Assembly: GCA_903889565.1 (NCBI GenBank)
Contig: CAISYC010000005.1
Location: forward strand, 1-64,000
Direction: 5' to 3'
Length of the DNA stretch: 64,000 nt
From: an uncultured beta proteobacterium
Lineage (GTDB): Bacteria > Pseudomonadota > Gammaproteobacteria > Burkholderiales > SG8-41
Below are positions 1 through 64,000 of the stretch, in pieces. The notes below the pieces were generated by a model. It ran no database searches. It was not told the origin of the DNA and saw nothing but the letters and a program-made list of their open reading frames with translations. The number at the start of each line of letters is the position of its first letter. Within the stretch, counting starts at the first letter, position 1. Both the position numbers and the translations under genes were made by a program.

Positions 1-86
1 AACGATTGTTTCGCCGACTCAAAGGCTTTCGTCGCATCTTCTCGCGATTCGAGAAACTCGACATAATGTTCTTGGCTTTTATCCAT
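1..86 (-). CDS. Partial open frame at the left edge, unrecognised
   Basis: A minus-strand frame opens with ATG at 86 (MDKSQEHYVEF...) and stays open to the window edge, about 28 codons. It has no recognised domain. From memory, short charged ORFs of this style are often annotated beside or antisense to transposases, so it could be the edge of a mobile-element remnant. That is a guess. The only neighbour in view is a palindromic repeat and then the first Bug gene. It could equally be non-coding. Confidence 0.25.
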   Translation of the reverse strand, partial: MDKSQEHYVEFLESREDATKAFESAKQS

Positions 87-163
87 TTCGCCCTGATCGT
101 TGAAAGCCTTCGCTATCCACTTGTGTGAACACGCCCTAGTTGTTTGCTGTTGAAAGGATGATG

Positions 164-250
164 GGTTTTGTAGCGCAAGCCTCATTTGAGAAATCGGCCT
201 GCATGCGTGCACCGCCGCAGGCGAGACGCCTGCGCCACAAGGGCAAAACC
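164..250. repeat. Dispersed palindromic repeat, family A copy 1
   Basis: The outer arms GGGTTTTGTAGCGCA and GCGCCACAAGGGCAAAACC are partly complementary, and an inner GCAGGCGAGACGCCTGC pairs with itself. A second copy lies at 2990-3069 and a half copy at about 13217-13243. It sits just upstream of the first Bug gene. Confidence 0.6.
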
Positions 251-268
251 GGTCCATGAGGAGAAAGC

Positions 269-1237
269 ATGAAGCGATTTGTGAAGCATTCCGTGGTGGT
301 CATGTCCGTGCTTCCAGCAACGGCGTTTGCCGCCGATGCGCCATACCCCGTCAAACCCATCCGCCTGATCGTGCCCTTCGCCACCGGCGGCGGCACCGAT
401 ATCGTGTCTCGCGTGATGGCGCAGAAAATCGGCGACATCCTGAAGCAGCCGGTGGTAGTCGATAACCGCGGCGGCGCCGGCGGCGTGATCGGCATGGAGA
501 TGACGGTGCGCGCCGCGCCCGACGGCTACACCATGGGCATCATTTCCGGCAGCATCGCCACCACCGCGGCCTGCTGCGCGCTGCCCTACGATCCGGTGCG
601 CGATATCGCGCCCGTCAGCATGATCGCCGAGACCGGTTATCTGCTGACGGTGAATCCGTCGCTGCCGGCGAAAACCGTGCGCGAACTGATTGCCTATGCA
701 AAGGCCAATCCTGGCCGCATCAACTACGGCTCGTCGGGCACCGGCAGCACCTCGCATCTGGCCGGCGAACAATTCGATGTGCTGGCCGGCACGAAGATGA
801 CCCACGTGCCCTACAAGAGTTCGGGCCCCGCGCTGACCGATCTGCTGGGCGGGCAGATCCAGCTGGTCTACGGCAGCATGCCGCTGGTGGTGCCGCAGAT
901 GAATTCGAATCGCCTGCGCGTGATCGCCATTACCACGCTGAAGCGCAACCGCGCGCTGCCCGAGGTGCCGACGATCGCCGAATCGGGACTGCCCGAATAC
1001 GAAACCGTCACCTGGTATGGATTGATGGGCCCGAAGGGATTGCCGCGTTCGATCGTCGCGCGCTGGCAGAACGCGCTCGCCGACGCGGTGCAAAGCCGCG
1101 AGATGAAAGATCGCCTCGATCTCGACGGCCTCGAAGTGCCCGAGGCGGGCAGCGCGCATTTGCTGAAAACCATCGAGCGCGACATCGTCAAATGGACACG
1201 CGTGGTGAAGGCGGGGAATTTGAAGTTGGGGAATTGA
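269..1237 (+). CDS. Bug/TctC family periplasmic solute-binding protein
   Basis: This is a 322-residue protein of the tripartite tricarboxylate transporter receptor family (TctC/Bug), which binds small carboxylates in the periplasm for a TctAB-type permease. A Sec signal peptide occupies about residues 1-22 and ends AFAADAPYP. The Bug hallmarks follow: LIVPFATGGGTD near residue 35, the VVDNRGGAGG loop, and APDGYT. ATG 269 is supported by the Shine-Dalgarno sequence GAGGAG. It stands alone, with the MntA/HepT pair downstream and no membrane subunits. The ligand cannot be read from sequence. Confidence 0.9.
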   Translation: MKRFVKHSVVVMSVLPATAFAADAPYPVKPIRLIVPFATGGGTDIVSRVMAQKIGDILKQPVVVDNRGGAGGVIGMEMTVRAAPDGYTMGIISGSIATTAACCALPYDPVRDIAPVSMIAETGYLLTVNPSLPAKTVRELIAYAKANPGRINYGSSGTGSTSHLAGEQFDVLAGTKMTHVPYKSSGPALTDLLGGQIQLVYGSMPLVVPQMNSNRLRVIAITTLKRNRALPEVPTIAESGLPEYETVTWYGLMGPKGLPRSIVARWQNALADAVQSREMKDRLDLDGLEVPEAGSAHLLKTIERDIVKWTRVVKAGNLKLGN

Positions 1238-1311
1238 GACGGAGGCTTGCCCGCATCCGGTTCGAGCCCGATAATTGCCGCAATTGCATCGACAGTCCCA
1301 GTGGAAATTGA

Positions 1312-1602
1312 ATGAATCGCGCGCGCGCCCTCGAGTTACTAACCCAAAGCAAATCCGACCTTGCATCCAGTTTCGGGGTGACCCAACTCGCCCTGTTTGG
1401 CTCGACGGCACGCGACAAAGCCAGCGAGAATAGCGACGTTGATGTCCTCGTCAGTTTCGATGGCCCCGCGACTTCGGCCCGCTATTTCGGCACACAGTTT
1501 TATCTTGAAGATCTTTTCGCCTGCAAGATCGACATGGTGACGGAAAAAGCGTTGCGCGCCGAGCTGCGCCCTTTCATCGAAAAAGAGGCGGTTCGTGTCT
1601 GA
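1312..1602 (+). CDS. mntA: MntA-type minimal nucleotidyltransferase (antitoxin)
   Basis: This 96-residue protein carries the minimal nucleotidyltransferase signature: GS at residues 30-31, then ten residues, then D42-V-D44. In characterised pairs MntA neutralises its HEPN partner by transferring AMP to a tyrosine. The gene overlaps the HEPN gene by 8 bp, which starts at GTG 1595, so the two are probably translationally coupled. The antitoxin-first order and the size fit the MntA-HepT module. The Shine-Dalgarno before ATG 1312 is weak. Function is inferred from the motif and partner. Confidence 0.82.
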   Translation: MNRARALELLTQSKSDLASSFGVTQLALFGSTARDKASENSDVDVLVSFDGPATSARYFGTQFYLEDLFACKIDMVTEKALRAELRPFIEKEAVRV

Positions 1603-2122
1603 AGACACGGCACGTGAATGGCGGTTTTATCTGGATGACATGATCGGCTTTGCCGAGAAGGTCATTGCGTACACTCATGGGCTCGACCAGGCAGCATTCG
1701 TCGCCAGCGGATTGAACGACGATGCAACCCTGCGCAATCTTGAACTCATCGGCGAAGCAGCCAATCACATTCCCGCCGAATTACGTGCAAATAATCCGCA
1801 AATTCCGTGGCGCCTGATCATTGCCACGCGCAACCGGCTGATTCACAGCTATCTGGGCATCGACAATGACACACTTTGGAGCATCATTCGTAGTGACGTT
1901 TCTGACTTGCTGCCAAAAATGCTGGCGCTCAGAAAAAGCGCTGGCAGCCAGCGCCCTCGCACTCCTCTCGTTAACAAGCGTCAACACCTTCGCCGCCGAG
2001 CCCTGGCCGGCCAAGCCGGTGCGCGTGATCGTGCCGTTTCCGCCGGGCGGTTATGTCGATCTCGGCACGCGTCTGGTGGCGGGGCCGCTGGCGGCGGCGA
2101 TCGGGCAGCAGGTGGTGGTTGA
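1595..2122 (+). CDS. hepT: HepT-like HEPN (DUF86) toxin, frame extended into the next gene
   Basis: Residues 1 to about 116 form a DUF86/HEPN domain with the R79-x4-H84-x-Y86 motif (RNRLIHSY). In HepT this motif gives the ribonuclease site (R, H) and the tyrosine that MntA adenylylates. The family is usually about 110-140 residues, but this frame reaches 175. The last 60 or so residues (from about nt 1940) are R/G/A-rich and are the out-of-frame reading of the following Bug gene. The natural stop appears to be lost at a junction near 1930-1945. The toxin core looks intact, so it may still be functional with an abnormal tail. Confidence 0.75.
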   Translation: MSEDTAREWRFYLDDMIGFAEKVIAYTHGLDQAAFVASGLNDDATLRNLELIGEAANHIPAELRANNPQIPWRLIIATRNRLIHSYLGIDNDTLWSIIRSDVSDLLPKMLALRKSAGSQRPRTPLVNKRQHLRRRALAGQAGARDRAVSAGRLCRSRHASGGGAAGGGDRAAGGG

Positions 2123-2900
2123 AAACCGCGGCGGCGCCGGCGGCTCGCTCGGCAGCGATATCGCTGCACATGCGCCGGCCGACGGCTATACGCTGGTGGT
2201 CGGCAGCGTCGGCACGCATGCGGTGAATCAAAGCCTCTATCCGAAACTGCCGTACAACGTGCTGCGCGATTTCGTAGCGATCGCGCGGCTGTCGGATTCG
2301 CCCAATGTGCTGGCGGTACATCCGTCGCTGCCGGCGCGCAACACGCAGCAGTTGATCGCGCTGGCGCGTGCGCAACCGGGGCAAATCGCTTACGCGTCGG
2401 CGGGCTCCGGCACTTCAACGCATCTCGCCGCGGTGCTGTTCGAAACGCTCGCCAACGTCAAGCTGGTGCACGTCGCCTACAAGGGCGGCGGGCCGGCGAT
2501 GATCGATGTGGTGTCGGGACAGGTGCCGGTGTCGTTCGGCACTGCGGCTTCAGTTACGCCGCACATCAAAAGCGGCCGCGTGCGCGGGCTCGGCGTCACC
2601 GGCAGTCAGCGCTCGGCGCTGCTGCCCGAGCTGCCGACCATCGCCGAGGGCGGACTCAAGGGCTATGAAATGCTGAACTGGCTCGGCATGTTCGCGCCCG
2701 CCGGCACGCCGCGCGCGATCACCGACAAACTCGCGGTTGAAGTTATGCGCATCGTGCGCCTGCCCGAGGTGCGCGAACGTCTGCAGGCGCAGGGCGCAGA
2801 GCCCTCGCCGCTTGCCGGCGATGAATTCGCTGCGTTCGTCAAACGCGAAGTCGAGAAATGGGCGAAGGTGGTGGCGGTGACGAAAATGACGGCGGATTGA
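1866..2900 (+). CDS. Bug/TctC solute-binding protein whose 5' end lies inside hepT
   Basis: From AAEPWPAKPVRVIVPFPPGG onward this is a normal Bug protein of about 300 residues. Its signal peptide is abnormal. The hydrophobic stretch ALAASALALLSLTS is recognisable, but no start codon lies in the usual place before EKALAAS. The only upstream ATG in frame (1866) is inside hepT and adds residues such as TCCQKCWR. A deletion joining the end of hepT to the signal-peptide region of this gene explains this. Alternatives are initiation at GTG 1893 or lack of expression. C-terminal features, including the final WAKVV, are intact. Confidence 0.72.
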   Translation: MTHFGASFVVTFLTCCQKCWRSEKALAASALALLSLTSVNTFAAEPWPAKPVRVIVPFPPGGYVDLGTRLVAGPLAAAIGQQVVVENRGGAGGSLGSDIAAHAPADGYTLVVGSVGTHAVNQSLYPKLPYNVLRDFVAIARLSDSPNVLAVHPSLPARNTQQLIALARAQPGQIAYASAGSGTSTHLAAVLFETLANVKLVHVAYKGGGPAMIDVVSGQVPVSFGTAASVTPHIKSGRVRGLGVTGSQRSALLPELPTIAEGGLKGYEMLNWLGMFAPAGTPRAITDKLAVEVMRIVRLPEVRERLQAQGAEPSPLAGDEFAAFVKREVEKWAKVVAVTKMTAD

Positions 2901-2916
2901 GCGTCAACGAAAATCG

Positions 2917-3106
2917 GTAGCCGGGATGGAATGAAATGCAATCCGGGACGCACCACCCCGTAATGCGCTGCGCTCCTTCCGGGCTACGTGGGTTTTGTAG
3001 CGCAGGCCGCTTTTACAAAAAACGGCCTGCATAAAACGCACGAAGCAGGCGGGTCGCCTGCGCTACAAGACCATACGGCGGAAGGCGCTGCGCTTTTCCG
3101 CCCTAC
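2917..3106. repeat. Cluster of three palindromic repeats (families C, A, B)
   Basis: Three imperfect palindromes lie back to back between convergent genes. Family C (2917-2989) runs from TAGCCGGGATGGA to TTCCGGGCTACG. Family A copy 2 (2990-3069) runs from TTTTGTAGCGCAGGC to GCCTGCGCTACAA. Family B copy 1 (about 3073-3106) is GGCGGAAGGCGCTGCGC followed by TTTTCCGCC. They resemble REP/BIME elements and may form RNA hairpins at the ends of both flanking transcripts. Confidence 0.65.
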
Positions 3107-3118
3107 AAAGGCTTCCGA

Positions 3119-4165
3119 TCAATGCGCTGCGATCCGCTTCGACTTCGCCGCCTTCTTCGGTTTTGGCAATTGCTTCGAACGCGCGACTTTGATTGCGGCG
3201 AGTACACGCTCGGGCGTGGCGGGGAGCGAATACACGCGCGCGCCGGTGGCGTTGTAGATCGCGTTCATGATCGCGGCGGCGGTCGGCACCGCGGTCGGCT
3301 CGCCCACACCCTTGGCGCCGAAAGGGCCGGTCGGGTCGTAGTTTTTGACGATATCGACTTCGATCTCGGGCATGTCGAGACTGGTCGGCATGATGTAGTT
3401 GGTGAGATTAGGGTTGAGTTGCTTGCCCTTGTTGTCGAACAGCATCTCTTCCTGCAACGCGAAACCCACACCCATCGAAATGCCGCCCTCGATCTGGCCT
3501 TCGACGAGCATCGGGTTGATCGCGGTGCCGCAGTCGTGCGAAGCGACGATCTTCAGCACTTCGACCTCACCGGTTTCGTCATCGACATCGACTTCGGCGA
3601 TCTGCGTCGCATACACATAGGTCGCAAAGGGCTTGCCCTGCCCGGTGGCCGGATCGAGCGCAACGGTCGGCGGATTGAACGATGCGCTGCCCAAAGCGGG
3701 CTGCCCCATGACGAACTGCGCCTGGTTGGCGACTTCGCCGATGCCGATGCAGCGCTGCGGATAATTCTTGACTTGGATCTTGCGGTCGCGCGCTTCGAGC
3801 TGCTCGGGCTTCACGCCGAGCATCGGTGCCGCAACCTGAAACAGAATCTCTTTCGCCTTCTCGGCGGCGAGCCGGATCGCGTTGCCGGTCACATAGGTGG
3901 TGCGGCTGGCGATGGCGCCGGTGTCCATCGGCGTGGTGTCGGTATCGGCCGAGACGACATGCACGTCGTCGGTGGCGATGCCGAGTTCTTCGGCGGCGAT
4001 CTGGCCGAGCACCGTGAGCGAGCCCTGCCCCGTCTCGACAGTGCCGGTCAACACTGTCGCGGTGCCGTCTTCATTCACTTTGACCACTGCCGCGCTCGGG
4101 TTGGCCGCGACCGTAAATCCGATCGGGTACCACATGCAGGCGATACCGCGTCCGCGCTTTTTCAT
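3119..4165 (-). CDS. Molybdenum hydroxylase, C-terminal Mo subunit (NdhM-like)
   Basis: This 348-residue protein matches the C-terminal half of the xanthine dehydrogenase/aldehyde oxidase Mo subunit. It contains the GQGSLTVLGQIAAEEL motif near residue 45 and GAKGVGEPT near residue 285, where E289 is in the position of the catalytic glutamate. Most relatives carry this as one chain with the preceding gene. Here TAA and ATG overlap by one base (TAATG), preceded by a GGAGG Shine-Dalgarno, so the split looks genuine and translationally coupled. Eubacterium barkeri nicotinate dehydrogenase has the same large/medium split (NdhL/NdhM). The C-terminus is lysine-rich. The substrate is not known. Confidence 0.82.
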   Translation of the reverse strand: MKKRGRGIACMWYPIGFTVAANPSAAVVKVNEDGTATVLTGTVETGQGSLTVLGQIAAEELGIATDDVHVVSADTDTTPMDTGAIASRTTYVTGNAIRLAAEKAKEILFQVAAPMLGVKPEQLEARDRKIQVKNYPQRCIGIGEVANQAQFVMGQPALGSASFNPPTVALDPATGQGKPFATYVYATQIAEVDVDDETGEVEVLKIVASHDCGTAINPMLVEGQIEGGISMGVGFALQEEMLFDNKGKQLNPNLTNYIMPTSLDMPEIEVDIVKNYDPTGPFGAKGVGEPTAVPTAAAIMNAIYNATGARVYSLPATPERVLAAIKVARSKQLPKPKKAAKSKRIAAH

Positions 4166-5568
4166 TATCGTGCCTCCTTCCAGCCGTAACGTTCCGCCGC
4201 CTGCAGCAGCGAATCCTTTACCACCACGCTGTGCAGCACCTGCCCGGTCGGGCTCGACGAACCCTCGTGGAAGGCGTTGCGCAATCTGATCTCAAGCGGA
4301 TCGATACCGAGTTCGCAGGCGATCTCGTCCATTTGCGATTCATAGGCAAAACACACCTGCGGCGCGCCGAAGCCGCGCATCGCGCCGGTCATCGTCTTGT
4401 TGGTATAGACGACGAAGGCTTCCGAATGCACGTTCTCGATGTTGTACGGTCCGGGCGAAAGAATGCAGGCCTTGCCCAGCGTGGTTTCGCTCCATGAGCA
4501 GTAGGCGCCGCCGTCGAGCACGAGGCGCACTTTGCGTGCAAGAATCCTGCCGTCTTTGGACACGCCGGTCTTGTAATTCATGATGATCGGGTGGCGCGTC
4601 GTGGTGGCGATGAATTCCTCGGTGCGCGTGAACGTGCCCTTGACCGGCCGGCCGGTTTTTTTGGAGAGCACGGCGAGCGCGGGTTCCTGCGTGATTTCAT
4701 TTTTGCCGCCGAAATTGCCGCCGACGATGGTCGCGACCATGCGGACGCGCGACAGCGGCAGTTGCAGCGTGCGTGCCATGTCGGTGCGGCCGAGCGTGAT
4801 GCGGCCCAGCGTTGAATGGATGGTGAGACGGCCGTTGGCATCCCATGACGCGATCGAGCAATGCGGCTCGAGCGGCACGTGTTCAACCATCTGCGTCGAG
4901 TAGGTGGCTTCGAAAATCTTGTACGACTCGCGGAAACCTTTTTCGACATCGCCCTTTTTGATCAGCTTGGTCGCGTAGATATTACTGACCGGCGGATGCA
5001 CTTTCGGCGCGCTGTCTTTCATCGCCTCGACCGGATCGAAAATCGGCGTCAGCGGTTCGTATTCGACTTTGATTTTGTCGAGCGCTTCGAGCGCGATCTG
5101 TTCGGTGACGGCAGCGACCGCGGCGACACCGTCGCCGGCGTGGAACACGCGATCATCGGCGAGCACCGGCTGGTCCTTGATCGAGGGGCCGAAGGAGTTC
5201 ACCGGAATATCCTTGCCGGTAATCACGGCCATGACACCGGGCATGGCCTCGGCTTCGCGCGTATCGATTTTCTTGATCAGCGCAGAGGCGATGCCGGCGC
5301 GCTTGATCTTGCAATAGAGCATGCCGGGGAAGGCCATGTCGTCGATGTATTTGGTTTGACCGAGTCCGTGCAGACGACCGTCGGGGCGCGTGGCGCGCTG
5401 GCCGACCGCCGGCGTTTGCTGACGCACCTTCGGCGACAGGGCCTCGATCGGAAACGGCACCTGTTTGACGACGGCCGGCAGGCGCAGCGTGCCCGACATT
5501 TCGACGGGCTGGCCGATACCGGCGGATTTCGCCTTTGCAGTGCGGGCAGGTTTGGCTTTTTTGGTCAT
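4165..5568 (-). CDS. Molybdenum hydroxylase, N-terminal Mo subunit (NdhL-like)
   Basis: This 467-residue protein covers the aldehyde-oxidase a/b-hammerhead domain (about 60-170) and the first Mo-cofactor-binding domain. Visible motifs are TIVGGNFGGKNE near residue 285 and GAMRGFGAPQ near 385, which contact molybdopterin in this superfamily. ATG 5568 is chosen over the longer frame because AAGGA precedes it. A basic, alanine-rich leader of about 20 residues precedes the conserved region and is not a twin-arginine signal, so the enzyme is likely cytoplasmic. It lacks the catalytic glutamate, which lies in the next gene. Confidence 0.85.
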   Translation of the reverse strand: MTKKAKPARTAKAKSAGIGQPVEMSGTLRLPAVVKQVPFPIEALSPKVRQQTPAVGQRATRPDGRLHGLGQTKYIDDMAFPGMLYCKIKRAGIASALIKKIDTREAEAMPGVMAVITGKDIPVNSFGPSIKDQPVLADDRVFHAGDGVAAVAAVTEQIALEALDKIKVEYEPLTPIFDPVEAMKDSAPKVHPPVSNIYATKLIKKGDVEKGFRESYKIFEATYSTQMVEHVPLEPHCSIASWDANGRLTIHSTLGRITLGRTDMARTLQLPLSRVRMVATIVGGNFGGKNEITQEPALAVLSKKTGRPVKGTFTRTEEFIATTTRHPIIMNYKTGVSKDGRILARKVRLVLDGGAYCSWSETTLGKACILSPGPYNIENVHSEAFVVYTNKTMTGAMRGFGAPQVCFAYESQMDEIACELGIDPLEIRLRNAFHEGSSSPTGQVLHSVVVKDSLLQAAERYGWKEAR

Positions 5569-5596
5569 GGCTGTGTCCTTTTCTTCAATTCGAGGT

Positions 5597-6085
5597 TCAA
5601 GCCGCACGCTTCGACTTCGCGCTGCGCATGACCTGGGCCGCCTGCTGCACCGCCTCGATCATTTTGGTGTAGCCGGTGCAGCGGCACAGATTGCCGGCGA
5701 GCGCGTCACGGATTTCGGCGACGCTCGGGTTCGGATTCGCGTCGAGCAGCGCTTTCGACGACATGATCACACCGGGCCCGCAGAAGCCGCATTGCAGCGA
5801 GGCGCAGTCTTCGAAGGTTTTCTGGATCGGATGCAGGTGATCCGGTGTGGCAAGGCCCTCGATGGTCAGCACTTCGCGACCGTCGGCCTGCCCTGCCAGC
5901 ATCAGACAGGAATTCACCGGCAAGCCGTCGACGATGACGGTGCAGGCGCCGCAGTCGCCGACATCGCAGCCGAGCTTGGCGCCGGTAAGACTGAAACTCT
6001 CGCGCAGCATTTTCAGCAGCGTGGTTTCCGGCGGCACCGCGGCGCTGCGCGTTTCGCCGTTGATTTTGAGTGTGACGTCGGTCAT
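5597..6085 (-). CDS. Molybdenum hydroxylase, 2Fe-2S subunit
   Basis: This 162-residue small subunit has two [2Fe-2S] domains. The plant-type ferredoxin cluster ligands are C40, C45, C48 and C60 (CDVGDCGAC then C). The four-helix domain ligands are C99, C102, C134 and C136 (CGFCGPG, CRCTGY). It passes electrons between the Mo site and the FAD subunit. ATG 6085 overlaps the end of the FAD gene as ATGA, and the Mo subunit starts 28 bp downstream, so all four genes form one operon. Confidence 0.93.
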   Translation of the reverse strand: MTDVTLKINGETRSAAVPPETTLLKMLRESFSLTGAKLGCDVGDCGACTVIVDGLPVNSCLMLAGQADGREVLTIEGLATPDHLHPIQKTFEDCASLQCGFCGPGVIMSSKALLDANPNPSVAEIRDALAGNLCRCTGYTKMIEAVQQAAQVMRSAKSKRAA

Positions 6086-6981
6086 TTGCGTGCTCCTTTT
6101 TGTTTCGCCGCCTTCGACTGCGCGCAGGCCGCTTCGAGCGTGCGCTTGGCGAGAACGGCGACAAGATCCTTGCGATAGTCGGCCGAGGCGCGCATGTCGC
6201 TGATGGGTTTGGCATCGGCGACGGCGAGGCGGCCGGCTTCCGCGAAATTTTCCGCAGTGGCCGCGCGACCTTCAAGGAATTTCTCCGCGGTCTTCGCGCG
6301 CACCACCGTCGGCGCCACCGCCCCCAGCGCAATACGCACGTCCTTGCAGGTGTTCTTTTTCGCGTCGATGCGCAAACTCGACGCCGCATTGACGAGCGCC
6401 AGCGCCTGACCTTTGCGCAGGCCCATTTTCAGAAAATGCGCCGGCTTGCCGAGATTCTCTGCGGGAATGACGATTTCAACCAGCAGCTCGTCGGGTTTGA
6501 GCGCGGTTCTGCGCGGCGCGACGAAAAATTCCGACAACGGCATGGTGCGATGGCCGGCGGGGCCGGCGATCGTCACCTGCGCATCGAGCGCCACCAGCGT
6601 CGGGCCGCTGTCGACCGACGGCACCGCAGTGACCAGATTGCCGCCGAGGGTGCCGAGGTTGCGCGTCTGCACCGCGCCAATCGTGTGTGCGGCATCAGCG
6701 AGCGCCGGGAACAGATCGCGAATCACCGTCGAGGCCATGATCTCGCTGTGCGTCACCAGCGCGCCGATGCACAGACCGCGCGCGTTGACCTCGATGCCGC
6801 GCATGTCGGCGGCGCGCGAAATATCGACCACCGTCTTTGGCGCGTGCGACGGCGACGATTTCAGATCGGCCAGCAGATCGGTACCGCCCGCCAGCACGCG
6901 CGCCGGCGCGTGTTCGGCGAGTAAAGCCACTGCGTGTTTCGAGTCGGTGGCGGTGAAATATTCAAACGCTCTCATCTTCAA
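6082..6981 (-). CDS. Molybdenum hydroxylase, FAD subunit
   Basis: This 299-residue protein is of the CO dehydrogenase medium-subunit type. An FAD-binding PCMH domain contains AGGTDLLADLK (about 31-41) and TLGGNLVTAVPSVDSG (about 110-125). A C-terminal CO-dehydrogenase flavoprotein domain follows. It is the first enzyme gene of the operon and starts 43 bp after the stop of the upstream Bug gene. The gene order FAD, 2Fe-2S, Mo-large, Mo-medium equals ndhF-ndhS-ndhL-ndhM. Confidence 0.9.
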   Translation of the reverse strand: MKMRAFEYFTATDSKHAVALLAEHAPARVLAGGTDLLADLKSSPSHAPKTVVDISRAADMRGIEVNARGLCIGALVTHSEIMASTVIRDLFPALADAAHTIGAVQTRNLGTLGGNLVTAVPSVDSGPTLVALDAQVTIAGPAGHRTMPLSEFFVAPRRTALKPDELLVEIVIPAENLGKPAHFLKMGLRKGQALALVNAASSLRIDAKKNTCKDVRIALGAVAPTVVRAKTAEKFLEGRAATAENFAEAGRLAVADAKPISDMRASADYRKDLVAVLAKRTLEAACAQSKAAKQKGARK

Positions 6982-7024
6982 TCTCCGCTATTAACTGTGC
7001 TGCAATTTATTCACTATACGCCGG

Positions 7025-8026
7025 CTATTCGGCTTTGATATTGGATTCCCGTATCAGCCTGGTCCAGCGTGCGGTTTCGCTCTGCACGAATTTCGCGTAT
7101 TCCGCCGGCGTGTTGGGCGGCGCCAGCTCGCCGCCGATATCGGCGACCTTTTTCTGCACCTCGGGCGACTTCAGGAAGCCGTTGATGTCGTCGGACAGCT
7201 TGGCCACGATCTCCGGCGGCGTGCCGGTCGGCGCAAACACGCCGAACCACGACGCCGCGGTGAAACCCGGCAAACCCGACTCGATGATGGTCGGCACCTC
7301 CGGAATCAGCGCGACGCGACGCGCGGTGGCAACACCGAGCACCTTGAGTTTACCGTTGCGCACGAACTGCAATGACGAACCGACACCGTCGAAATTGAGA
7401 TCGACCTGGCCGGAAATCAGATCCACCGCGGCCTGCATGCTGCCTTTGTACGGAATATGAATCATTTTCGTGCCGGTCATCTGCATGAACAGCTCGGCGG
7501 CGAGATGCTGCGAACTGCCATTGCCGCTGGAAGCGAAACGCAGCGGCTCGGCGCGGCTTTTCGCCAGCGCGATAAAACTCTTCACGTCGTTCGCCGGCAG
7601 CGCCGGATTGACCACCAGCATCAGCGACACGAAGGCGACGTTGGTCACCGCAATAAAATCCTTCGCCGGGTCGTAACCGAGCTTCGGAAACAGCGCGGGG
7701 GCGACGGCGTTCGAATTCATGTGACCGAACAGCAGGGTGTAACCGTCGGCGCGCGACTTCGACACGATGTCGGCGGCAATGGTCGAGGCGGCGCCGGGCT
7801 TGTTATCGACCACCACTTGCTGGCCGTAGAGATTGCCCAGATGATCGGCCAGCATGCGTGCCATGACATCAGTGAAGGCGCCTGGCGGAAAGCCGATCAC
7901 GAGGCGCAGCGGCTTGTTCGGGTACGGCTGCGCATGCGCGGCCAGCGCGAACAGCAGGGCAAGGGAGAACAGGCAGCGGACAACGGTTTTGAACACGAAA
8001 ATAGCGGCCTCGAAGACGCGATCCAT
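7025..8026 (-). CDS. Bug/TctC solute-binding protein at the head of the Mo-hydroxylase operon
   Basis: This is about 333 residues from ATG 8026. The leader is long and contains the hydrophobic segment CLFSLALLFALAAHA before QPYPNKPLRL. GTG at the codon for V36 of the longest frame would give a more ordinary signal peptide. Hallmarks are GFPPGAFTD, VVDNKPGAAS and ADGYTLLFG. The 43-bp gap to the FAD subunit gene suggests cotranscription, so the ligand may be the acid hydroxylated by that enzyme. It is divergent from the GntR regulator gene. Confidence 0.88.
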   Translation of the reverse strand: MDRVFEAAIFVFKTVVRCLFSLALLFALAAHAQPYPNKPLRLVIGFPPGAFTDVMARMLADHLGNLYGQQVVVDNKPGAASTIAADIVSKSRADGYTLLFGHMNSNAVAPALFPKLGYDPAKDFIAVTNVAFVSLMLVVNPALPANDVKSFIALAKSRAEPLRFASSGNGSSQHLAAELFMQMTGTKMIHIPYKGSMQAAVDLISGQVDLNFDGVGSSLQFVRNGKLKVLGVATARRVALIPEVPTIIESGLPGFTAASWFGVFAPTGTPPEIVAKLSDDINGFLKSPEVQKKVADIGGELAPPNTPAEYAKFVQSETARWTRLIRESNIKAE

Positions 8027-8194
8027 GAAGGTCGAGCCGAAAACAGTCCGGTCGGCCCCGAAAAACACGCTGATATTCCAGTTTTGGAGACTTGAAGTCA
8101 ATAGACGCCGCTCGCTGTATTTTTATCATCTAATTATCAATTACTTGAATTCATTAGCTGCGGCCTGAAAACGCCTGTGATATTCTAGACATCG

Positions 8195-8202
8195 ACAATT
8201 GT
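8195..8202. promoter_or_regulatory. ACAATTGT palindrome in the divergent bug/gntR region
   Basis: The 205-bp region between the divergent Bug (ATG 8026) and GntR (ATG 8232) genes is AT-richer than its surroundings and contains the perfect palindrome ACAATTGT 30 bp before the regulator start. FCD-type GntR proteins commonly bind short palindromes in their own promoter regions. An operator role is inference. Confidence 0.3.
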
Positions 8203-8231
8203 TAGCTATTCCACGAATTCAGGCCGTCTAA

Positions 8232-8939
8232 ATGCCGCCGGACACCGCCAGTTTGGAAACACTCACATCGACCGCAACCCGCGCCCCGCAACGGCTGGTG
8301 CGGATCGACGTCTACGAGCGTATCCGTGGCGAAATCCTCTCCTGCGCGCTGCGACCCGGCACCCAGCTGCAGGAAAAAGACCTCGCCGAAAAATACGGTG
8401 TAAGCAAATCGCCGGTGCGTGACGCCCTGCTGCGACTGCAAGAGCAGCATCTGATCGAGGTGCTGCCGCGCAAGGGTTACCGCGTGACGCCGATCTCGAT
8501 GGGCGAAATCGGCGAGATGTATGAAATGCGCTCGATCCTCGAGTGCGCCTGCGTGCGCCGCCTGATCGACCATGCCGGTGACGCCGAACTGGCCGCGCTC
8601 GAAGGCGTCGCCGCCGCGCCGCAGGACAGCGGAGTCGCGCCGTGGATTCAATACAACCGCAATTTCCACCTCGCCCTCGCGCGCGCCTCGGGCAACAGCC
8701 GCCTGACGCGCGCGACCATCGAGGTGATCGAACAATTCGACCGGCTGATCTACATGAACATGAGCAACGTGCTGCGCGAGGCCGGCAACCTGCAGCAGTT
8801 CGTCGATGAACACACGGCCATCGTCGCCGCCATCCGCCGCCGCGACAAACGCGCCGCGGTGGCGCTGACGCGCGCGCATGTCGAATCGTCGCGCGAGCTG
8901 CTGCTCGAACAAATCGGCGAACTCGCCGTCGTACCCTGA
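8232..8939 (+). CDS. GntR-family regulator, FCD subfamily
   Basis: This 235-residue protein has an N-terminal winged helix-turn-helix (about 25-90; EKYGVSKSPVRDALLRL) and a C-terminal all-helical FCD effector domain (about 95-220) with the metal-binding histidine pattern NRNFHLALA and later HVESSRE. FCD regulators usually respond to organic acids and control catabolic operons. It lies between the Mo-hydroxylase operon (divergent) and the aldolase/lyase genes (41 bp downstream, same strand) and could control either. Confidence 0.9.
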   Translation: MPPDTASLETLTSTATRAPQRLVRIDVYERIRGEILSCALRPGTQLQEKDLAEKYGVSKSPVRDALLRLQEQHLIEVLPRKGYRVTPISMGEIGEMYEMRSILECACVRRLIDHAGDAELAALEGVAAAPQDSGVAPWIQYNRNFHLALARASGNSRLTRATIEVIEQFDRLIYMNMSNVLREAGNLQQFVDEHTAIVAAIRRRDKRAAVALTRAHVESSRELLLEQIGELAVVP

Positions 8940-8980
8940 TACAGGGACAATAACCAAAAACGAATTTCAGAGGAGATCGC

Positions 8981-9766
8981 ATGAATATTTACCCGAATCA
9001 CACCAAACAGCAGCTCGACGCCGGCAGGATCGCGATCGGCATGGGCCTGCACGTGTCGCGCACCACCGACATCGGCGCCATCGCCAAGACCTGCGGCTAC
9101 GACTGGCTGTTCATCGACATGGAGCATTCGGCGCTTGATATCGGCACCGCCGCGCAGATCGCCTCGGCCGCATTGCCGATCGGCATTTCGCCGCTGGTGC
9201 GCGTGCCCGGCAAGGAACACCACCACGCTTCGCGCCTGCTCGATTCGGGCGCGCAGGGCATCGTGGTGCCGCACGTCGATTCGGTGCAGGAAGCGAAGAA
9301 CGCGGTGTCGTACTGCAAATATCCGCCGATCGGCCATCGCTCGATCTACGGCCAGCTGCCGCAGTTCGGCTTCAAGTCGCTGCCGCTGACCGAGGCGACC
9401 ACGCTCGCCAACAATGAAACGCTGGTCATCATCATGCTCGAAACGCCGGCGGCGATCGGACTCGCCGACGAGATCGCGGCCCTGCCCGGCGTCGATGTCG
9501 TCATGATCGGCACCAACGATCTCTGCGCCGAGATGGGCATCCCCGGCCAGTACGGCGACCCGAAGGTCGCTGCCGCCTACAAAACCGTGATCGAGGCCTG
9601 CCGCAGGCACGGCAAGCATCCGGGCATGGGCGGCGTGGTCGATCACAAGCTGATGGACCAGTACATCAATATGGGCATGCGCTTTATCCTCTCCGGCAAC
9701 GACACCGGCTTTCTGATGGCCGGCGCGCGCGCGCGGTCGGAGTTTCTGCACGGACTGAAGTACTAA
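8981..9766 (+). CDS. HpcH/HpaI family aldolase
   Basis: This 261-residue class II, metal-dependent pyruvate aldolase cleaves or forms 2-keto-3-hydroxy acids. Typical motifs are LFIDMEHSALD near residue 45, the acid-base region GAQGIVVPHVDS near 95, the metal-binding glutamate in IIMLETPAA near 150, and MIGTNDLCAEMG near 180 with the metal-binding aspartate. A strong AGAGGAG Shine-Dalgarno precedes ATG 8981. It starts 41 bp after the GntR gene. The substrate is unknown. Confidence 0.9.
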   Translation: MNIYPNHTKQQLDAGRIAIGMGLHVSRTTDIGAIAKTCGYDWLFIDMEHSALDIGTAAQIASAALPIGISPLVRVPGKEHHHASRLLDSGAQGIVVPHVDSVQEAKNAVSYCKYPPIGHRSIYGQLPQFGFKSLPLTEATTLANNETLVIIMLETPAAIGLADEIAALPGVDVVMIGTNDLCAEMGIPGQYGDPKVAAAYKTVIEACRRHGKHPGMGGVVDHKLMDQYINMGMRFILSGNDTGFLMAGARARSEFLHGLKY

Positions 9767-9772
9767 AATAAA

Positions 9773-9880
9773 ACTCCCTCGCCCCGCCACGACGGGGAGA
9801 GGGCAGGGGTGAGGGGCAGGCGATTGCGACAACACAACACCCCCTCACCCTGCCCTCTCCCCCTTTGCAGGGGGCGAGGG
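9773..9880. repeat. Inverted repeat, family D copy 1 (CCCTCGCCCC type)
   Basis: The left arm CCCTCGCCCCGCC...GGGCAGGGGTGAGGGG pairs with the right arm CCCCTCACCCTGCCC...GGGGGCGAGGG across a short centre, giving a nearly perfect palindrome of about 108 bp. A related element is at 16063-16193. It sits between aldolase and lyase genes on the same strand, so it could attenuate or process that transcript. Confidence 0.7.
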
Positions 9881-9907
9881 AAATTTGAGAATTAAACGGA
9901 GCGAACC

Positions 9908-10852
9908 ATGAGCATGGGCAAAAAACTGCGTGCACTGATGCACGACGGCAAACACCATTTCACGCCGGGCATCACGACGCCGCTGCACGCGATGATCTGC
10001 GAAAAGGCCGGCTTCGAATTCATCTACATGGGCGGCTACGACGTTTCGCTCACGCTGCTGGGGCTGCCCGACGTCGGCCTGATCAACGGCCAGGAGATGG
10101 CTGCCAACGCCGGCAACATCGCGCGCGCGGTGGGCATCCCGGTGATTGCCGATGCCGACACCGGCTACGGCAATGCCATCAATGTCATGCGCACGGTGCG
10201 CGATTTCGAAAACGCCGGGGTTGCCGCCATTCACATCGAGGACCAGATCAGCCCCAAGCGCTGCGGTCACGTTGCCGGCAAACAGGTCATCGCGCTCGAC
10301 GAGGCTGCCGGCAAGATCCGCGCCGCCTGCGATGCGCGCAGCAATCCCGACTTCGTCATCATCGCGCGCACCGATGCGGTGGCCGCAATCGGCGGCGGCC
10401 TCGATGAAGCGATCCGCCGCGCCAAGGCCTATGCGAAGGCCGGCGCCGACATGATCTTCCCCGAGTTCCCGAATTCGGACCTCGCGATGCCAAAGCGTTT
10501 CGCGGAGGAAGTGCACAAGGAATTCCCGAACCTGCCGCTTTACTTCAACTATTCGTCGAATCTCAAGTGGCACGAATCGGGCGCCACCTTCGACGACGTC
10601 GCGGCCATCGGCTTCAAGATGATGCATGTTTCGCTGGCGGGCCTGCGCACCTCGATGCAGGGCATGTTCGATTACGCCGCCGACCTCAAGGCGCGCGGCG
10701 CGGTAGCCGAAATCGAATACGAAAAACGCCTGCTCAACCATCCGATGGGGCCGTGCAACGCGTTCGCCGGTTTCCCGAAGATCATGGCGCTGGAGGAAAA
10801 GTACCTGCCGGCCGACGAGCTGAAAAAGAAGTATCAGGCGGGCGGGCACTAA
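9908..10852 (+). CDS. Isocitrate lyase/PEP mutase family lyase
   Basis: This 314-residue TIM-barrel enzyme is of the 2-methylisocitrate lyase/oxaloacetate decarboxylase group. The catalytic loop PKRCGH contains C119, the Mg-binding D82-A-D84 (DADTGYG) is present, and E111-D112 (HIEDQ) is conserved. All catalytic residues expected for C-C lyase activity are therefore in place. It lies between the HpcH aldolase and a Bug gene, consistent with catabolism of a branched or hydroxylated dicarboxylate. The exact substrate is open. Confidence 0.88.
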   Translation: MSMGKKLRALMHDGKHHFTPGITTPLHAMICEKAGFEFIYMGGYDVSLTLLGLPDVGLINGQEMAANAGNIARAVGIPVIADADTGYGNAINVMRTVRDFENAGVAAIHIEDQISPKRCGHVAGKQVIALDEAAGKIRAACDARSNPDFVIIARTDAVAAIGGGLDEAIRRAKAYAKAGADMIFPEFPNSDLAMPKRFAEEVHKEFPNLPLYFNYSSNLKWHESGATFDDVAAIGFKMMHVSLAGLRTSMQGMFDYAADLKARGAVAEIEYEKRLLNHPMGPCNAFAGFPKIMALEEKYLPADELKKKYQAGGH

Positions 10853-10870
10853 AACTTCATCGTCATCGCC

Positions 10871-11821
10871 GTGCGCTTCGCGCTGCTGATCGCGGTTGCC
10901 GTGCTCGCACCGGCGGCGGCAGCGGATTTTCCAACCAAACCGGTACGCCTGATCGTGCCGCTGTCGGCCGGCGGCGGCACCGACCTGTTCGCGCGCATGC
11001 TGGCGCGGCAGCTCGGCGAACGCTGGGGGCAGCAGGTCGTGGTCGATAACCGCGCGGGCGCCAGCGGCATGCTCGGCACCGACCTCGCAGCCAAGGCCGC
11101 GCCCGACGGCTACACGCTGGTCATGGTATCGAGCACGCACACGATGCTGCCGAGCCTGGAACCCGCGATGCCGTTCGACCCGCTGCGCGATTTCGCCGCG
11201 ATCACGCAGGCCACCGCGCAACCCTATGTGCTCGGCGTGCATCCGGCGCTTGAAGCGGCGAGCGTGCGCGAATTCATCGCATTGGCAAAAGCGAGACCCG
11301 GCCGCCTCAATTATTCCTCGGGCGGCAACGGCAGCGCCCCGCATATCGGCACCGAACTGCTGAAGAGCATGGCCGGCATCGACCTCGTGCACGTCGCCTA
11401 CAAGGGCGGCGCGCCGGCGATCCTCGCGCTGGCCGCCGGCGAAGTCGCACTCTCGTTCGGCAGCCTGCCCACGACGCTGCCGCTGGTGCATGCGGGAAAA
11501 ATCCGCGCGCTGGCGGTGAGCAGCCTGAAACGCACAGCGGCGGCGGCCGGGTTGCCGACGATCGCGGAAGCGGGCGTGCCGGAATTCGAGATCATCAACT
11601 GGTACGGCCTGCTGGCGCCGGCAAAAACGCCTGCCGTGGTGGTGCAAACGATTTACGCGGCGAGCGCGCGGACGCTGCAGAACCCTGAGATTCGCGAGCG
11701 CCTGCTGAAAGACGGCAGCGACGTGGTGGCGAGCACGCCGGTCGCATTCAACGAATACATCAGGCGCGATATCGCGAAGTGGATCGGCGTTGTGAAAGCC
11801 GCCAATATCCGCTCCGAATAA
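10871..11821 (+). CDS. Bug/TctC solute-binding protein
   Basis: This is 316 residues starting at GTG 10871, only 18 bp after the lyase stop, so probably the same operon. The signal peptide (about 1-18) is short and ends PAAAADFP. Hallmarks are LIVPLSAGGGTD, VVDNRAGASG and APDGYT. No strong Shine-Dalgarno is visible, so coupling to the upstream gene is likely. Together with the aldolase, lyase and the downstream flavin dehydrogenase it makes an uptake-plus-catabolism set. Confidence 0.88.
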   Translation: MRFALLIAVAVLAPAAAADFPTKPVRLIVPLSAGGGTDLFARMLARQLGERWGQQVVVDNRAGASGMLGTDLAAKAAPDGYTLVMVSSTHTMLPSLEPAMPFDPLRDFAAITQATAQPYVLGVHPALEAASVREFIALAKARPGRLNYSSGGNGSAPHIGTELLKSMAGIDLVHVAYKGGAPAILALAAGEVALSFGSLPTTLPLVHAGKIRALAVSSLKRTAAAAGLPTIAEAGVPEFEIINWYGLLAPAKTPAVVVQTIYAASARTLQNPEIRERLLKDGSDVVASTPVAFNEYIRRDIAKWIGVVKAANIRSE

Positions 11822-11896
11822 GAGCCGCCGCGTTGCCTCGACAATTGATTCTCGCTACACTCGAAGCGCTTACTCCTTGCCTGCAGAAAAAATAAA

Positions 11897-13081
11897 ATGA
11901 ATTTCCGTCACGCGCAAAACATCGAGGATCTGCGCGCAATCGCGAGGTCGCGCCTGCCGAAGATCGCGCGGGACTTTCTCGACGGCGGCGCCGAAGACAA
12001 TCTGACGCTGGACAACAACCGCGATGTCTTCCGGCGCATCCGCTTCCGGCCGCACACCCTGATCGACGTCTCGAAGCGTTCGGCGAAAACGGAAATTTTC
12101 GGCAAGACCTTCAGCGCGCCCTTCGGCATCGCGCCGACCGGCGCGGCCGGCCTCTATGGTTTCAAGGCCGACACGGCAATGGCGCGCGCGGCGCGCGACG
12201 CGGGGCTACCGTTCATTTTGAGCACCGCCTCGTTCGAACCGCTCGAAGAAGTCGCGCAGGCGGCCAATGGCGGCACGCTGTGGTTCCAACTCTACATGGC
12301 GAAGAACCGGGCGCCGGTGGAAAAACTCGTTACGCGCGCGCTCAATGCGGGATTCGAAGCACTGATCCTCACCAGCGACGTCGCCGCGATGGGCAACCGC
12401 GAAGACAACCGCCGCAACGGTTTTACCACGCCGCTGAAACTCAACATGCGCAATCTGATCGACGGCGCGCTGCATCCGCGCTGGTCGGTCGATGTTTTTC
12501 TGCGCACCCTGCTCGACTCCGGCGTGCCGCGCTATCAAAACGTCAGCCGCGACGGCAATGAACGCATCATCGACAGCAAGGTGGCCGAATTTCAGGAGCG
12601 GCGCGAAGAGGTCAACTGGGAGGATTTCCGCTGGCTGCGCGAATTCTGGCCGCGCAAGCTTTTCATCAAGGGCGTGGTGCGCGGCGACGATGCCGCCAAA
12701 GCGCAGCAGCTCGGCGCCGACGGCGTGTTAATTTCCAACCACGGCGGACGCCAGCTCGACGGCATCATCTCGCCGCTCGAGGCGATCCCCGAAATCCGCG
12801 CTGCCACCGGCGACAATTTCATGGTGATGGCCGACGGCGGTTTCCGCCGCGGTGCCGACATCATCAAGGCGGTCGCCCTCGGCGCCGACATGGCCTTCGT
12901 CGGCCGGCCGCTGCTCTACGGCATCTCCGCCGGCGGCGAAGCCGGGGCAAAACATGCGCTGACAATTCTGCAGTCGGAGATTGACCGCGTGCTCGCACTC
13001 ACCGGCATTTGCTCGATCGACGAACTCGGTCCAGATCTGTTGTGGCATCCGGATTTTGTGCCGGTGCCCGCGCGGCAGTAA
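11897..13081 (+). CDS. FMN-dependent alpha-hydroxy-acid dehydrogenase (LldD-like)
   Basis: This 394-residue TIM-barrel flavoprotein is of the lactate dehydrogenase/glycolate oxidase family, which oxidises L-2-hydroxy acids to 2-oxo acids. Visible motifs are APTGAAGLYGF near residue 80, FQLYMAKNR near 130, and the active-site histidine and arginine in LISNHGGRQLD near 280, followed by the FMN phosphate site ADGGFRRGADI. The length is normal for the family. It would act on a 2-hydroxy acid made or used by the neighbouring aldolase and lyase. Confidence 0.9.
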   Translation: MNFRHAQNIEDLRAIARSRLPKIARDFLDGGAEDNLTLDNNRDVFRRIRFRPHTLIDVSKRSAKTEIFGKTFSAPFGIAPTGAAGLYGFKADTAMARAARDAGLPFILSTASFEPLEEVAQAANGGTLWFQLYMAKNRAPVEKLVTRALNAGFEALILTSDVAAMGNREDNRRNGFTTPLKLNMRNLIDGALHPRWSVDVFLRTLLDSGVPRYQNVSRDGNERIIDSKVAEFQERREEVNWEDFRWLREFWPRKLFIKGVVRGDDAAKAQQLGADGVLISNHGGRQLDGIISPLEAIPEIRAATGDNFMVMADGGFRRGADIIKAVALGADMAFVGRPLLYGISAGGEAGAKHALTILQSEIDRVLALTGICSIDELGPDLLWHPDFVPVPARQ

Positions 13082-13085
13082 TTTC

Positions 13086-13240
13086 GCAGGGCGGATGAGC
13101 GAAGCGTTATCCGCCGGATGCGCTTTTATTGATCACTTATACATACGGCGGAAGGCGCTGCGCTTTTCCGCCCTGCCACTAAACTTAAAATGCACCAACG
13201 CTCGCCGAGATTGTTTGCAGGCGAGGCGCCTGCGCCACAA
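13086..13240. repeat. Palindromic repeats, family B copy 2 and a family A half copy
   Basis: GGGCGGATGAGCGAAGCG...ATCCGCC and then GGCGGAAGGCGCTGCGCTTTTCCGCC (to about 13177) form two adjacent hairpins. A short GCAGGCGAGGCGCCTGC palindrome follows at about 13217-13233. They lie between the convergent dehydrogenase and methyltransferase-fold genes. Confidence 0.6.
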
Positions 13241-13242
13241 AA

Positions 13243-14115
13243 TCAAGGCTTCGCGTCGACCAATACCCTGCCCGCCGCATTGCGCTCGCGCGCATGCGTG
13301 AAGCCGGCCTTCACCGCCTCGCCGAGATCGAAGCGAAAGCCTTTATCTTCTGACAGTTTGCGAGCGCGCGCCGCGAACTGCTCTTCGCTCAATTCAATCT
13401 TTCGCGGCAGCGAGATAAACATCTTGTTGCCGGCACCGGCGACGCCAAGAATGTAGACATCGTCGAACACGTCCTGATAAGTGCGCAGCATCGAATCGTA
13501 GAGCCGGTTGGCGTAGCGGTCCCACACATTGCCGATGACCACGCCGCCGGGGGTCAGGGCGTGGCGCACCGCCTGCAGGAATTCGCGCGTGGTGAGATGC
13601 GCGGGCACTTCGCTCGACGAAAACGCATCGAGAAAAATCACGTCATAGGGTTCGCGCACCGCCTCGATAAATGCGCGGCCGTCGGCGGCATGCGCATGCA
13701 GGGCAGCATCTTCGCGGAAATCGAGAAATTCGCGCGCAACTTCGATGACCTGCGGGTCGATATCGACGGCGTCGATCGCTGCCTCTGGATAATGTTTGCG
13801 CAAAAACATCGGCAACGTGCCGCCGCCGACGCCGATCACCAGCAGGCGGCGCGGATTGTCGGCGAGCGCAAGACCGGCGAACGCCGACTGCGTGTATTTA
13901 AGCACCAGGTAATCGGGGTCGCCCGGTTTGACCACGCTCTGGCGCGGACCGCTGCGGCCGAAGCGCAGCGTGCGCACGCCGTCGTCGCTTTCGGTGACGA
14001 CGATCGAGCCGAACATCGATGGCTGTTCATAGAGCAGGTTGTCCGCGGCGCAAACCGCCGGCGCCGCCAGCCATACCAGCAGAACAATCAGGTGATGCAT
14101 CCGGTTTAATGTCAT
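13243..14115 (-). CDS. Spermidine synthase-like protein with a signal peptide
   Basis: This is 290 residues from ATG 14115 (TGAGG Shine-Dalgarno); ATG 14127 would overlap the upstream Bug stop as ATGA. The core is a Rossmann fold of the spermidine-synthase type: VIGVGGGTLPMFLR (motif I, about 75-90), DAVDIDPQVIEVA (motif II) and DVIFLDAF (about 145). The N-terminus HLIVLLVWLAAPAVCAA looks like a Sec signal peptide, which is odd because SAM and decarboxylated SAM are cytoplasmic. It may instead be a membrane anchor. It is the last gene after two tandem Bug genes. No polyamine role is implied. Confidence 0.75.
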   Translation of the reverse strand: MTLNRMHHLIVLLVWLAAPAVCAADNLLYEQPSMFGSIVVTESDDGVRTLRFGRSGPRQSVVKPGDPDYLVLKYTQSAFAGLALADNPRRLLVIGVGGGTLPMFLRKHYPEAAIDAVDIDPQVIEVAREFLDFREDAALHAHAADGRAFIEAVREPYDVIFLDAFSSSEVPAHLTTREFLQAVRHALTPGGVVIGNVWDRYANRLYDSMLRTYQDVFDDVYILGVAGAGNKMFISLPRKIELSEEQFAARARKLSEDKGFRFDLGEAVKAGFTHARERNAAGRVLVDAKP

Positions 14116-14123
14116 GTCGAGCC

Positions 14124-15068
14124 TCATTCCGCGCGCAGGCCGGCGTCGCGAATCACCTTGCCCCACTTGGCCATTTCAGATTTCATCAATGCAGCGAGTT
14201 GTTCGGGCGGCCCTCCGACCGGCTCGACGCCGGCGTTGAGAAAACGCGCGCGCGTCTCCGCCGTCTTCAGCACCGCCTGCGTTTCCTGGTTGAGGCGTTG
14301 AATGATGGCGGCGGGCGTTTTCGCTGGTGCGAATATCGCGAACACCGAAATCGATTCATAACCCGGCAATCCGGTCGCCGCAATCGTCGGCAGTCCCGGC
14401 AGCAGTGCCGAGGGCTGCGCGCTGGTCACCGCCAGCGCGCGCAGGCGGCCGTTCTTCACGTGCTGCGTCACCGACCCCGGGGTCGGAAACATCAGTTGCA
14501 CGCGGCCGGCGATCAGATCGTTGAGCGCCAGCGACACGCCTTTGTACGGCACGTGCACGATGTCGGTTTTCGCCATCGCCTTGAACAGTTCGGCCGACAG
14601 GTGAAGGGTGGTGCCGGCGGGGCCGGTCGAATAATTGAGTTCGCCCGGATGCGCCTTTGCCAGCGCAATCAAATCGCGCACCGACTTCACCGGCAGCGAG
14701 GGATGCACCACCAGCAGATTGGGCGCGCTGGCGAGCCAGATCACCGGCGCGAAATCGCGCTGCGGATCGAACGATACCTGCTCGCGCAGAAACGGCAGCA
14801 GCCAGATCGTGCTGCCGTAACACAGGAGATTGTAACCGTCGGCGGGCGCCCTCGCCGCCGCTTCGGCAATGACGCCGCCGCCGGCGCGGTTTTCGACCAC
14901 CACCTGCTGGCCGAGTGCGGCCGACAGGCCCTGCGCGACGAGGCACGCCGCGAAATCGCTGCCGCCGCCGACTTCCGCGGTCAGCATGCGCACCGGCTTC
15001 GCCGGATAATTCTGCGCGGCGGCGATGCCGGCGCCGGCGAGCACGGCGAACAGCGCGGCGCGGCGCAT
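14124..15068 (-). CDS. Bug/TctC solute-binding protein (second of a coupled pair)
   Basis: This is 314 residues from ATG 15068, which overlaps the stop of the preceding Bug gene by one base (TGATG). That start is chosen over a longer frame because the signal peptide MRRAALFAVLAGAGIAAA follows directly. The first ligand loop is unusual, TAEVGGGSDF instead of the common PFxPGGxxD, while VVENRAGGG and ADGYN are retained. Translational coupling of two Bug genes suggests equal synthesis of two receptors with related ligands. Confidence 0.88.
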   Translation of the reverse strand: MRRAALFAVLAGAGIAAAQNYPAKPVRMLTAEVGGGSDFAACLVAQGLSAALGQQVVVENRAGGGVIAEAAARAPADGYNLLCYGSTIWLLPFLREQVSFDPQRDFAPVIWLASAPNLLVVHPSLPVKSVRDLIALAKAHPGELNYSTGPAGTTLHLSAELFKAMAKTDIVHVPYKGVSLALNDLIAGRVQLMFPTPGSVTQHVKNGRLRALAVTSAQPSALLPGLPTIAATGLPGYESISVFAIFAPAKTPAAIIQRLNQETQAVLKTAETRARFLNAGVEPVGGPPEQLAALMKSEMAKWGKVIRDAGLRAE

Positions 15069-16042
15069 CAATTCAGCGTGATGCCGGTATCCTTGATCGC
15101 GCGCGACCAGCGCGCGATGTCGGATTTCATGAACTCGGCGAATTCGCGCGGCGAGGTGATCTGCGTTTCGATGCCGAGCGCGGCGATCTGCTCGCGGAAC
15201 TCGGCGGCATTTGCAACCGCCTCCATTTCCGCGTGCAGTCGGTTGACGATCGCTGCCGGCAGATTGCGCGGCGCCGATAATCCGTACCAGGTCACCACAT
15301 CGAGACCGGGCACGCCGGCCTCGGCGATGGTCGGAATATCGGGCGCCAATGCCGAACGGCGCGCACTCGACACGCCGAGCGCGCGCAGCTTGCCCGCGCG
15401 CGCATACGGCAGCGAACTGCCGATGGTGACCATGGTGAGGTTCACTTCGCCGGCGAGTGCGGCGGTCAACGCCGGCCCGGTGCCCTTGTACGGCACGACA
15501 TTGAGATTGATGCCGGCCATGCTGGCAAAGGTCGCGGTGCCGAGGTGGCCGATGCCGCCGGCACCGGTGGTGCTGACGTTGAGCTGCCCCGGTTTGGCCC
15601 TGGCCAGCGCGATGAATTCCTTCACCGTGCTCACCGGCAGCGTCGGATGCACCGTCAGCATGAACGGCGTGTAGGCGAGCATGCCGATCGCGGTGAAATC
15701 GCGAATTGCGTCGTACGGCAGCTTGCGATCCCATGCCGAGGTCATGGCGAACGAGGCGGTGGCGAACAACAGCGTGTAACCGTCCGCCGGACTTTTCGCG
15801 ACGATGTCGGCGCCGATCACGCCGGCCGCGCCCGGCCGGTTGTCAATCACGAAGGGCTGGCCGAGGCGCTCGGCCGCGCGCTGGCCGAACATGCGCGCCA
15901 CGGTGTCGGAGCCGCCGGGCGGAAACAGCACGACGAGACGGATGGGGCGCCGGGGGTAAGCGGCGGGGGTGTCGGCGGCGCATGCGGCGGCACCGGACAA
16001 GCATTGTGCAATAACAATCAGCAACGCACACAGATTACGCAT
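15068..16042 (-). CDS. Bug/TctC solute-binding protein (first of a coupled pair)
   Basis: This is 324 residues from ATG 16042. The longer frame reads through a palindromic repeat and is rejected. The signal peptide covers about 1-24, ending ACAADTPAAYP. Hallmarks are LVVLFPPGGSDT, VIDNRPGAAG and ADGYTLLF. It is upstream of, and overlaps by one base, a second Bug gene. The family D repeat at 16063-16193 separates it from the lyase-family gene. Confidence 0.88.
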   Translation of the reverse strand: MRNLCALLIVIAQCLSGAAACAADTPAAYPRRPIRLVVLFPPGGSDTVARMFGQRAAERLGQPFVIDNRPGAAGVIGADIVAKSPADGYTLLFATASFAMTSAWDRKLPYDAIRDFTAIGMLAYTPFMLTVHPTLPVSTVKEFIALARAKPGQLNVSTTGAGGIGHLGTATFASMAGINLNVVPYKGTGPALTAALAGEVNLTMVTIGSSLPYARAGKLRALGVSSARRSALAPDIPTIAEAGVPGLDVVTWYGLSAPRNLPAAIVNRLHAEMEAVANAAEFREQIAALGIETQITSPREFAEFMKSDIARWSRAIKDTGITLN

Positions 16043-16062
16043 ATGCCCCTCCAACTCCGCGG

Positions 16063-16193
16063 TTTGCTCCTTCCCCCCTTGAGGGGGAAGGCAGGGATGG
16101 GGGGTGAATTTCACCAGAGCAAACTCCGGTGACAATTACAACACCGCCTACTCCCCACCTCTATCCTCCCCCTCAAGGGGGGAGGAAGCCTGC
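16063..16193. repeat. Inverted repeat, family D copy 2
   Basis: CTTCCCCCCTTGAGGGGGAAGGCAG at the left and CCTCCCCCTCAAGGGGGGAGG at the right are each self-complementary and also mutually complementary around GGGATGGGGGG/CCCCACCTCTATCC. The overall form matches the element at 9773-9880. It sits between two minus-strand genes. Confidence 0.65.
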
Positions 16194-16215
16194 TAACAAG
16201 ACTGGTCGCGTTACA

Positions 16216-17094
16216 TTATTTTTCGACCGTCGCCGCCTCAACCTTGTAGTGCTCGTCAAGGCCGATCAGGTCTTCGCATTCCTTGCGCCACTTGATCATG
16301 TTGTCAGGATCAAGGCCGCTGCGGCCGGTTTCCACGAACGACTTGACGACCGCTTTCATCGCCTGCACCGCGGGGCACAGCAGCTGGGTCGGATAGGTGC
16401 CCATCTTGTAACCCATGTCCTCGTATTCCTGGCGCGAGCGCACCGGACGCTTGATGCGGTTGCCTTCGCTCACCACGTAGACGACCGGGCCGTTGATCTC
16501 TTTCGGCGCGAGTTTCATTTCCTCTTCGTTGTTCGGAAAGCACATGATCATTTCCGCACCCGCCTCGAGATAGGCATTGGCGCGCCGGACGCCCTCGGCA
16601 AAGCCGCTGGTGGCCATGCAATCGGTGCGGCCCATGATGACGAAATCCGGATTGGTCTTGGCGGCGACCGCGTATTTGATCTTGTCGACCATTTCCTCGC
16701 ACGACACGGTGTGCTCGACATACTTGTGATAGTGCGCGCGCTTCGGAAAGATCTGGTCTTCGATGTGCATGCCCGCGATGCCCGTGCGCTCGAGTTCTTT
16801 CACCGAACGCATGACATGCAAGGGCTCGCCGAAGCCGGTGCCGGCATCGACGAACACCGGGATTTTCACCGCCGCCGTGATGTAGTGGCAGAGTGTCGCC
16901 AGTTCGGTCAGTGTCATCAGCGGCTCGCTGATCGCCGTGCCCACACCCGCCTGATAGCCGCCGACGTGCACGCACTCGACACCGCCGGCTTCGCACACGC
17001 GCGCCGACATCGGATCGAACACACCCAGCGCCTGAATGAAACCGGGCTTGGCGAGCAATTGGCGGAAACGGGCTGGACCACTTAGCTGACTCAT
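16216..17094 (-). CDS. Isocitrate lyase/PEP mutase superfamily protein with altered active site
   Basis: This 292-residue TIM-barrel protein is clearly in the superfamily (VFVDAGTGFGEPLHV, HIEDQIFPKR), but two key positions differ. The catalytic cysteine of the KKCGH loop is replaced at A120 (PKRAHYH), and the second metal aspartate of the DxD motif is G85 (D83-A-G85). The insertion near residue 200 and the C-terminus (about 230-292) also diverge from the cysteine-containing paralogue at 9908-10852. It is probably not a C-C lyase of the classical type and could act on phosphonates or other 2-oxo acids. It is 71 bp downstream of a Bug gene. Confidence 0.82.
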   Translation of the reverse strand: MSQLSGPARFRQLLAKPGFIQALGVFDPMSARVCEAGGVECVHVGGYQAGVGTAISEPLMTLTELATLCHYITAAVKIPVFVDAGTGFGEPLHVMRSVKELERTGIAGMHIEDQIFPKRAHYHKYVEHTVSCEEMVDKIKYAVAAKTNPDFVIMGRTDCMATSGFAEGVRRANAYLEAGAEMIMCFPNNEEEMKLAPKEINGPVVYVVSEGNRIKRPVRSRQEYEDMGYKMGTYPTQLLCPAVQAMKAVVKSFVETGRSGLDPDNMIKWRKECEDLIGLDEHYKVEAATVEK

Positions 17095-17165
17095 CTTGAT
17101 TCTCCTTTTTTGGTAATGCGTTCAAATAACCGCCCGCCACCGCGCATCGCGCGGAGCGGGAAAAC

Positions 17166-18128
17166 CTATTCAACCTTGATGCCGGCTTCCTTGATGACCC
17201 TGTCCCACTTGGCGTATTCCGCTTTCAGAAACGCAGTGAACTGTTCGGGCGCGGCGCTGACGGCGACTTCGTCGCCGAGCTCGGCGAGCCGCGTTTTCAT
17301 CGCCGGCGCCTGCATGATTTTGCCGATTTCGCCATGCATGCGGGCGACGATCTCGCGCGGCACAGCCGCCGGCGCCACCATCGCGATGAACAGCCCCGCC
17401 TCGTAACCGGGCAGCGTTTCGCTGATCGCCGGCACCTCGGGCAGCAGCGGCGAGCGCTTCAGACTCGACAGACCGAGCGCACGCAGGCGGCTGGTATGAA
17501 CATAGGGCAGCATCGGCCCGATCGCGCCGAAGAACATCTGCACCTGGCCGCCCACCGTGTCGATCAGCGCCGGCGCATTGCCCTTGTACGGAATCGCATT
17601 GGTGCGGATGCCGGCGCGGCGGTTGAACAGTTCGGTGGCCAGATCGCCGACCGATGCCGTGCCGGCCGAGGCGTAATTGATTTCGGCCGGGCGCGCTTTG
17701 GCCAGCGCGATGAAGTCCTTCACCGTTTTCACCGGCAGCGAAGGATGCACCACCATCAGCTGCGGCAGCCACGCCAGCAGCGTAACGCCGGTGAAATCGC
17801 GCAGCGGATCATAAGGCACGTTGCGCGTCAGCAGCGGCGTGGTGAGATAAGTGCTCGACATCATGAGAAAGGTGTAGCCGTCAGCCGGCGATTTCGCGAC
17901 GTATTCGGTGCCGACCACGCTGTTCACGCCCGGGCGGTTCTCGACGATCACCTGCTGGCCAAAAACCTCGGTGAGTTTCTGCGCGATCGAACGGGTGACG
18001 ATGTCGAGATTGCCGCCGGCGGCAAGCGGTATGATCAGACGCAGCGGTTTTGCCGGCCAGTTCTGCGCGCAGGCGGCACCCGCCGCGATTGCCAGCCACA
18101 GCGTCAGCGCTGCGCGTACCGGACTCAT
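17166..18128 (-). CDS. Bug/TctC solute-binding protein
   Basis: This is 320 residues with a signal peptide (about 1-22, ending GAACAQNWP). Hallmarks are LIIPLAAGGNLD, VIVENRPGVNS and ADGYTFLM. It is transcribed toward the lyase-family gene 71 bp downstream and divergently from the MmgE/PrpD gene. The 256-bp divergent region (18129-18384) must hold promoters for both, but no clear operator was recognised. Confidence 0.9.
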   Translation of the reverse strand: MSPVRAALTLWLAIAAGAACAQNWPAKPLRLIIPLAAGGNLDIVTRSIAQKLTEVFGQQVIVENRPGVNSVVGTEYVAKSPADGYTFLMMSSTYLTTPLLTRNVPYDPLRDFTGVTLLAWLPQLMVVHPSLPVKTVKDFIALAKARPAEINYASAGTASVGDLATELFNRRAGIRTNAIPYKGNAPALIDTVGGQVQMFFGAIGPMLPYVHTSRLRALGLSSLKRSPLLPEVPAISETLPGYEAGLFIAMVAPAAVPREIVARMHGEIGKIMQAPAMKTRLAELGDEVAVSAAPEQFTAFLKAEYAKWDRVIKEAGIKVE

Positions 18129-18384
18129 GACAAAACCACGCCTCTCTCACCTTGACGCCGCGTTTTTTGATTATGTGCGCCCGCACGACAGCATCGGAGC
18201 CTGCGCTGCAGACTGGTTGCGGATGCGGACGGATCGGCGCTCTCGCGTTTGACATTCGCGCACTGCTTATTCATCATCGCGCCTGTCTTGCTGCAACCGC
18301 CGCCGGCCATTATAACCGCATCCCGGTGCGAGATCGCGCCGCGCCGGGAACCATGCGCAATCCGCCGCCGTCCGAGGAATCATT

Positions 18385-19734
18385 TTGAAACGCATCACCC
18401 GCGAACTCGCGCGTTATGTACACACCTCGCGCTTTGACGCCCTGCCGCCGGCGGTGCGCCGCGAAGGCGTGCGCGCCTTCGTCAACTGGGTCGGTTGCGC
18501 CGCCGGCGGTTCGCGCGAAGCCAATGTCGCGCACGTGCTGGCGATTCTTGACGAATTCAACGGCGCGCGCGACAGCAGTCTCGTCGGCCGCCGCGTCAGG
18601 CTCGACATGCTCAATGCGTCGTTCATCAACGCAATGAGCTCGGCGGCAGTCGCCTTCAACGACACGCACTTTGCGACGGTCGCGCATCCGACCAGCCCGG
18701 TTGCCGCCGCGCTGCTGGCACTGGCCGAACACCAGCCGATGAGCGGCACCGACTTTCTGCACGCGCTGATCCTCGGCATCGAAATCCAGTGCCGCATCGG
18801 CAACATCCTGTTTGCGAAGCCGGCCGAATGCAACATAGGACTGTCGATGGCGGGCCTGGTCGGCGGCATCGGCGCCGCGGTGGCGGCGGCGAAAGCCATG
18901 GGGCTCGGTGAAACCGGCATCGCCACGGCACTCGGCCACGCCGCCAACCAGGCGGGGGGCCTGCGCGAATCGCACACCACCATGGGCAGCCAGTTCACGC
19001 CCGGCCACACCGCGCGCTGCGGCCTGATGTCGGCGCTGCTGGCGGCGCGCGGCTTCACCTGTTCGGACACCATGATCGAGGGCGAAAAAGGTTTCGGCGT
19101 ATCGTTCGCCAGCAATCCCAATATGAATGTCGCGGTCGAACACCTCGGCAAACGTTTCGAAATCACCACACTGGCCTACAAGCCCTATCCCTGCGGCTTC
19201 GTCGTGCATCCGGTGATCGACGCCTGCCTCGATCTCGCGCGGGCCAACGACTTCATTGCCGAGGACATCGCACGCGTCGACCTCACCGTCTGCGCGCTCG
19301 CCGCCAAACTCGCCGACCGCGCCGAACTCACCGACCGCAACCAGTCGCTGGTCAGCCTGCAGCACTGGGCGGCGGCTTCGATCATTTGCAAAATCTCCGG
19401 TCTCGCGCAGATGGACGACGCCGTGGTGCACGACCCGGCAGTCGCGCGGCTGCGGCGCAAGGTCGGCGTCGGCGTCGATGCCGCATTCGCCGCCGAAACC
19501 GCGGTCGCGAAAATCGTGCTGAAAAACGGCCAGAGTTTCGAAACAAAGGTCGGGCACTGCCGCGGCAGCATCGGTCGACCGCTGACCGACGACGAAGTCA
19601 GCGAAAAAGCCCGCGCGCAGTGCCTGCTCGTCTTCGACGAGGACAAAACCGCGCAGCTCATCGACGGCGCCTGGCGTATCGAGCAATCTGCGGCGGTCGG
19701 CGCCTACGCCGCATCGCTCGCACTTCAGGACTGA
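18385..19734 (+). CDS. MmgE/PrpD family protein
   Basis: This is 449 residues starting at TTG 18385 behind GAGGAAT. The family includes 2-methylcitrate dehydratase (PrpD), aconitate decarboxylase and iminodisuccinate epimerase. Typical stretches are NWVGCAAGGSREA, SAAVAFNDTH and QFTPGHTARCGLMSALLAARG near residues 195-215, and YKPYPCGFVVHP near 270. It is followed 3 bp later by the PRISE-like reductase, so the two are certainly cotranscribed. The specific reaction cannot be assigned. Confidence 0.88.
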   Translation: MKRITRELARYVHTSRFDALPPAVRREGVRAFVNWVGCAAGGSREANVAHVLAILDEFNGARDSSLVGRRVRLDMLNASFINAMSSAAVAFNDTHFATVAHPTSPVAAALLALAEHQPMSGTDFLHALILGIEIQCRIGNILFAKPAECNIGLSMAGLVGGIGAAVAAAKAMGLGETGIATALGHAANQAGGLRESHTTMGSQFTPGHTARCGLMSALLAARGFTCSDTMIEGEKGFGVSFASNPNMNVAVEHLGKRFEITTLAYKPYPCGFVVHPVIDACLDLARANDFIAEDIARVDLTVCALAAKLADRAELTDRNQSLVSLQHWAAASIICKISGLAQMDDAVVHDPAVARLRRKVGVGVDAAFAAETAVAKIVLKNGQSFETKVGHCRGSIGRPLTDDEVSEKARAQCLLVFDEDKTAQLIDGAWRIEQSAAVGAYAASLALQD

Positions 19735-19737
19735 ACC

Positions 19738-20790
19738 ATGACCAAAAAAACCGCCGTCATCGCCGGCGCCTCGGGATTGATCGGGCGACGTATCGCCGAG
19801 CAGCTGCTGACCGATCCGCAATGGGCCGTGACCGGTCTGGCGCGGCGCACGCAGACCCGCCCCGGCATGCAATGGATCGCTGTCGATCTCGCCGATCAGG
19901 CGGACGTTGAAAAGAAACTCGCCGGCATTTCGGCAACGCATATTTTCTATGCGGCGCGCTACGATCATCCGGTTGAGGGCAAGACCGAGGACGTCGAAAC
20001 CAATACCCGCATGCTGAAGAATCTGCTCGACGCGATCGAAACCGGCGGCAGTCTCGAACACGTGCACGCCCTGCACGGCAGCAAGTGGTACGGCCACCAG
20101 TTGGGCCCGGTGAGGCTGCCGCTCGAAGAAGACGGCAGCGCGCGCTCGCCGAACGAAAATTATTACTTCGAGCAGGACGCCTTGCTGCGCGCGCGCAGCG
20201 CCGGCAAGGCGTGGGCGTACTCGTCTTCGCGCCCGCACGCATTCTGCGATCCGTCGGTCGATCTGCCGCGCTCGATCGGACTCGTCATCGCGGTATACGC
20301 CGCGGTCCAGCGCGAGCTCGGCCTGGCGCTCGATTTTCCGGGCAACGCCAAAGGCTATCAGGCGCGCACCCAGTTCACCGATCTTGGTTTGCTCGCGCGC
20401 GCCATCGTCTGGATGGCGACCGAGCCGCGCTGCCGCAACGAAGCGTTCAACGTCGTCAACGGCGACAATCCCCGCTGGTGCGAAATCTGGCGCCGCTTCG
20501 CCGCGGAGCTGGGCATGCCGGAAGGCCAACCGCGCGCGATCAAGCTCGCCGATTACATGAAGGACAAAGGACCGGTGTGGGACGCTATCGTGAAAAAACA
20601 CGCTCTGCGCGCACCGCCGCTCGACAAGGTTGCATTGTGGGCCTATGGCGACTATCAGTTCCGCCCCGACTGGGATGTGTTTTCGTCGATGAAAAAAGCG
20701 CGTGTGCGCGGCTTTGCCGAAACGCTCGATTCGGCGGAGATGTTCGCGCGGCAGTTCGAGAATTACCGCAAGGTAAAAATCATTCCCTGA
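19738..20790 (+). CDS. PRISE-like short-chain reductase
   Basis: This is a 350-residue extended SDR. The NADP site GASGLIGRRIAEQL is at residues 10-23. Downstream motifs match the progesterone 5-beta-reductase/iridoid synthase-like group: HALHGSKWYGHQLGP near residue 110 with the lysine that replaces the usual active-site pattern, and NENYYFEQDALL near 140, equivalent to the NFYYxxED motif. Such enzymes reduce activated C=C bonds of enones. It overlaps functionally with the adjacent MmgE/PrpD dehydratase, suggesting dehydration followed by reduction. The substrate is unknown. Confidence 0.82.
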   Translation: MTKKTAVIAGASGLIGRRIAEQLLTDPQWAVTGLARRTQTRPGMQWIAVDLADQADVEKKLAGISATHIFYAARYDHPVEGKTEDVETNTRMLKNLLDAIETGGSLEHVHALHGSKWYGHQLGPVRLPLEEDGSARSPNENYYFEQDALLRARSAGKAWAYSSSRPHAFCDPSVDLPRSIGLVIAVYAAVQRELGLALDFPGNAKGYQARTQFTDLGLLARAIVWMATEPRCRNEAFNVVNGDNPRWCEIWRRFAAELGMPEGQPRAIKLADYMKDKGPVWDAIVKKHALRAPPLDKVALWAYGDYQFRPDWDVFSSMKKARVRGFAETLDSAEMFARQFENYRKVKIIP

Positions 20791-20799
20791 TCAATGCCG

Positions 20800-20866
20800 T
20801 CAGCCCCGCGATAGCGGGTATCCGGCCATTCAAAAAAACGGACTCCCGCCTGCGCGGGAGCAACGA
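20800..20866. repeat. Double-hairpin palindromic repeat
   Basis: CCCGC-gata-GCGGG (20805-20818) and CTCCCGC-ctgc-GCGGGAG (20843-20860) form two hairpins 24 bp apart. This is a common layout of REP-type elements. It lies between the reductase and SMP-30 genes and may act as a transcript-processing site. Confidence 0.55.
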
Positions 20867-20897
20867 AGTTGTTTAACTGAGTCCCGAGGAGCACGCC

Positions 20898-21809
20898 ATG
20901 TTCGCACCGCCCGCCATCATTCAGACTGAAGTCTTCGCCCGCGTGCCGGACAAACTGCATTGCAGCCGGCCCTCGGCGTGGGTGGCGGCGCGGCAATACG
21001 ACAAACTCGGCTCCTTCCTCGAAGGTCCGTCGTTCGACCGCGCCGGAAATCTGTATTGCACCGATATTCCTTACGGACGCATATTCCGCGTCTCGCCCGC
21101 GGGCGAATTCGAGGTGGTCGCCGAATACGACGGCGAACCCAACGGCCTGAAGATCCACAAGGACGGGCGCATATTCATCGCCGACCATCGCAAAGGGCTG
21201 CTGCTGTGCGATCCGCGATCGGGCAAGGTCGAAACCCTGCTGGAGTCGGCGCACTCCGAGGGTTTCCGCGGCCTCAACGACATGATCTTCGCGAAAAACG
21301 GCGATCTTTATTTCACCGATCAGGGCCAGACCGGCCTGCAGGATCCGAGCGGGCGCGTCTACCGCCTGCGCGCCGACGGCACTCTCAACTGCCTGATCCG
21401 CAACATTCCGAGTCCGAACGGCATTGCGCTCGACAAGGATGAACGCAATCTCTACGTCAACGTGACGCGCGCCAACCAGGTGTGGCGGCTGCCGTTGTTG
21501 AGCTCCGGTGAAGTGACCAAGGTCGGCGTGTTCCTGCAGCTCTCGGGCGGCACCGGCGGCCCCGACGGCCTCGCCGTCGATGAGACCGGCGGCCTCACCG
21601 TCGCCCACGCCGGCTTCGGCTGCGTGTGGATGTTCGACAAGCTGGGCGAGCCGCTCTACCGCATCAAATCCTGCGCGGGCCACGCCACCACCAACATCGC
21701 CTTCGGCGGCGCCGACCGCAAGACCCTCTACATCACCGAATCCTCCTCGGGCCAGATCCTGATCGCCAAGGTGCCGGTGGCGGGCGGCGTGCTTTACGCC
21801 CACCAATAG
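20898..21809 (+). CDS. SMP-30/gluconolactonase-like hydrolase
   Basis: This 303-residue six-bladed beta-propeller has the calcium-binding and catalytic positions of the SMP-30 family visible as EGPSFDRAGNLYCTD (residue ~38), EPNGLKIHKDG (~79), LNDMIF (~127, N-D metal ligand pair), PNGIALDKDE (~174) and GPDGLAVDETGG (~215). It probably opens a lactone. It lacks a signal peptide, so cytoplasmic. It follows the reductase gene with a small palindromic repeat between them. Confidence 0.85.
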   Translation: MFAPPAIIQTEVFARVPDKLHCSRPSAWVAARQYDKLGSFLEGPSFDRAGNLYCTDIPYGRIFRVSPAGEFEVVAEYDGEPNGLKIHKDGRIFIADHRKGLLLCDPRSGKVETLLESAHSEGFRGLNDMIFAKNGDLYFTDQGQTGLQDPSGRVYRLRADGTLNCLIRNIPSPNGIALDKDERNLYVNVTRANQVWRLPLLSSGEVTKVGVFLQLSGGTGGPDGLAVDETGGLTVAHAGFGCVWMFDKLGEPLYRIKSCAGHATTNIAFGGADRKTLYITESSSGQILIAKVPVAGGVLYAHQ

Positions 21810-21844
21810 ACACGCCAGGCCGCGAAAATCCTGCGGTGTTCTGA

Positions 21845-21940
21845 TTTTGTAGGGCGGAAAGGCGCAGCGCATTCCGCCGGATGAAGCGCCGCGACCAAAC
21901 CCCGTGCGGCGGATTACGCTGCGCCCATCCGGCCTAGGCA
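21845..21940. repeat. Palindromic repeat, family B copy 3
   Basis: GTAGGGCGGAAAGGCGCAGCGC-ATTCCGCCGGATG and GTGCGGCGGATTACGCTGCGCCC-ATCCGGCC form two adjacent imperfect hairpins. They share the GGCGGA...GCGC...TCCGCC core with the copies near 3073 and 13149. The rest of 21810-22093 shows no gene, only GC-rich sequence. Confidence 0.6.
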
Positions 21941-22093
21941 ATGCCCGGCCGTAAACGGGCGTGTAAGGAATCCCCCGCCGCGCCGACTACCCATCGTCCG
22001 GCGCCCTGCGTACGCAGGCGGCGGACGCTGCAACGGGCGGGCGCGCGCACACAATCGGGCCCGCCGAATTCAACCTTTCGAAAGGATTTTTAA

Positions 22094-22306
22094 ATGAAGA
22101 AGCTGATCACGTTGGTGTTTGCCGGTTGCATGGCCGTTTCGATGTCGGGCGCTTTTGCCGCGGACGATATGAAGAAGGACACCATGGCCAAGGACGGCAT
22201 GATGAAGAAGGACGAAATGAAGAAAGACGGCATGATGAAAAAGGACGAAATGAAGAAGGACGGCATGGCCAAGGACGCCATGAAAAAAGACGAAATGAAG
22301 AAGTAG
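22094..22306 (+). CDS. Secreted MXKDX pentapeptide-repeat protein
   Basis: This small protein of 70 residues has a signal peptide (about 1-22, ending SGAFAADD). The entire mature part is short repeats of methionine, lysine and aspartate/glutamate (MKKD, MAKDG, MMKKDE). It belongs to the pentapeptide MXKDX repeat family known from betaproteobacteria. The function is unknown, and the methionine-rich charged repeat suggests metal or redox chemistry in the periplasm (inference). The Shine-Dalgarno AAAGGA lies inside a perfect 12-bp palindrome CCTTTCGAAAGG (22074-22085). It has its own terminator downstream. Confidence 0.85.
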   Translation: MKKLITLVFAGCMAVSMSGAFAADDMKKDTMAKDGMMKKDEMKKDGMMKKDEMKKDGMAKDAMKKDEMKK

Positions 22307-22319
22307 CAGCAGGCAGTAC

Positions 22320-22380
22320 GGCTGCGCCCTCCGCGACGGTCGGCAGCCCGCCGCGGTCTCTCCGGGCGCAGCCGGTTTTT
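22320..22380 (+). terminator. Probable rho-independent terminator of the MXKDX gene
   Basis: GGCTGCGCCC (22320-22329) pairs perfectly with GGGCGCAGCC (22364-22373), followed by GG and five T. The loop is long (34 nt) and can fold further. Confidence 0.55.
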
Positions 22381-22478
22381 CCTCTCCCGCACCCTGCACG
22401 CGAGCAGTAGCGCCGCGTGCCATAATCTTCCCCGGCCCGATCGCTTCGAATCGGCGCATCACAATAACGGGGGAGTTC

Positions 22479-23567
22479 ATGAGCACACGCAGGGATTTCA
22501 TCAAGACCGCCGCCGGCGCCGCCGCGGGCGTCATCTTCACCGGCTGCAATATGCCCGGCGTGGCGCATGCGCAGGCTGCGCGCAAGCAGACGATCGTCAA
22601 CGGCCGCCGCATCAAGACCATCGACATCCACTCGCATTGCGCGATTCCGGAGGCGGTGGCGCTGACCGGCCGCGACCCGCAGTCGATCCTGCAGCCGATG
22701 GTCCGCGGCAATGACGAAACCTTCCTCCTGTTCGAACAGCGCCTCAAGGCAATGGACAGCCGCGGCATCGACATCGAAGCGCTCAGCATCAACCCGTTCT
22801 GGTACGCGCTCGAGCGCGACGTCGCCGCCAGGGTCATACAGACACAGAATGAAAAGCTCGCCGAGCTGTGCGCCGCGCATCCGGATCGCTTCGTCGCCTT
22901 TGCCACGCTCGCGCTGCAGCATCCGGACCTCGCCGTCGAGCAGCTCGAAACGGCGGTGAAGAAATACAACATGCGCGGCGTCGCCATCGGCGGCCATGTC
23001 GCCGGTGTCGAATTTTCGAATGCGAAATTCCATCCGGTTTGGGCCAAAGCCGAAGAATTGGGCGTGCTGCTGTTCATCCATCCGGCAACCCAGCCGGAAC
23101 TCGCCAGCCGCTACAAGGGCAACGGCTGGCTGACCAACGCGATCGGCAACCCGCTCGACACCACGATCGCCCTCTCGCATCTGATTTTCGAGGGCACGCT
23201 CGACCGCTTCCCCGGCCTCAAGATCTGCTCGGCGCACGGCGGCGGCTTCCTGCCCTCGTATGCGGCGCGCTCGGATTACTCCTGTCTGACCGCACCGACC
23301 GCCTGTGACCCGAATATAAAGCTGAAGAAAAAACCGACCGAATACCTGCGCCAGATGTATTTCGACACGCTGGTGTTCACGCCCGAGGCGCTGCGCCACC
23401 TTGCCGCCGAAGTCGGTGTGGACAAACTGATGCTCGGCACCGACTATCCCTACCGCTGGCAGGACGCGGGCGTCGAGCACATCCTGAATTCGCCCGGCTT
23501 CAGCGACGAAGAACGCATCGCGATGCTGAGCACCACGGCGGCGAAATTGATGGGTATCAAGCTCTGA
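22479..23567 (+). CDS. Exported amidohydrolase 2 (ACMSD-like) with Tat signal
   Basis: This is a 362-residue protein. The N-terminus TRRDFIKTAAGAAAG is a twin-arginine signal, and the h-region ends at FTGC, which resembles a lipobox. The TIM-barrel metal sites of the ACMSD group are visible: IDIHSH (~50), FIHPATQ (~207), SAHGGGF (~252) and MLGTDYPY (~317). These enzymes decarboxylate or hydrolyse aromatic and related acids with a divalent metal. Tat export of a folded metalloenzyme fits. The neighbouring Bug gene starts 144 bp downstream. Confidence 0.85.
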   Translation: MSTRRDFIKTAAGAAAGVIFTGCNMPGVAHAQAARKQTIVNGRRIKTIDIHSHCAIPEAVALTGRDPQSILQPMVRGNDETFLLFEQRLKAMDSRGIDIEALSINPFWYALERDVAARVIQTQNEKLAELCAAHPDRFVAFATLALQHPDLAVEQLETAVKKYNMRGVAIGGHVAGVEFSNAKFHPVWAKAEELGVLLFIHPATQPELASRYKGNGWLTNAIGNPLDTTIALSHLIFEGTLDRFPGLKICSAHGGGFLPSYAARSDYSCLTAPTACDPNIKLKKKPTEYLRQMYFDTLVFTPEALRHLAAEVGVDKLMLGTDYPYRWQDAGVEHILNSPGFSDEERIAMLSTTAAKLMGIKL

Positions 23568-23711
23568 ACGTCACGCCGGCGTAATGCCGGCGGCGCGGAT
23601 CATCCGCGCGCTTGCCACGCGGCGCGCACTGCGTTAGCGTTCGGATGAGAATCAGACCGGCGGGCGCTACATTCAGCGCACCGCCGGCAATCCGAAAGAG
23701 GAGTTTTTCCG

Positions 23712-24668
23712 TTGGTCCGTTCGGCCGTTATCAAGGGCGCTGCGCTGCTGTCGCTGCTCGGCGCCGCCGCCGCCGGCGCGCAGGCGCCGCAGGCTTACCC
23801 GTCGAAGCTGCTGCGCATCGTCACCGCCGCCACCGGCAGTGCCAACGACTGGGGTTCGCGCGTGCTCGCGCAGGAACTCACCGCCGCACTGGGCCAGCAG
23901 GTGATCGTCGAAAACCGCGGCGGGCTCAGCATGGAATACGTCGCCAAGGCGCCGGCGGACGGTTACACCATCCTCGGCTACGGCAGCGCGGCGTGGCTGA
24001 CGCAGTTTCTGCGCGACGGCGTGACCTGGGACGCGGCGCGCGATTTCATTCCTGTTTCGCTCGCCATGAGTTCGCCCAACATCCTCGTTGTGCATCCGTC
24101 GCTGCCGGTGAAATCGACACGCGAGTTGATCGCGCTGGCGAAGGCGCGGCCGGGCGAACTGAATTACGCCGCCGGCACCATCGGCGCCGCGCCGCATCTG
24201 GCCAGCGAACTCTTCAATGCGATGGCCGGAACCAATATCGTGCGCGTCGCCTACAAGGGCACCGGGCCGTCGGTGATCGCGCTGCTTGGCGGCGAAGTGC
24301 ATTTGATGATCGCCGGCCTCGGTTCGGTGGCGCCGCACATGAAATCCGGCCGGCTGCGCGCGCTCGCCGTCACCAGCGCTAAACCATCGGCACTGGCGCC
24401 GGAACTGCCGACGATTGCTTCGGTGCTTCCCGGCTACGAATCGACTTCGGTGCTCGGCATTTTCGTGCCGGCAAAAACGCCGGCCGCCATCGTCACCCGG
24501 CTGCAGCAGGAGATTGCGCGCGCGGTGCACAAACCGGAGGTCAAGGAAGTGCTGTTTAACGCCGGCGTCGATGCCAACGGCAGCACCTCCGAGGAATTTG
24601 CAGCGTATGTAAAAAACGAGACGCTGCGCATGGGCAAGGTCATCCGCGACGCCAACATCCGCGAATGA
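23712..24668 (+). CDS. Bug/TctC solute-binding protein, flavoprotein-linked (copy 1)
   Basis: This is 318 residues initiated at TTG 23712 behind AAAGAGGAG. The signal peptide is about 1-22 (AAAGAQAPQAYP). The first ligand loop is TAATGSANDWGSR rather than the usual PGGxxD, and the same variation occurs in the Bug protein at 26322. The two share long identical stretches such as SGRLRALAV and FVPAKTPAAI/FAPAKTPAAI. It lies upstream of the flavoprotein gene with an inverted repeat between. Confidence 0.88.
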   Translation: MVRSAVIKGAALLSLLGAAAAGAQAPQAYPSKLLRIVTAATGSANDWGSRVLAQELTAALGQQVIVENRGGLSMEYVAKAPADGYTILGYGSAAWLTQFLRDGVTWDAARDFIPVSLAMSSPNILVVHPSLPVKSTRELIALAKARPGELNYAAGTIGAAPHLASELFNAMAGTNIVRVAYKGTGPSVIALLGGEVHLMIAGLGSVAPHMKSGRLRALAVTSAKPSALAPELPTIASVLPGYESTSVLGIFVPAKTPAAIVTRLQQEIARAVHKPEVKEVLFNAGVDANGSTSEEFAAYVKNETLRMGKVIRDANIRE

Positions 24669-24688
24669 ACTGCGAAAACAATGGTTCA

Positions 24689-24800
24689 GCCACAGAGGGC
24701 ACGGAGTTCACGGGGAAGCCCCCCGCAGCAATATATTTTTGCCCGATCGGGTCCGATCAATTTTTTTGAATCTCTCTGTGTTCTCTGTGCCCTCTGTGGC
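24689..24800. repeat. 112-bp element with 18-bp terminal inverted repeats
   Basis: GCCACAGAGGGCACGGAG (24689-24706) and CTCTGTGCCCTCTGTGGC (24783-24800) are inverted repeats with one mismatch. The interior is AT-rich and has no ORF. The form is that of a miniature inverted-repeat element or a large bidirectional hairpin. It lies 38 bp before the flavoprotein start. Confidence 0.65.
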
Positions 24801-24837
24801 AAAACTTTATTGATTCACAAAACAAGAAGGAAAAGCA

Positions 24838-26319
24838 ATGTCAGACCAGGAATATCACTACGATGTGCTGATCGTCGGCGGCGGCAACGCCGCCTGCTGC
24901 GCAGCGCACGCCGCGCTGGAAAAAACACCGAGTGTCGCGATCATCGAGAAATCGACGCTGCGCGACCGCGGCGGCAACAGCGCGATGACCGGCCACATCC
25001 GCTTCGTCTTCAACGGCATCGAGGATCTGCGCCCGCTGGTGCGCGGCATGTCGGATGAAGAGTTGCTCAAACTCCTCGACTGCGGACTGCCGCACCGCAC
25101 CGAGGCCGAGGTGTGGGATGAACTGATGCGCGTCACCAACAACCAGAGCGATCAGGAACTGCTGCAGGTGCACGTCACCGAATCGCTGAAAACCGTGCAG
25201 TGGCTCGCCTCCAAGGGCCACGACTGGGTGCCGGCGAGCATGACCAACGACAACGTGCTGACCATGAACGGCGGCGGCGCCGGATTGCAGAAGCGCAACT
25301 TCGCGATTCTCGAAAAGGCGAAAGTCGCGTTTCACTACGAAACCGCCGCGGTCGAACTGATTCAGGATGCGAAGGGCCGCGTCACCGGCGTGGTCGCGCT
25401 CACGCCGCAGGGCTTCATCAAGTTCCACGCCAAATCGGTGGTGCTCGCCTGCGGCAGCTTTGAAGCCAATGCCGAAATGCGCGCGCGCTACCTCGGCCCC
25501 GGCTGGGACATGGTGCATGTGCGCGGCGTGCCCTTCAACACCGGCGACGGGCTCAAGATGGCGATGGACATCGGCGCCATGCCGCACGGCAGCTGGAGCA
25601 CCTGCCACGCCTCGCCGCAGGACATCGCGCTGCCGAAATTCACCGTGCCCAGCGTGCACGTGCACGGCGACAGTCTCAATCGCTACATGTATCCGTACGG
25701 CATCATGGTCAACCAGGACGGCTGCCGCTTCATCGACGAAGTCTGGGAAACGCGCGGTAGAACGTACGCGAGCATGGGCCGCGCGATCCTGTCGCAGCCG
25801 GGCGGGGTGGCTTACCAGATACTCGACGCGAAAATCCGCGACATGAATCTCTATACCTCGAACTATCGCAAGGCGACGCACGCGCAGGCCGATACGCTGG
25901 AGAAACTCGGCGAGGAACTCGGCATCAACGTGCCGAACTTCGTGAGGACCGTGCGCGAATTCAACGCCGCGGTGCAGCCCGGCAAATACAACCCCGACCG
26001 TCACACGCTCGACGGCAAGGGCACCAGCGGCATTTACCCGCCGAAATCGAACTACGCGCTCGAAATCGACAAAGGCCCGTTCGAAGCATGGCCGGTGCGT
26101 TGCGGCATTACCTTCGCCTTCGGCGGACTCAAGATCGAGGCGAAAACCGGTCAGGTCCAGCACGTCGCGGGACGGCCGATCCCCGGCCTTTACGCCGCGG
26201 GCGAAATGGTCGGCGGTCTGTTCGTCGTCGGCTACGGGTCGGGCTCGGGCATGATGTCGGGCGCGACCTTCGGGCGCGTTGCCGGCACTGCGGCGGGGCT
26301 GGCCGCCGCCGCGCGCTGA
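24838..26319 (+). CDS. FAD-dependent oxidoreductase, tricarballylate dehydrogenase (TcuA)-like
   Basis: This is a 493-residue flavoprotein of the fumarate reductase/succinate dehydrogenase flavoprotein fold. The dinucleotide motif VLIVGGGNAACCAA is near residue 10, with RDRGGNSAMTGH near 43. The capping domain follows. The C-terminal FAD-contact region includes YAAGEMVGGLFVVGYGSGSG near 450. Length and neighbours fit TcuA, which oxidises tricarballylate to cis-aconitate, but other unsaturated or steroid substrates are possible. It is flanked by two similar Bug genes, the downstream one starting 2 bp after the stop. Confidence 0.85.
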   Translation: MSDQEYHYDVLIVGGGNAACCAAHAALEKTPSVAIIEKSTLRDRGGNSAMTGHIRFVFNGIEDLRPLVRGMSDEELLKLLDCGLPHRTEAEVWDELMRVTNNQSDQELLQVHVTESLKTVQWLASKGHDWVPASMTNDNVLTMNGGGAGLQKRNFAILEKAKVAFHYETAAVELIQDAKGRVTGVVALTPQGFIKFHAKSVVLACGSFEANAEMRARYLGPGWDMVHVRGVPFNTGDGLKMAMDIGAMPHGSWSTCHASPQDIALPKFTVPSVHVHGDSLNRYMYPYGIMVNQDGCRFIDEVWETRGRTYASMGRAILSQPGGVAYQILDAKIRDMNLYTSNYRKATHAQADTLEKLGEELGINVPNFVRTVREFNAAVQPGKYNPDRHTLDGKGTSGIYPPKSNYALEIDKGPFEAWPVRCGITFAFGGLKIEAKTGQVQHVAGRPIPGLYAAGEMVGGLFVVGYGSGSGMMSGATFGRVAGTAAGLAAAAR

Positions 26320-26321
26320 TC

Positions 26322-27266
26322 ATGGGCAGCCACGCGCGCGCGTTGCTGCTGTCGTTCGCGGCCATGCTCGCGTTGCCCGCGTACGCGCAGAACTACCCGA
26401 ACAAGCTGATCCGCATCGTCACCTCCTCGCCCGGCAGCACCGACGACTGGGGCGCGCGCCTGATCGCGCAGGAAATGACCAAAAGCCTCGGTCAGCCGGT
26501 GATCGTCGAAAACCGCGGCGGGCTGGCGGTCGATTACACGGTGAAGTCGCCGGGCGACGGCTACACGCTGATGTTTTACGGCAACACCGTGTGGCTGCTG
26601 CCGTTCCTGCGCGACAACGTCGGTTACGATCCGCTGCGCGACCTTATTCCGGTGACGCTGGCAATCACTTCGCCGATCATCGTCGTCGCGCATCCTTCGC
26701 TGCCGGTACGCTCGATCGGCGAACTGATCGCGTTTGCCAAGGCAAAGCCGGGGCAGCTCAATTACGCCTCGGGCACCATAGGCGCCTCGCCGCATCTGGC
26801 CACCGAGCTGTTCAAGGCGATGACGCAAACCAACATCGTGCGCATCCCGTACAAGGGCACCGGCCCGTCGGTGATTGCGCTGGTAGCCGGCGAGGCCGAC
26901 CTGATGTTCACCGCGCTCGGCTCGGTGGCCCCGCACATGAAAAGCGGGCGGCTGCGTGCGCTTGCAGTGGCAACCTTGAAGCCGTCGGCACTGGTGCCGG
27001 AACTGCCGACGGTCGCAGCCACCGTGCCGGGTTACGAAGCGCGCTCGATCATCGGCATCTTTGCGCCGGCAAAAACGCCCGCCGCGATCGTCAATCAGCT
27101 GCAGCAGGAAATCGCGCGCGGCATCAACCGTCCGGAAGTGAAGGAAATGTTCACCAATGCCGGCGTCGAAGTCGTCGCCGGCACGCCTGAAGAATTCACC
27201 GCGGTGATCAAAGCGGACATGGCGCGGCTCGGCAAGGTCATCAGGGACGCCGGCATCCACGAATGA
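26322..27266 (+). CDS. Bug/TctC solute-binding protein, flavoprotein-linked (copy 2)
   Basis: This is 314 residues from ATG 26322, two bases after the flavoprotein stop, so tightly coupled to it. The longer frame is rejected because the signal peptide (about 1-22, ending PAYAQNYP) follows this ATG. It carries the TSSPGSTDDWGAR variant ligand loop like the Bug protein at 23712 and is probably a duplicate of it. The ligand may be the flavoprotein substrate. Confidence 0.9.
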   Translation: MGSHARALLLSFAAMLALPAYAQNYPNKLIRIVTSSPGSTDDWGARLIAQEMTKSLGQPVIVENRGGLAVDYTVKSPGDGYTLMFYGNTVWLLPFLRDNVGYDPLRDLIPVTLAITSPIIVVAHPSLPVRSIGELIAFAKAKPGQLNYASGTIGASPHLATELFKAMTQTNIVRIPYKGTGPSVIALVAGEADLMFTALGSVAPHMKSGRLRALAVATLKPSALVPELPTVAATVPGYEARSIIGIFAPAKTPAAIVNQLQQEIARGINRPEVKEMFTNAGVEVVAGTPEEFTAVIKADMARLGKVIRDAGIHE

Positions 27267-27345
27267 ATCCGTGGCGCAGGCGACCCGCCTCCAAGTGACC
27301 CGGCGTGCGCTACACTTGCGGATCGTTGCCCAGGGAATTCTCCGC

Positions 27346-28323
27346 ATGAAATTGCCGCTTATTATCGCCGCGTTCGCCGCCGCATCCGCACTGCCCGCCC
27401 TCGCCCAGAAAAACGACCCGGCCGCGGATTTTCCGAAACATCCGATCCGCATCGTCGTCGGCTTCACGCCGGGCGGCCAGCCGGATATCTATGCGCGCCT
27501 GATTTCGATCAAGCTCGGCGAAGCGCTCGGCCAGCAGGTGGTGATCGACAACCGCCCCGGCGCCGGCGGCATCATCGGCGCGCAGATCGTCGTCGGCGCC
27601 CTCGCCGACGGCCACACCCTGCTGTCGGTTTCGTCTGCCCACGTCACCGCGCCGGCGGTGCGCGCGAAGATGCCGTACGACACGGTGAAAGACCTCGCCG
27701 GCATCACGCGCACCGCCAACGCCACCTACGTGCTGGTGGTACCGCCGTCGCTCGCCGTCAAATCGGTGCAGGATCTGATCGCGCTGGCGCGCGCGAAGCC
27801 CGGCCAGATCAATTTCTCCTCGGCCGGCAACGGCAGCGGCACGCATTTCGCGGGCGAGATGTTCAAGCAAAGCGCCGGCATCGACGTCGTGCATATTCCG
27901 TTCAAGGGCATCCCGGAATCGCTCACCGACACCATCAGCGGCCGCGTGCAGTTCACCATGTCGCCGATCGGCAGTTCGGTATCGCTGTTGAAGGATGGTC
28001 GCCTGCGCGCGCTCGCGGTGACGTCGCTGAAGCGCTCGTCGCTCTACCCCGAACTGCCGACCATCGCCGAGGCGGCGCTGCCCGGCTTCGAGTGGGACTC
28101 GTGGGGCGGCATTCTGGCACCGGCGAAGACGCCGCGCGCGGTCATCAACAGGCTCAACCGCGAAATGGTGAAAATCCTCGCCATGCCCGACATCATTGAA
28201 CGCCTGCACGGGCTCGGCGCAGAAGCGACGCCATCGACACCGGCCGAACTCGACGCCTACGTCGCCAGACAGTTGCAAATCGCGACGCAAATCGCGAAGA
28301 AGGCGGGCATCGAGCCGCAGTAA
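27346..28323 (+). CDS. Bug/TctC solute-binding protein of the GFTPGGQPDI type
   Basis: This is 325 residues from ATG 27346. The signal peptide ends PALAQKND. The ligand loop GFTPGGQPDIYAR and the ADGHTLL motif are shared with the Bug gene at the right edge (63055), so these two form a separate subgroup. A family A half-repeat (GTGGCGCAGGCGACCCGCC) lies just upstream at about 27270. It ends convergent to the sensor kinase gene. The 167 bp between (28324-28490) show no gene or clear terminator. Confidence 0.9.
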   Translation: MKLPLIIAAFAAASALPALAQKNDPAADFPKHPIRIVVGFTPGGQPDIYARLISIKLGEALGQQVVIDNRPGAGGIIGAQIVVGALADGHTLLSVSSAHVTAPAVRAKMPYDTVKDLAGITRTANATYVLVVPPSLAVKSVQDLIALARAKPGQINFSSAGNGSGTHFAGEMFKQSAGIDVVHIPFKGIPESLTDTISGRVQFTMSPIGSSVSLLKDGRLRALAVTSLKRSSLYPELPTIAEAALPGFEWDSWGGILAPAKTPRAVINRLNREMVKILAMPDIIERLHGLGAEATPSTPAELDAYVARQLQIATQIAKKAGIEPQ

Positions 28324-28490
28324 ATTGCGGCCAGACCCGGTGACGGTCGGGATTTCTCCCCGGCGGCAGACCGCTGTCCGGAACTGCGAACTGCCGCAAT
28401 CGAGCCTAACCAGCCGGTCGCATTTTTACGAAGCCGACATTCACTCAAGCCTAAACCGCAGCGCTGCTCGGCAGCCTCTATTTCCTATGG

Positions 28491-31223
28491 TCAGACGGAT
28501 TCTCCAACCGTAAAAAATACCGTGGTGCCGACATTAACCGCGCTTTCGATCCAGATCTTTCCACCATGTCGCTCGATGATTTTCTTGACCGTCGCCAATC
28601 CGATCCCGGTCCCTTCGAACTCGTCACGATGATGCAGGCGCTGAAACGGCGCAAACAATTTGTGCACGTACCGCATGTCGAAGCCGGCGCCATTATCGCG
28701 GACATAGTAAACAGTGTTACCGTCGCGCCACTCATTGCCAACTTCAATTCTCGCCGCGCTGGTCTTTGCCGTATATTTCCATGCATTCCCGATTAAATTG
28801 TCTAGCGTAGCGCGCATTAAACCGGGATCGCCACTGAAAGTCATGCCCGCCTGTATCTTGATTATCACTTTACGTTCGGGGTGCGCCGTAGCCAGTGCCG
28901 CGCAGGCCGTCGCAGCCAATTGGCTCATGTCGCAGTTCTGCACCCGCATCTCCTGGCGGGAAAGCCGCGCCAGATTGAGCAGATCATCGATAAGATTGGC
29001 CATGTGGCGGCCACCGGCCACAACCCGCTTGAGATTGCCAACCGTTTTCTGGTCAAGCGTTCCTTCAGCGGATTCCAGTGCCATCTGACTAAAAGCATTG
29101 ATTGCGCGCACCGGTGCCCGCATGTCATGTGCAATGGTGTAGCTGAAGGAGTCCAATTCCTTGTTAGCGGCCTCGAGCTCGGCAGTCCGTTGGGTAACGC
29201 GCAATTCCAGTTCGGCGTTTAACTTGGCAAGCTCCGCCGCCGCCTTTTTGCGTTCGGAGATGTCACGGGAAGAGGCATAGACGAATCGTTGACCGTCAAT
29301 TTCAATGCCGCACGCACTGATTTCAACATCCAATATTGTCCCGTCTTGGCGCCGATGCTTAGCTTCAAAAACAATCGACTCCCTCAAATCAATCAAGGTT
29401 TTGATGCTATCAAGCAATACGTTCCGGTCACTTCCCGAATGCCAATCTTCCACTCGCAGATGACCAATTGCGTCCCGGCCGTATCCAATTAATTTAAGAA
29501 ATGAATCGTTAGCCTCCACCAGCAAACCTTCATCGTTGAGGATATGGATGCCGTCACTCGCCGTCCTAAGGATGGTTTCAAGCCGAATACGGTCGCGTGC
29601 GATTGCTAACGACGCCTCTCTGATATTGGTAATATCTTCGATGATGGACCAAATGTACTTTTTGCCGTCTTTCCCTGTAATCAGCATACCGTTAAGCCGA
29701 ACGGGGACCAGATGGCCATCCTTGTGGATGTATTCTTTTTCATATGGGCCGTATAAACCGGATCGTTCCAATATCTCCAGTTGTTGCGCCTCGTCGGCCC
29801 CGTATTTCCTGGGCGTCAGCGTCCAGTAATCCATTGATCTCAATTCGTCCGCTGAATATCCGCAGATCCTTTGAAACGCCTCGTTAAACTCAAAAAACCG
29901 TCCATTCGAATCATTCAACGCGATTCCCAAAGGGGACAGTTCGTATAGTCCGCGAAGTTTTTCCTCGCTTTCGCTTATCCGCCTAGATTGCGCCGTGATC
30001 GCAATCGCATGACGTGCGATCTGCCGGTTTTTGCGTATCAGGATGAAGCTAAATGTAGCGAGCGAGAGCCCTAGAAGCAGTGCGAATACATAGAGCGAAC
30101 GCACAATGAGCGGTAAGTAGCGTTCGTAAATGGTTGGCAATGGGTTCAGGATGGTCGCGCCAGAGGAAAGGTCGGCCGGCAGCTTTATGCCCAATTTGGC
30201 AAGTTCAGCACCGTCAAATATGTATTCATTTGGACTTTTTTCGATGGGTTTTATCGCGGCGATAGCGGTTCCCGAAAGATAGCGTGCACTCATCTCGGCG
30301 GCAGCCGCACCTTGCTTGTGGCCGCTGGTGACGTAACCACCAAGCACCCCGGGGAAGAGGTAGACATCCTCCATACTGATGACAATGAACCGCCCGGCGT
30401 TGACGATAGCCGCGACGACCTCCGGCAAAGTTAGCGTTCGCCCAGTGGCATCCGTTATCGCGCCTAATGTCGTCAGAAAGACAAATTTCTCGCTCCGCAC
30501 CTTCAGATCCGCAATCAATTGTTCGATGCGGCCGTCGGAGATGAAATGCGCCCGAACATCCGGTTGCCGTGCGATATCGGCGATAACATCGTGCTTGATA
30601 GCCTGAAATGTCTCCGATTCGTCGCCAACCACCAGAATATCCTGGACTCCCGGCGCGATACGTCTCATTAATTCCAGGTTTGGCGCGATCTCTTTGTTTT
30701 CGAACACGCCGGTGACGTAATTCGGATCGATCCGTTGCTTCATGCCGTAGTCGTTAATCCCCGAGAAGATGATCGGCACCTTCGGAAAAACCCGGTTGAG
30801 ATGAGCAATAGCAAATACAAGCGCATTGTCGTCGGTGACGTAAATCAGCTTCGGCGCGAACCCGGCATACTTCCGTGCCAGATAACCGGCGAAATAAGTG
30901 CCGTAGGCGGCGGTATAAGGCACTCGTTTGCCATCGAGGTATTCGACGCTGGCATCGACTGCTCCGGGAAGTGTTGCTACCAGTGACTGCATAAACGCTT
31001 CATGCTGCCGTTTGGTCCACGGATATTCCTGGCTATAGGAATGCAGAACAAATATTGGCGTGGCGCTGCCGGCACGCCCGGATGCCGGTAGGATGATTGA
31101 GAGCACAACCATAAGTGCCAGCGCAAGGCGCAGCAGTCCCGCATTCACGCAAGAAAACTGCCCGGGATAGGGCATACGCGAAAGTCGGACCAGCGAATTT
31201 TCCTGTTGCGCGACTGAACGCAT
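28491..31223 (-). CDS. Hybrid membrane sensor histidine kinase with periplasmic binding-protein-like domain
   Basis: This is a 910-residue protein. A signal anchor lies at about 28-50, and a periplasmic domain resembling ABC-type substrate-binding proteins (FVLHSYSQEYPW, YVTDDNALVFA) at about 55-360. A second membrane segment is at about 375-400, two PAS domains at about 425-670, and a coiled coil at about 672-695. The HisKA domain has phosphorylated H699 (AHDMRAP), and the HATPase has N-box N813, DNGAGFD (843) and GTGIGLATV (872). No response regulator is adjacent, so the partner is elsewhere. It lies 165 bp downstream of the chemoreceptor gene on the same strand. Confidence 0.88.
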   Translation of the reverse strand: MRSVAQQENSLVRLSRMPYPGQFSCVNAGLLRLALALMVVLSIILPASGRAGSATPIFVLHSYSQEYPWTKRQHEAFMQSLVATLPGAVDASVEYLDGKRVPYTAAYGTYFAGYLARKYAGFAPKLIYVTDDNALVFAIAHLNRVFPKVPIIFSGINDYGMKQRIDPNYVTGVFENKEIAPNLELMRRIAPGVQDILVVGDESETFQAIKHDVIADIARQPDVRAHFISDGRIEQLIADLKVRSEKFVFLTTLGAITDATGRTLTLPEVVAAIVNAGRFIVISMEDVYLFPGVLGGYVTSGHKQGAAAAEMSARYLSGTAIAAIKPIEKSPNEYIFDGAELAKLGIKLPADLSSGATILNPLPTIYERYLPLIVRSLYVFALLLGLSLATFSFILIRKNRQIARHAIAITAQSRRISESEEKLRGLYELSPLGIALNDSNGRFFEFNEAFQRICGYSADELRSMDYWTLTPRKYGADEAQQLEILERSGLYGPYEKEYIHKDGHLVPVRLNGMLITGKDGKKYIWSIIEDITNIREASLAIARDRIRLETILRTASDGIHILNDEGLLVEANDSFLKLIGYGRDAIGHLRVEDWHSGSDRNVLLDSIKTLIDLRESIVFEAKHRRQDGTILDVEISACGIEIDGQRFVYASSRDISERKKAAAELAKLNAELELRVTQRTAELEAANKELDSFSYTIAHDMRAPVRAINAFSQMALESAEGTLDQKTVGNLKRVVAGGRHMANLIDDLLNLARLSRQEMRVQNCDMSQLAATACAALATAHPERKVIIKIQAGMTFSGDPGLMRATLDNLIGNAWKYTAKTSAARIEVGNEWRDGNTVYYVRDNGAGFDMRYVHKLFAPFQRLHHRDEFEGTGIGLATVKKIIERHGGKIWIESAVNVGTTVFFTVGESV

Positions 31224-31388
31224 GTTTAATGCCGTTTATCAAATAGGCAATCAGCCCAAAGGCATGTTAGTGACGAACGGGGTGAAACACAATTCTGCAA
31301 TTGGATTTGGATGAACACTGGGCGCGCGTATTTTGCAACAATGGCCCCGTCCAATTACCCGAATCGTGTCAAAACCGTAAATCATCGG

Positions 31389-33116
31389 CTACAGTTTGAA
31401 TTTCCCGACCGACTCATTTAACTGGACAGCCAGTTGCTCCAGGTGTTCAGCCGCAGAAGACACCTCCTTGATGACCGAGCTGTTTTTTTCGGTCATTTCC
31501 GCAATGCCTTCGACACTTCTGGCTATCAGATTGCTGGCGGCATTTTGCTCCCTCAACGCCGATGATATTTGCTCCACGGAGGCCAGCACCTTTTGAACGC
31601 CCCCCTGTATTCTTTCCATTGATTCGTTGGCGTGCCCCACGAGCGCAACGCCTTGATTGACACGCACACTCTCGTGCGACATTCCTTTTACCACTTCACT
31701 CGTGCCATCCTGAATCAACTGAATCATTGAAGCAACTTCCTGCGTGGAAGTCATCGTCCGCTCCGCAAGTTTTCTCACTTCGTCCGCCACAACTGCGAAT
31801 CCCCTTCCCTGTTCGCCGGCTCGCGCCGCCTCAATGGCTGCATTCAATGCGAGCAAATTAGTCTGTTCTGCAATTTCGTTGATCACCTTCACGATATTGG
31901 ATATCTGCTGCGACTTTTCACCGAGCAGTGTAACGGACTGCGAAGAACCCATGACGGCCTCGGATATACGCCCCATTTCAACGATCACCTCACTAACGGC
32001 CTGCGATCCACCTTTGGCCAACAATCCAGCCTCCGAGCCGTCTTTCTGGGCATGTGCCGCGCTGTCGGAAATCTCGCTGATGCAGACCGTCATCTCTTCC
32101 ACAGAAGCTGCAACCGATGCGGACGCGTCACTTTGAGCGTCGGATGCACCGGAAACCTGGTGAGCGGAGGCCACCAACTGCCGTGCGGATTGAGCTAACT
32201 GTTCCGCAGTTCGGAGTGTGTGACCGACAATTGTTCGGAGGCCGCTCTGCATCTGCGTCATCGCGGCGAGTAGACTGTTATCGTCACCAGGCTGGGTAAC
32301 AATCACTCCCGAAAGATTGCCTTGTGCGATTCGTTTGACGATCTCGATGACGTAAGAGGGCTCGCCTCCCAATTGACGCAGCAACCTGCGAACGATCAGG
32401 CGAATTACGAAGAAGAGCACAATCTGCACAACACCCTGACCGGCCCATAGCCACATCTTGATCTTCGTGCTGGTCTCGATATCGTTCTTGATGTCAACGA
32501 TAACGCTTGCGGCCCCGAGGACCTCACCCTCATTCACCCCATGGCATTTAAGGCAGTTCGTCGTCCGAAAGTTTGTCATTGCGATAAACGGCATTACCGT
32601 TCGAATGGATGCATCGCCTTCACCGTTTATGCTGATCCGGGATTCGGTCTTTCCGCTCGCGAGTACGCTTCGGTCAATCTCGTCGAGCGGCTGTTCCTGC
32701 GGAAGCCCCCGATCAAACTCTTTTTCCACAGCCTTGCCGCGGATAACGCGCAGTTCCTTGACCTTCTCGGACACGCCCATTTTCTGGATAAAAAGGGCCC
32801 TGCTCGACTGGTCACTTATCACGTCATCCTTGCCAATTTTTGTAACCATCAACGTGTTCAGCCCGTTGATTGCACCATCTGCGATGGCTTTTGCGCGTTC
32901 CTCGGCGGCGCTGATGATCTGGTGTTCGAACTGAGTCGAGACCCATTGTTGTGCAATTATCAAGATAACGATCAATCCACCCTGAATCAGCAATTGCAAC
33001 TTTAGCTGCAAGCCGCGCCGGCTCCACCAATCGGTTAGCGGGGTCACCATTGTCGGCCTGGTGCGCTGTAAATCGGTCCGGTCGAGTGCTACTGCTTCGG
33101 ATAAGTTTGTGTTCAT
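31389..33116 (-). CDS. Methyl-accepting chemotaxis protein with c-type heme motif sensor domain
   Basis: This is 575 residues from ATG 33116. TM1 is at about 40-58. The periplasmic domain of the DUF3365/Tll0287 type carries CLKCH at about residues 188-192, a c-type heme attachment site. TM2 is at about 228-250, then HAMP, then the signalling domain with the conserved hairpin tip [19 protein letters not shown] near 410. No CheR-binding pentapeptide is present at the C-terminus (ESVGKFKL). A sigma-28-type promoter is upstream. It is probably a redox or gas receptor. Confidence 0.88.
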
Positions 33117-33205
33117 GGGTCTCGCCACTCGCCTCAAAAGGACATCAGTTCAATGGTGTTCAAAATAGTCATAGCCAATCAAAATCCATGGCTCATACAT
33201 GGGTA

Positions 33206-33232
33206 TTATCGACGGACCGCAATAGATCTTTA
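33206..33232 (-). promoter_or_regulatory. Sigma-28 (FliA)-type promoter of the chemoreceptor gene
   Basis: On the minus strand TAAAG (33232-33228) is followed by exactly 14 nt and GTCGATAA (33213-33206). The consensus is TAAAG-N14-GCCGATAA, so there is one mismatch. It lies 90 bp upstream of ATG 33116 and points toward the gene, as expected for a motility-regulon chemoreceptor. Confidence 0.75.
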
Positions 33233-33546
33233 ATCCACTGAAAACAATAAAGAACTTGATTGAAATTAAGAAATGCACAGGATCGCCGTTCGCCACCGGG
33301 CACATCGACCTAAGGTGGAAAATTAATCCACGATGCAGATCAACCGATAAATTGATATGACCGGGGCTGACCGGTTTTTGCGTCAATTTGCGTCCATCAA
33401 CCAAGCGCCGAAAACCGACCCGTTACGAACGATCGATGTTCTCGATCGCCGACTGTTAGTCGAACGAATATTTGTGATGAAGGCCCGGTCAGGCAGGACG
33501 GAGGTATTGCGCCTCTATCCCGGCCGCTGCGCCAGCCGCGCAGATG
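33233..33546. other. Intergenic stretch without a recognisable gene
   Basis: Between the chemoreceptor promoter and the TPP-enzyme stop the sequence is less GC-rich than its surroundings and contains only short, unsupported frames. No RNA gene, repeat or strong terminator was recognised. It may contain the terminator of the TPP-enzyme operon in a form that cannot be identified by eye. Confidence 0.5.
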
Positions 33547-35235
33547 TTACGGAATTCTCGGATTCGGCACGTCGCCGACCATGACCTCGACCAGCGCCGG
33601 CTGGCGTTTGGTCGCCGCCTGCGCCTGACGCAGTGCGGGTTCGACGTCCTTCGGATCGCTGACGCGGATGCCCTCGGCGCCGCAGGCGCGCGCGATCTCG
33701 GCAAAATTCGGACTGTCGAAGGTGGTGCCGAAGGTGTGACCGTAGATGCTGGTCTGCTGCATGAAGGTCTGGCCGAAAGTGCCGTTGTTGTGCACCACCA
33801 TCATGATGTTGGCGCCGTATTCCGCCGCGGTCGGCAGATCGCCGATGGTCATAAGGAAGGCGCCGTCACCGGCGAGCGAGACGACGTCGCGTTCCGGAAA
33901 CTCCATCTTGGCCACAATCGCGGTCGGCAGCGCGAAGCTCATCGCGTTCCACACGCCGGACTGCATGAACGATTCCGGCGTCGCGATGCGCCGGTAGATC
34001 CGCGCCCACATCTGGCAGTTGCCGACGTCGCTTGCCACCACTGCGCGGTCGTCGAGCACCTTGTTCATCGCCTCCATCACGAGCCCCGGATAGATCGGCG
34101 TGTCGCTGCGGTGCGCGTCGTTCAGCTTGATCAGCCCCGCGCGCGATGCCGCTTTCTTTTCCGCCATGCGGTTCAGTATTGCAGCGTTGGCCGGCTTCTG
34201 AAACGCGCCCAGTTCGGCGAGCATTGCAGTCAGAAACAGCTTCGGGTCGGCGACACGCTGGTCGTCGCCGCGATAGCGCGATTCGGCGACATCGTCAAAA
34301 CCGATCAGGATCTGGTTTTTCGGCGACACCGTGTTGAGTTCGGTCATCTCGGCGGCACCGGCGCGCAGACCGATGCCGATCACGAGATCGGCCTCATTCA
34401 TCGCATCGACGCACAGCGGATGACTGCGCCCGGGTTTGAAAAAGCCCGCGAACAACGGGTGTGGTTCGGCGATGACGCCGATGGCATCCTGCGCAAACAC
34501 CACGGGTGCCTGCAGTTTCTCCGCGAGCGCCACCAGTTCATTGAGTGCGCCCTGCCGGATCACGCCCTTGCCGGCGGCGATCACCGGTGATTTCGCGTCC
34601 TTCAGTCGTTGCGCGAAGCGCGACACATCCGCGGCTTGCGGCTGGTGGACCACGGCCGGCATGCGTTTGTATTCGGGCAGCACGACCTTTTCCTTTTGCA
34701 GAATGTATTCGCTCTCATCGGTTTCGCGCGGCAACTCGACGTGCACCGGCCCGGGCCGGCCGCTGCGCGCGATGTGAAAGGCTTTCGCCATCACTTCGGG
34801 AATGTCCTCGATTTTTTCGACGCGCGCGCTCCACTTCGTGATGTGCTTGAACATTTCGTTGACGAAAGCCGGATTGTCAACGCCGTGAAAAGCCTCCATG
34901 TCGGCTTTCAGCGGCACCGCGCCGCCGATATGCACGAGCGGCGAGGCTGCCCCATAGGCCTGCGCCACGCCGGCCATTGAATTAAGTCCGCCGGGGCCTG
35001 CGGTCACCAGACAGACGCCGGGCTTGCCGGTGAGCCGCCCGTAGGCATCGGCCATCAGCGAACAATTCGGCTCCATCTTGCAGGTGACGAAACGCATCGG
35101 CTTGATGCGGCTGATGCCATCGTAGATCGGATGAATGTGCGAACCCGGCACACTGTAAACGCGCTCGACACCTTCCGCGCCTAACGCCTCTGCAACCGCC
35201 TCGCCTGCGTGCACCGCTTTTTGTGATTGTGACAC
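33547..35235 (-). CDS. Acetolactate synthase-like TPP-dependent enzyme
   Basis: This is 562 residues from GTG 35235 with an AGGGGAG Shine-Dalgarno. The N-terminal pyrimidine-binding domain has the catalytic glutamate in CKMEPNCS near residue 55. A central domain is at about 200-330. The C-terminal pyrophosphate-binding motif is GDGAFLMTIGDL followed by VHNNG (about 450-480). The family includes decarboxylases, carboligases and lyases acting on 2-oxo acids. It is the last gene of the minus-strand cluster starting at 40869, 49 bp after a Bug gene. The substrate is not assignable. Confidence 0.88.
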   Translation of the reverse strand: MSQSQKAVHAGEAVAEALGAEGVERVYSVPGSHIHPIYDGISRIKPMRFVTCKMEPNCSLMADAYGRLTGKPGVCLVTAGPGGLNSMAGVAQAYGAASPLVHIGGAVPLKADMEAFHGVDNPAFVNEMFKHITKWSARVEKIEDIPEVMAKAFHIARSGRPGPVHVELPRETDESEYILQKEKVVLPEYKRMPAVVHQPQAADVSRFAQRLKDAKSPVIAAGKGVIRQGALNELVALAEKLQAPVVFAQDAIGVIAEPHPLFAGFFKPGRSHPLCVDAMNEADLVIGIGLRAGAAEMTELNTVSPKNQILIGFDDVAESRYRGDDQRVADPKLFLTAMLAELGAFQKPANAAILNRMAEKKAASRAGLIKLNDAHRSDTPIYPGLVMEAMNKVLDDRAVVASDVGNCQMWARIYRRIATPESFMQSGVWNAMSFALPTAIVAKMEFPERDVVSLAGDGAFLMTIGDLPTAAEYGANIMMVVHNNGTFGQTFMQQTSIYGHTFGTTFDSPNFAEIARACGAEGIRVSDPKDVEPALRQAQAATKRQPALVEVMVGDVPNPRIP

Positions 35236-35284
35236 TGAAGCTCCCCTGTTATTTGGTCACGGCAACGACCGCCATCACCGTCGA

Positions 35285-36277
35285 TTATTGAGGTTCGAGT
35301 CCGATCTGTTTGGTGATCTCGGCCTGGCGCACCACGTCCTTCAGCAAAAACTCGGCGAACTCTTCGGGCGAACTGCCGACCGGAATGAGGCCGCCCTCTG
35401 CAAGCATGCGCTTGGTCTCCGGCAGCGCAACCGCTTTCACGACTTCGCCGTAGATCTTGCGCACGATCATCTGCGGCGTGCCAGCGGGAAGCCAGATGCC
35501 GTGATAACAGGTGAGATCGAAACCGGTGAGCCCCGCCTCGTTGAAGGTCGGCACCTCGGGCACCTGCGGCTGACGGCGCGGACCGCCGATGCCAAGCGCG
35601 CGCAAACGCCCGGCATGCACATAGGGCACCGCGGTGGTCGGGCTCGCCACCATCGCTTCGATGTGGCCGCCCAGCACGTCGTTGAAAGCGACTGCGGTGC
35701 CTTTGTACGGCACATGAATGAGGTCGATGCCGGTCATCGCCGCAAATAACGCCGCGCTGACATGCGGCGGGCTGCCGATGCCGGCCGAGGCATAGTGCAA
35801 TTGGCCCGGCCGCGCCCGCGCGAGCGCGATGAATTCCTTCACGTTATGCGCCGGCACCGACGGATGTATCACTAGCAGGTTGCCGTAGGTGACGTTGATC
35901 TGCGACACCGGCTGGAAATCATTGATTGCGTCGTACGGCAGCTTTTTGAAATAGGCGGGGTTCGCCGAGTGCGAGCAGTTGGTGATCAGCATGGTGTAGC
36001 CGTCCTTCGGCGCGCGCGCCACCGCCTCGGTGCCGATGGTGCCGCTGGCGCCGGTGCGGTAGTCAAATACGAAGGACTGGCCGAAAGTCTCCATCATGCG
36101 TTGCGTGACCGCACGCGCCGGCAACTCGATCGGGCTGCCGGGACTGAACGGCACGACGATACGCACGGGCTTCGACGGATAGTTGTCCGCCTGCGCAAAG
36201 ACCGCGGCCGGCGTCAGTAGAAGCGCAGCGCTCAAGCCATGACGGATGAAAAGACGTGCTGCGACGTTCGCCCGCAT
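35285..36277 (-). CDS. Bug/TctC solute-binding protein
   Basis: This is 330 residues from ATG 36277, behind GGAGGAGAAC. The signal peptide (about 1-30) ends AAVFAQADNYP. Hallmarks are IVVPFSPGSPIE, where the second glycine and the aspartate of the usual loop are replaced, then VFDYRTGASG and KDGYT. It lies between the cupin gene (28 bp) and the TPP-enzyme gene (49 bp), so all three are probably one transcript. Confidence 0.9.
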   Translation of the reverse strand: MRANVAARLFIRHGLSAALLLTPAAVFAQADNYPSKPVRIVVPFSPGSPIELPARAVTQRMMETFGQSFVFDYRTGASGTIGTEAVARAPKDGYTMLITNCSHSANPAYFKKLPYDAINDFQPVSQINVTYGNLLVIHPSVPAHNVKEFIALARARPGQLHYASAGIGSPPHVSAALFAAMTGIDLIHVPYKGTAVAFNDVLGGHIEAMVASPTTAVPYVHAGRLRALGIGGPRRQPQVPEVPTFNEAGLTGFDLTCYHGIWLPAGTPQMIVRKIYGEVVKAVALPETKRMLAEGGLIPVGSSPEEFAEFLLKDVVRQAEITKQIGLEPQ

Positions 36278-36305
36278 TTTGTTCTCCTCCAAGACCAAAA
36301 CGTGA

Positions 36306-36722
36306 CTATTTCCTGACCGGTTCTTCTTTTTCGACCCAGACGAGGGAACTGGGCCCCATGCCGTAGAAGTAAAGCACCGCACCTTCCTCCTTCGTGATGC
36401 CGAAGTGCGCAGTGTCCGCGGGTTCGGTGAAAAACGAGCCGGCCGGATGCGCATGCAACTTCGCCTCGTCGAACGCGTCACCGTAGCCGATGTAATGCAC
36501 GCCCGACATCACCATGCAATAACGCGCGTCCGGATGCTTGTGGGCGAGCACCTTGCTGTGTGGCGGCCATTTGACCAGGTGCAAATAGGGTCCCGGCTTA
36601 TTCGGATGCCCCAGCAGGTAAAGCTGATCGCGACCCGATGGCGAGGGCTCCCAATTCCTCTCTTCCGGTTTAATCAGCGTGACGCCCAGCGGCAATACGT
36701 CCGTGGCAGCGATGCGATTCAT
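36306..36722 (-). CDS. Small cupin protein (cytoplasmic form)
   Basis: This is a 138-residue single-domain cupin. The metal-binding pattern is visible as LAHKHPDARYCMVMSG (motif 1, about 60-75) and HFGITKEEGAVLYFY (motif 2, about 105-120). A strong Shine-Dalgarno AGGGGAGGAG precedes ATG 36722. It has no signal peptide. A paralogue with a signal peptide lies at 50313-50756, sharing LVKWPP, AHKHPD, SGVHYIGYGD and HAHPAG. It could be a dioxygenase, isomerase or ligand sensor. Confidence 0.85.
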   Translation of the reverse strand: MNRIAATDVLPLGVTLIKPEERNWEPSPSGRDQLYLLGHPNKPGPYLHLVKWPPHSKVLAHKHPDARYCMVMSGVHYIGYGDAFDEAKLHAHPAGSFFTEPADTAHFGITKEEGAVLYFYGMGPSSLVWVEKEEPVRK

Positions 36723-36853
36723 GACTCCTCCCCTTTATGAACGGGCACTGTGCGAAAAGCGCCAGCCGCCTCATTGTATTCCTGCACCTGCGTAACGGTG
36801 CCGAAACTGCTTGCTTGCCATATCCCGTGCAGTTCCCGCGCACACCTTGAGCC

Positions 36854-37846
36854 TTACGGCTTCATCAACAGCTTCCCCATGACCGTGCCCGATTCGAATA
36901 CACGGTGCGCACGCGGTGCTTCGGCGAGCGGAAAGCGATCGTAAATCGGCACGCGGATTTTGCCTTCGTGCAGCAGGCGAATCAGATCGAGCGTGGCGCG
37001 CGCGCGCAGCTCCGGCCAATCGTCGAGCGTGTGCATGGTGAAGTAGCGAAACGCCGCGCTGCGCCACGGCGGCCGGTGGATGGAGCCGATGATGTTGCCG
37101 CTGGCCATGCCTTCGAGCTGGCCGTAGAGCATCAACAGGCCAAAGCGTTCGACGCATTTGAACAGCTCGGTCACATTCGGGCCGCCGACGCAATCCATGA
37201 TGAGATCGACGCCGCGGCCGCCGGTGAGCCGCAGCGTTTCATCGATCACATTCGATTGCCTGCGGTCGATGATCTCGTCGGCGCCCTGTGCGCGCGCGAA
37301 AGCCGCGCGCTCGGCGGAACTGGTGACGGCGATGACGCGTTTGCCGTAGACGCGTGCCAGTTGCACCAGCGCCGAGCCGACGCCGCCGGCCGCCGCCAGC
37401 ACCAGCACGGATTCGTATTGAAAGCCCTTCAGCGCGGAATTGAGCAGATGCCAAGCCACCTGATAATTGGCGAGCCCGGCGACCTCATCGAGATCGACGC
37501 CATCGGGCACCGCATAGATGCGGTTCTCCGGACCGGCGATATATTCGGCATAACAGTTGGCACGCTCCTTGAATTCGCGCGCGCAGACAAATACTTTCTG
37601 CCCCACGCGCAATTGAGTGCAGCCGCTGCCGGTCTCCACCACCGTGCCGCTCATTTCGATGCCGGGGATCAGCGGCAGCGGCGGCATCCACGCATAGACG
37701 CCCTGGCGCACCAGCGTTTCCGGCAAACAAACGCCGATCGCATGCGCCTTCACCAGCACTTCGCCGGGGCCGGGCTTGGGGGTCGGCAGCTCGACGTATT
37801 TCAAAACGTCGGGGCCGCCGGGCTCGAACATCTGCACCGCTTTCAT
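36854..37846 (-). CDS. Quinone oxidoreductase-like medium-chain reductase
   Basis: This is a 330-residue MDR-family NADPH-dependent reductase of the zeta-crystallin type. The NADP-binding site is AAAGGVGSALVQLARVYGKR near residue 150, and no zinc-binding cysteines are apparent. It probably reduces enoyl or quinone substrates. ATG 37846 overlaps the stop of the upstream Lin0512 gene (ATGA), so the two are coupled. A gap of 131 bp to the cupin gene has no clear terminator. Confidence 0.87.
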   Translation of the reverse strand: MKAVQMFEPGGPDVLKYVELPTPKPGPGEVLVKAHAIGVCLPETLVRQGVYAWMPPLPLIPGIEMSGTVVETGSGCTQLRVGQKVFVCAREFKERANCYAEYIAGPENRIYAVPDGVDLDEVAGLANYQVAWHLLNSALKGFQYESVLVLAAAGGVGSALVQLARVYGKRVIAVTSSAERAAFARAQGADEIIDRRQSNVIDETLRLTGGRGVDLIMDCVGGPNVTELFKCVERFGLLMLYGQLEGMASGNIIGSIHRPPWRSAAFRYFTMHTLDDWPELRARATLDLIRLLHEGKIRVPIYDRFPLAEAPRAHRVFESGTVMGKLLMKP

Positions 37847-38193
37847 GAAGCGGCCTTCATTTCAAAGCGCACTGCAATCGCCGCACTGGCGATCACCGCC
37901 AGATCGTGATTGCCCTCTGCCGGCACATTGAGTCCGCCCTTGACCACCTTCACCGTGACCTGCCCGTGCGGCAGGCTCGCCTTGACCGCCGCGGCATCGA
38001 CCTTGGCCGGCTCCTGCACGCCGATGGTCACCTCGACCTGCATCTCTTTCGCGCTGAGCCCGAGCGAACGGATGAAAGCGAGCGAGGAATGATGCAAGGC
38101 ATCCTGCACCGCGCGCAACGCCGCCTTGGTGTAATCCCCGCCGTGCAAATCATTGCCGGCGCCCATTTCCAGTATGAATCGTTTGAGCGGCAT
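37843..38193 (-). CDS. Lin0512 family protein, copy 2
   Basis: This is 116 residues from ATG 38193. The family signature is clear: FILEMGAGNDLHGGDYTKAA at the N-terminus, VTIGVQEPAKVD and LPHGQVTVKVVKGGL in the middle. The function of this family is unknown. It starts 7 bp after the stop of its paralogue and overlaps the next gene by 4 bp. Tandem homologous small subunits suggest a heteromeric complex. The longer upstream frame is rejected because the conserved region begins at this ATG. Confidence 0.82.
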   Translation of the reverse strand: MPLKRFILEMGAGNDLHGGDYTKAALRAVQDALHHSSLAFIRSLGLSAKEMQVEVTIGVQEPAKVDAAAVKASLPHGQVTVKVVKGGLNVPAEGNHDLAVIASAAIAVRFEMKAAS

Positions 38194-38200
38194 GGCGGCG

Positions 38201-38539
38201 CTAGATGTCGAGGCGGACGATTGCCGCCGCGTGCGCGAGCACCGTCGAAGCGGTACCGGCATCGTTGAAAATCTCCAGTCCGCCCGCGCAGACCTCGACC
38301 GTGCCGCTGCCGTGCGGCAATACCTTCAGCACCTCGGCCTTATCGACGAGTTCGGGCTTCGGCACGCCGATCAGCACTTCCACCACCATCGAATCGACGT
38401 CTTTGCCGACAGCGTCGGCGACATTGAGCGAGTTGTGCCACAGCGCATCGCGTAACGCGCGCACCGCCGCCTTGGTGTAATCCGCGCCGCGGATATCCGT
38501 GCCCATGCCGATTTCGATCGCCATCCGTTTCATGGTCAT
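38201..38539 (-). CDS. Lin0512 family protein, copy 1
   Basis: This is 112 residues (MTMKRMAIEIGMGTDIRGAD) related to the next gene at about one third to one half identity by eye: same DYTKAAxRAxxDALxHxS core, LIGVPKPELVDKAEVLKVLPHG and GGLEIF. It lies 36 bp after the acyl-CoA dehydrogenase stop. ATG 38533 is an alternative start. Its occurrence inside an acyl-CoA dehydrogenase/quinone-oxidoreductase operon is a clue to function, probably in acid or acyl-CoA catabolism (inference). Confidence 0.82.
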   Translation of the reverse strand: MTMKRMAIEIGMGTDIRGADYTKAAVRALRDALWHNSLNVADAVGKDVDSMVVEVLIGVPKPELVDKAEVLKVLPHGSGTVEVCAGGLEIFNDAGTASTVLAHAAAIVRLDI

Positions 38540-38575
38540 GCTGCGTTCCCTCTGATTTCGATATTCAACAAAACG

Positions 38576-39787
38576 TCAGGTGTTGCCGAGAAACGGCGCC
38601 ACCTTGCGTTTGTATCCGGCCAGTGCCTCGGTGATTTTATAGCGCGACGGAAACACGAACGAAATGTGCTTCTGCACGATCGCATCGCGCACGTATTTTT
38701 CGATCGGCATGCCCTGCACCACGCCCATGCCGCCAAACAATTCCAGCCCCTGCTCGGTGAGGCGCTGCACCGCGGTGCCGGTAAATGCGGTCGCCATCAT
38801 CTCGTAGGGTTTGGCTTCGACGGTGCCGTCGGCAAACGCTTCCGGGTGATCCTTCGCCCACGCCGCCGTCCAGATCAAACGCCGCGCCGCTTCGAGGTTC
38901 ATCGCCATGTCGGCGATATAAAGCCCGACCGCCTGATGCTGGATGATGGGCTTGCCGCCCGACACCCGCTCCGACGTGTATTTGATGGTTTCTTCCAGCG
39001 CGGCGCGGCCGAGGCCGAGGGTGATCGCGGCGATGGTGACATGCGTGCCGATGTCCGTGCGGCCCGGCGGATTGGGCGCCAGGATGAAGCCCTTCGGCAC
39101 CCGCACGTTATCGAAAAAGATTTCCGCGTTGTCGCCGATGCGGCGGCCGATCTTCGACATCGGATGGCGCACCAGACCCGGCGTATCGCCCTCAACAAGA
39201 AAAGCACGCGCGCCGGCCGGTGTCTGCGCCATCACCACCAGCAGCTTGGCCAGATAACCGACGGTCTGGAAATTCTTCGCGCCATTGAGCAGCCACGAAC
39301 CGTCGGGTTGTTCGGTGGCGCGCGTTTTGAAACGCGCCGTCTCCGGCGTCTCGGTAAAGTAGTCGAAACCGAGATCGGTGTCCGGCTCATGGATGGCGAC
39401 CGTGGTGAAAAAAAGATCGTCGTTAAGGAACTTCGGCAGGAAGTACGCGCGCTGCTCCGGCGTCATGCGCAGCTCGAACCAGTCGCGCGCGCGGCGCGCC
39501 GTCAGCATATAGTAATAGGCTGTGCCGATGTCGCCGGCGGCAAGCTCTTCGGCGATCAGACAGGCCGTCAGGTGATCGGACGCGCCGGCGCCGCCGTTTT
39601 CTTCACTCAGCGCAAAAGTGCGAAAGCCGAGCTTGGAGCCTTTTTTCAGCACTTCCCAGGGAATGCGGTCTTCCCAGTTCGGCTTCTTGTCGAGCTCCAG
39701 CGCGATCGGCCTGATCTCGTTCTCGGCAAACTCGCGGGCCAGATCACGATAAGCCCGCTGCTCGTCACTCAGCCTGATGTCAAACAT
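38576..39787 (-). CDS. Acyl-CoA dehydrogenase
   Basis: This is 403 residues from ATG 39787 (GGGAGGG Shine-Dalgarno). It has the usual three-domain layout: N-terminal helices, a beta-domain with AIHEPDTDLGFD near 140 and WLLNGAKNFQT near 170, and a C-terminal helical domain with GMGVVQGMPIEKYVRDA near 360 containing the CoA/FAD contact region. The catalytic-base position is not the canonical one I could pick out by eye. It begins 122 bp after the upstream Bug gene stop. It probably oxidises a CoA-bound organic acid. Confidence 0.88.
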   Translation of the reverse strand: MFDIRLSDEQRAYRDLAREFAENEIRPIALELDKKPNWEDRIPWEVLKKGSKLGFRTFALSEENGGAGASDHLTACLIAEELAAGDIGTAYYYMLTARRARDWFELRMTPEQRAYFLPKFLNDDLFFTTVAIHEPDTDLGFDYFTETPETARFKTRATEQPDGSWLLNGAKNFQTVGYLAKLLVVMAQTPAGARAFLVEGDTPGLVRHPMSKIGRRIGDNAEIFFDNVRVPKGFILAPNPPGRTDIGTHVTIAAITLGLGRAALEETIKYTSERVSGGKPIIQHQAVGLYIADMAMNLEAARRLIWTAAWAKDHPEAFADGTVEAKPYEMMATAFTGTAVQRLTEQGLELFGGMGVVQGMPIEKYVRDAIVQKHISFVFPSRYKITEALAGYKRKVAPFLGNT

Positions 39788-39909
39788 TCCGCCCTCCCTT
39801 TTCCCTGATGTGTTGGTTGAATGAGTTTTATCGCGTTTGCCGCGACCGGCAATAAAACCGCGGCCCCGCCGCGAATCCGCAATCGGGTCACTGCATTGAG
39901 TCAATCGAA

Positions 39910-40869
39910 TCAGTCGGCGCGGATATTCGCCTCGTGAATGAAGGCGCCGAACTTTTCGCGGTCGCGCTGCTGGATAGCGGCAAATTCGTCGGGGGGCATG
40001 GTCACCACTTCCGCCGCAAAGGTCGCCAGCACCGCGCGCGCTTCGGGCGCCTGCATGATGCGGCCGATTTCGCGATTGAGCCGCAGCACGATGTCACGCG
40101 ACACGCCGGCGGGCGCGTAAACGCCGAACAGCGCATCGCCTTCGACATCGATGCCCGCCTCGGCCAGCGTCGGCGTATCGGGAAACTGTGGTGAGCGCTG
40201 CGCGGCGACCACACCGATGATGCGCAGCTTTTCGCTCTTGACGTAGGGCACCGTCAAGCCCGAATCAAACGCGAAATCGATCTGATAACCGAGCAGCGAG
40301 GTCAGCAGCTCTGCCGCGCCCTTGTACGGGATATGCGTCGCCTGAGTATTGGTGGCGCGCAGCAGCCGCTCGGCATGAATGTGCAGAGTGCTGCCGCTGC
40401 CGACCGAGCCGTAATTGAGCTTGCCGGGATTGGCGCGCATATAGCTGATGAGTTCCTGCGTGGTCTTTACCGGCAAGGTCGGCCGCACGACGAGTATGGT
40501 GATGATGCGCCCCATCGGCGCGACCGGCACGAGGTCGCGACCGACGTCGAAATTGAGCTTATAGAGATGCGGCCCGACCACGACCGGGCTGCCCGAGGAT
40601 GCCAGCAGCGTATAACCGTCAGGCGCGGCGCGCGCCACCACTTCCATGCCGACATTGCCGCCGGCGCCGCCGCGGTTTTCGATCACCACCGGCTGGCCGA
40701 GCACTTCGGAGAGTTTCGGCGTCCACGCGCGCGCCATCATGTCGGTGGTGCCGCCGGCCGGAAAATTGACGACGACACGGATGGCTTTCGCCGGCCACTG
40801 CTGCGCCTGCGCGCACAACACAAATGCGGAAAAGCACAACAGCACGGGCAGTCGCACGATAGCCAGCAT
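39910..40869 (-). CDS. Bug/TctC solute-binding protein with a G-tract at its ribosome-binding site
   Basis: This is 319 residues from ATG 40869. The signal peptide (about 1-22) ends LCAQAQQWP. Hallmarks are VVVNFPAGGTTD, VIENRGGAGG and APDGYT. The start is preceded by a run of 11 G on the coding strand that takes the place of a Shine-Dalgarno sequence. It is the first gene of the cluster that runs down to the TPP enzyme. It is divergent from the FecR gene, with 281 bp between. Confidence 0.88.
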   Translation of the reverse strand: MLAIVRLPVLLCFSAFVLCAQAQQWPAKAIRVVVNFPAGGTTDMMARAWTPKLSEVLGQPVVIENRGGAGGNVGMEVVARAAPDGYTLLASSGSPVVVGPHLYKLNFDVGRDLVPVAPMGRIITILVVRPTLPVKTTQELISYMRANPGKLNYGSVGSGSTLHIHAERLLRATNTQATHIPYKGAAELLTSLLGYQIDFAFDSGLTVPYVKSEKLRIIGVVAAQRSPQFPDTPTLAEAGIDVEGDALFGVYAPAGVSRDIVLRLNREIGRIMQAPEARAVLATFAAEVVTMPPDEFAAIQQRDREKFGAFIHEANIRAD

Positions 40870-40873
40870 GATT

Positions 40874-40884
40874 CCCCCCCCCCC
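40874..40884 (-). repeat. Homopolymeric tract of 11 G (coding strand) at the Bug start
   Basis: Eleven consecutive C on the plus strand, i.e. G11 on the coding strand, end 4 nt before ATG 40869. Tracts of this length are prone to slippage, and this one overlaps the expected ribosome-binding position. Confidence 0.7.
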
Positions 40885-41150
40885 GGAATGCAGCACTGTG
40901 ATCAGACGCCCGCTTCATCGCGTCGGGCTGTCCGGATACATTAAATCCGTGGTTAGCTTCCACTGTCACACGGCGTGAGTCAAGTACGCGAGAATTCCGC
41001 CCGGTGAAGCTTGGGTCTCTGAATGGCGAGCCATTTTCAAATCCCCGCCCGCTGGACATGCAACTGCAAAATTGCAAGAATTCCGCATCGCGCAGCGACG
41101 ATGTATTGGTCCTGAAACGGGCCGCACATTTCACTCGGTTGGAATGCACA

Positions 41151-42491
41151 ATGCAAAAAATGCACCGATGGAAATGCCTGATCGCCCTGCTGGCGACGTT
41201 TGCCGTGCATGCGCAAACTTCACCCAACAGCACGTCTCCGGCGCAATCAACCTCACCGCAATCGACAATGGCTTCGGCGCCAAACCAAGCCGGAACCATC
41301 GTGCTCGTCGAAGGCGACGCGCGCATCGCCATCGCGGGAGCAGCGCCGCGGTCCGCCAAAGTCGGCGATGTGGTCAGCGAGGGCGACAGACTGATCACCG
41401 GTAAAGACGGTGAAGTGCACATCACCATGCAAGACACGGGTTTCATCGCGCTGCGGCCGAACACGCGCTTTTGGGTTGTCAATTACAAAGCCGAGGGCGC
41501 CCCCGACGACAAAGGTATTTTTCGGCTTTTGGCCGGCGGTTTTCGCTCGGTGACCGGATGGATCGGCAAATTCAATCCCCGCGGCTATCGTGTGCAGACG
41601 CCGACCGCCACCATCGGCATTCGCGGCACCGATCACGAACCGCGCTACATTCCGGAAGGTTCCAGTGAAGGCGAACCGGGGACTTACGACCGGGTGTTCG
41701 TCGGTCAGAGCTATATTGAAACAGCGGCAGGGCAGGCCGCGATCGCGCCGGATCAGGCGGGATTCGTCTCGACCCGCCAAATGGATCGGCCACGGTTGCT
41801 GGCCGGAGTACCCGTATTCTTCCGGCCCAGCCCTCACGAAGCCGAAATCGCGGCGAAGCACGCCGAAATCCAGCGGCTGATCGATCAACGGCGTGAGGAA
41901 CGGCGCAAGGCCATTCAGGAAAAGCGCGCCGAATTGGACGCGGAACGGGCACAGATGAAAGCCCTGCGGGAACAAAATGAAAAAACACTGGAACAGCAGA
42001 AAAGCGCCGTGCAGGAGCAAATGCGCGCGCTGCAACAGAAACGCGAAGCACTGAAAGCCGACACCAAGGCGGCAATGGAATCCATGAAGGCAGTTCAGGA
42101 CAAGCGCAAGTCGTTGCTGAACGATGTTAATGCCGAAAACGTATCAAACAAGGATTTGCAGGAAAGGCGAAAGGCGCTGCGCGAGGAGGGCGAAGCCGCG
42201 CAACGCGCGCTGCAGGATGTGCGCGATCGACAAAAAGCCCTCGAGAACGAGGTTGACGCGCAAGCAGACGCGAGAACCGATACCGCCGTGCAGAGGCTGA
42301 AAGCGACGCAGGAGCAACGAAAAAATGTCAGGGAAAAGCGAAATGCCCTCGAAACCGAACGCGATACTGCGGGCGAAGAGTTGAAGAACATGCAGCAGCA
42401 GGAAAACAAGCGGTTTCTTGAAGAACTCAAATCAGATCGCAACGCGGGCCCGAATCCGTCCGGCAGCACGGATGATTCGAAATCACGCTGA
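41151..42491 (+). CDS. FecR-domain exported protein with long coiled coil
   Basis: This is 446 residues from ATG 41151. The signal peptide ends FAVHAQTSPN. A FecR domain follows (about 50-170; GEVHITMQDTGFIALRPNTR, GTDHE). Residues from about 225 to 435 are an almost uninterrupted charged coiled coil rich in E, K, Q, R and A with repeated LQQKREAL and QDxRKSL patterns. FecR domains in exported proteins without a partner sigma factor are usually called LPS- or peptidoglycan-binding-like, and the role is unknown. No adjacent sigma factor or TonB receptor is present. It ends convergent with the HflX gene. Confidence 0.8.
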   Translation: MQKMHRWKCLIALLATFAVHAQTSPNSTSPAQSTSPQSTMASAPNQAGTIVLVEGDARIAIAGAAPRSAKVGDVVSEGDRLITGKDGEVHITMQDTGFIALRPNTRFWVVNYKAEGAPDDKGIFRLLAGGFRSVTGWIGKFNPRGYRVQTPTATIGIRGTDHEPRYIPEGSSEGEPGTYDRVFVGQSYIETAAGQAAIAPDQAGFVSTRQMDRPRLLAGVPVFFRPSPHEAEIAAKHAEIQRLIDQRREERRKAIQEKRAELDAERAQMKALREQNEKTLEQQKSAVQEQMRALQQKREALKADTKAAMESMKAVQDKRKSLLNDVNAENVSNKDLQERRKALREEGEAAQRALQDVRDRQKALENEVDAQADARTDTAVQRLKATQEQRKNVREKRNALETERDTAGEELKNMQQQENKRFLEELKSDRNAGPNPSGSTDDSKSR

Positions 42492-42545
42492 GTTCCGCCG
42501 GCGATCCGTCCAGCCCGACGCAATCTACAGTTGCCGCGGGCGAAG

Positions 42546-44000
42546 CTACCCCTGCCCCGTCGCCTCGCCGATACGCTGGCGCAGCGCATCGATATCCTTG
42601 CGCTCGCCGCGCACACGGAAATGCGCGCCCTCGCCGTCGGCGCGTTCCTCCAGCACCTGACACACCGCGAACAGTTCGCCGCGCAACTGCTGCGCCGTCC
42701 ACGGCAGGAACAATTCGGCCCTGACCAGGCGCTTGCCGAAAAACGCGCGGATCGCCTTGCGCAGTTTGGCCACGTCATCGGTATCAACAGCGCTGACGAC
42801 GATGCACTTCGGATATTGCGCGCGCAGCACCTTCGCGCGTTCTTTTTGCGCCTTGGCGTCGCCGACGCGGTCGATCTTGTTGAACACGCGCAGGCGCGGC
42901 ACCGTGTCGGCACCGATTTCCGCGAGCACCTCGTCGGTGACTTCGATCTGGCGTTCGAATCCGGGGTCGCTGGCGTCGATCACGTGCAGCAGCAGCGAGG
43001 CCTCGGCGGCCTCTTCAAGCGTTGACTTGAACGAGGCCACCAGATCGTGCGGCAGGTTCTTGATGAAGCCGACGGTGTCGCTCACCAGCACGCGCGGCAC
43101 GCCCTCGGGCAGCAGGGTGCGCACGGTGGTGTCGAGGGTGGCGAACAGCTTGTTGGCGACCAGCACCTCGCTGCCCGTCAGCGCGCGCATCAGGGTGGAC
43201 TTGCCGGCATTGGTGTAACCGATCAGCGCCACGCGAGCGAGGCCCTCGCTTTGCTGGCGGCGCGCACGCTGGGTCTGGCGTTCGAAATCGAAGGCAATGA
43301 TCTCCTGCTTCAGCTCGGCGATGCGGTCGCGGATCTTGGTGCGTTCCGCTTCGCCGGCGCCTTCGCCGGCGCCGCGACCGCCGACGCCGCTCCTTTGCCG
43401 CCCCTGCGGCCCGGCCAGCTTGGCGGCTTCGCGCAGGCGCGGCGCCAGGTAACGCAAACGCGCGATCTCGACCTGCGCGCGCGCGGCATTCGAGCGCGCG
43501 TGGCGGTGAAAGATTTCGAGTATCACCATGGTGCGGTCGAGCACGTCGCAGCCGATTTCGTTTTCGAGGTTGCGCGCCTGCGACGGCGAGATGTCGTGAT
43601 CGACCAGCACGAAGGCGGCGCGGCGTTTGTCGCTGCCGGCCAGTGCCTTGGCCGCTTCACGCGCTTCAGCGAGGCCATGGCGCGCGATGCGACGCTCCTC
43701 ATTCTTCTCCGCGCGCGTGGTGGCGGCGGCAGCTTCGTGATTTTCCTCGTCAGCAGGTTCTGTTTCTTCCTCGCCCTGCACAAAGCGCCGCAGTTCTTCG
43801 CATTTGCCGGTGCCCAGATAGGCTGTCGCATCAAAACTGCCGCGCTTCTGCGTGAACGTGGCGACCACTTCGAAGCCCAGCGTCTTGGCCAGTTCACGCA
43901 GTTCGTTCAACGACGATTCAAGCTCCGCGTCACTGACGGTCGGCAGCTGAACGGCCGCGACGACTGCGCGCTGCGAAATGACTTTGACTTGCTTCAACAT
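42546..44000 (-). CDS. hflX: GTPase HflX (with an unusual N-terminal insertion)
   Basis: This is a 484-residue ribosome-associated GTPase. The N-terminal HflX domain contains DATAYLGTGKCEEL (~57-70) and DHDISPSQARNLENEIG (~134-150). The G1 motif is GYTNAGKST (261-269), G3 is DTVGF and G4 is NKID. Between residues about 76 and 127 there is a charged, alanine- and glutamate-rich insertion absent from shorter members such as E. coli HflX (426 residues). The expected glycine-rich loop reads GGRGAGEGAGEAE. Its usual neighbour hfq is not here. Confidence 0.93.
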   Translation of the reverse strand: MLKQVKVISQRAVVAAVQLPTVSDAELESSLNELRELAKTLGFEVVATFTQKRGSFDATAYLGTGKCEELRRFVQGEEETEPADEENHEAAAATTRAEKNEERRIARHGLAEAREAAKALAGSDKRRAAFVLVDHDISPSQARNLENEIGCDVLDRTMVILEIFHRHARSNAARAQVEIARLRYLAPRLREAAKLAGPQGRQRSGVGGRGAGEGAGEAERTKIRDRIAELKQEIIAFDFERQTQRARRQQSEGLARVALIGYTNAGKSTLMRALTGSEVLVANKLFATLDTTVRTLLPEGVPRVLVSDTVGFIKNLPHDLVASFKSTLEEAAEASLLLHVIDASDPGFERQIEVTDEVLAEIGADTVPRLRVFNKIDRVGDAKAQKERAKVLRAQYPKCIVVSAVDTDDVAKLRKAIRAFFGKRLVRAELFLPWTAQQLRGELFAVCQVLEERADGEGAHFRVRGERKDIDALRQRIGEATGQG

Positions 44001-44120
44001 GCGGGGCCGGCCTTTTTGTGAACGGGGGCGAATAGTACGCTAATGCGGCGGCGCGGTCTTTAACCGTAAAACGGCCGGCGCCCGCAGGCGCGAGTCATCG
44101 AACGCCAGTAGATGGGAAAT

Positions 44121-44870
44121 CTAGTTACGCGCGTGGGACAGACTGAATTTTTCGACACCATCGACACGCGCCAGTTCCGTCGCCAGTTCCGACAATGGCG
44201 CGGCGAGCCCCTTGCCGAGCGACACGGCAACGAAACGCCATTCCGGCTGGCCGTCGTTATATTCGATGGCGATGCTGCCGCCGGCCAACTCGTAGCCGCG
44301 TTCGAGTGCGACGCGGCGCATTTCGTCCTCGCGCGGGCGGTAGTCCTTGCGGAAGCGCATGAACACGGCAATCGCCTGGCGCGACGGCAGCCAGGCTTCG
44401 AGACGCGAGATCCACATCATGCTGGCAGCGGACAGCAGCGTCAGCAGTATCGCCGCGGCATAGAAACCGACGCCGACGAGGATACCGATCGCCGACGACG
44501 CCCAGATCGACGCCGCGGTGGTCAACCCGCTGATGGTGAAACCCTCCTTCATGATGACGCCGGCGCCAAGAAAGCCGACGCCGGTCACGACGCCCTGAAT
44601 GATCCGCGTCGGATCGCTGGCGGTGATCATGTCCGGATGACCGCCGTACCAATAGGCAGGATAGCCGGCGATGACGGTCAACGCGGCCGACGCCATGCAG
44701 ACGAGCCCGTAGGTGCGCATGCCGGCCGCGCGGCCGTGATACGAGCGTTCGTAACCCACCACCAGTCCAAGCAGCATCGCGCCCAGCAGGTTGAGGAAAA
44801 CAACCACGTTGGTTGCCACCTCCGGCGCGGACCAGTACGCGGAAAGCGCGTCGAACGATAATGTCGTCAC
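44121..44870 (-). CDS. MgtC/SapB family membrane protein
   Basis: This is 249 residues with four or five predicted membrane segments (about 20-175): VVFLNLLGAMLLGLVVGYERSY, the conserved GLVCMASAALTVIAG, and GVGFLGAGVIMKEG. A C-terminal soluble domain (about 180-249) follows, as in MgtC proteins with an ACT-like tail. The family is linked to magnesium homeostasis and acid resistance. It lies on the same strand as HflX, 120 bp upstream of it. The function here is by family only. Confidence 0.85.
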   Translation of the reverse strand: MTTLSFDALSAYWSAPEVATNVVVFLNLLGAMLLGLVVGYERSYHGRAAGMRTYGLVCMASAALTVIAGYPAYWYGGHPDMITASDPTRIIQGVVTGVGFLGAGVIMKEGFTISGLTTAASIWASSAIGILVGVGFYAAAILLTLLSAASMMWISRLEAWLPSRQAIAVFMRFRKDYRPREDEMRRVALERGYELAGGSIAIEYNDGQPEWRFVAVSLGKGLAAPLSELATELARVDGVEKFSLSHARN

Positions 44871-45012
44871 GATTGCGGCACAGTCGATGTGAATGGCGTT
44901 GGCATTTGCGCTGACCGCAGATCATACGCCGGCATTGCATGGCCCGTCGCCGCAAGGCCGGAGCGGTCGCCCTGACGATCGCGCTGCCATGTCGCTTTGC
45001 CGGCGGCGGCGA

Positions 45013-45978
45013 TTATTCGCCCTTGATCCCCGCGTCGCGTATCAACCTGCCCCACTTTTTCATTTCCGCATCGATGAATGCCGCCGTTTCCTGCGGCGTC
45101 ATGCTGCCGGCATCGAAGCCGCCGGCGAACAGGCGTTCGGCAACGTCAGGCTGCCGGTAAACCGCGGTGAATTCCTTTTGCAACTGTTCGACGATGCGCG
45201 GCGGCGTCTTCGCCGGCGCCAGCGCGGCAAACCAGCCATCGACGATATAGTCTTTCAATCCGGATTCGACGGCGGTCGGAATCTCCGGCGCAACCGGCGT
45301 GCGCTTCGCGCCCAACACGGCGATTGCGCGCAGGCGGCCGCCCTTGAGAAAGGGCAGCGCGGCGCCCAGCGCGGTGGACAGCACCTGCACCTGGCCCGCA
45401 ACGACCGCGGCATTCGACGCACCCGCGCCCTTGTACGGCACCTGGATCATGTCCACACCGGCCATGCGCTTGAACAACTCCATGGCCAGATGGCCGCTGG
45501 TGCCGATGCCCGAGGTGCCGTAGGCGAGGCCGCCGCCTTTGGCTTTGGCCAGCGCAATCAACTCGCGCAGGCTGGTCGCCGCCACCGATGGATGCACCAC
45601 CAGCACATTGGGCTGCGAGGCGAGCACCGTGATCGGGGCAAAATCCTGCGGCGTGCGGTAAGGCAGCTTTTCGTAGAGGAAGGGATTGGCCGCGTAGCCC
45701 AGCGCCACCACCAGCAGCGTGTGGCCGTCGGGATCGGACTTGGCGACGATCTCGCTGCCGATGATGCCGCCGGCGCCGGAACGGTTGTCGATCACCAGCG
45801 GCTGGCCCCATCGTTCGGGCATCTTCTGCGCAAGCAGGCGCGACAGAATGTCGAGCGCGCCGCCCGGGGTCGAGGGCACGACGATGCGTACCGGGCGCGT
45901 CGGAAAATCCGCGGCCGTCGCGACAACAGAAACAAATGCACACAGCACGGCAAACGCCAGCACAACCGATTTCTTCAC
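45013..45978 (-). CDS. Bug/TctC solute-binding protein divergent from the selenoprotein
   Basis: This is 321 residues from GTG 45978, chosen because AAGGA lies 7 nt upstream; an in-frame TTG 45999 is an alternative. The signal peptide ends VATAADFP. Hallmarks are IVVPSTPGGALD, VIDNRSGAGG and PDGHTLLV. It is transcribed away from the selenoprotein gene at 46102 with 123 bp between, so it may share regulation and provide its substrate (inference). Confidence 0.9.
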   Translation of the reverse strand: MKKSVVLAFAVLCAFVSVVATAADFPTRPVRIVVPSTPGGALDILSRLLAQKMPERWGQPLVIDNRSGAGGIIGSEIVAKSDPDGHTLLVVALGYAANPFLYEKLPYRTPQDFAPITVLASQPNVLVVHPSVAATSLRELIALAKAKGGGLAYGTSGIGTSGHLAMELFKRMAGVDMIQVPYKGAGASNAAVVAGQVQVLSTALGAALPFLKGGRLRAIAVLGAKRTPVAPEIPTAVESGLKDYIVDGWFAALAPAKTPPRIVEQLQKEFTAVYRQPDVAERLFAGGFDAGSMTPQETAAFIDAEMKKWGRLIRDAGIKGE

Positions 45979-46101
45979 AGCCCGATCCTTGTTACACAAC
46001 GGGCGCTATTGTAGCGCGCAGCGCATCGCCCATCGGCGGTTGCCGCTCGCCGCGATTTCGATTAAGTTCGACCGCTCACGCATCGTGAACCGGAGAACCG
46101 C

Positions 46102-47703
46102 ATGTCCGCCACCACCTTCATTTACGATCCTACCGCCCCGGCCGGCGATCTGCCGCAACTCGCGCGCCGCACACTGGCCGGCCTGGCCGGAAAAACGGTC
46201 GGCTTCATCGACAACGCGAAGCCGAATTTCAATTTTCTGGTCGAGGATCTCGGCGCGGAATTTACGACGAATCACGGCGTCAAGGCAGTGATCGTGCGCA
46301 GGAAACGCGGCGCCTCGATTCCGGCTGAAGAAGCGATGATCCGCGAGATCGCCGCCGCCTGCGATGTGGTGATCACCGGCTCCGGCGACTGAGGGGCATG
46401 CACGTCGTGGAGTATCCACGACAACGCAGAAGTCACGAAGCTGGGCCCGCTCGCCGTCACCGTATGTTCGAGCGCCTTCGTCAAGCTGGGCCGCGCCCAG
46501 GCCGCCGCCTGCGGTTATGCGGAGCTGCCGATTGCGGTGGTGCCGCATCCGTTCAGCAACCGCTCGCGCGACGAAGTACGCGCGCTGGCGGCGCAATGCG
46601 CTGCCGATATCGCGCGGCTCGTCAGCCATGCCGATGATGCCGCGTTTGCCGCACCGCGCAGCGCCGCCGCGCGCGCAGCGACCCTTGAAGTTGCCGACGA
46701 TCTCACCGCGATCAATGCGCTGTTCATGGAGAAACGCTGGGGCGACGGACTGCCGCTGATTCCGCCGACACGCGAACGCGTCGCCGGCATGCTGCGCGGC
46801 ACGGTGCGACCGGCGGACGAGGTCATTGCGCGCATCGCGCCGGGCTTCGGCGCGGCCACGGTCGAACGCATCGCGATCAATGCGGTGATGGCGGGCTGCG
46901 AGCCGGCGCACATGCCGGTGCTGATTGCCGCCAGCGGCGCCGTCACCGGCCGCGAATTCAATCTGCAGGGCGTGCAGACCACCACCGATCCGGTCGCTGT
47001 GTGGCTGATCGTCAACGGGCCGGTCGCGCGTGAACTCAACATGAACAGCGGTGCGAACTGTCTCGGTCAGGGTAACCGCGCCAACACCACGCTCGGTCGC
47101 GCGCTGCGGCTGATTCTGCAGAACATCGGCGGCGCGCTGCCCGGTGAGATGGACCGCGCGACCCAGGGCCAGCCGGGCAAGATCGCCTTTTGCTGCGCCG
47201 AAAATGAAGCGGAAAATCCGTGGCAGCCGCTGCATGTCGAGCGCGGCTTCAAACCGGAACAGAGCACGGTGACCGTGGTCGGCGCCGAAGGCACCATGAA
47301 CATGCACAGCTACGGCAAGAACGCCGATGACATCCTGCGCGTGTTCGCCGACACCATGGCGCACGGGCCGTCCAACGAATACGTGCACGGTGGCGAGCCG
47401 TGGATCGTGCTTTCACCGGAACATGCCGAGATTCTGCACGCCGCAGGTTACAACAAGGCCGGCGTGCAGGCAAAGCTGTGGGAGCTGTCGAAAATGAAGG
47501 CCGGCCGCATGACGCCCGAGGATCGCGGCCGCGCGCAGGCCTCGCGCGGCGGCGTGCTCGGCACCATCGGCGAAGAAACGCTGCTGACCATCGCGCACAC
47601 GCCGGCCGACATCGCGATCATCGTCGCCGGCGGCCCCGGCGCGCATACCGTCTACATTCCCTGCTTCGGCAATACGCGTTCAGTCACGCGCGAAATCGCC
47701 TGA
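46102..47703 (+). CDS. UGSC-type selenoprotein, TGA 46390-46392 read as selenocysteine
   Basis: The frame from ATG 46102 (GGAGA Shine-Dalgarno) runs through one in-frame TGA to 47703, giving 533 residues with selenocysteine at residue 97. Coding sequence continues in the same frame after TGA with normal codon use (TSWSIHDNAEVTKLGPLAV...). The site reads GSGD-U-G-A-C, Sec97 and Cys100, a redox-like U-x-x-C. The N-terminal part (about 1-180) resembles the family named for its U-G-S-C motif (recalled, (seleno)protein in NCBI naming). The C-terminal part (about 190-533; RWGDGLPLIPPTRERV, GANCLGQGNRANT) is an unrecognised domain. A hairpin with SECIS geometry follows the TGA. Function is unknown. 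Confidence 0.85.
46399..46428 (+). promoter_or_regulatory. Bacterial SECIS-like hairpin for Sec insertion
   Basis: Immediately after TGA 46390-46392, GTCGTGG (46404-46410) pairs perfectly with CCACGAC (46416-46422) around the loop AGTAT. TGC (46399-46401) pairs with GCA (46426-46428) below an internal loop. The apical loop begins 18 nt after the TGA and has G in its second position, matching the general rule for bacterial SECIS elements. Confidence 0.75.
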
Positions 47704-47841
47704 ACGCGCAGCAAGCTTGACCTGCGTCAAACGCCCGAGCGACGCTGGCGTTAGCATTAATTTGACGCCGGCAAGGCTGCCGCGGCGCAAGGAACGCTGG
47801 ACGGTCCTGTCGTGCGCCATAACGCACGCGAGGAGGCTGTC

Positions 47842-48234
47842 ATGACACCCGAACGCATTGTGCTGATCAGGGCATCGTTCACCACGCTGCAACCGCGCAT
47901 GGAGGAATTCAGCGGCCGTTTCTACGCGCGGCTGTTCGAACGCAATCCGGAACTGCGCCCGCTGTTCCGCGGCGATCTCGAAAAGCAGTCGCGCGCACTG
48001 GCGGGGATGATCGAATTGATCGTCAAAATGCTCGACATGCAGGACAAGCTGGTGCCGCTGATCCACTATCTGGGCGACCGCCACGCAGCGGCCAAGGTCA
48101 GGCCCGAACACTATGCGATGTTTGGCGATGCGCTGATGTGGACGCTGGAACAGATGCTTGAGGGCGAATTCACGCCCGATGTGCGTCGCGCCTGGCAACA
48201 GGCCTACAGCTTCATGGCCGACAACATGTCGTGA
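47842..48234 (+). CDS. Single-domain bacterial globin
   Basis: This is 130 residues from ATG 47842, with Shine-Dalgarno GAGGAGG. Globin-fold helices are recognisable: RASFTTLQPRMEEFSGRFYARLFE at the A/B helices, LGDRHAAAKVRPEHYAMFGDAL at the E/F region with H at the proximal position (REPEHY-type PEHYAMFG), and WxxAYSFMADNM at the end. No reductase domain is attached. Roles may include NO or oxygen handling or redox sensing. It follows the selenoprotein gene by 138 bp on the same strand. Confidence 0.85.
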   Translation: MTPERIVLIRASFTTLQPRMEEFSGRFYARLFERNPELRPLFRGDLEKQSRALAGMIELIVKMLDMQDKLVPLIHYLGDRHAAAKVRPEHYAMFGDALMWTLEQMLEGEFTPDVRRAWQQAYSFMADNMS

Positions 48235-48263
48235 GGCGCCGGCGCGGTTAAAATAGCCGCGTC

Positions 48264-48773
48264 ATGGGCATACGGCAACTCAACGGCACCTACATTCCGG
48301 CGGAAGACCGCATCGTCCTGCGCGTCAGCACCGACGCCGGCGAGGAATTCCGCTTCTGGCTGACGCGGCCGGTGACGACTCAACTGCTTGGTTCCATCCG
48401 CACGCTGGCCGCGCGCAGTACCGCGCAGAAATTTCCGCCGCAGGTGGCGCAGACTGTAACCGAATTCGAACAACAGGCGCTGCAGCAGCAGACCCGCCTC
48501 GACGACGAATTCGTGCCCGGCGCGACTTTCCCGCTCGGCGAAATGCCCGCGCTGGTAATAAAGCAGGGCTTGACGCAGGTTGAAGGCGGCGTTTCGCTGG
48601 ATCTCGGGCTGCCCAACGGCGCCAATGTCAATCTGCGCTTCGCGCAGCAACTCTGCCAGCAGGTCGGTGTGCTGCTCGACCGTCTGCAACAAAATGCGCA
48701 CTGGCTGATCGCGCCGGCAGCAGCAGCCGAAACGCCGCCGGCGGAAAGCGGCGACATCAAACACATTCATTGA
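48264..48773 (+). CDS. Conserved-looking hypothetical protein
   Basis: This is 169 residues with no recognised domain. It has a charged, beta-rich N-terminus (YIPAEDRIVLRVSTDAGEEFRFWLTRPV) and a glutamine-rich helix (about 70-85). The C-terminus contains QQLCQQVGVLLDRLQQNAHWL. It has no signal peptide. It starts 29 bp after the globin gene on the same strand, so it may be cotranscribed. Codon use resembles real genes. Confidence 0.6.
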   Translation: MGIRQLNGTYIPAEDRIVLRVSTDAGEEFRFWLTRPVTTQLLGSIRTLAARSTAQKFPPQVAQTVTEFEQQALQQQTRLDDEFVPGATFPLGEMPALVIKQGLTQVEGGVSLDLGLPNGANVNLRFAQQLCQQVGVLLDRLQQNAHWLIAPAAAAETPPAESGDIKHIH

Positions 48774-48801
48774 TTGCGCGGCAGCAGCTGCGCAATCAAT
48801 G
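48768..48801. terminator. Perfect 12-bp inverted repeat between convergent genes
   Basis: CATTGATTGCGC (48768-48779) and GCGCAATCAATG (48790-48801) are exact inverted repeats around a 10-nt loop. The left arm includes the TGA stop of the hypothetical gene. No long T-tract follows, so its termination strength is uncertain. It could serve both convergent transcripts. Confidence 0.5.
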
Positions 48802-48812
48802 TGCGCAAAAAC

Positions 48813-49763
48813 CTATTCGGGCTTGATCCCCGCGCGGTCGATCACCTCCTTCCACATCGGCACTTCGCGCGCGATACGCACGCGCAAGGTCTCGGCGTCG
48901 CCGCCGATCACCGAAAATCCGGTCTGGCGCAGCATTTCGCGCACGTCGGCGCGTTTGACAATCGCGATCACTTCCTTCGACATGCGATCCACGATGTCCT
49001 GCGGCGTGCCGGCCGGTGCAACCAGCACCTGGAAGGTTTCCGAATCCGAATTTGGAAACCCAGCCTCCGTCATGTTGGGCACCGCCGGAAAATCATTCAT
49101 GCGCCCGGCGCCGGTATGCACCAGCGCGCGCATGGTGCCGGCGCTCATGTGCGTCGCCGCGCTGCCGAGACTGAAGGCGCCGAGCTGGGTTGCGCCGCCC
49201 AGCACCGCCTGCAGCGCGGGCCCGGCACCGCCGTACGGAATGTGCGTGAGATTGATTTTGGCGCGGAACTTGAAAAGCTCCGTCGCCAGATGCGGCGAGG
49301 TGCCGCTGCCGGGGCTCGAATAATTGAGCATCTCCGGATTCTTCTTCGCCAGCGCGATCAGTTCGCCGACCGTTTTGATCGCCGAATCGGCGCGCGTCAC
49401 GATCACGTTCGGCGAAGCGCCGATATCCACCACCGGCGCGAAATCCTTGTACGGATCGAACGGCTGCTTGTAGAGACTCGGGTTCACCACCAGCACGCTC
49501 GACACCACCATGAAGGTGTAGCCGTCGGGTTTGGACCGCGCGGTTGCGACAATGCCGATGTTGCCGCCGGCACCGGGCTTGTTGTCAACCAGCACCGCGC
49601 GGCCGAGCGACTCGGTCAGATATTTCGCGACGATGCGCGCAACGATGTCGCTGCCGCCGCCGGCGGCAAACGGCACGATGATGGTGAGCGGCCGCTCGGG
49701 CCAGATTGCCGCGCCGGCAACCGACGACAGCAGCAGCGCCGCCGCCGCAAACAATGTTTTCAT
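48813..49763 (-). CDS. Bug/TctC solute-binding protein (AxWPERxxTI subgroup)
   Basis: This is 316 residues with GGGGAG Shine-Dalgarno before ATG 49763. The signal peptide ends VAGAAIWP. Hallmarks are IIVPFAAGGGSD, LVDNKPGAGGN and PDGYTFMV. It shares ASPNVIxTRADS and REVPMWKxVI with the Bug gene at 52178, so these two are recent paralogues on opposite strands. It lies 95 bp after the DUF3301 gene. Confidence 0.9.
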   Translation of the reverse strand: MKTLFAAAALLLSSVAGAAIWPERPLTIIVPFAAGGGSDIVARIVAKYLTESLGRAVLVDNKPGAGGNIGIVATARSKPDGYTFMVVSSVLVVNPSLYKQPFDPYKDFAPVVDIGASPNVIVTRADSAIKTVGELIALAKKNPEMLNYSSPGSGTSPHLATELFKFRAKINLTHIPYGGAGPALQAVLGGATQLGAFSLGSAATHMSAGTMRALVHTGAGRMNDFPAVPNMTEAGFPNSDSETFQVLVAPAGTPQDIVDRMSKEVIAIVKRADVREMLRQTGFSVIGGDAETLRVRIAREVPMWKEVIDRAGIKPE

Positions 49764-49858
49764 TCCGGACTCCCCGCGAGATTATTTTTTATCAAATCGA
49801 ACGCCACGCAATGTGCCAGCCGCGACTGTCGTTGTCAAAACCTGCGTCTGTGCAATTC

Positions 49859-50191
49859 TTAGTGCAAGGTGTAAACATTTGTACCGTCACCGGCACCGAC
49901 GTTAAGCATGGTCACGCGATGTCCGCGCAGGGTGATGCCGCCCTTGAGACGGTTGTTGCCGGTGTCGCTGTATTCGAAATCGTAGCTGCGCTCGAGCGTG
50001 ATGCGGCCGGCTTCAGTGCGCGCGCTGCGCAGCGCGGCGATCGCCACCGTGTCATCGAGCAGCAGCAGGCCGTCGGCGGCGCAGGCCGCGCGCGCCGTGC
50101 GCACCGCGATCTCGCGCGCGCGCAGGCTGTCGAGCCACAACCAGCCCAGCGCAAGACCGGCCAGCAGGAAGAGGATTTCGAGGATTGTCAT
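49859..50191 (-). CDS. DUF3301 family protein
   Basis: This is 110 residues from ATG 50191; ATG 50203 is an alternative. The N-terminal hydrophobic segment ILEILFLLAGLALGWLWLDSLRARE ends in the DUF3301 signature, followed by a soluble part with RSYDFEYSDTG. The protein is probably anchored to the membrane. The function is unknown. It is transcribed convergent to nothing and divergent from the cupin at 50313. Confidence 0.72.
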   Translation of the reverse strand: MTILEILFLLAGLALGWLWLDSLRAREIAVRTARAACAADGLLLLDDTVAIAALRSARTEAGRITLERSYDFEYSDTGNNRLKGGITLRGHRVTMLNVGAGDGTNVYTLH

Positions 50192-50312
50192 CGGCGCGGC
50201 CATTCTAGCGCAGCGCCGGTTTGGCGCCGGAGTGCAGTGCAGACTAGAATGCAGCGGACGGCGCGCCTGCGCCGCGTATTCGACCAAAACACAAAACCGA
50301 AGGGGGAGAATC

Positions 50313-50756
50313 ATGAAACGCTGCATGCCCGTTGCTGCCGCATTGCTTTGTCTCGCCGCATTCACCGCACGCGCCGCCGAGGAGTTGCCGCCCGGCGTCA
50401 CGCTGGTCAAACCCGAACAGATGAAATGGGAGAAATCCGAAAGCGGGCGCGAGAACGCCTATCTGCTCGGCGACCCGCGCAAGGCGGGCCCCTACCTCTA
50501 TCTGGTCAAATGGCCGCCGAACACGAAGGCGCTCGCGCACAAGCACCCCGACCAGCGTTACGGCATGGTGGTGTCGGGCGTGCATTACATCGGCTACGGC
50601 GACAAATACGACGAAAAGAAACTGCACGCGCATCCGGCCGGCACTTTCTTCACCGAGCCGGCGAACCAGCCGCATTTCGGCAAGACCATGGGGGAGGGTG
50701 CGGTGCTGTACTTCTATGCGATCGGCCCCAGCGGCAACACGCCGCTGGAAAAGTAA
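50313..50756 (+). CDS. Exported cupin protein, paralogue of the cytoplasmic one
   Basis: This is 147 residues with a signal peptide (about 1-23, AAFTARAAEELPP). The mature part repeats the cupin of 36306-36722: LVKWPP, LAHKHPDQRYGMVVSG, SGVHYIGYGD, HAHPAG and HFGKTMGEGAVLYFY. The Shine-Dalgarno AGGGGGAG is strong. Metal-binding histidines are retained. A periplasmic enzyme or ligand-binding role is implied. Convergent to the MFS gene downstream. Confidence 0.87.
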   Translation: MKRCMPVAAALLCLAAFTARAAEELPPGVTLVKPEQMKWEKSESGRENAYLLGDPRKAGPYLYLVKWPPNTKALAHKHPDQRYGMVVSGVHYIGYGDKYDEKKLHAHPAGTFFTEPANQPHFGKTMGEGAVLYFYAIGPSGNTPLEK

Positions 50757-50766
50757 CAAGCCGGCG

Positions 50767-52083
50767 TCAAAGCGCCTTCGCCGCGAGCGCGCGCCGACGC
50801 AGGCGCGCGAGCGCGACGCTCAGCACAACACCGAGCGCGCAGGTCGCGCCGACCGCGCTGAAGCCCCAGGTAAACGAACCGGAATGGTCCTTGATTGCGC
50901 CGAGCGTATAGGCAAAGCCGAGCGAACCGGCGTTGGCAAAGAGATTGCTGAAGCCGGTTGAGAGGCCCGCGGTACGCGTGCCGAGCACCTCGACCGGCAC
51001 CATGAACAGCGGGCCGAAATAAAATTGTGCGAACACCGAGTTGACCGCGATCACCAGCAGCAGCAGCGGCATCGAATGCACATGCACCAGCAGCAGCGAG
51101 GTGCAGGCCAGCACAGTGAGCGAACCGCCGATCACCAGCGGCGGATTGCGCAGGCGGTCCGACACATAGCCGCCGAGTGCGTTTGACGGCGCGCTCAGCG
51201 CCGCCCCCATCGCGGTCACGAGGCCCGCCGCCTGTATCGTCAGACCGCGGTCGGCGACCAGAAAAGACGGCAGCCAGAAATTGAAGCCGACTACCGGCCC
51301 CATGCGGATGAACTGCACGGCGGCGCACAGCCACATGAAACGGTGACGCAACAACTCCGCCGCGTGCGCCAGCCCCGGCGGATGACGCGGCTCGGTGCGC
51401 GGCTTTTCGCGGCCGAACGCAAGGTAGAGAAAGGATGCGCCCATGCCCATCACGGAAAACATGATGAACGGAAAACGCCAGCCGTAGTGATTGACCATCA
51501 GCGGCCCGGCCAGCGACAGAAAAATGTTGCCGGAAAAACCGCCCGCGACATATAGCCCCATCGCGGTGGCGCGACGCTCAGGCGGAAACCACGAGGAAAT
51601 CAGCGCCAGCCCCGGCGCGAACAGCAGCGCGCGGAAGACACCGGACACCAGCTGGTTGGCGACGGCAAACTCGAATGTCTCGATGAATGCGAAATTCAGC
51701 GCCAGCGCGGTCGAGCCGAACACGCCAAAGAAAAAAAGCCGCTTCGGGCCGAAGCGGTCGGCCAGATAACCCGAGGGCACCTGACCCAGCATGTAGGTGA
51801 AAGTCGAGGCCGCCGACAGCATGCCGGCCTGCGAAAACGTCATGTGCAGATCGGCGCGTATGAGCGGCAGAAACAGCGCGATGCCGCCGTAAGTCAGCGC
51901 CTGAAAGCTCTGACAGAAAATGACCAGCCCGATGGTGGTAAAGGCGGCACGTTTCGACGCGGCAATTGCGGGCCGCGCGGCGGGCGACGCGCTCAAAACG
52001 GATTCCGGACGGCAGGATGGGCAGTTGACATGGGTGAAGGCAATTTTAGCAAACTGCGTTGCGCGGATTTTGATACAGGTCAT
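50767..52083 (-). CDS. MFS transporter, ACS/phthalate-permease-like
   Basis: This is about 438 residues from ATG 52083. The real start is uncertain because the N-terminal 30 residues (SCRPESVLSASPAARPA) are not conserved-looking; TTG 51996 is another candidate. Twelve membrane segments are expected, with the MFS signature GYLADRFGPKR after TM2 and GGYVSDRLRN in the second half. These transporters carry organic anions in or out with protons. It is divergent from the Bug gene at 52178. The substrate is unknown. Confidence 0.82.
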   Translation of the reverse strand: MTCIKIRATQFAKIAFTHVNCPSCRPESVLSASPAARPAIAASKRAAFTTIGLVIFCQSFQALTYGGIALFLPLIRADLHMTFSQAGMLSAASTFTYMLGQVPSGYLADRFGPKRLFFFGVFGSTALALNFAFIETFEFAVANQLVSGVFRALLFAPGLALISSWFPPERRATAMGLYVAGGFSGNIFLSLAGPLMVNHYGWRFPFIMFSVMGMGASFLYLAFGREKPRTEPRHPPGLAHAAELLRHRFMWLCAAVQFIRMGPVVGFNFWLPSFLVADRGLTIQAAGLVTAMGAALSAPSNALGGYVSDRLRNPPLVIGGSLTVLACTSLLLVHVHSMPLLLLVIAVNSVFAQFYFGPLFMVPVEVLGTRTAGLSTGFSNLFANAGSLGFAYTLGAIKDHSGSFTWGFSAVGATCALGVVLSVALARLRRRALAAKAL

Positions 52084-52177
52084 GACGATGGACTGGCCGC
52101 CGCCGCGCATTGACTTGCGACGCGGTTGACGTAATCTGCGCCCTGAAGCCGCACTCAAGCCGGCCCGGGGAGAAAAC

Positions 52178-53170
52178 ATGCTGCAATTCATACGGGCGCG
52201 ATTCTGCGCCGCAATCGCTTTTGCATCGACAGCGCTGATTATCGGATGCGCGCCGCTGCCGGCGCAGGCCGCGGCGTGGCCCGAGCGCGCGATCACCATC
52301 GTCGTGCCCTTTCAACCCGGCGGCGCCAGCGATTCGCTCGGCCGCGTGCTGATCAAACCATTGACCGAGGCATTCGGCAAATCGGTGGTCATCGAAAACC
52401 GGCCCGGCGCCGGCGGCAATATCGGCATCGCGGCGGTGGCGCGCGCCAAGCCCGACGGTTACACGTTATTGCTGACCTCAAGCGTGGTGGTGGTCAACAG
52501 CAGCCTCTACAAGGCGGCGGGTTTCGATCCGATCAGGGACTTCGCGCCAATTTCCGATTCGGGCGCCTCGCCGAACGTAATCGCGACACGCGCCGACTCC
52601 GGCATCAACAGCCTCAACGAGATGCTGGCGATCGCGCGCGCGAAACCGGATTACCTCAATTATTCGAGCGGCGGCATCGGCGTGACACCCCACCTCGGCA
52701 TGGAATTGTTCAAATCGCGCGCCAAAATCAACATAACCCACGTGCCTTATCCCGGCGGCGGGCCGGCGATCCTCGCGATCTTGGGCAATGCGACCCACGT
52801 CGGTTCGGTGAACATCCTCGGCCTCATGCAGCACGTCAATTCAGGCGCGATCCGTGTGCTGGTGCAAACCGGCACCGAGCGCTGGTCGGAACTGCCCAAC
52901 GTGCCGACGGTGGCCGAAGCGGGTTTCCCCGGCACCGAATCCGAAACCTTCGTCGCCATGCTCGCGCCCGCCGGCACACCGCAGGAAATCGTCGATCGTC
53001 TCGCCGCGGAGACGACGACAATACTGAAACGTCAGGAAGTGCGCGATCTCCTGAAGACCATGGGCTTCGGCGTGATCGCAGGCGGCCCCGCCTCGCTGCG
53101 CGCGCGCATCGCGCGCGAAGTGCCGATGTGGAAGGACGTGATCGAGAAGGCGAACATCAAGGTGGAATAA
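52178..53170 (+). CDS. Bug/TctC solute-binding protein (AxWPERxxTI subgroup)
   Basis: This is 330 residues with a GGGGAG Shine-Dalgarno. The signal peptide (about 1-31) contains a possible lipobox IIGCAP, and the mature part begins near AAAWPERAITIVVPF. Hallmarks are PFQPGGASD, VIENRPGAGGN and PDGYTLLL. It resembles the Bug protein at 48813. It is divergent from an MFS transporter gene and followed by convergent HIBADH. Confidence 0.9.
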   Translation: MLQFIRARFCAAIAFASTALIIGCAPLPAQAAAWPERAITIVVPFQPGGASDSLGRVLIKPLTEAFGKSVVIENRPGAGGNIGIAAVARAKPDGYTLLLTSSVVVVNSSLYKAAGFDPIRDFAPISDSGASPNVIATRADSGINSLNEMLAIARAKPDYLNYSSGGIGVTPHLGMELFKSRAKINITHVPYPGGGPAILAILGNATHVGSVNILGLMQHVNSGAIRVLVQTGTERWSELPNVPTVAEAGFPGTESETFVAMLAPAGTPQEIVDRLAAETTTILKRQEVRDLLKTMGFGVIAGGPASLRARIAREVPMWKDVIEKANIKVE

Positions 53171-53216
53171 TCGCCAACGCGCAGCGAAGTGCTGCGCGCT
53201 GCGGTCACTGTCGGCG

Positions 53217-54098
53217 TTAAAGGTTGGCGAGTTCTTTATAAAACTGCATAACCGCCGAACTGTCCCACTCGCCGCGCCCCTTCGCCATCTGCGACGCCAG
53301 CGCCTGCGCGTTGATCGCCAGCAGCGGCAGCGGACAGTCGAGGCTGGCGCCGAGGGCGAGCATCGCGCGCACATCCTTGTAGTGAATGCCGAGATGACCG
53401 ATCGGCGGCAGGTAGTTCTCCTCGACCATGTACTTGCCCTTCTGGTCCATGCACTTCGAGCCGGCCGCCGATTTCTTCAGCACTTCGAGCGTCTGCGCCG
53501 CATCCAGCCCCGCCTTCTTCGCCAGCGTCAACCCTTCGGCCAGCGCCATGCGATTGAGCGCCAGCACCAGATTCACTACAAGTTTGATCGTTGCGCCATT
53601 GCCATGCGCCCCCATGTAAACCCACTCGCGTCCCATCGCCTGGAACAGCGGTATGCATTGCTCGTAAATTTCTTTTTTGCCGCCGAACATGAAGACGGTG
53701 TCGCGCACCCGCGCCATTTCACTGGTGCCGCTGATGGTGCAATCCGACATCTCGATGCCCTTTTCCGCGAGTTCGGCAGCCAGCGCCTTCGACAGTACGG
53801 GGTCGGCGGTGGAAGCGTCGAGCACGATAAGTCCGGGGCGGCCGGTCTCGAACAGCTTGAGCGAATTTTTGACCACATCGGCGACGATGTGCGAATTGGG
53901 CAGCGACAGGATGATCACATCCACCTGCGGCGCGATCAGATCGGGCGAGGCGACCTTGCTGCCGCCGGCGGCGACGATCGCATCGACCTTGGTGGGATCG
54001 AGATCGTGCGCGATCACCGGATAACCGGCCGCCAGCAGATGCCGCGACAACCAGCCGCCCATCAATCCGACGCCGATGAAACCTATACGCTGCTTCAT
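53217..54098 (-). CDS. 3-hydroxyisobutyrate dehydrogenase-like beta-hydroxyacid dehydrogenase
   Basis: This is 293 residues. The NAD(P) site IGVGLMGGWLSRHLL (~8-22), the substrate site DCTISGT near 120, and the catalytic lysine in NGATIKLVVN near 170 follow the family order. These enzymes oxidise beta-hydroxyacids or reduce the semialdehydes. It is one of four genes (54098-57041) on the minus strand. The GSKCMDQKGK stretch near 215 is typical of the C-terminal half. Confidence 0.88.
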   Translation of the reverse strand: MKQRIGFIGVGLMGGWLSRHLLAAGYPVIAHDLDPTKVDAIVAAGGSKVASPDLIAPQVDVIILSLPNSHIVADVVKNSLKLFETGRPGLIVLDASTADPVLSKALAAELAEKGIEMSDCTISGTSEMARVRDTVFMFGGKKEIYEQCIPLFQAMGREWVYMGAHGNGATIKLVVNLVLALNRMALAEGLTLAKKAGLDAAQTLEVLKKSAAGSKCMDQKGKYMVEENYLPPIGHLGIHYKDVRAMLALGASLDCPLPLLAINAQALASQMAKGRGEWDSSAVMQFYKELANL

Positions 54099-54194
54099 GT
54101 GTTGCTCCCCCGGAAATAATTTATATGGCTGGGGATATTCTAATCGCAGACGCCATTGCGCGGCCCGTTTGCGTCAGCGCAAATCGTGCGACGC

Positions 54195-55127
54195 TCAGGC
54201 CGAAATCACCGCCTCGCCCTTGATCACCGTGCGATAAAGCACGCGCGGCTGCGCCGGATCGACTTCCGAGCGGTAATGCATGCAGCAGCGGTTGTCCCAC
54301 AACACGAGGTCGCCGATGCGCCATTGGTGACCCCAGGCGTACTTCGGCTGCGTCGCGTGCGCCCACAGTTTATCGAGCAGCGCCTCGCTTTCCTCGTTCG
54401 ACAAACCGAGGATGTAATTGGACGGCCATTCGCGGCGGCGACCGAGATAGAGCGCCGGCTTTTTCGTCACCGGATGTATGCGTACCAGCGGATGCGCGGG
54501 CCCCGGCACCTCTGCGGGAATGGTCGGCAGCTTAACTGTCGGGCGCAGCACGCCGGCGCTGTTGCGCGACGAGTCGTGAATCTGCGATTTGCCGGCGATC
54601 GCGCGCTTCAGCTCGTCCGGCAACTCTTCATACGCCCGGTACTGGTTGTTGAACCAGGTGTCGCCGCCGCCGTTGACCGGCAGCACCACAGCGTACAGCA
54701 TGCTGCCCGCCGGCGGCACCTCGACGTACGAGTTGTCGCTGTGCCACACCACTTCGTAACTGCCGAGCGCGCCGTTGTCTTTCACCGGCACGCCTTCTTC
54801 ATTGAGGTTCGAGATCAGGCTGACGTGCGGATGCAGCGGCACGATCTTGCCGCCGATCTTGTAGCCGCCGGCGAGCTGGTATTTGCGCGCCGCCGGCTCC
54901 TTGGTGACACCGAAAATTCCGGCCGCCTCGAGAAAGGAAATATCCGGCAGCTTCTGGTCGCGCCATAAGAGCACGCCGTGATCTGCCCACGCCTTGCGCA
55001 TCAATTCCTTCGTCGCCTCGGGCAGCGGCCGCGACAAATCGACGCCACGGATTTCGGCGCCGACCGCGGCGCCGCTCGGAACCACCTGCACGTTTTCAGG
55101 CGAATTGCTTTTCAGTTGAGCCGACAT
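54195..55127 (-). CDS. TauD/TfdA-type Fe(II)/2-oxoglutarate dioxygenase
   Basis: This is a 310-residue enzyme. The iron ligands are H129, D131 (WHSDNSY) and H284 (CCMHYRS). The 2-oxoglutarate-binding arginine is in the conserved C-terminal region (QPRVLYRT). Enzymes of this kind hydroxylate organic acids or ethers, e.g. taurine or 2,4-D. It precedes the HIBADH gene by 96 bp. The SDR gene lies 24 bp upstream on the same strand. Confidence 0.9.
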   Translation of the reverse strand: MSAQLKSNSPENVQVVPSGAAVGAEIRGVDLSRPLPEATKELMRKAWADHGVLLWRDQKLPDISFLEAAGIFGVTKEPAARKYQLAGGYKIGGKIVPLHPHVSLISNLNEEGVPVKDNGALGSYEVVWHSDNSYVEVPPAGSMLYAVVLPVNGGGDTWFNNQYRAYEELPDELKRAIAGKSQIHDSSRNSAGVLRPTVKLPTIPAEVPGPAHPLVRIHPVTKKPALYLGRRREWPSNYILGLSNEESEALLDKLWAHATQPKYAWGHQWRIGDLVLWDNRCCMHYRSEVDPAQPRVLYRTVIKGEAVISA

Positions 55128-55151
55128 GCTGTTCTCCTCCGCAAATTTTTG

Positions 55152-55997
55152 TCAGATGCTGCGCAAGCCGCCGCCATCGACCGCGATGCACTGGCCGGTC
55201 ACATAGCCGGACAGCGGCGAGGCCAGAAAATAAATCGTCTGCGCGACTTCTTCGACGCTGCCGAGTCGCTGCAACGGGATGTTGGCCACGCGCGGCGCGA
55301 GAAACGCTTCGAGCGTTTTTTCCGGTGCCCACTTCTGCCTGCCCGCCTCCATCTGCTCCGTCATGATACCGCCGACGCTGACCACGTTCACGCGAATGTT
55401 GTCGCCGGCCAATTCGAGCGACAATCCCTTCGACAGATTCATCGCCGCCGCCCACGCCACACCTGAAGTCACCACCCGCGGCGGCGGCTGGCGCCCCTTG
55501 ATCGAGGTCACGTTGACAATGCTGCCGCCGCCGGCCACGCGCAGCAGCGGCAGCGCAGCGCGGATGACGCGGATCATGCCGAGCACCTTCTGCTCCAGCG
55601 CGCCGCGCCATTCCTCGTCGCTGATGTTTTCGAAGCGCCCCTTCGGCAGCGGCTGACCAACCGCATCGACCGCATTCACCGGCCAGTTCAAGCCGTTGAC
55701 CTCGCGCTGCGACGACTCGCCGGCATTGTTGACGAGCATGTCAATGCGGCCGGTTTCGGCACCGACCTTGGCGATGAAATTTTTTACCGACGTATCATCC
55801 ATTATATCGGCGCACTGCCACAGCACCTTCACGCCATGCGCAGCCTTTAATTCGTCCGCTGCGGCCTTAAGTGTTTTTTCGGTGCGCCCGCACAGCGCGA
55901 TTGCAGCACCCTCGCGCGCAAACAATTCCGCCGCACAGCGGCCGATGCCGCGACTGCCGCCAGTGATGACCGCCACCTTGCCCGTCAGGATTCCCAT
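55152..55997 (-). CDS. SDR-family protein lacking the YxxxK catalytic pair
   Basis: This is a 281-residue short-chain dehydrogenase fold. GGSRGIG (13-19), NNAG (90-93) and the catalytic serine S165 (NVTSIKG) are intact. The active-site tyrosine and lysine are not: the aligned segment reads T177-S-G-V-A181. The overall length and C-terminus (GGGLRSI) are normal. Some natural SDRs carry such substitutions, so it could use a different mechanism or be a binding subunit. It lies 24 bp upstream of the dioxygenase gene. Confidence 0.82.
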   Translation of the reverse strand: MGILTGKVAVITGGSRGIGRCAAELFAREGAAIALCGRTEKTLKAAADELKAAHGVKVLWQCADIMDDTSVKNFIAKVGAETGRIDMLVNNAGESSQREVNGLNWPVNAVDAVGQPLPKGRFENISDEEWRGALEQKVLGMIRVIRAALPLLRVAGGGSIVNVTSIKGRQPPPRVVTSGVAWAAAMNLSKGLSLELAGDNIRVNVVSVGGIMTEQMEAGRQKWAPEKTLEAFLAPRVANIPLQRLGSVEEVAQTIYFLASPLSGYVTGQCIAVDGGGLRSI

Positions 55998-56024
55998 GCT
56001 TGCAAACGCTCCGCCGTCAATTGT

Positions 56025-57041
56025 TCAATGATCAAGACTGATGTTCGCCGTCTGGATGACCTTCGCCCACATGGCACTTTCCTTTTTCACCCGCTGCGCA
56101 AACTCGGCCGGCGTGGTGCCAACCGCCTCGGCGCCGAGTTCGCGCAGCCTCGCGCGCACTTCAGGCATGGCGAGCACCGTTGCCAGATCGCGCTGCGTGC
56201 GCGCAATCACCTCCGGCGGCGCGCCCGCCGGCACCGCGACGCCGAACCAGACATCGGTGTCGAACCCCTTCACGCCGCCCTCGGCGATTGTCGGCACGTC
56301 GGGCAGCAGTGCTGAGCGCCGAGCCGTGCTGACGCCAAGCGCGCGCACGCGGCCCGATTTCACATAAGGCATCGCCGCCGGCGTGTTGAAAAACAGCATG
56401 GCGATCTGGCCGGCGATCAAATCCGCCGCCGCCGGCGGACCGCCCTTGTAGGGCACGTGCACGATGTCGATGCCGGTCATCGATTTGAACAGTTCCATCG
56501 CCAGATGCAGCGAACCGCCGGCGCCGCTGGAGCCGTAGTTGACCTGGCCCGGCCGCGCCTTGCACAGCGCGATCAATTCGCGCACGTTGCGCACCGGCAG
56601 CGCCGGATTGCTGACCAGCAGCTGCGAGGTCGATGCGATGATCGATACCGGCGCAAATGATTTGTCCGGATCGTAGGGCAGATTGTGAAACAGGCTGCGA
56701 TCGACTGTCAGCGTCGTGCTCAGGGTCAGCAGCTGCGTGTAACCGTCGGGCGCGGCCAGCGCCGCCGCCTGCACGCCGAGGCGTCCGCCGGCGCCGCCGC
56801 GATTGTCGAGCACCACCTGCTGCGCCCAGAGCTCCGAGAGTTTTTGCGACACCACCCGGCCGACCAGATCGATGCTGCCGCCGGGCACGAAGGGCACGAT
56901 CCAGCGCACCGGCCGCTGCGGAAACGGGCCCGCCTCGGCGGCACAGGCGGCGCCGGCAATGATCGCCGGCAGCAGTGCGAGCCACGGCGCAATGCGCGCG
57001 CGCCAATGGCGGGCGCGCCGCACCGCCGTCTGCGACCGCAT
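56025..57041 (-). CDS. Bug/TctC solute-binding protein
   Basis: This is 338 residues from ATG 57041, after AGGT; GTG 57062 is an alternative. The N-terminus is long (ARIAPWLALLPAIIAGAACA) and includes a basic region before the hydrophobic core. Hallmarks are WIVPFVPGGSID, VLDNRGGAGG and PDGYT. It heads the set SDR-dioxygenase-HIBADH and is 27 bp from the SDR gene, so it probably supplies that pathway. Confidence 0.88.
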   Translation of the reverse strand: MRSQTAVRRARHWRARIAPWLALLPAIIAGAACAAEAGPFPQRPVRWIVPFVPGGSIDLVGRVVSQKLSELWAQQVVLDNRGGAGGRLGVQAAALAAPDGYTQLLTLSTTLTVDRSLFHNLPYDPDKSFAPVSIIASTSQLLVSNPALPVRNVRELIALCKARPGQVNYGSSGAGGSLHLAMELFKSMTGIDIVHVPYKGGPPAAADLIAGQIAMLFFNTPAAMPYVKSGRVRALGVSTARRSALLPDVPTIAEGGVKGFDTDVWFGVAVPAGAPPEVIARTQRDLATVLAMPEVRARLRELGAEAVGTTPAEFAQRVKKESAMWAKVIQTANISLDH

Positions 57042-57173
57042 CGTTACCTGGGGGGTAAACACGCCTCACTATAACTTCGCGGTGAGAGACTGACAATCGG
57101 CGACGCAACGTCGAAGCACGGCTGCGCTAGAATCCGCACTCCACCGCCCCGCGCGGTCGCACAAGGACAGGCA

Positions 57174-57611
57174 ATGCCCAAATTACTGATCATTCACGGC
57201 GCCGGCATGCAGATGCGCGGCAAATCGCAGATCGAGGTGTTCGGCAAGATGACGCTGCCCGAGTACGACGAGCACATCCGCGGCTACGCGAAAGAACACG
57301 GCTTCGAAGTTGAAATCTTCCTCTCCAATGTCGAGGGCGAAGTCATCAACAAACTCTACGCCGCGTTTGATGCCGGCGACGTCAGCGCGGCCATCATCAA
57401 TCCGGCCGGCTACACCACGGGTTATCCGGCGCTGGTGGCGGCGATCGCGCAGGTGAAATTTCCGGTGATCGAACTGCACATTTCAAATCCCGCCAGACGC
57501 GGCCGCGATTCCGAAGTCGCGCGCGCGGCGCGCGGTGTGGTCACCGGCTTCGGCGTCTATGGTTATTCGCTGGCGATGCGCGGGCTCAAGGAAATCCTTG
57601 CTGCCGGCTAA
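57174..57611 (+). CDS. Type II dehydroquinase-like protein with altered active site
   Basis: This is 145 residues with the flavodoxin-like AroQ fold: LLIIHGAGMQMRG at the N-terminus, IINPAGYTTG near 80 (cf. NPGAYTHT), and ELHISNP near 100. The residues that catalyse dehydroquinate dehydration are changed: the tyrosine after the first loop is F23, the arginine is S18, and the active-site histidine after the ELHISN stretch is missing (GRDSEVARAA). A shikimate-pathway role is therefore unlikely. It is cotranscribed with the amidohydrolase gene 32 bp downstream. Confidence 0.82.
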   Translation: MPKLLIIHGAGMQMRGKSQIEVFGKMTLPEYDEHIRGYAKEHGFEVEIFLSNVEGEVINKLYAAFDAGDVSAAIINPAGYTTGYPALVAAIAQVKFPVIELHISNPARRGRDSEVARAARGVVTGFGVYGYSLAMRGLKEILAAG

Positions 57612-57642
57612 CGCCGCGCCGCCGGCCCGTGACTGCAGCAGC

Positions 57643-58569
57643 ATGATTCGCCACTTTATCGCCGCACTGGTGTTGGCCGTCAACACCGCCGCGTTTGCGG
57701 CCGACAACACGCCGCAGCCGCCGATCATCGACGCGCATTTTCATGTCATGCCCTACATGAATTTCGACGAACTGCGGCAGGCGATGGACCGCAACGGCAT
57801 CCGCGCCGCCGGCGGCGCCGGCGCGATCGGCACGGCCCAGCGCAACAGCGACGTCGCCGCCGCCCTCGGCGCCCGCTACATCCGCGCCACCGGACAAGCG
57901 CAGTGGATTTCGCTCAAACAGGAAGGCGGTGTCGCCGCGCTCGAAAACGCCGACAGTCCCGCCTTCAAGGCGCGGCTCGCCGCGATGGAAACCGATTTGC
58001 GCGACAACGACGCGCGCGTGATCGGCGAAATCCATGTCAGCACGCTCAACAGCGCCGCCAACGAGCGTGTCTATCACAAGATCCGCGGCGACGCGCCCAC
58101 ATTGAAGGCGATGTTCGACCTTGCCGGCAAGTACAAACGCGCGCTCAACGTGCACGCGGAATGGACGGGCGACACCGCGCGCGAACTGCTCGCTCTGGCC
58201 GCCGGCAACCGCGAGGCGCGGCTGGTGCTGGCGCACTGCGGTGTGGTCGCCGACGCCGACACCATGCGCGCGGCGCTGGAACAAAACCCGAACATCTACT
58301 GCGACCTCTCGTACCGCAGTCCGCCGCAACTGAAAGCCCGCGCGCTGTCGCGCATGATCTACGACAACAGCCGTCTGCGCGGCGAATGGAAAAAATTGAT
58401 CGAGGATTTTCCCGACCGTTTCGTGGTCGGCATCGACGACGTCTACAACTGGCCGGACTACGAAGAAACCGCGCGCAATATCCGCAGCGGCCTGCTCGCC
58501 AACCTGAAGCCCGATGTCGCAGAGAAGGTCGCGTTCAGGAACGCGCAGTTGTTGTTCGGGCTAGAATGA
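57643..58569 (+). CDS. Exported amidohydrolase-superfamily protein
   Basis: This is 308 residues from ATG 57643. A Sec signal peptide (about 1-18, TAAFAADN) precedes a TIM barrel with the metal sites IDAHFH (~28), HAEWTG (~165), LAHCGV (~195) and GIDDVYNW (~265). It has no twin-arginine motif, unlike the paralogue at 22479. The upstream gene is the dehydroquinase-like protein. The downstream gene is a TRAP-type binding protein 43 bp away. Hydrolase activity is inferred from family only. Confidence 0.82.
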   Translation: MIRHFIAALVLAVNTAAFAADNTPQPPIIDAHFHVMPYMNFDELRQAMDRNGIRAAGGAGAIGTAQRNSDVAAALGARYIRATGQAQWISLKQEGGVAALENADSPAFKARLAAMETDLRDNDARVIGEIHVSTLNSAANERVYHKIRGDAPTLKAMFDLAGKYKRALNVHAEWTGDTARELLALAAGNREARLVLAHCGVVADADTMRAALEQNPNIYCDLSYRSPPQLKARALSRMIYDNSRLRGEWKKLIEDFPDRFVVGIDDVYNWPDYEETARNIRSGLLANLKPDVAEKVAFRNAQLLFGLE

Positions 58570-58611
58570 CCGGCCGCCGTCATCACGGCGCGCTCCCGGA
58601 ATAGAAAAATC

Positions 58612-59538
58612 ATGCCCACGCAAATCGTCATGGGCGGCTACGGACCGCCCACCACCACGCACAGCCGCGCGCTGAAAATCATCGGCGAACGCCTGCTGGC
58701 GCAATTCGGCGACGCGCTCGACGTCAAGTACGTGTGGAACGTCATGGATTTCGGCTACAAGGGCGAGGAGGTGCTGTGGATGAGCGAGCGCGGGCTGCTC
58801 ACGCTGGCCTACCAGTCAACCAGCTATCTCACCGAACGCGTGCCCGAACTTGAATTCGCCGACCTGCCGTTTCTGTTTGCCAGTCTTGATGAAGCACGCG
58901 CGGCGATGGACGGCGCGCTCGGCGCGTGGATGACGCGCGCGATCGAACAGAATGTGCCGGGCTACAAGATGCTCGGCTATTTCGAAAACGGCTACCGTCA
59001 CGTCTCGAACCGCCTGCGCGCGGTGCATCTGCCGGACGACATGCGCGGCCTGTCGATCCGCTCGCTGCCGAGCCGCATGCATGCGCGCACCTACGAACTG
59101 CTGGGTGCCAAACCGTTCATCATGGATCTCAAACCGGCGATCGCGCAGATCAGCGACGGCACGCTCGACGCGCAGGAAAACCCGCTCGCCAACACCGTCG
59201 ATTACGGCGTGCACAAGGTGCACCGGTTTCACACGCTGACCGGCCACAGCTATCTGTCGCGCGGCATCTACTGCCACCGCGCCTCGTTCGAAAGCTGGCC
59301 GCCGGCGCTGCAGGCCGCGATGCTGGAGGCCGTAAGTGTAGCGGTGCTGGCGCAGCGCGAGCTTGCGGTGCGCGAAGAAGCGATTGCCGAGCAGGCAATA
59401 CTCGACGCCGGCGGCGAAATCGTCCGCCTGTCGGAAGCCGAACGCGCCGCCTTCGTTGCCGCGGTCAAACCCCTTCACGACGAAGCGCGGGCGCGCTTTC
59501 CCGAAGGATACGCCGCGCTGAAAGCGGCGACGGCGTGA
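58612..59538 (+). CDS. TRAP transporter DctP-type binding protein without a signal peptide
   Basis: This is 308 residues of the DctP/TAXI-like TRAP periplasmic receptor fold: GYGPPTTTHSRALKIIGERL at the N-terminus, DLPFLFASLDEARAAMDG near 80, the arginine helix region MRGLSIRSLPSRMHARTYELLG near 145, and QENPLANTVDYGVHKVHRF near 190. The mature domain starts at residue 3, with no hydrophobic leader in this or the adjoining frames, so it would remain cytoplasmic unless a start was missed. No DctQ or DctM genes lie near. Substrate unknown. Confidence 0.82.
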   Translation: MPTQIVMGGYGPPTTTHSRALKIIGERLLAQFGDALDVKYVWNVMDFGYKGEEVLWMSERGLLTLAYQSTSYLTERVPELEFADLPFLFASLDEARAAMDGALGAWMTRAIEQNVPGYKMLGYFENGYRHVSNRLRAVHLPDDMRGLSIRSLPSRMHARTYELLGAKPFIMDLKPAIAQISDGTLDAQENPLANTVDYGVHKVHRFHTLTGHSYLSRGIYCHRASFESWPPALQAAMLEAVSVAVLAQRELAVREEAIAEQAILDAGGEIVRLSEAERAAFVAAVKPLHDEARARFPEGYAALKAATA

Positions 59539-59548
59539 ACCGCCGTTG

Positions 59549-60775
59549 ATGCGGATCGCGCCGCCCGGCAACGCCGCCTTCACGCGCTACTGGCTGGCCG
59601 AAGTCCTGCTCGCGCTCGGGCAGGAGATTTTTCTGGTCGCCGTCGGCTGGCAGATTTACGATCTCACCAACAGCGCCTTGAGCCTCGGCTTCGTCGGCCT
59701 CGCGCAGTTCCTGCCGCAATTCCTGCTCGCGCTCGTCGCCGGCCACGTGGCCGACAGTTTCGATCGCCGCCGCATCACGTTCTTCTGCCAGCTCGTGAAG
59801 TTCAGTGCCATCGCGCTGATCGCCGCCTGCAGTCTGGGCGGCGTGCTCACCAGCACAATCATTTACGCCTGCACCGCTGCCTTTGGCGCCTCGCATGCCT
59901 TCCAGCAACCGGCACTGCGCGCGCTGATGCCGACACTGGTGGCGCGCAACGTGCTCGCGCAATGCATCGCCTGGAATTCCGGCGTGCGCAAGGCGGCGAT
60001 CATCGCCGGCCCCGCGTTGGGCGGCGTGATTTATCTGATCGGACCGGTGCCGGCCTACGCGGCGGGCGCGCTGTGCTTTCTCGGCGCCGGCCTGCTGCTC
60101 GCCGGCATTCCGCTCGCGCAGGGCGCGCTGCCGGCGCGCGAACCGCTGACGCTCGATTCGCTGTTCGGCGGCATCGCCTTCATCCGCAGCAAGCCGGCGA
60201 TCCTCGGCGCGATCTCGCTTGATCTGTTCGCAATTCTGCTGGGCGGCGCCACCGCGCTGCTGCCGGTGTATGCGCGCGACATCCTGCATGCCGGTCCCGG
60301 CGGTCTGGGCCTGTTGCGCGCAGCGCCCGCGCTCGGCGCCGTGCTGGTTTCACTGGTGATGGTGCGCCTGCCGCTCAATCGCCATGTCGGCCGCGTCATG
60401 TTCGCCTCGGTGGCCGCCTTCGGCGCCGCGACCATTGTGTTCGGCGTTTCAACCGTGTTTCCGCTGTCCTTCGCTGCGTTGATGGTGCTGGGCGCCGCGG
60501 ACATGGTGAGCGTGGTGATTCGCACTTCACTCGTGCAGTTGCAGACACCCGACGGCATGCGCGGGCGCGTTGCCGCGGTCAATTCGATTTTCACCGGCAC
60601 CTCGAACCATCTCGGCCAGTTCGAATCGGGCGTGGTCGCGGCCTGGCTCGGCAGTGTGGCCTCGGTTGTCATCGGCGGCGCCGGCACGCTGCTCGTCGCC
60701 GCGTTGTGGATCCGCTGGTTTCCGTCGCTATGGAAGGCCGACCGGCTGGCGGCGCCCGAGGACAAACGCGACTGA
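59549..60775 (+). CDS. MFS transporter of the enterobactin-exporter-like (MFS_3) type
   Basis: This is 408 residues from ATG 59549, 10 bp after the DctP-type gene; TTG 59546 is an alternative. About twelve membrane segments are visible (e.g. ALVAGHVADSFDRRR near 65, which is the MFS loop 2-3 motif). The family includes siderophore and drug exporters. It may export a product or toxic intermediate of the cluster. Confidence 0.82.
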   Translation: MRIAPPGNAAFTRYWLAEVLLALGQEIFLVAVGWQIYDLTNSALSLGFVGLAQFLPQFLLALVAGHVADSFDRRRITFFCQLVKFSAIALIAACSLGGVLTSTIIYACTAAFGASHAFQQPALRALMPTLVARNVLAQCIAWNSGVRKAAIIAGPALGGVIYLIGPVPAYAAGALCFLGAGLLLAGIPLAQGALPAREPLTLDSLFGGIAFIRSKPAILGAISLDLFAILLGGATALLPVYARDILHAGPGGLGLLRAAPALGAVLVSLVMVRLPLNRHVGRVMFASVAAFGAATIVFGVSTVFPLSFAALMVLGAADMVSVVIRTSLVQLQTPDGMRGRVAAVNSIFTGTSNHLGQFESGVVAAWLGSVASVVIGGAGTLLVAALWIRWFPSLWKADRLAAPEDKRD

Positions 60776-60839
60776 GCGGTTTTGCGCCGGCGGCGCGATT
60801 GTTCGTTACAATGCTGTTCCTGCCCAGCGAGAACCCGTC

Positions 60840-61637
60840 ATGACGCAAAATCAGCACCACACATACTGCAACCGCCTGTTCGTGCTCGGCGCAATCATCG
60901 CCGGCCTGCTTTCGGGTATCGGTGCGGCCTGTGCGCAAACCGCCGCGACCGAAGAATTTCCGATGCGCATCCAGGGTGACTTGGGCGTCGGCGCCTATTA
61001 CACGCGCAGCATCGTGCGCGGCAAAACCGAACCGGCCGATGTGCTGCCCTACGGTTATTTCGATTACGGCCGCGCCTTCCTGCGGATTGACACCTTCGGC
61101 ATCAAGACCGCCAAACTGGGCTACGGCTATCTGGAACTGGTTGGCCGCGTCACGCTCGACGGCTTCAAGGCGGATACCACCAGCCTGCAGGGGCTGAACG
61201 AACGCAAAACCTCGGTTCCGCTGGGTATCGGCACGTTTCAGGAAACGCCGATCGGCGGCTTTTTTCTCAACGCCTTTCACGACGTCAACCAGTCGAACGG
61301 TAATTTGTTCGAAGCGATGTACGTCGGCGAGCTGACGACCTCGCGTGTCAGTTTCTATCCGCAGTTCGGCGCCGAATACCTGTCGAAGCAATACGTCGGC
61401 TATTTCTACGGCGTGTCGCCGACGGAATCCGCCGCCAGCGGGTATGCAGCCTATCAGGGCGGTGGCGCCTTCAATCCCTTCGCCGGGGTGCTGATTGATG
61501 CGCGGCTGACCGGCGACGTGCATCTGAATTTCTATCTGCGCCACAAATGGCTCGCCAGTTCCATCACGGACAGCCCGATCGTCGGCCGCAGCGGCATGGA
61601 CACCGCGTTCATCGCGCTGAGCTACCGCTTCCAGTAG
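60840..61637 (+). CDS. MipA/OmpV-type outer membrane protein
   Basis: This is 265 residues from ATG 60840. The signal peptide (about 1-35, SGIGAACAQTAA) precedes a beta-barrel with the family hallmarks: a repeated aromatic pattern, GDLGVGAYYTRSIVRGK near 45, and a C-terminal ALSYRFQ ending in aromatic-Q. The MipA/OmpV family includes murein-hydrolase scaffold and porin-like proteins. It follows the MFS gene by 64 bp. Confidence 0.78.
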   Translation: MTQNQHHTYCNRLFVLGAIIAGLLSGIGAACAQTAATEEFPMRIQGDLGVGAYYTRSIVRGKTEPADVLPYGYFDYGRAFLRIDTFGIKTAKLGYGYLELVGRVTLDGFKADTTSLQGLNERKTSVPLGIGTFQETPIGGFFLNAFHDVNQSNGNLFEAMYVGELTTSRVSFYPQFGAEYLSKQYVGYFYGVSPTESAASGYAAYQGGGAFNPFAGVLIDARLTGDVHLNFYLRHKWLASSITDSPIVGRSGMDTAFIALSYRFQ

Positions 61638-61717
61638 CGCCGCCCCCGGTTGATTGAGCCGGTGCGCACGCTGTGATAGCGTCGCAATCCGTCTTATTAC
61701 AACAGGAGGAAACCAAA

Positions 61718-62389
61718 ATGAAATCGACGCAAATGCTGGCCCTGGGCGGGGCCGCTGCACTGGCCATCGGCGCCATCGCCGGTTGCGCCACGACGTCCGA
61801 AAACAAAATGACGTTCTTCGTCACCAGCGTGAGCAGCGGCAAGGGTGCCGATCTCGGCGGACTCGCCGGCGCCGATGCGCACTGCCAGAAACTGGCCGCC
61901 GCCGTCGGCGCGGGCAACCGCAGCTGGCACGCCTACCTCAGCCAGCAGCCGGTCGGCGGCGCTGCGGCAATCAACGCGCGCGACCGCATCGGCGGCGGCC
62001 CGTGGACCAATGCCAAGGGCGTGATCATCGCCTACAACGTGGGCGAACTGCACGACCCCACCGCCAACCTGACCAAACAAACGCTGCTGACCGAAAAAGG
62101 CGAGATGGTCAACGGCCGCACCGAAACGCCGAACACGCATGACGCACTGACCGGTTCGGACTGGTACGGCCGCGCCTATCCGGCGGGCGCCGACATGACC
62201 TGCGGCAATTACACCAAAAGCGGCAGCGAAGGCGCGATCCAGATGGGTCACACTGATCGCACGGGTCTGACGGAAGACAATCTCGCGCGCTCGTGGAATT
62301 CGTCGCATGCATCGCGCGGCGGTTGCAGTCAGGATGCGCTGAAGGGCACCGGCGGCGCCGGGCTCTTCTACTGTTTCGCCGCCAAATAA
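61718..62389 (+). CDS. Lipoprotein with a lectin-like fold
   Basis: This is 223 residues from ATG 61718 behind AGGAGGAAACC. The signal peptide ends in the lipobox IAGC at about 19-22, so the mature lipoprotein starts at cysteine 22. The mature part contains FFVTSVSSGKGADLGGLAGADAHC (cf. collagen/DUF1554-type lectin-like domains), WHAYLSQQ, and the terminal cysteines CGNYTKSG, GGCSQD and LFYCF, with probable disulfides. A sugar- or surface-binding role is plausible. A strong terminator follows. Confidence 0.75.
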   Translation: MKSTQMLALGGAAALAIGAIAGCATTSENKMTFFVTSVSSGKGADLGGLAGADAHCQKLAAAVGAGNRSWHAYLSQQPVGGAAAINARDRIGGGPWTNAKGVIIAYNVGELHDPTANLTKQTLLTEKGEMVNGRTETPNTHDALTGSDWYGRAYPAGADMTCGNYTKSGSEGAIQMGHTDRTGLTEDNLARSWNSSHASRGGCSQDALKGTGGAGLFYCFAAK

Positions 62390-62414
62390 CCGCAGATCAG
62401 GCGGTCGCTCTGCG

Positions 62415-62446
62415 AAAGCGCGCGCCGCAGGGCGCGCGCTTTTTTT
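62415..62446 (+). terminator. Strong rho-independent terminator of the lipoprotein gene
   Basis: AAAGCGCGCGCC (62415-62426) pairs perfectly with GGCGCGCGCTTT (62431-62442) around the loop GCAG, followed by T residues to 62446. Convergent pilin gene transcription ends 4 bp away, so it may act for both. Confidence 0.85.
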
Positions 62447-62449
62447 CGC

Positions 62450-62950
62450 CTACTGCGCCGCCTTGATATGCGCGCGGCAATTGAACGGCAGAAACGTGTC
62501 CGGAATATTGGTGTTGTTCACGCCCTGCACCGTCATCTGATTGGGCGCCTCGGCGGTGCCGCAGACCCAGGTCACCGGCACCACCGGCGCATCGAGCACC
62601 ACCGCCGGCCGCAGCGTCAGCACCTTGCCCTTGATGATGCCGTTGGCGTTGTTGCCGAAGGTGATGTTGATTGCGCCATTGGCGATCGCGACCGAGCTGA
62701 TCTGGTTATTGACGATTTTTTCCGGCGGCGGCAGCAGCGCCTCGGTGTTGTCCTTGGGAAAAGCCTGCGCCACCGCCCACATCGCCGCCACCGGTTGTTT
62801 GGCAATGTCCGCCAGCGGCAGCGTCGCCTTGATTTCATTGCGCACGATGGAATCCTGGAAATTCGGCGCCGCCAGCAGCGCGAGAATAGCAATGATGGCG
62901 ACCACCACCATCAGTTCCAGCATCGAAAAACCGCCGCTGCGCGCTTGCAT
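62450..62950 (-). CDS. Type IV pilin-like protein
   Basis: This is 166 residues from ATG 62950, behind GGAG; ATG 62971 is an alternative. The class III signal is short, with the prepilin peptidase site SGG-FSMLELMVVVAIIAIL (cut between G and F), giving a hydrophobic N-terminal helix. The C-terminal globular part (about 30-166) carries two cysteines (VTWVCGTA, LPFNCR), likely a disulfide. It is a single minor pilin or pseudopilin, since no pilus assembly genes are adjacent. It is divergent from the last Bug gene. Confidence 0.85.
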   Translation of the reverse strand: MQARSGGFSMLELMVVVAIIAILALLAAPNFQDSIVRNEIKATLPLADIAKQPVAAMWAVAQAFPKDNTEALLPPPEKIVNNQISSVAIANGAINITFGNNANGIIKGKVLTLRPAVVLDAPVVPVTWVCGTAEAPNQMTVQGVNNTNIPDTFLPFNCRAHIKAAQ

Positions 62951-63054
62951 TGCCTGACTCCGCATCATCATCACGCCGCGATCATAGCCGAAGCGTGGCA
63001 GTATCGCGAAATCGTGCAAAATCACCGTTTCGAAAACAGCATTCCGAACTGACG

Positions 63055-64000
63055 ATGAAACTTTCGCTCCGGACAAACGCCGGCCACGCGCTGCTGGCCG
63101 TCACGCTCGCTGCGGCGACACCGTCGATCGCGCAGCAGGACGCCGCGTCGTTTCCGCAACGTCCGCTGCGCATGGTGGTCGGCTTCACGCCGGGCGGACA
63201 ACCCGACATCACCGCGCGCATGCTGGCGCCGAAATTGTACGAGGCGCTGCACCAGCAGGTGATCGTCGATAATCGCCCCGGCGCCGGCGGCGTGCTCGCG
63301 GCGAAAATTGTCGCCGACGCCGGCGCCGACGGCCATACACTCCTGTTCGTCTCGTCCTCGCACGTGGCGATTCCGGCGGTGCACGCGAAGCTCCCGTACG
63401 ACACGATCCGCGACTTCGCCGGCATCACGCTGACTTCGACCGCCTGTTATGTGCTGGTGGTGCCGGCAACCGCCGGTGTCAAAACAGCGCAGGAACTGAT
63501 CGCGCTGGCGAAGGCAAAACCGGGCCAGCTCAACTACGGTTCCGGCGGCACCGGCAGCGGCGCGCACTTCGCCGCCGAAATGTTCCGCTACAGCGCCGGC
63601 ATTGATGCCGTGCACGTGCCCTATCGCGGCATCCCGGAGGCACTGACCGATCTGATCAGCGGCCGCCTGCAGTTTTTCCTGTCGCCGCTGGCGAGCGCGG
63701 TATCCCTGGTGCACGACAGCAAGCTGCGCGCGCTTGCGGTCACCGCGAAAAAGCGCGTTGCCGTTTACGCCGACGTGCCCACGCTCGCCGAGTCGGCGCT
63801 GCCGGGTTACGAATGGAATTCGTGGTCGGGCTTGCTGGCGCCGGCGAAAACGCCGCGCCCGGTGATCGATAAACTGAACCGCGAAATCACGCAAGTACTC
63901 GCGCAGCCGGCAATTCAACAACGCCTGTTGGCGATGGGCGCCGAAGCGGCGCCGACAACGCCGGCGGAATTCGACAAATTGATCGCCGAACAGGTCGCGC
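63055..64000 (+). CDS. Bug/TctC solute-binding protein, GFTPGGQPDI subgroup (3' end outside window)
   Basis: The frame from ATG 63055 has 315 complete codons and continues beyond the window. The signal peptide ends PSIAQQDAASFP. Hallmarks are VVGFTPGGQPDITAR, VIVDNRPGAGG and ADGHTLLF. It is closely related to the Bug protein at 27346. About 10 to 15 residues of the C-terminus (typically ending in a short IKxx tail) are missing. No stop occurs before 64000. Confidence 0.9.
   Translation, partial: MKLSLRTNAGHALLAVTLAAATPSIAQQDAASFPQRPLRMVVGFTPGGQPDITARMLAPKLYEALHQQVIVDNRPGAGGVLAAKIVADAGADGHTLLFVSSSHVAIPAVHAKLPYDTIRDFAGITLTSTACYVLVVPATAGVKTAQELIALAKAKPGQLNYGSGGTGSGAHFAAEMFRYSAGIDAVHVPYRGIPEALTDLISGRLQFFLSPLASAVSLVHDSKLRALAVTAKKRVAVYADVPTLAESALPGYEWNSWSGLLAPAKTPRPVIDKLNREITQVLAQPAIQQRLLAMGAEAAPTTPAEFDKLIAEQVA

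Follow-up and report, generated by a model that had tools for sequence, protein, structure and literature searches.

The window analysed here is a 64,000-nucleotide stretch of contig CAISYC010000005.1, from the genome of an uncultured beta proteobacterium. On its forward strand, which holds all of the window features given with coordinates below, it carries a gene at 46102..47703 that encodes 533 amino acids before a terminal TGA stop codon, and that matches its full-length relatives in containing one in-frame TGA. A likely ribosome-binding site, GGAG (46092..46095), was recognised by reading the sequence 6 nt 5’ of the ATG. Between 46102 and 47703 there is a single reading frame, interrupted by one TGA (46390-46392). 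The initial annotation, made from the sequence alone, had described two ORFs in the same frame (46102-46392 and 46537-47703) joined by this TGA and followed by a hairpin. Re-reading the sequence confirmed both the TGA-joined frame and the hairpin: the stretch between the ORFs is open apart from the TGA and reads GSGD-U-G-A-C, and the read-through product has the 533 residues claimed. The proposal that the locus encodes a selenoprotein is supported by the analyses below, in which the TGA at 46390..46392, residue 97 of the product, is assigned to selenocysteine (Sec) from the TGA/Cys column in homologues.

The family assignment also held. Pfam matched the UGSC domain (PF24696) to residues 7-174, encoded at 46120..46623, with an E value of 6.5e-44 and 150.5 bits against a gathering score of 25; against the NCBIfam equivalog UGSC_fam (NF041046) the protein scored 116 bits, below the cut-off of 125. 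Sec97, encoded by the TGA, and Cys100 together form a UxxC motif. Two features that had been singled out as distinctive are present but less special than was thought. The motif does read U-G-A-C instead of U-G-S-C, but UGAC is a common variant, seen in 18 of 145 relatives. The UGSC domain is indeed fused to a C-terminal partner domain (46678..47700) that belongs to no Pfam or NCBIfam family, but a fusion of UGSC with a domain called “Unknown_1” was already reported in 2008 from Global Ocean Sampling data (PMC2398784). Judged by the description given there, the partner domain is probably Unknown_1. The gene thus belongs to an established family and, going by the 2008 text, to a fusion type already described. 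By itself it would be ordinary to selenoprotein specialists; its genomic setting is not.

Evidence for a selenocysteine codon and its recoding hairpin

Exchange of Sec and Cys between homologues is a classic sign of a selenoprotein. Our searches gave 178 hits, which reduced to 146 distinct rows once repeats were counted a single time; these rows came from fetched loci and were mostly the best matches of the searches, and one was gapped at the Sec column, leaving 145 distinct UGSC domains. TGA occupied the Sec column in 144 of the 145, and the remaining domain had Met. The motif was UGSC in 117 domains, UGAC in 18, UGGC in 6, and UGTS, UGTC, UGNC or MGIC in 1 each, so that 143 of 145 carried UxxC and the exceptions were the one UGTS and the one MGIC. 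In regions fetched later (17 domains, some overlapping the first set), the column held 14 Sec and 3 Cys. The Cys residues were found in L193, from a distant genome, in one of three domains of the G021 region (L202), and in a broken copy in L197. The conserved Sec or Cys that the initial annotation had suggested looking for at position 97 is present in the homologues, and the exchange of the two residues at this column is the signature of a selenoprotein. Because the same TGA is common to many genomes, an error in the sequencing reads at this codon is very unlikely.

Some members of the family depart from the common pattern. The Cys copy in L197 (G465 C6, around 12789-13246) is split across two frames, contains an additional in-frame TGA and is probably a pseudogene. 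Members with UGTS, UGSS or CGTS motifs lack Cys100. A divergent fused paralogue (L133; L134:6134-7747), scoring 28.7 bits, has MGIC, with Met at the Sec position and no in-frame stop; it may be a non-redox member.

The hairpin after the TGA (46404..46422) was assessed by folding, by codon controls and by the pattern of pair changes across relatives. Its 7-bp stem GTCGTGG/CCACGAC (46404-46410 with 46416-46422) and its loop AGTAT (46411-46415), with G at loop position two, are as the initial annotation gave them; a possible eighth A-U pair would leave a GTA loop. The lower TGC/GCA pair that was also noted exists in the window copy, but only 53 of the 130 class-A sequences keep all three of its pairs. 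When the register is moved two bases closer, 104 of the same 130 pair, though the window copy does not. The 51 nt around the TGA folded at -17.3 kcal/mol, compared with an average of -12.4 for shuffled versions (z -1.8), and 9 of 200 shuffles were equally good; taken alone, this single-sequence fold is weak support for a SECIS element.

Comparison across the family was more informative. We prepared controls in which codons were swapped for synonyms drawn from the same pool, and applied them to 143 sequences (the 144 less one with <60 nt after the TGA), which comprise 72 distinct stretches. The mean hairpin score was 10.2, versus 7.0 in the controls, and the minimum free energy lay below a sequence’s own control mean in 134 of the 143. 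In 121 of the 143, the loop began 19 nt past the TGA. Of the 122 Ser codons displayed at the seventh position after Sec, 120 were AGT, a codon that accounted for 11% of Ser codons overall in 57 fused genes, the codon-7 site included; neither of the two intact Cys homologues had AGT at codon 7. The hairpin governs codon choice downstream of the Sec codon.

Base-pair changes agreed with conserved pairing. Hairpin pair 21-27 was never broken: of 137 rows, 96 have G-C and 41 have C-G. Seven of these rows come from the later regions, at least one of the seven being a repeat. Our pair count covered 31 distinct class-A sequences out of 34 and set aside class B, in which the fourth or fifth codon after Sec encodes Pro and the hairpin takes another register. 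Standard pairs filled 94.0% of the pair cells, a figure that would be lower had we kept the three excluded divergent sequences, which form 6, 3 and 3 of 8 pairs. In the same 31 sequences, both partners of the pair had undergone compensatory change in 20 cells; none of 500 shuffles matched either value. The count of further pair types was less clear, with 31 of 500 shuffles doing as well, and slid registers of the hairpin paired only 15-51%. The SECIS element predicted by the initial annotation has its counterpart here in a hairpin just after the UGA that keeps its loop G and covaries across relatives. A search for an Rfam family gave three matches in 46000-47800, all below gathering scores, and none was accepted.

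The genome to which the window belongs (5.04 Mb in 74 contigs, 99.7% complete, 3.9% contamination) has the machinery for Sec insertion. The search for sel genes that the initial annotation had recommended recovered selA (599.5 bits), selB (432.3), selD (423.6) and tRNA-Sec (75.5), all above their cut-offs. The selC-selB-selA cluster (G000 C59:31586-45840) has a UGSC gene some kb off on each side, and selD (L010, G000 C64:1542-2465) is itself a selenoprotein gene with an in-frame TGA and a UGC motif. Across the window’s genome and its relatives, 84 of 199 genomes had a UGSC domain above the cut-off, and selA passed its own cut-off in 76 of these 84 versus 23 of the 115 UGSC-free genomes (Fisher p 1e-24). 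The eight UGSC-bearing genomes with no selA above the cut-off (G002, G012, G026, G034, G050, G065, G068 and G174) run counter to this association; they are 72-97% complete. One of them, G174 (97% complete), holds a TGA-containing UGSC gene with a proper hairpin at C54:181689-182195 (L203). On these comparisons, the product of the window gene is almost certainly a selenoprotein.

The partner domain and the expansion of the family

A profile search placed the partner domain, of ~340 residues, with all 22 UGSC domains of the window’s genome, on the same strand each time: 13 pairs are fused, and in the 9 split pairs the partner has its own gene, which precedes or follows the UGSC gene. Pairing was counted outward from UGSC domains. 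Only the 22 make an unbiased set, having been found with nothing but the UGSC model; loci L051-L111, where the partner accompanied 71 of 73 UGSC domains and the two misses lay close to locus ends, had been fetched with the fused protein. In the later regions the partner lay within 4 kb of 16 of 17 UGSC domains, and the one miss (L199) was at a contig end. This consistent pairing across genomes indicates that UGSC and its partner very likely form an obligate two-part protein.

The last ~347 residues of the window protein gave no Pfam or NCBIfam match at E values up to 10. In sequence searches of the PDB, the best E value was 0.67 for a profile of the full protein and 0.25 for one of the partner domain.

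The genomic setting is a large expansion of one family. The window’s genome has 22 UGSC places, 21 of them with one in-frame TGA. Six other genomes, chosen for their many candidates at first look, have 58, 40, 35, 30, 26 and 21. The count of 58 belongs to G003, of the same genus (98% complete, 2% contamination), where all of the 42 matches listed, out of 58, contain a TGA, one with a TAG too. One 41-kb contig of that genome (C27) carries six UGSC places. Elsewhere the family was sparse: in a phylum-wide sample, with at most 8 candidates scored per genome, only 4 of the other 397 genomes had any UGSC match, with one or two each.

We found no earlier report of this expansion in the literature searched. 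The UGSC row of a 2016 survey table reads ‘26, 33’, which we take as 26 organisms and 33 genes (PMC5029168), and a term search of the deep-Sep paper (PMC12013277) did not return the term UGSC. In the portion available, a 2026 review lists Thermodesulfobacteriota, Synergistota and Clostridia as the richest in selenoprotein genes, and the largest counts it gives there are for the Olavius Delta 1 symbiont, with at least 57 genes, and for a Methylomirabilota MAG, with a predicted 63 (PMC13188914). Three points are new relative to the literature found: how far the family has expanded, its pairing with the partner domain and the link to thioredoxin described below. A genome of a betaproteobacterial lineage holds 58 places of a single selenoprotein family of unknown function. 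Gene callers that take TGA only as a stop split UGSC genes, and current annotations may therefore conceal some of the family.

Thioredoxin-like fusions, predicted structure and neighbouring genes

In two distant genomes an extra N-terminal domain precedes the partner domain (L193:5773-7230 and L196:5553-7139). Both extra domains are thioredoxin-like, with matches below the Pfam and NCBIfam cut-offs. The domain in L193 matched TIGR01068 (E 3.8e-5) and PF00085 (E 6e-4, 20.2 bits), and 47 of its 48 PDB matches up to E 1 are named thioredoxin, the other being a disulphide isomerase. Support for the domain in L196 is weaker: YkuV matched at E 3.5e-4, the remaining matches were no better than E 0.008, and Pfam gave nothing below E 0.04. 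The gene immediately upstream of the L196 pair is selB. These fusions suggest a redox enzyme fed by thioredoxin.

AlphaFold2 modelled the whole protein with pLDDT 90.6 and pTM 0.91, and the partner domain with pLDDT 94.0 and pTM 0.92. The UGSC domain is predicted to adopt an alternating beta/alpha fold with Sec97 directly before a helix at residues 98-113. The Trx-like fold suggested for UGSC in the 2008 text (PMC2398784) is not what this model predicts. Foldseek searches of the PDB gave no match at E <1e-3 for either model. With the whole protein, the best-ranked small-domain matches were lumazine synthase and a flavodiiron core, which we assign to the UGSC domain because they are absent from the best 50 of the partner-domain search. 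The best match of the partner domain was a fumarate hydratase subunit (E 2.3e-3, TM 0.26).

The Bug binding-protein gene that the initial annotation placed beside the UGSC gene is there, but it says little in a genome full of Bug genes. The window itself contains many genes for Bug (TctC) solute-binding proteins, and its genome yielded 445 candidates; scoring was applied to 150 of them, every one of which exceeded the cut-off. Using those 150, 56 of them listed on the 14 contigs with UGSC genes, we found a Bug gene within 500 nt of 5 of the 22 UGSC genes versus 1.3 expected (p 0.006), within 1 kb of 6 versus 2.4 (p 0.03), within 2 kb of 8 versus 4.7 (p 0.06) and within 3 kb of 11 versus 6.6 (p 0.02). 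Among neighbouring genes called with a simple ORF caller, Bugs were 39 of the 101 within 2.5 kb of a UGSC pair versus 26 of the 93 more than 5 kb away, and MmgE/PrpD genes were 6 of 101 versus 3 of 93. We rejected Bug as a specific partner of UGSC, since it is somewhat enriched but too common to serve as a marker. The Bug and MmgE/PrpD neighbourhood fits a catabolic setting without singling out the UGSC genes.

Proposed function and comparison with known systems

We propose that ribosomes translate the UGA at 46390 as selenocysteine with the help of SelB, tRNA-Sec and the hairpin that follows, which would give one protein of 533 residues. Sec97 would attack the substrate, and Cys100 together with a thioredoxin-type protein would return it to the selenol. 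The partner domain may bind the substrate, a guess made where the fold searches gave no confident match, and each paralogue would act on its own small organic acid or a related compound. Sequence comparison shows the recoding signal and the family membership, along with the pairing of the two domains, the expansion of the family and the thioredoxin-like fusions; which way the chemistry runs, what the substrates are and what the partner domain does are our inferences. Taken whole, with read-through, a UGSC-partner pair acting as a thioredoxin-coupled reductase and paralogues divided by substrate, this is the explanation that we judge to be probable, with some reserve. Considered separately, the chances that the pair is a thioredoxin-coupled reductase appear to us evenly balanced, and the assignment of one paralogue to each substrate, suggested by the number of copies, is tentative. 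More speculative still is the wider picture of a lineage of environmental betaproteobacteria that may use Sec as a bulk catalyst, in tens of two-part, thioredoxin-fed reductase paralogues per genome, each with its own substrate.

The thioredoxin-like fusions and the near-universal UxxC motif would equally suit a peroxidase or thiol-disulphide oxidoreductase acting against oxidative stress, the role thought to be that of many UxxC selenoproteins. We consider this unlikely: the predicted UGSC fold is not Trx, a large partner domain stands beside all 22 copies in the window’s genome, tens of paralogues are a better match to substrate diversity than to stress defence, and the members that lack Cys100 indicate that the U-C pair is not always needed. 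Those of these members in which U97 is retained although Cys100 is absent fit a second alternative that we hold to be just as improbable, namely a non-reductive isomerase, lyase or hydrolase whose selenol acts as nucleophile or base and is merely kept reduced by thioredoxin. The MmgE/PrpD genes and the amidohydrolases (3 of 101) near UGSC genes point the same way, as do weak fold matches of the partner domain to the fumarate hydratase subunit and to cyclic amide hydrolases; against this, MmgE/PrpD is also present in the far set, the fold matches reach TM values of only 0.16-0.26, and Sec is rare in non-redox catalysis. That the locus holds two separate genes or a pseudogene, with the TGA a true stop or a sequencing error, would account for the two ORFs and for the modest z of the single-sequence fold, but it is extremely improbable, and we reject both a plain stop and a sequencing error on the strength of the shared TGA column, the Cys homologues, the covarying SECIS and the sel genes.

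The thioredoxin-coupled reductase that we favour invites comparison with glycine reductase, which uses thioredoxin. Membership of the GrdB/PrdB family (PF07355) itself was rejected, with no match in the window protein and 0 matches in its genome. Among 52 aligned UGSC members (the partial second row of L037 and near-identical rows left out), one matched PF07355 at E 0.014; this match alone is at chance level, because the unrelated P22_AR_C scored better, at 0.0094, in the same scan. Profile comparison was more suggestive. Against four Cys-containing GRDB-like proteins, from four of five such loci (L184 left out), the UGSC profile gave P 4.5e-4 and a probability of 33, with Sec97 and Cys100 aligned on both cysteines of CxxC; with a full-length alignment, the values were P 0.055 and a probability of 1. 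Taken singly, the four proteins ranked 1, 2, 7 and 16 of 152, two UGSC pieces set aside. These comparisons make a weak case for a distant relationship between UGSC and GrdB.

In function, the proposed enzyme would share with GrdB/FarB, protein B of the glycine, sarcosine and betaine reductases, and with the D-proline reductase PrdB the UxxC Sec site and the use of thioredoxin known from glycine reductase, and it would differ in its partner domain as well as in the missing PF07355 match. Division by substrate would be another likeness: in the text available on a Synergistota bacterium, the GrdB homologues are described as grouped by substrate, and for one such group the prediction is that Sec attacks a polar C-F bond (PMC10838667). 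If the wider picture of a lineage with Sec as its bulk catalyst is true, GrdB-like chemistry would occur outside amino-acid-fermenting anaerobes, with a partner domain of unsolved fold, and selenoproteomes about equal to the largest reported would arise from one gene family alone.

Nearer to hand, SelD of the same genome resembles the UGSC protein in its TGA-encoded Sec but belongs to another family and makes the selenium donor. Another close system is the UGSC/Unknown_1 fusion, which has the same U-G-x-C Sec motif, the same UGSC domain and the same kind of fusion to a conserved unknown domain. UGSC had been named by 2008, and the partner domain together with the thioredoxin fusions now makes its function testable. 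The 2008 text, as far as it is available, describes neither an expansion within single genomes nor split and fused pairing nor a thioredoxin fusion (PMC2398784), all three of which we found here.
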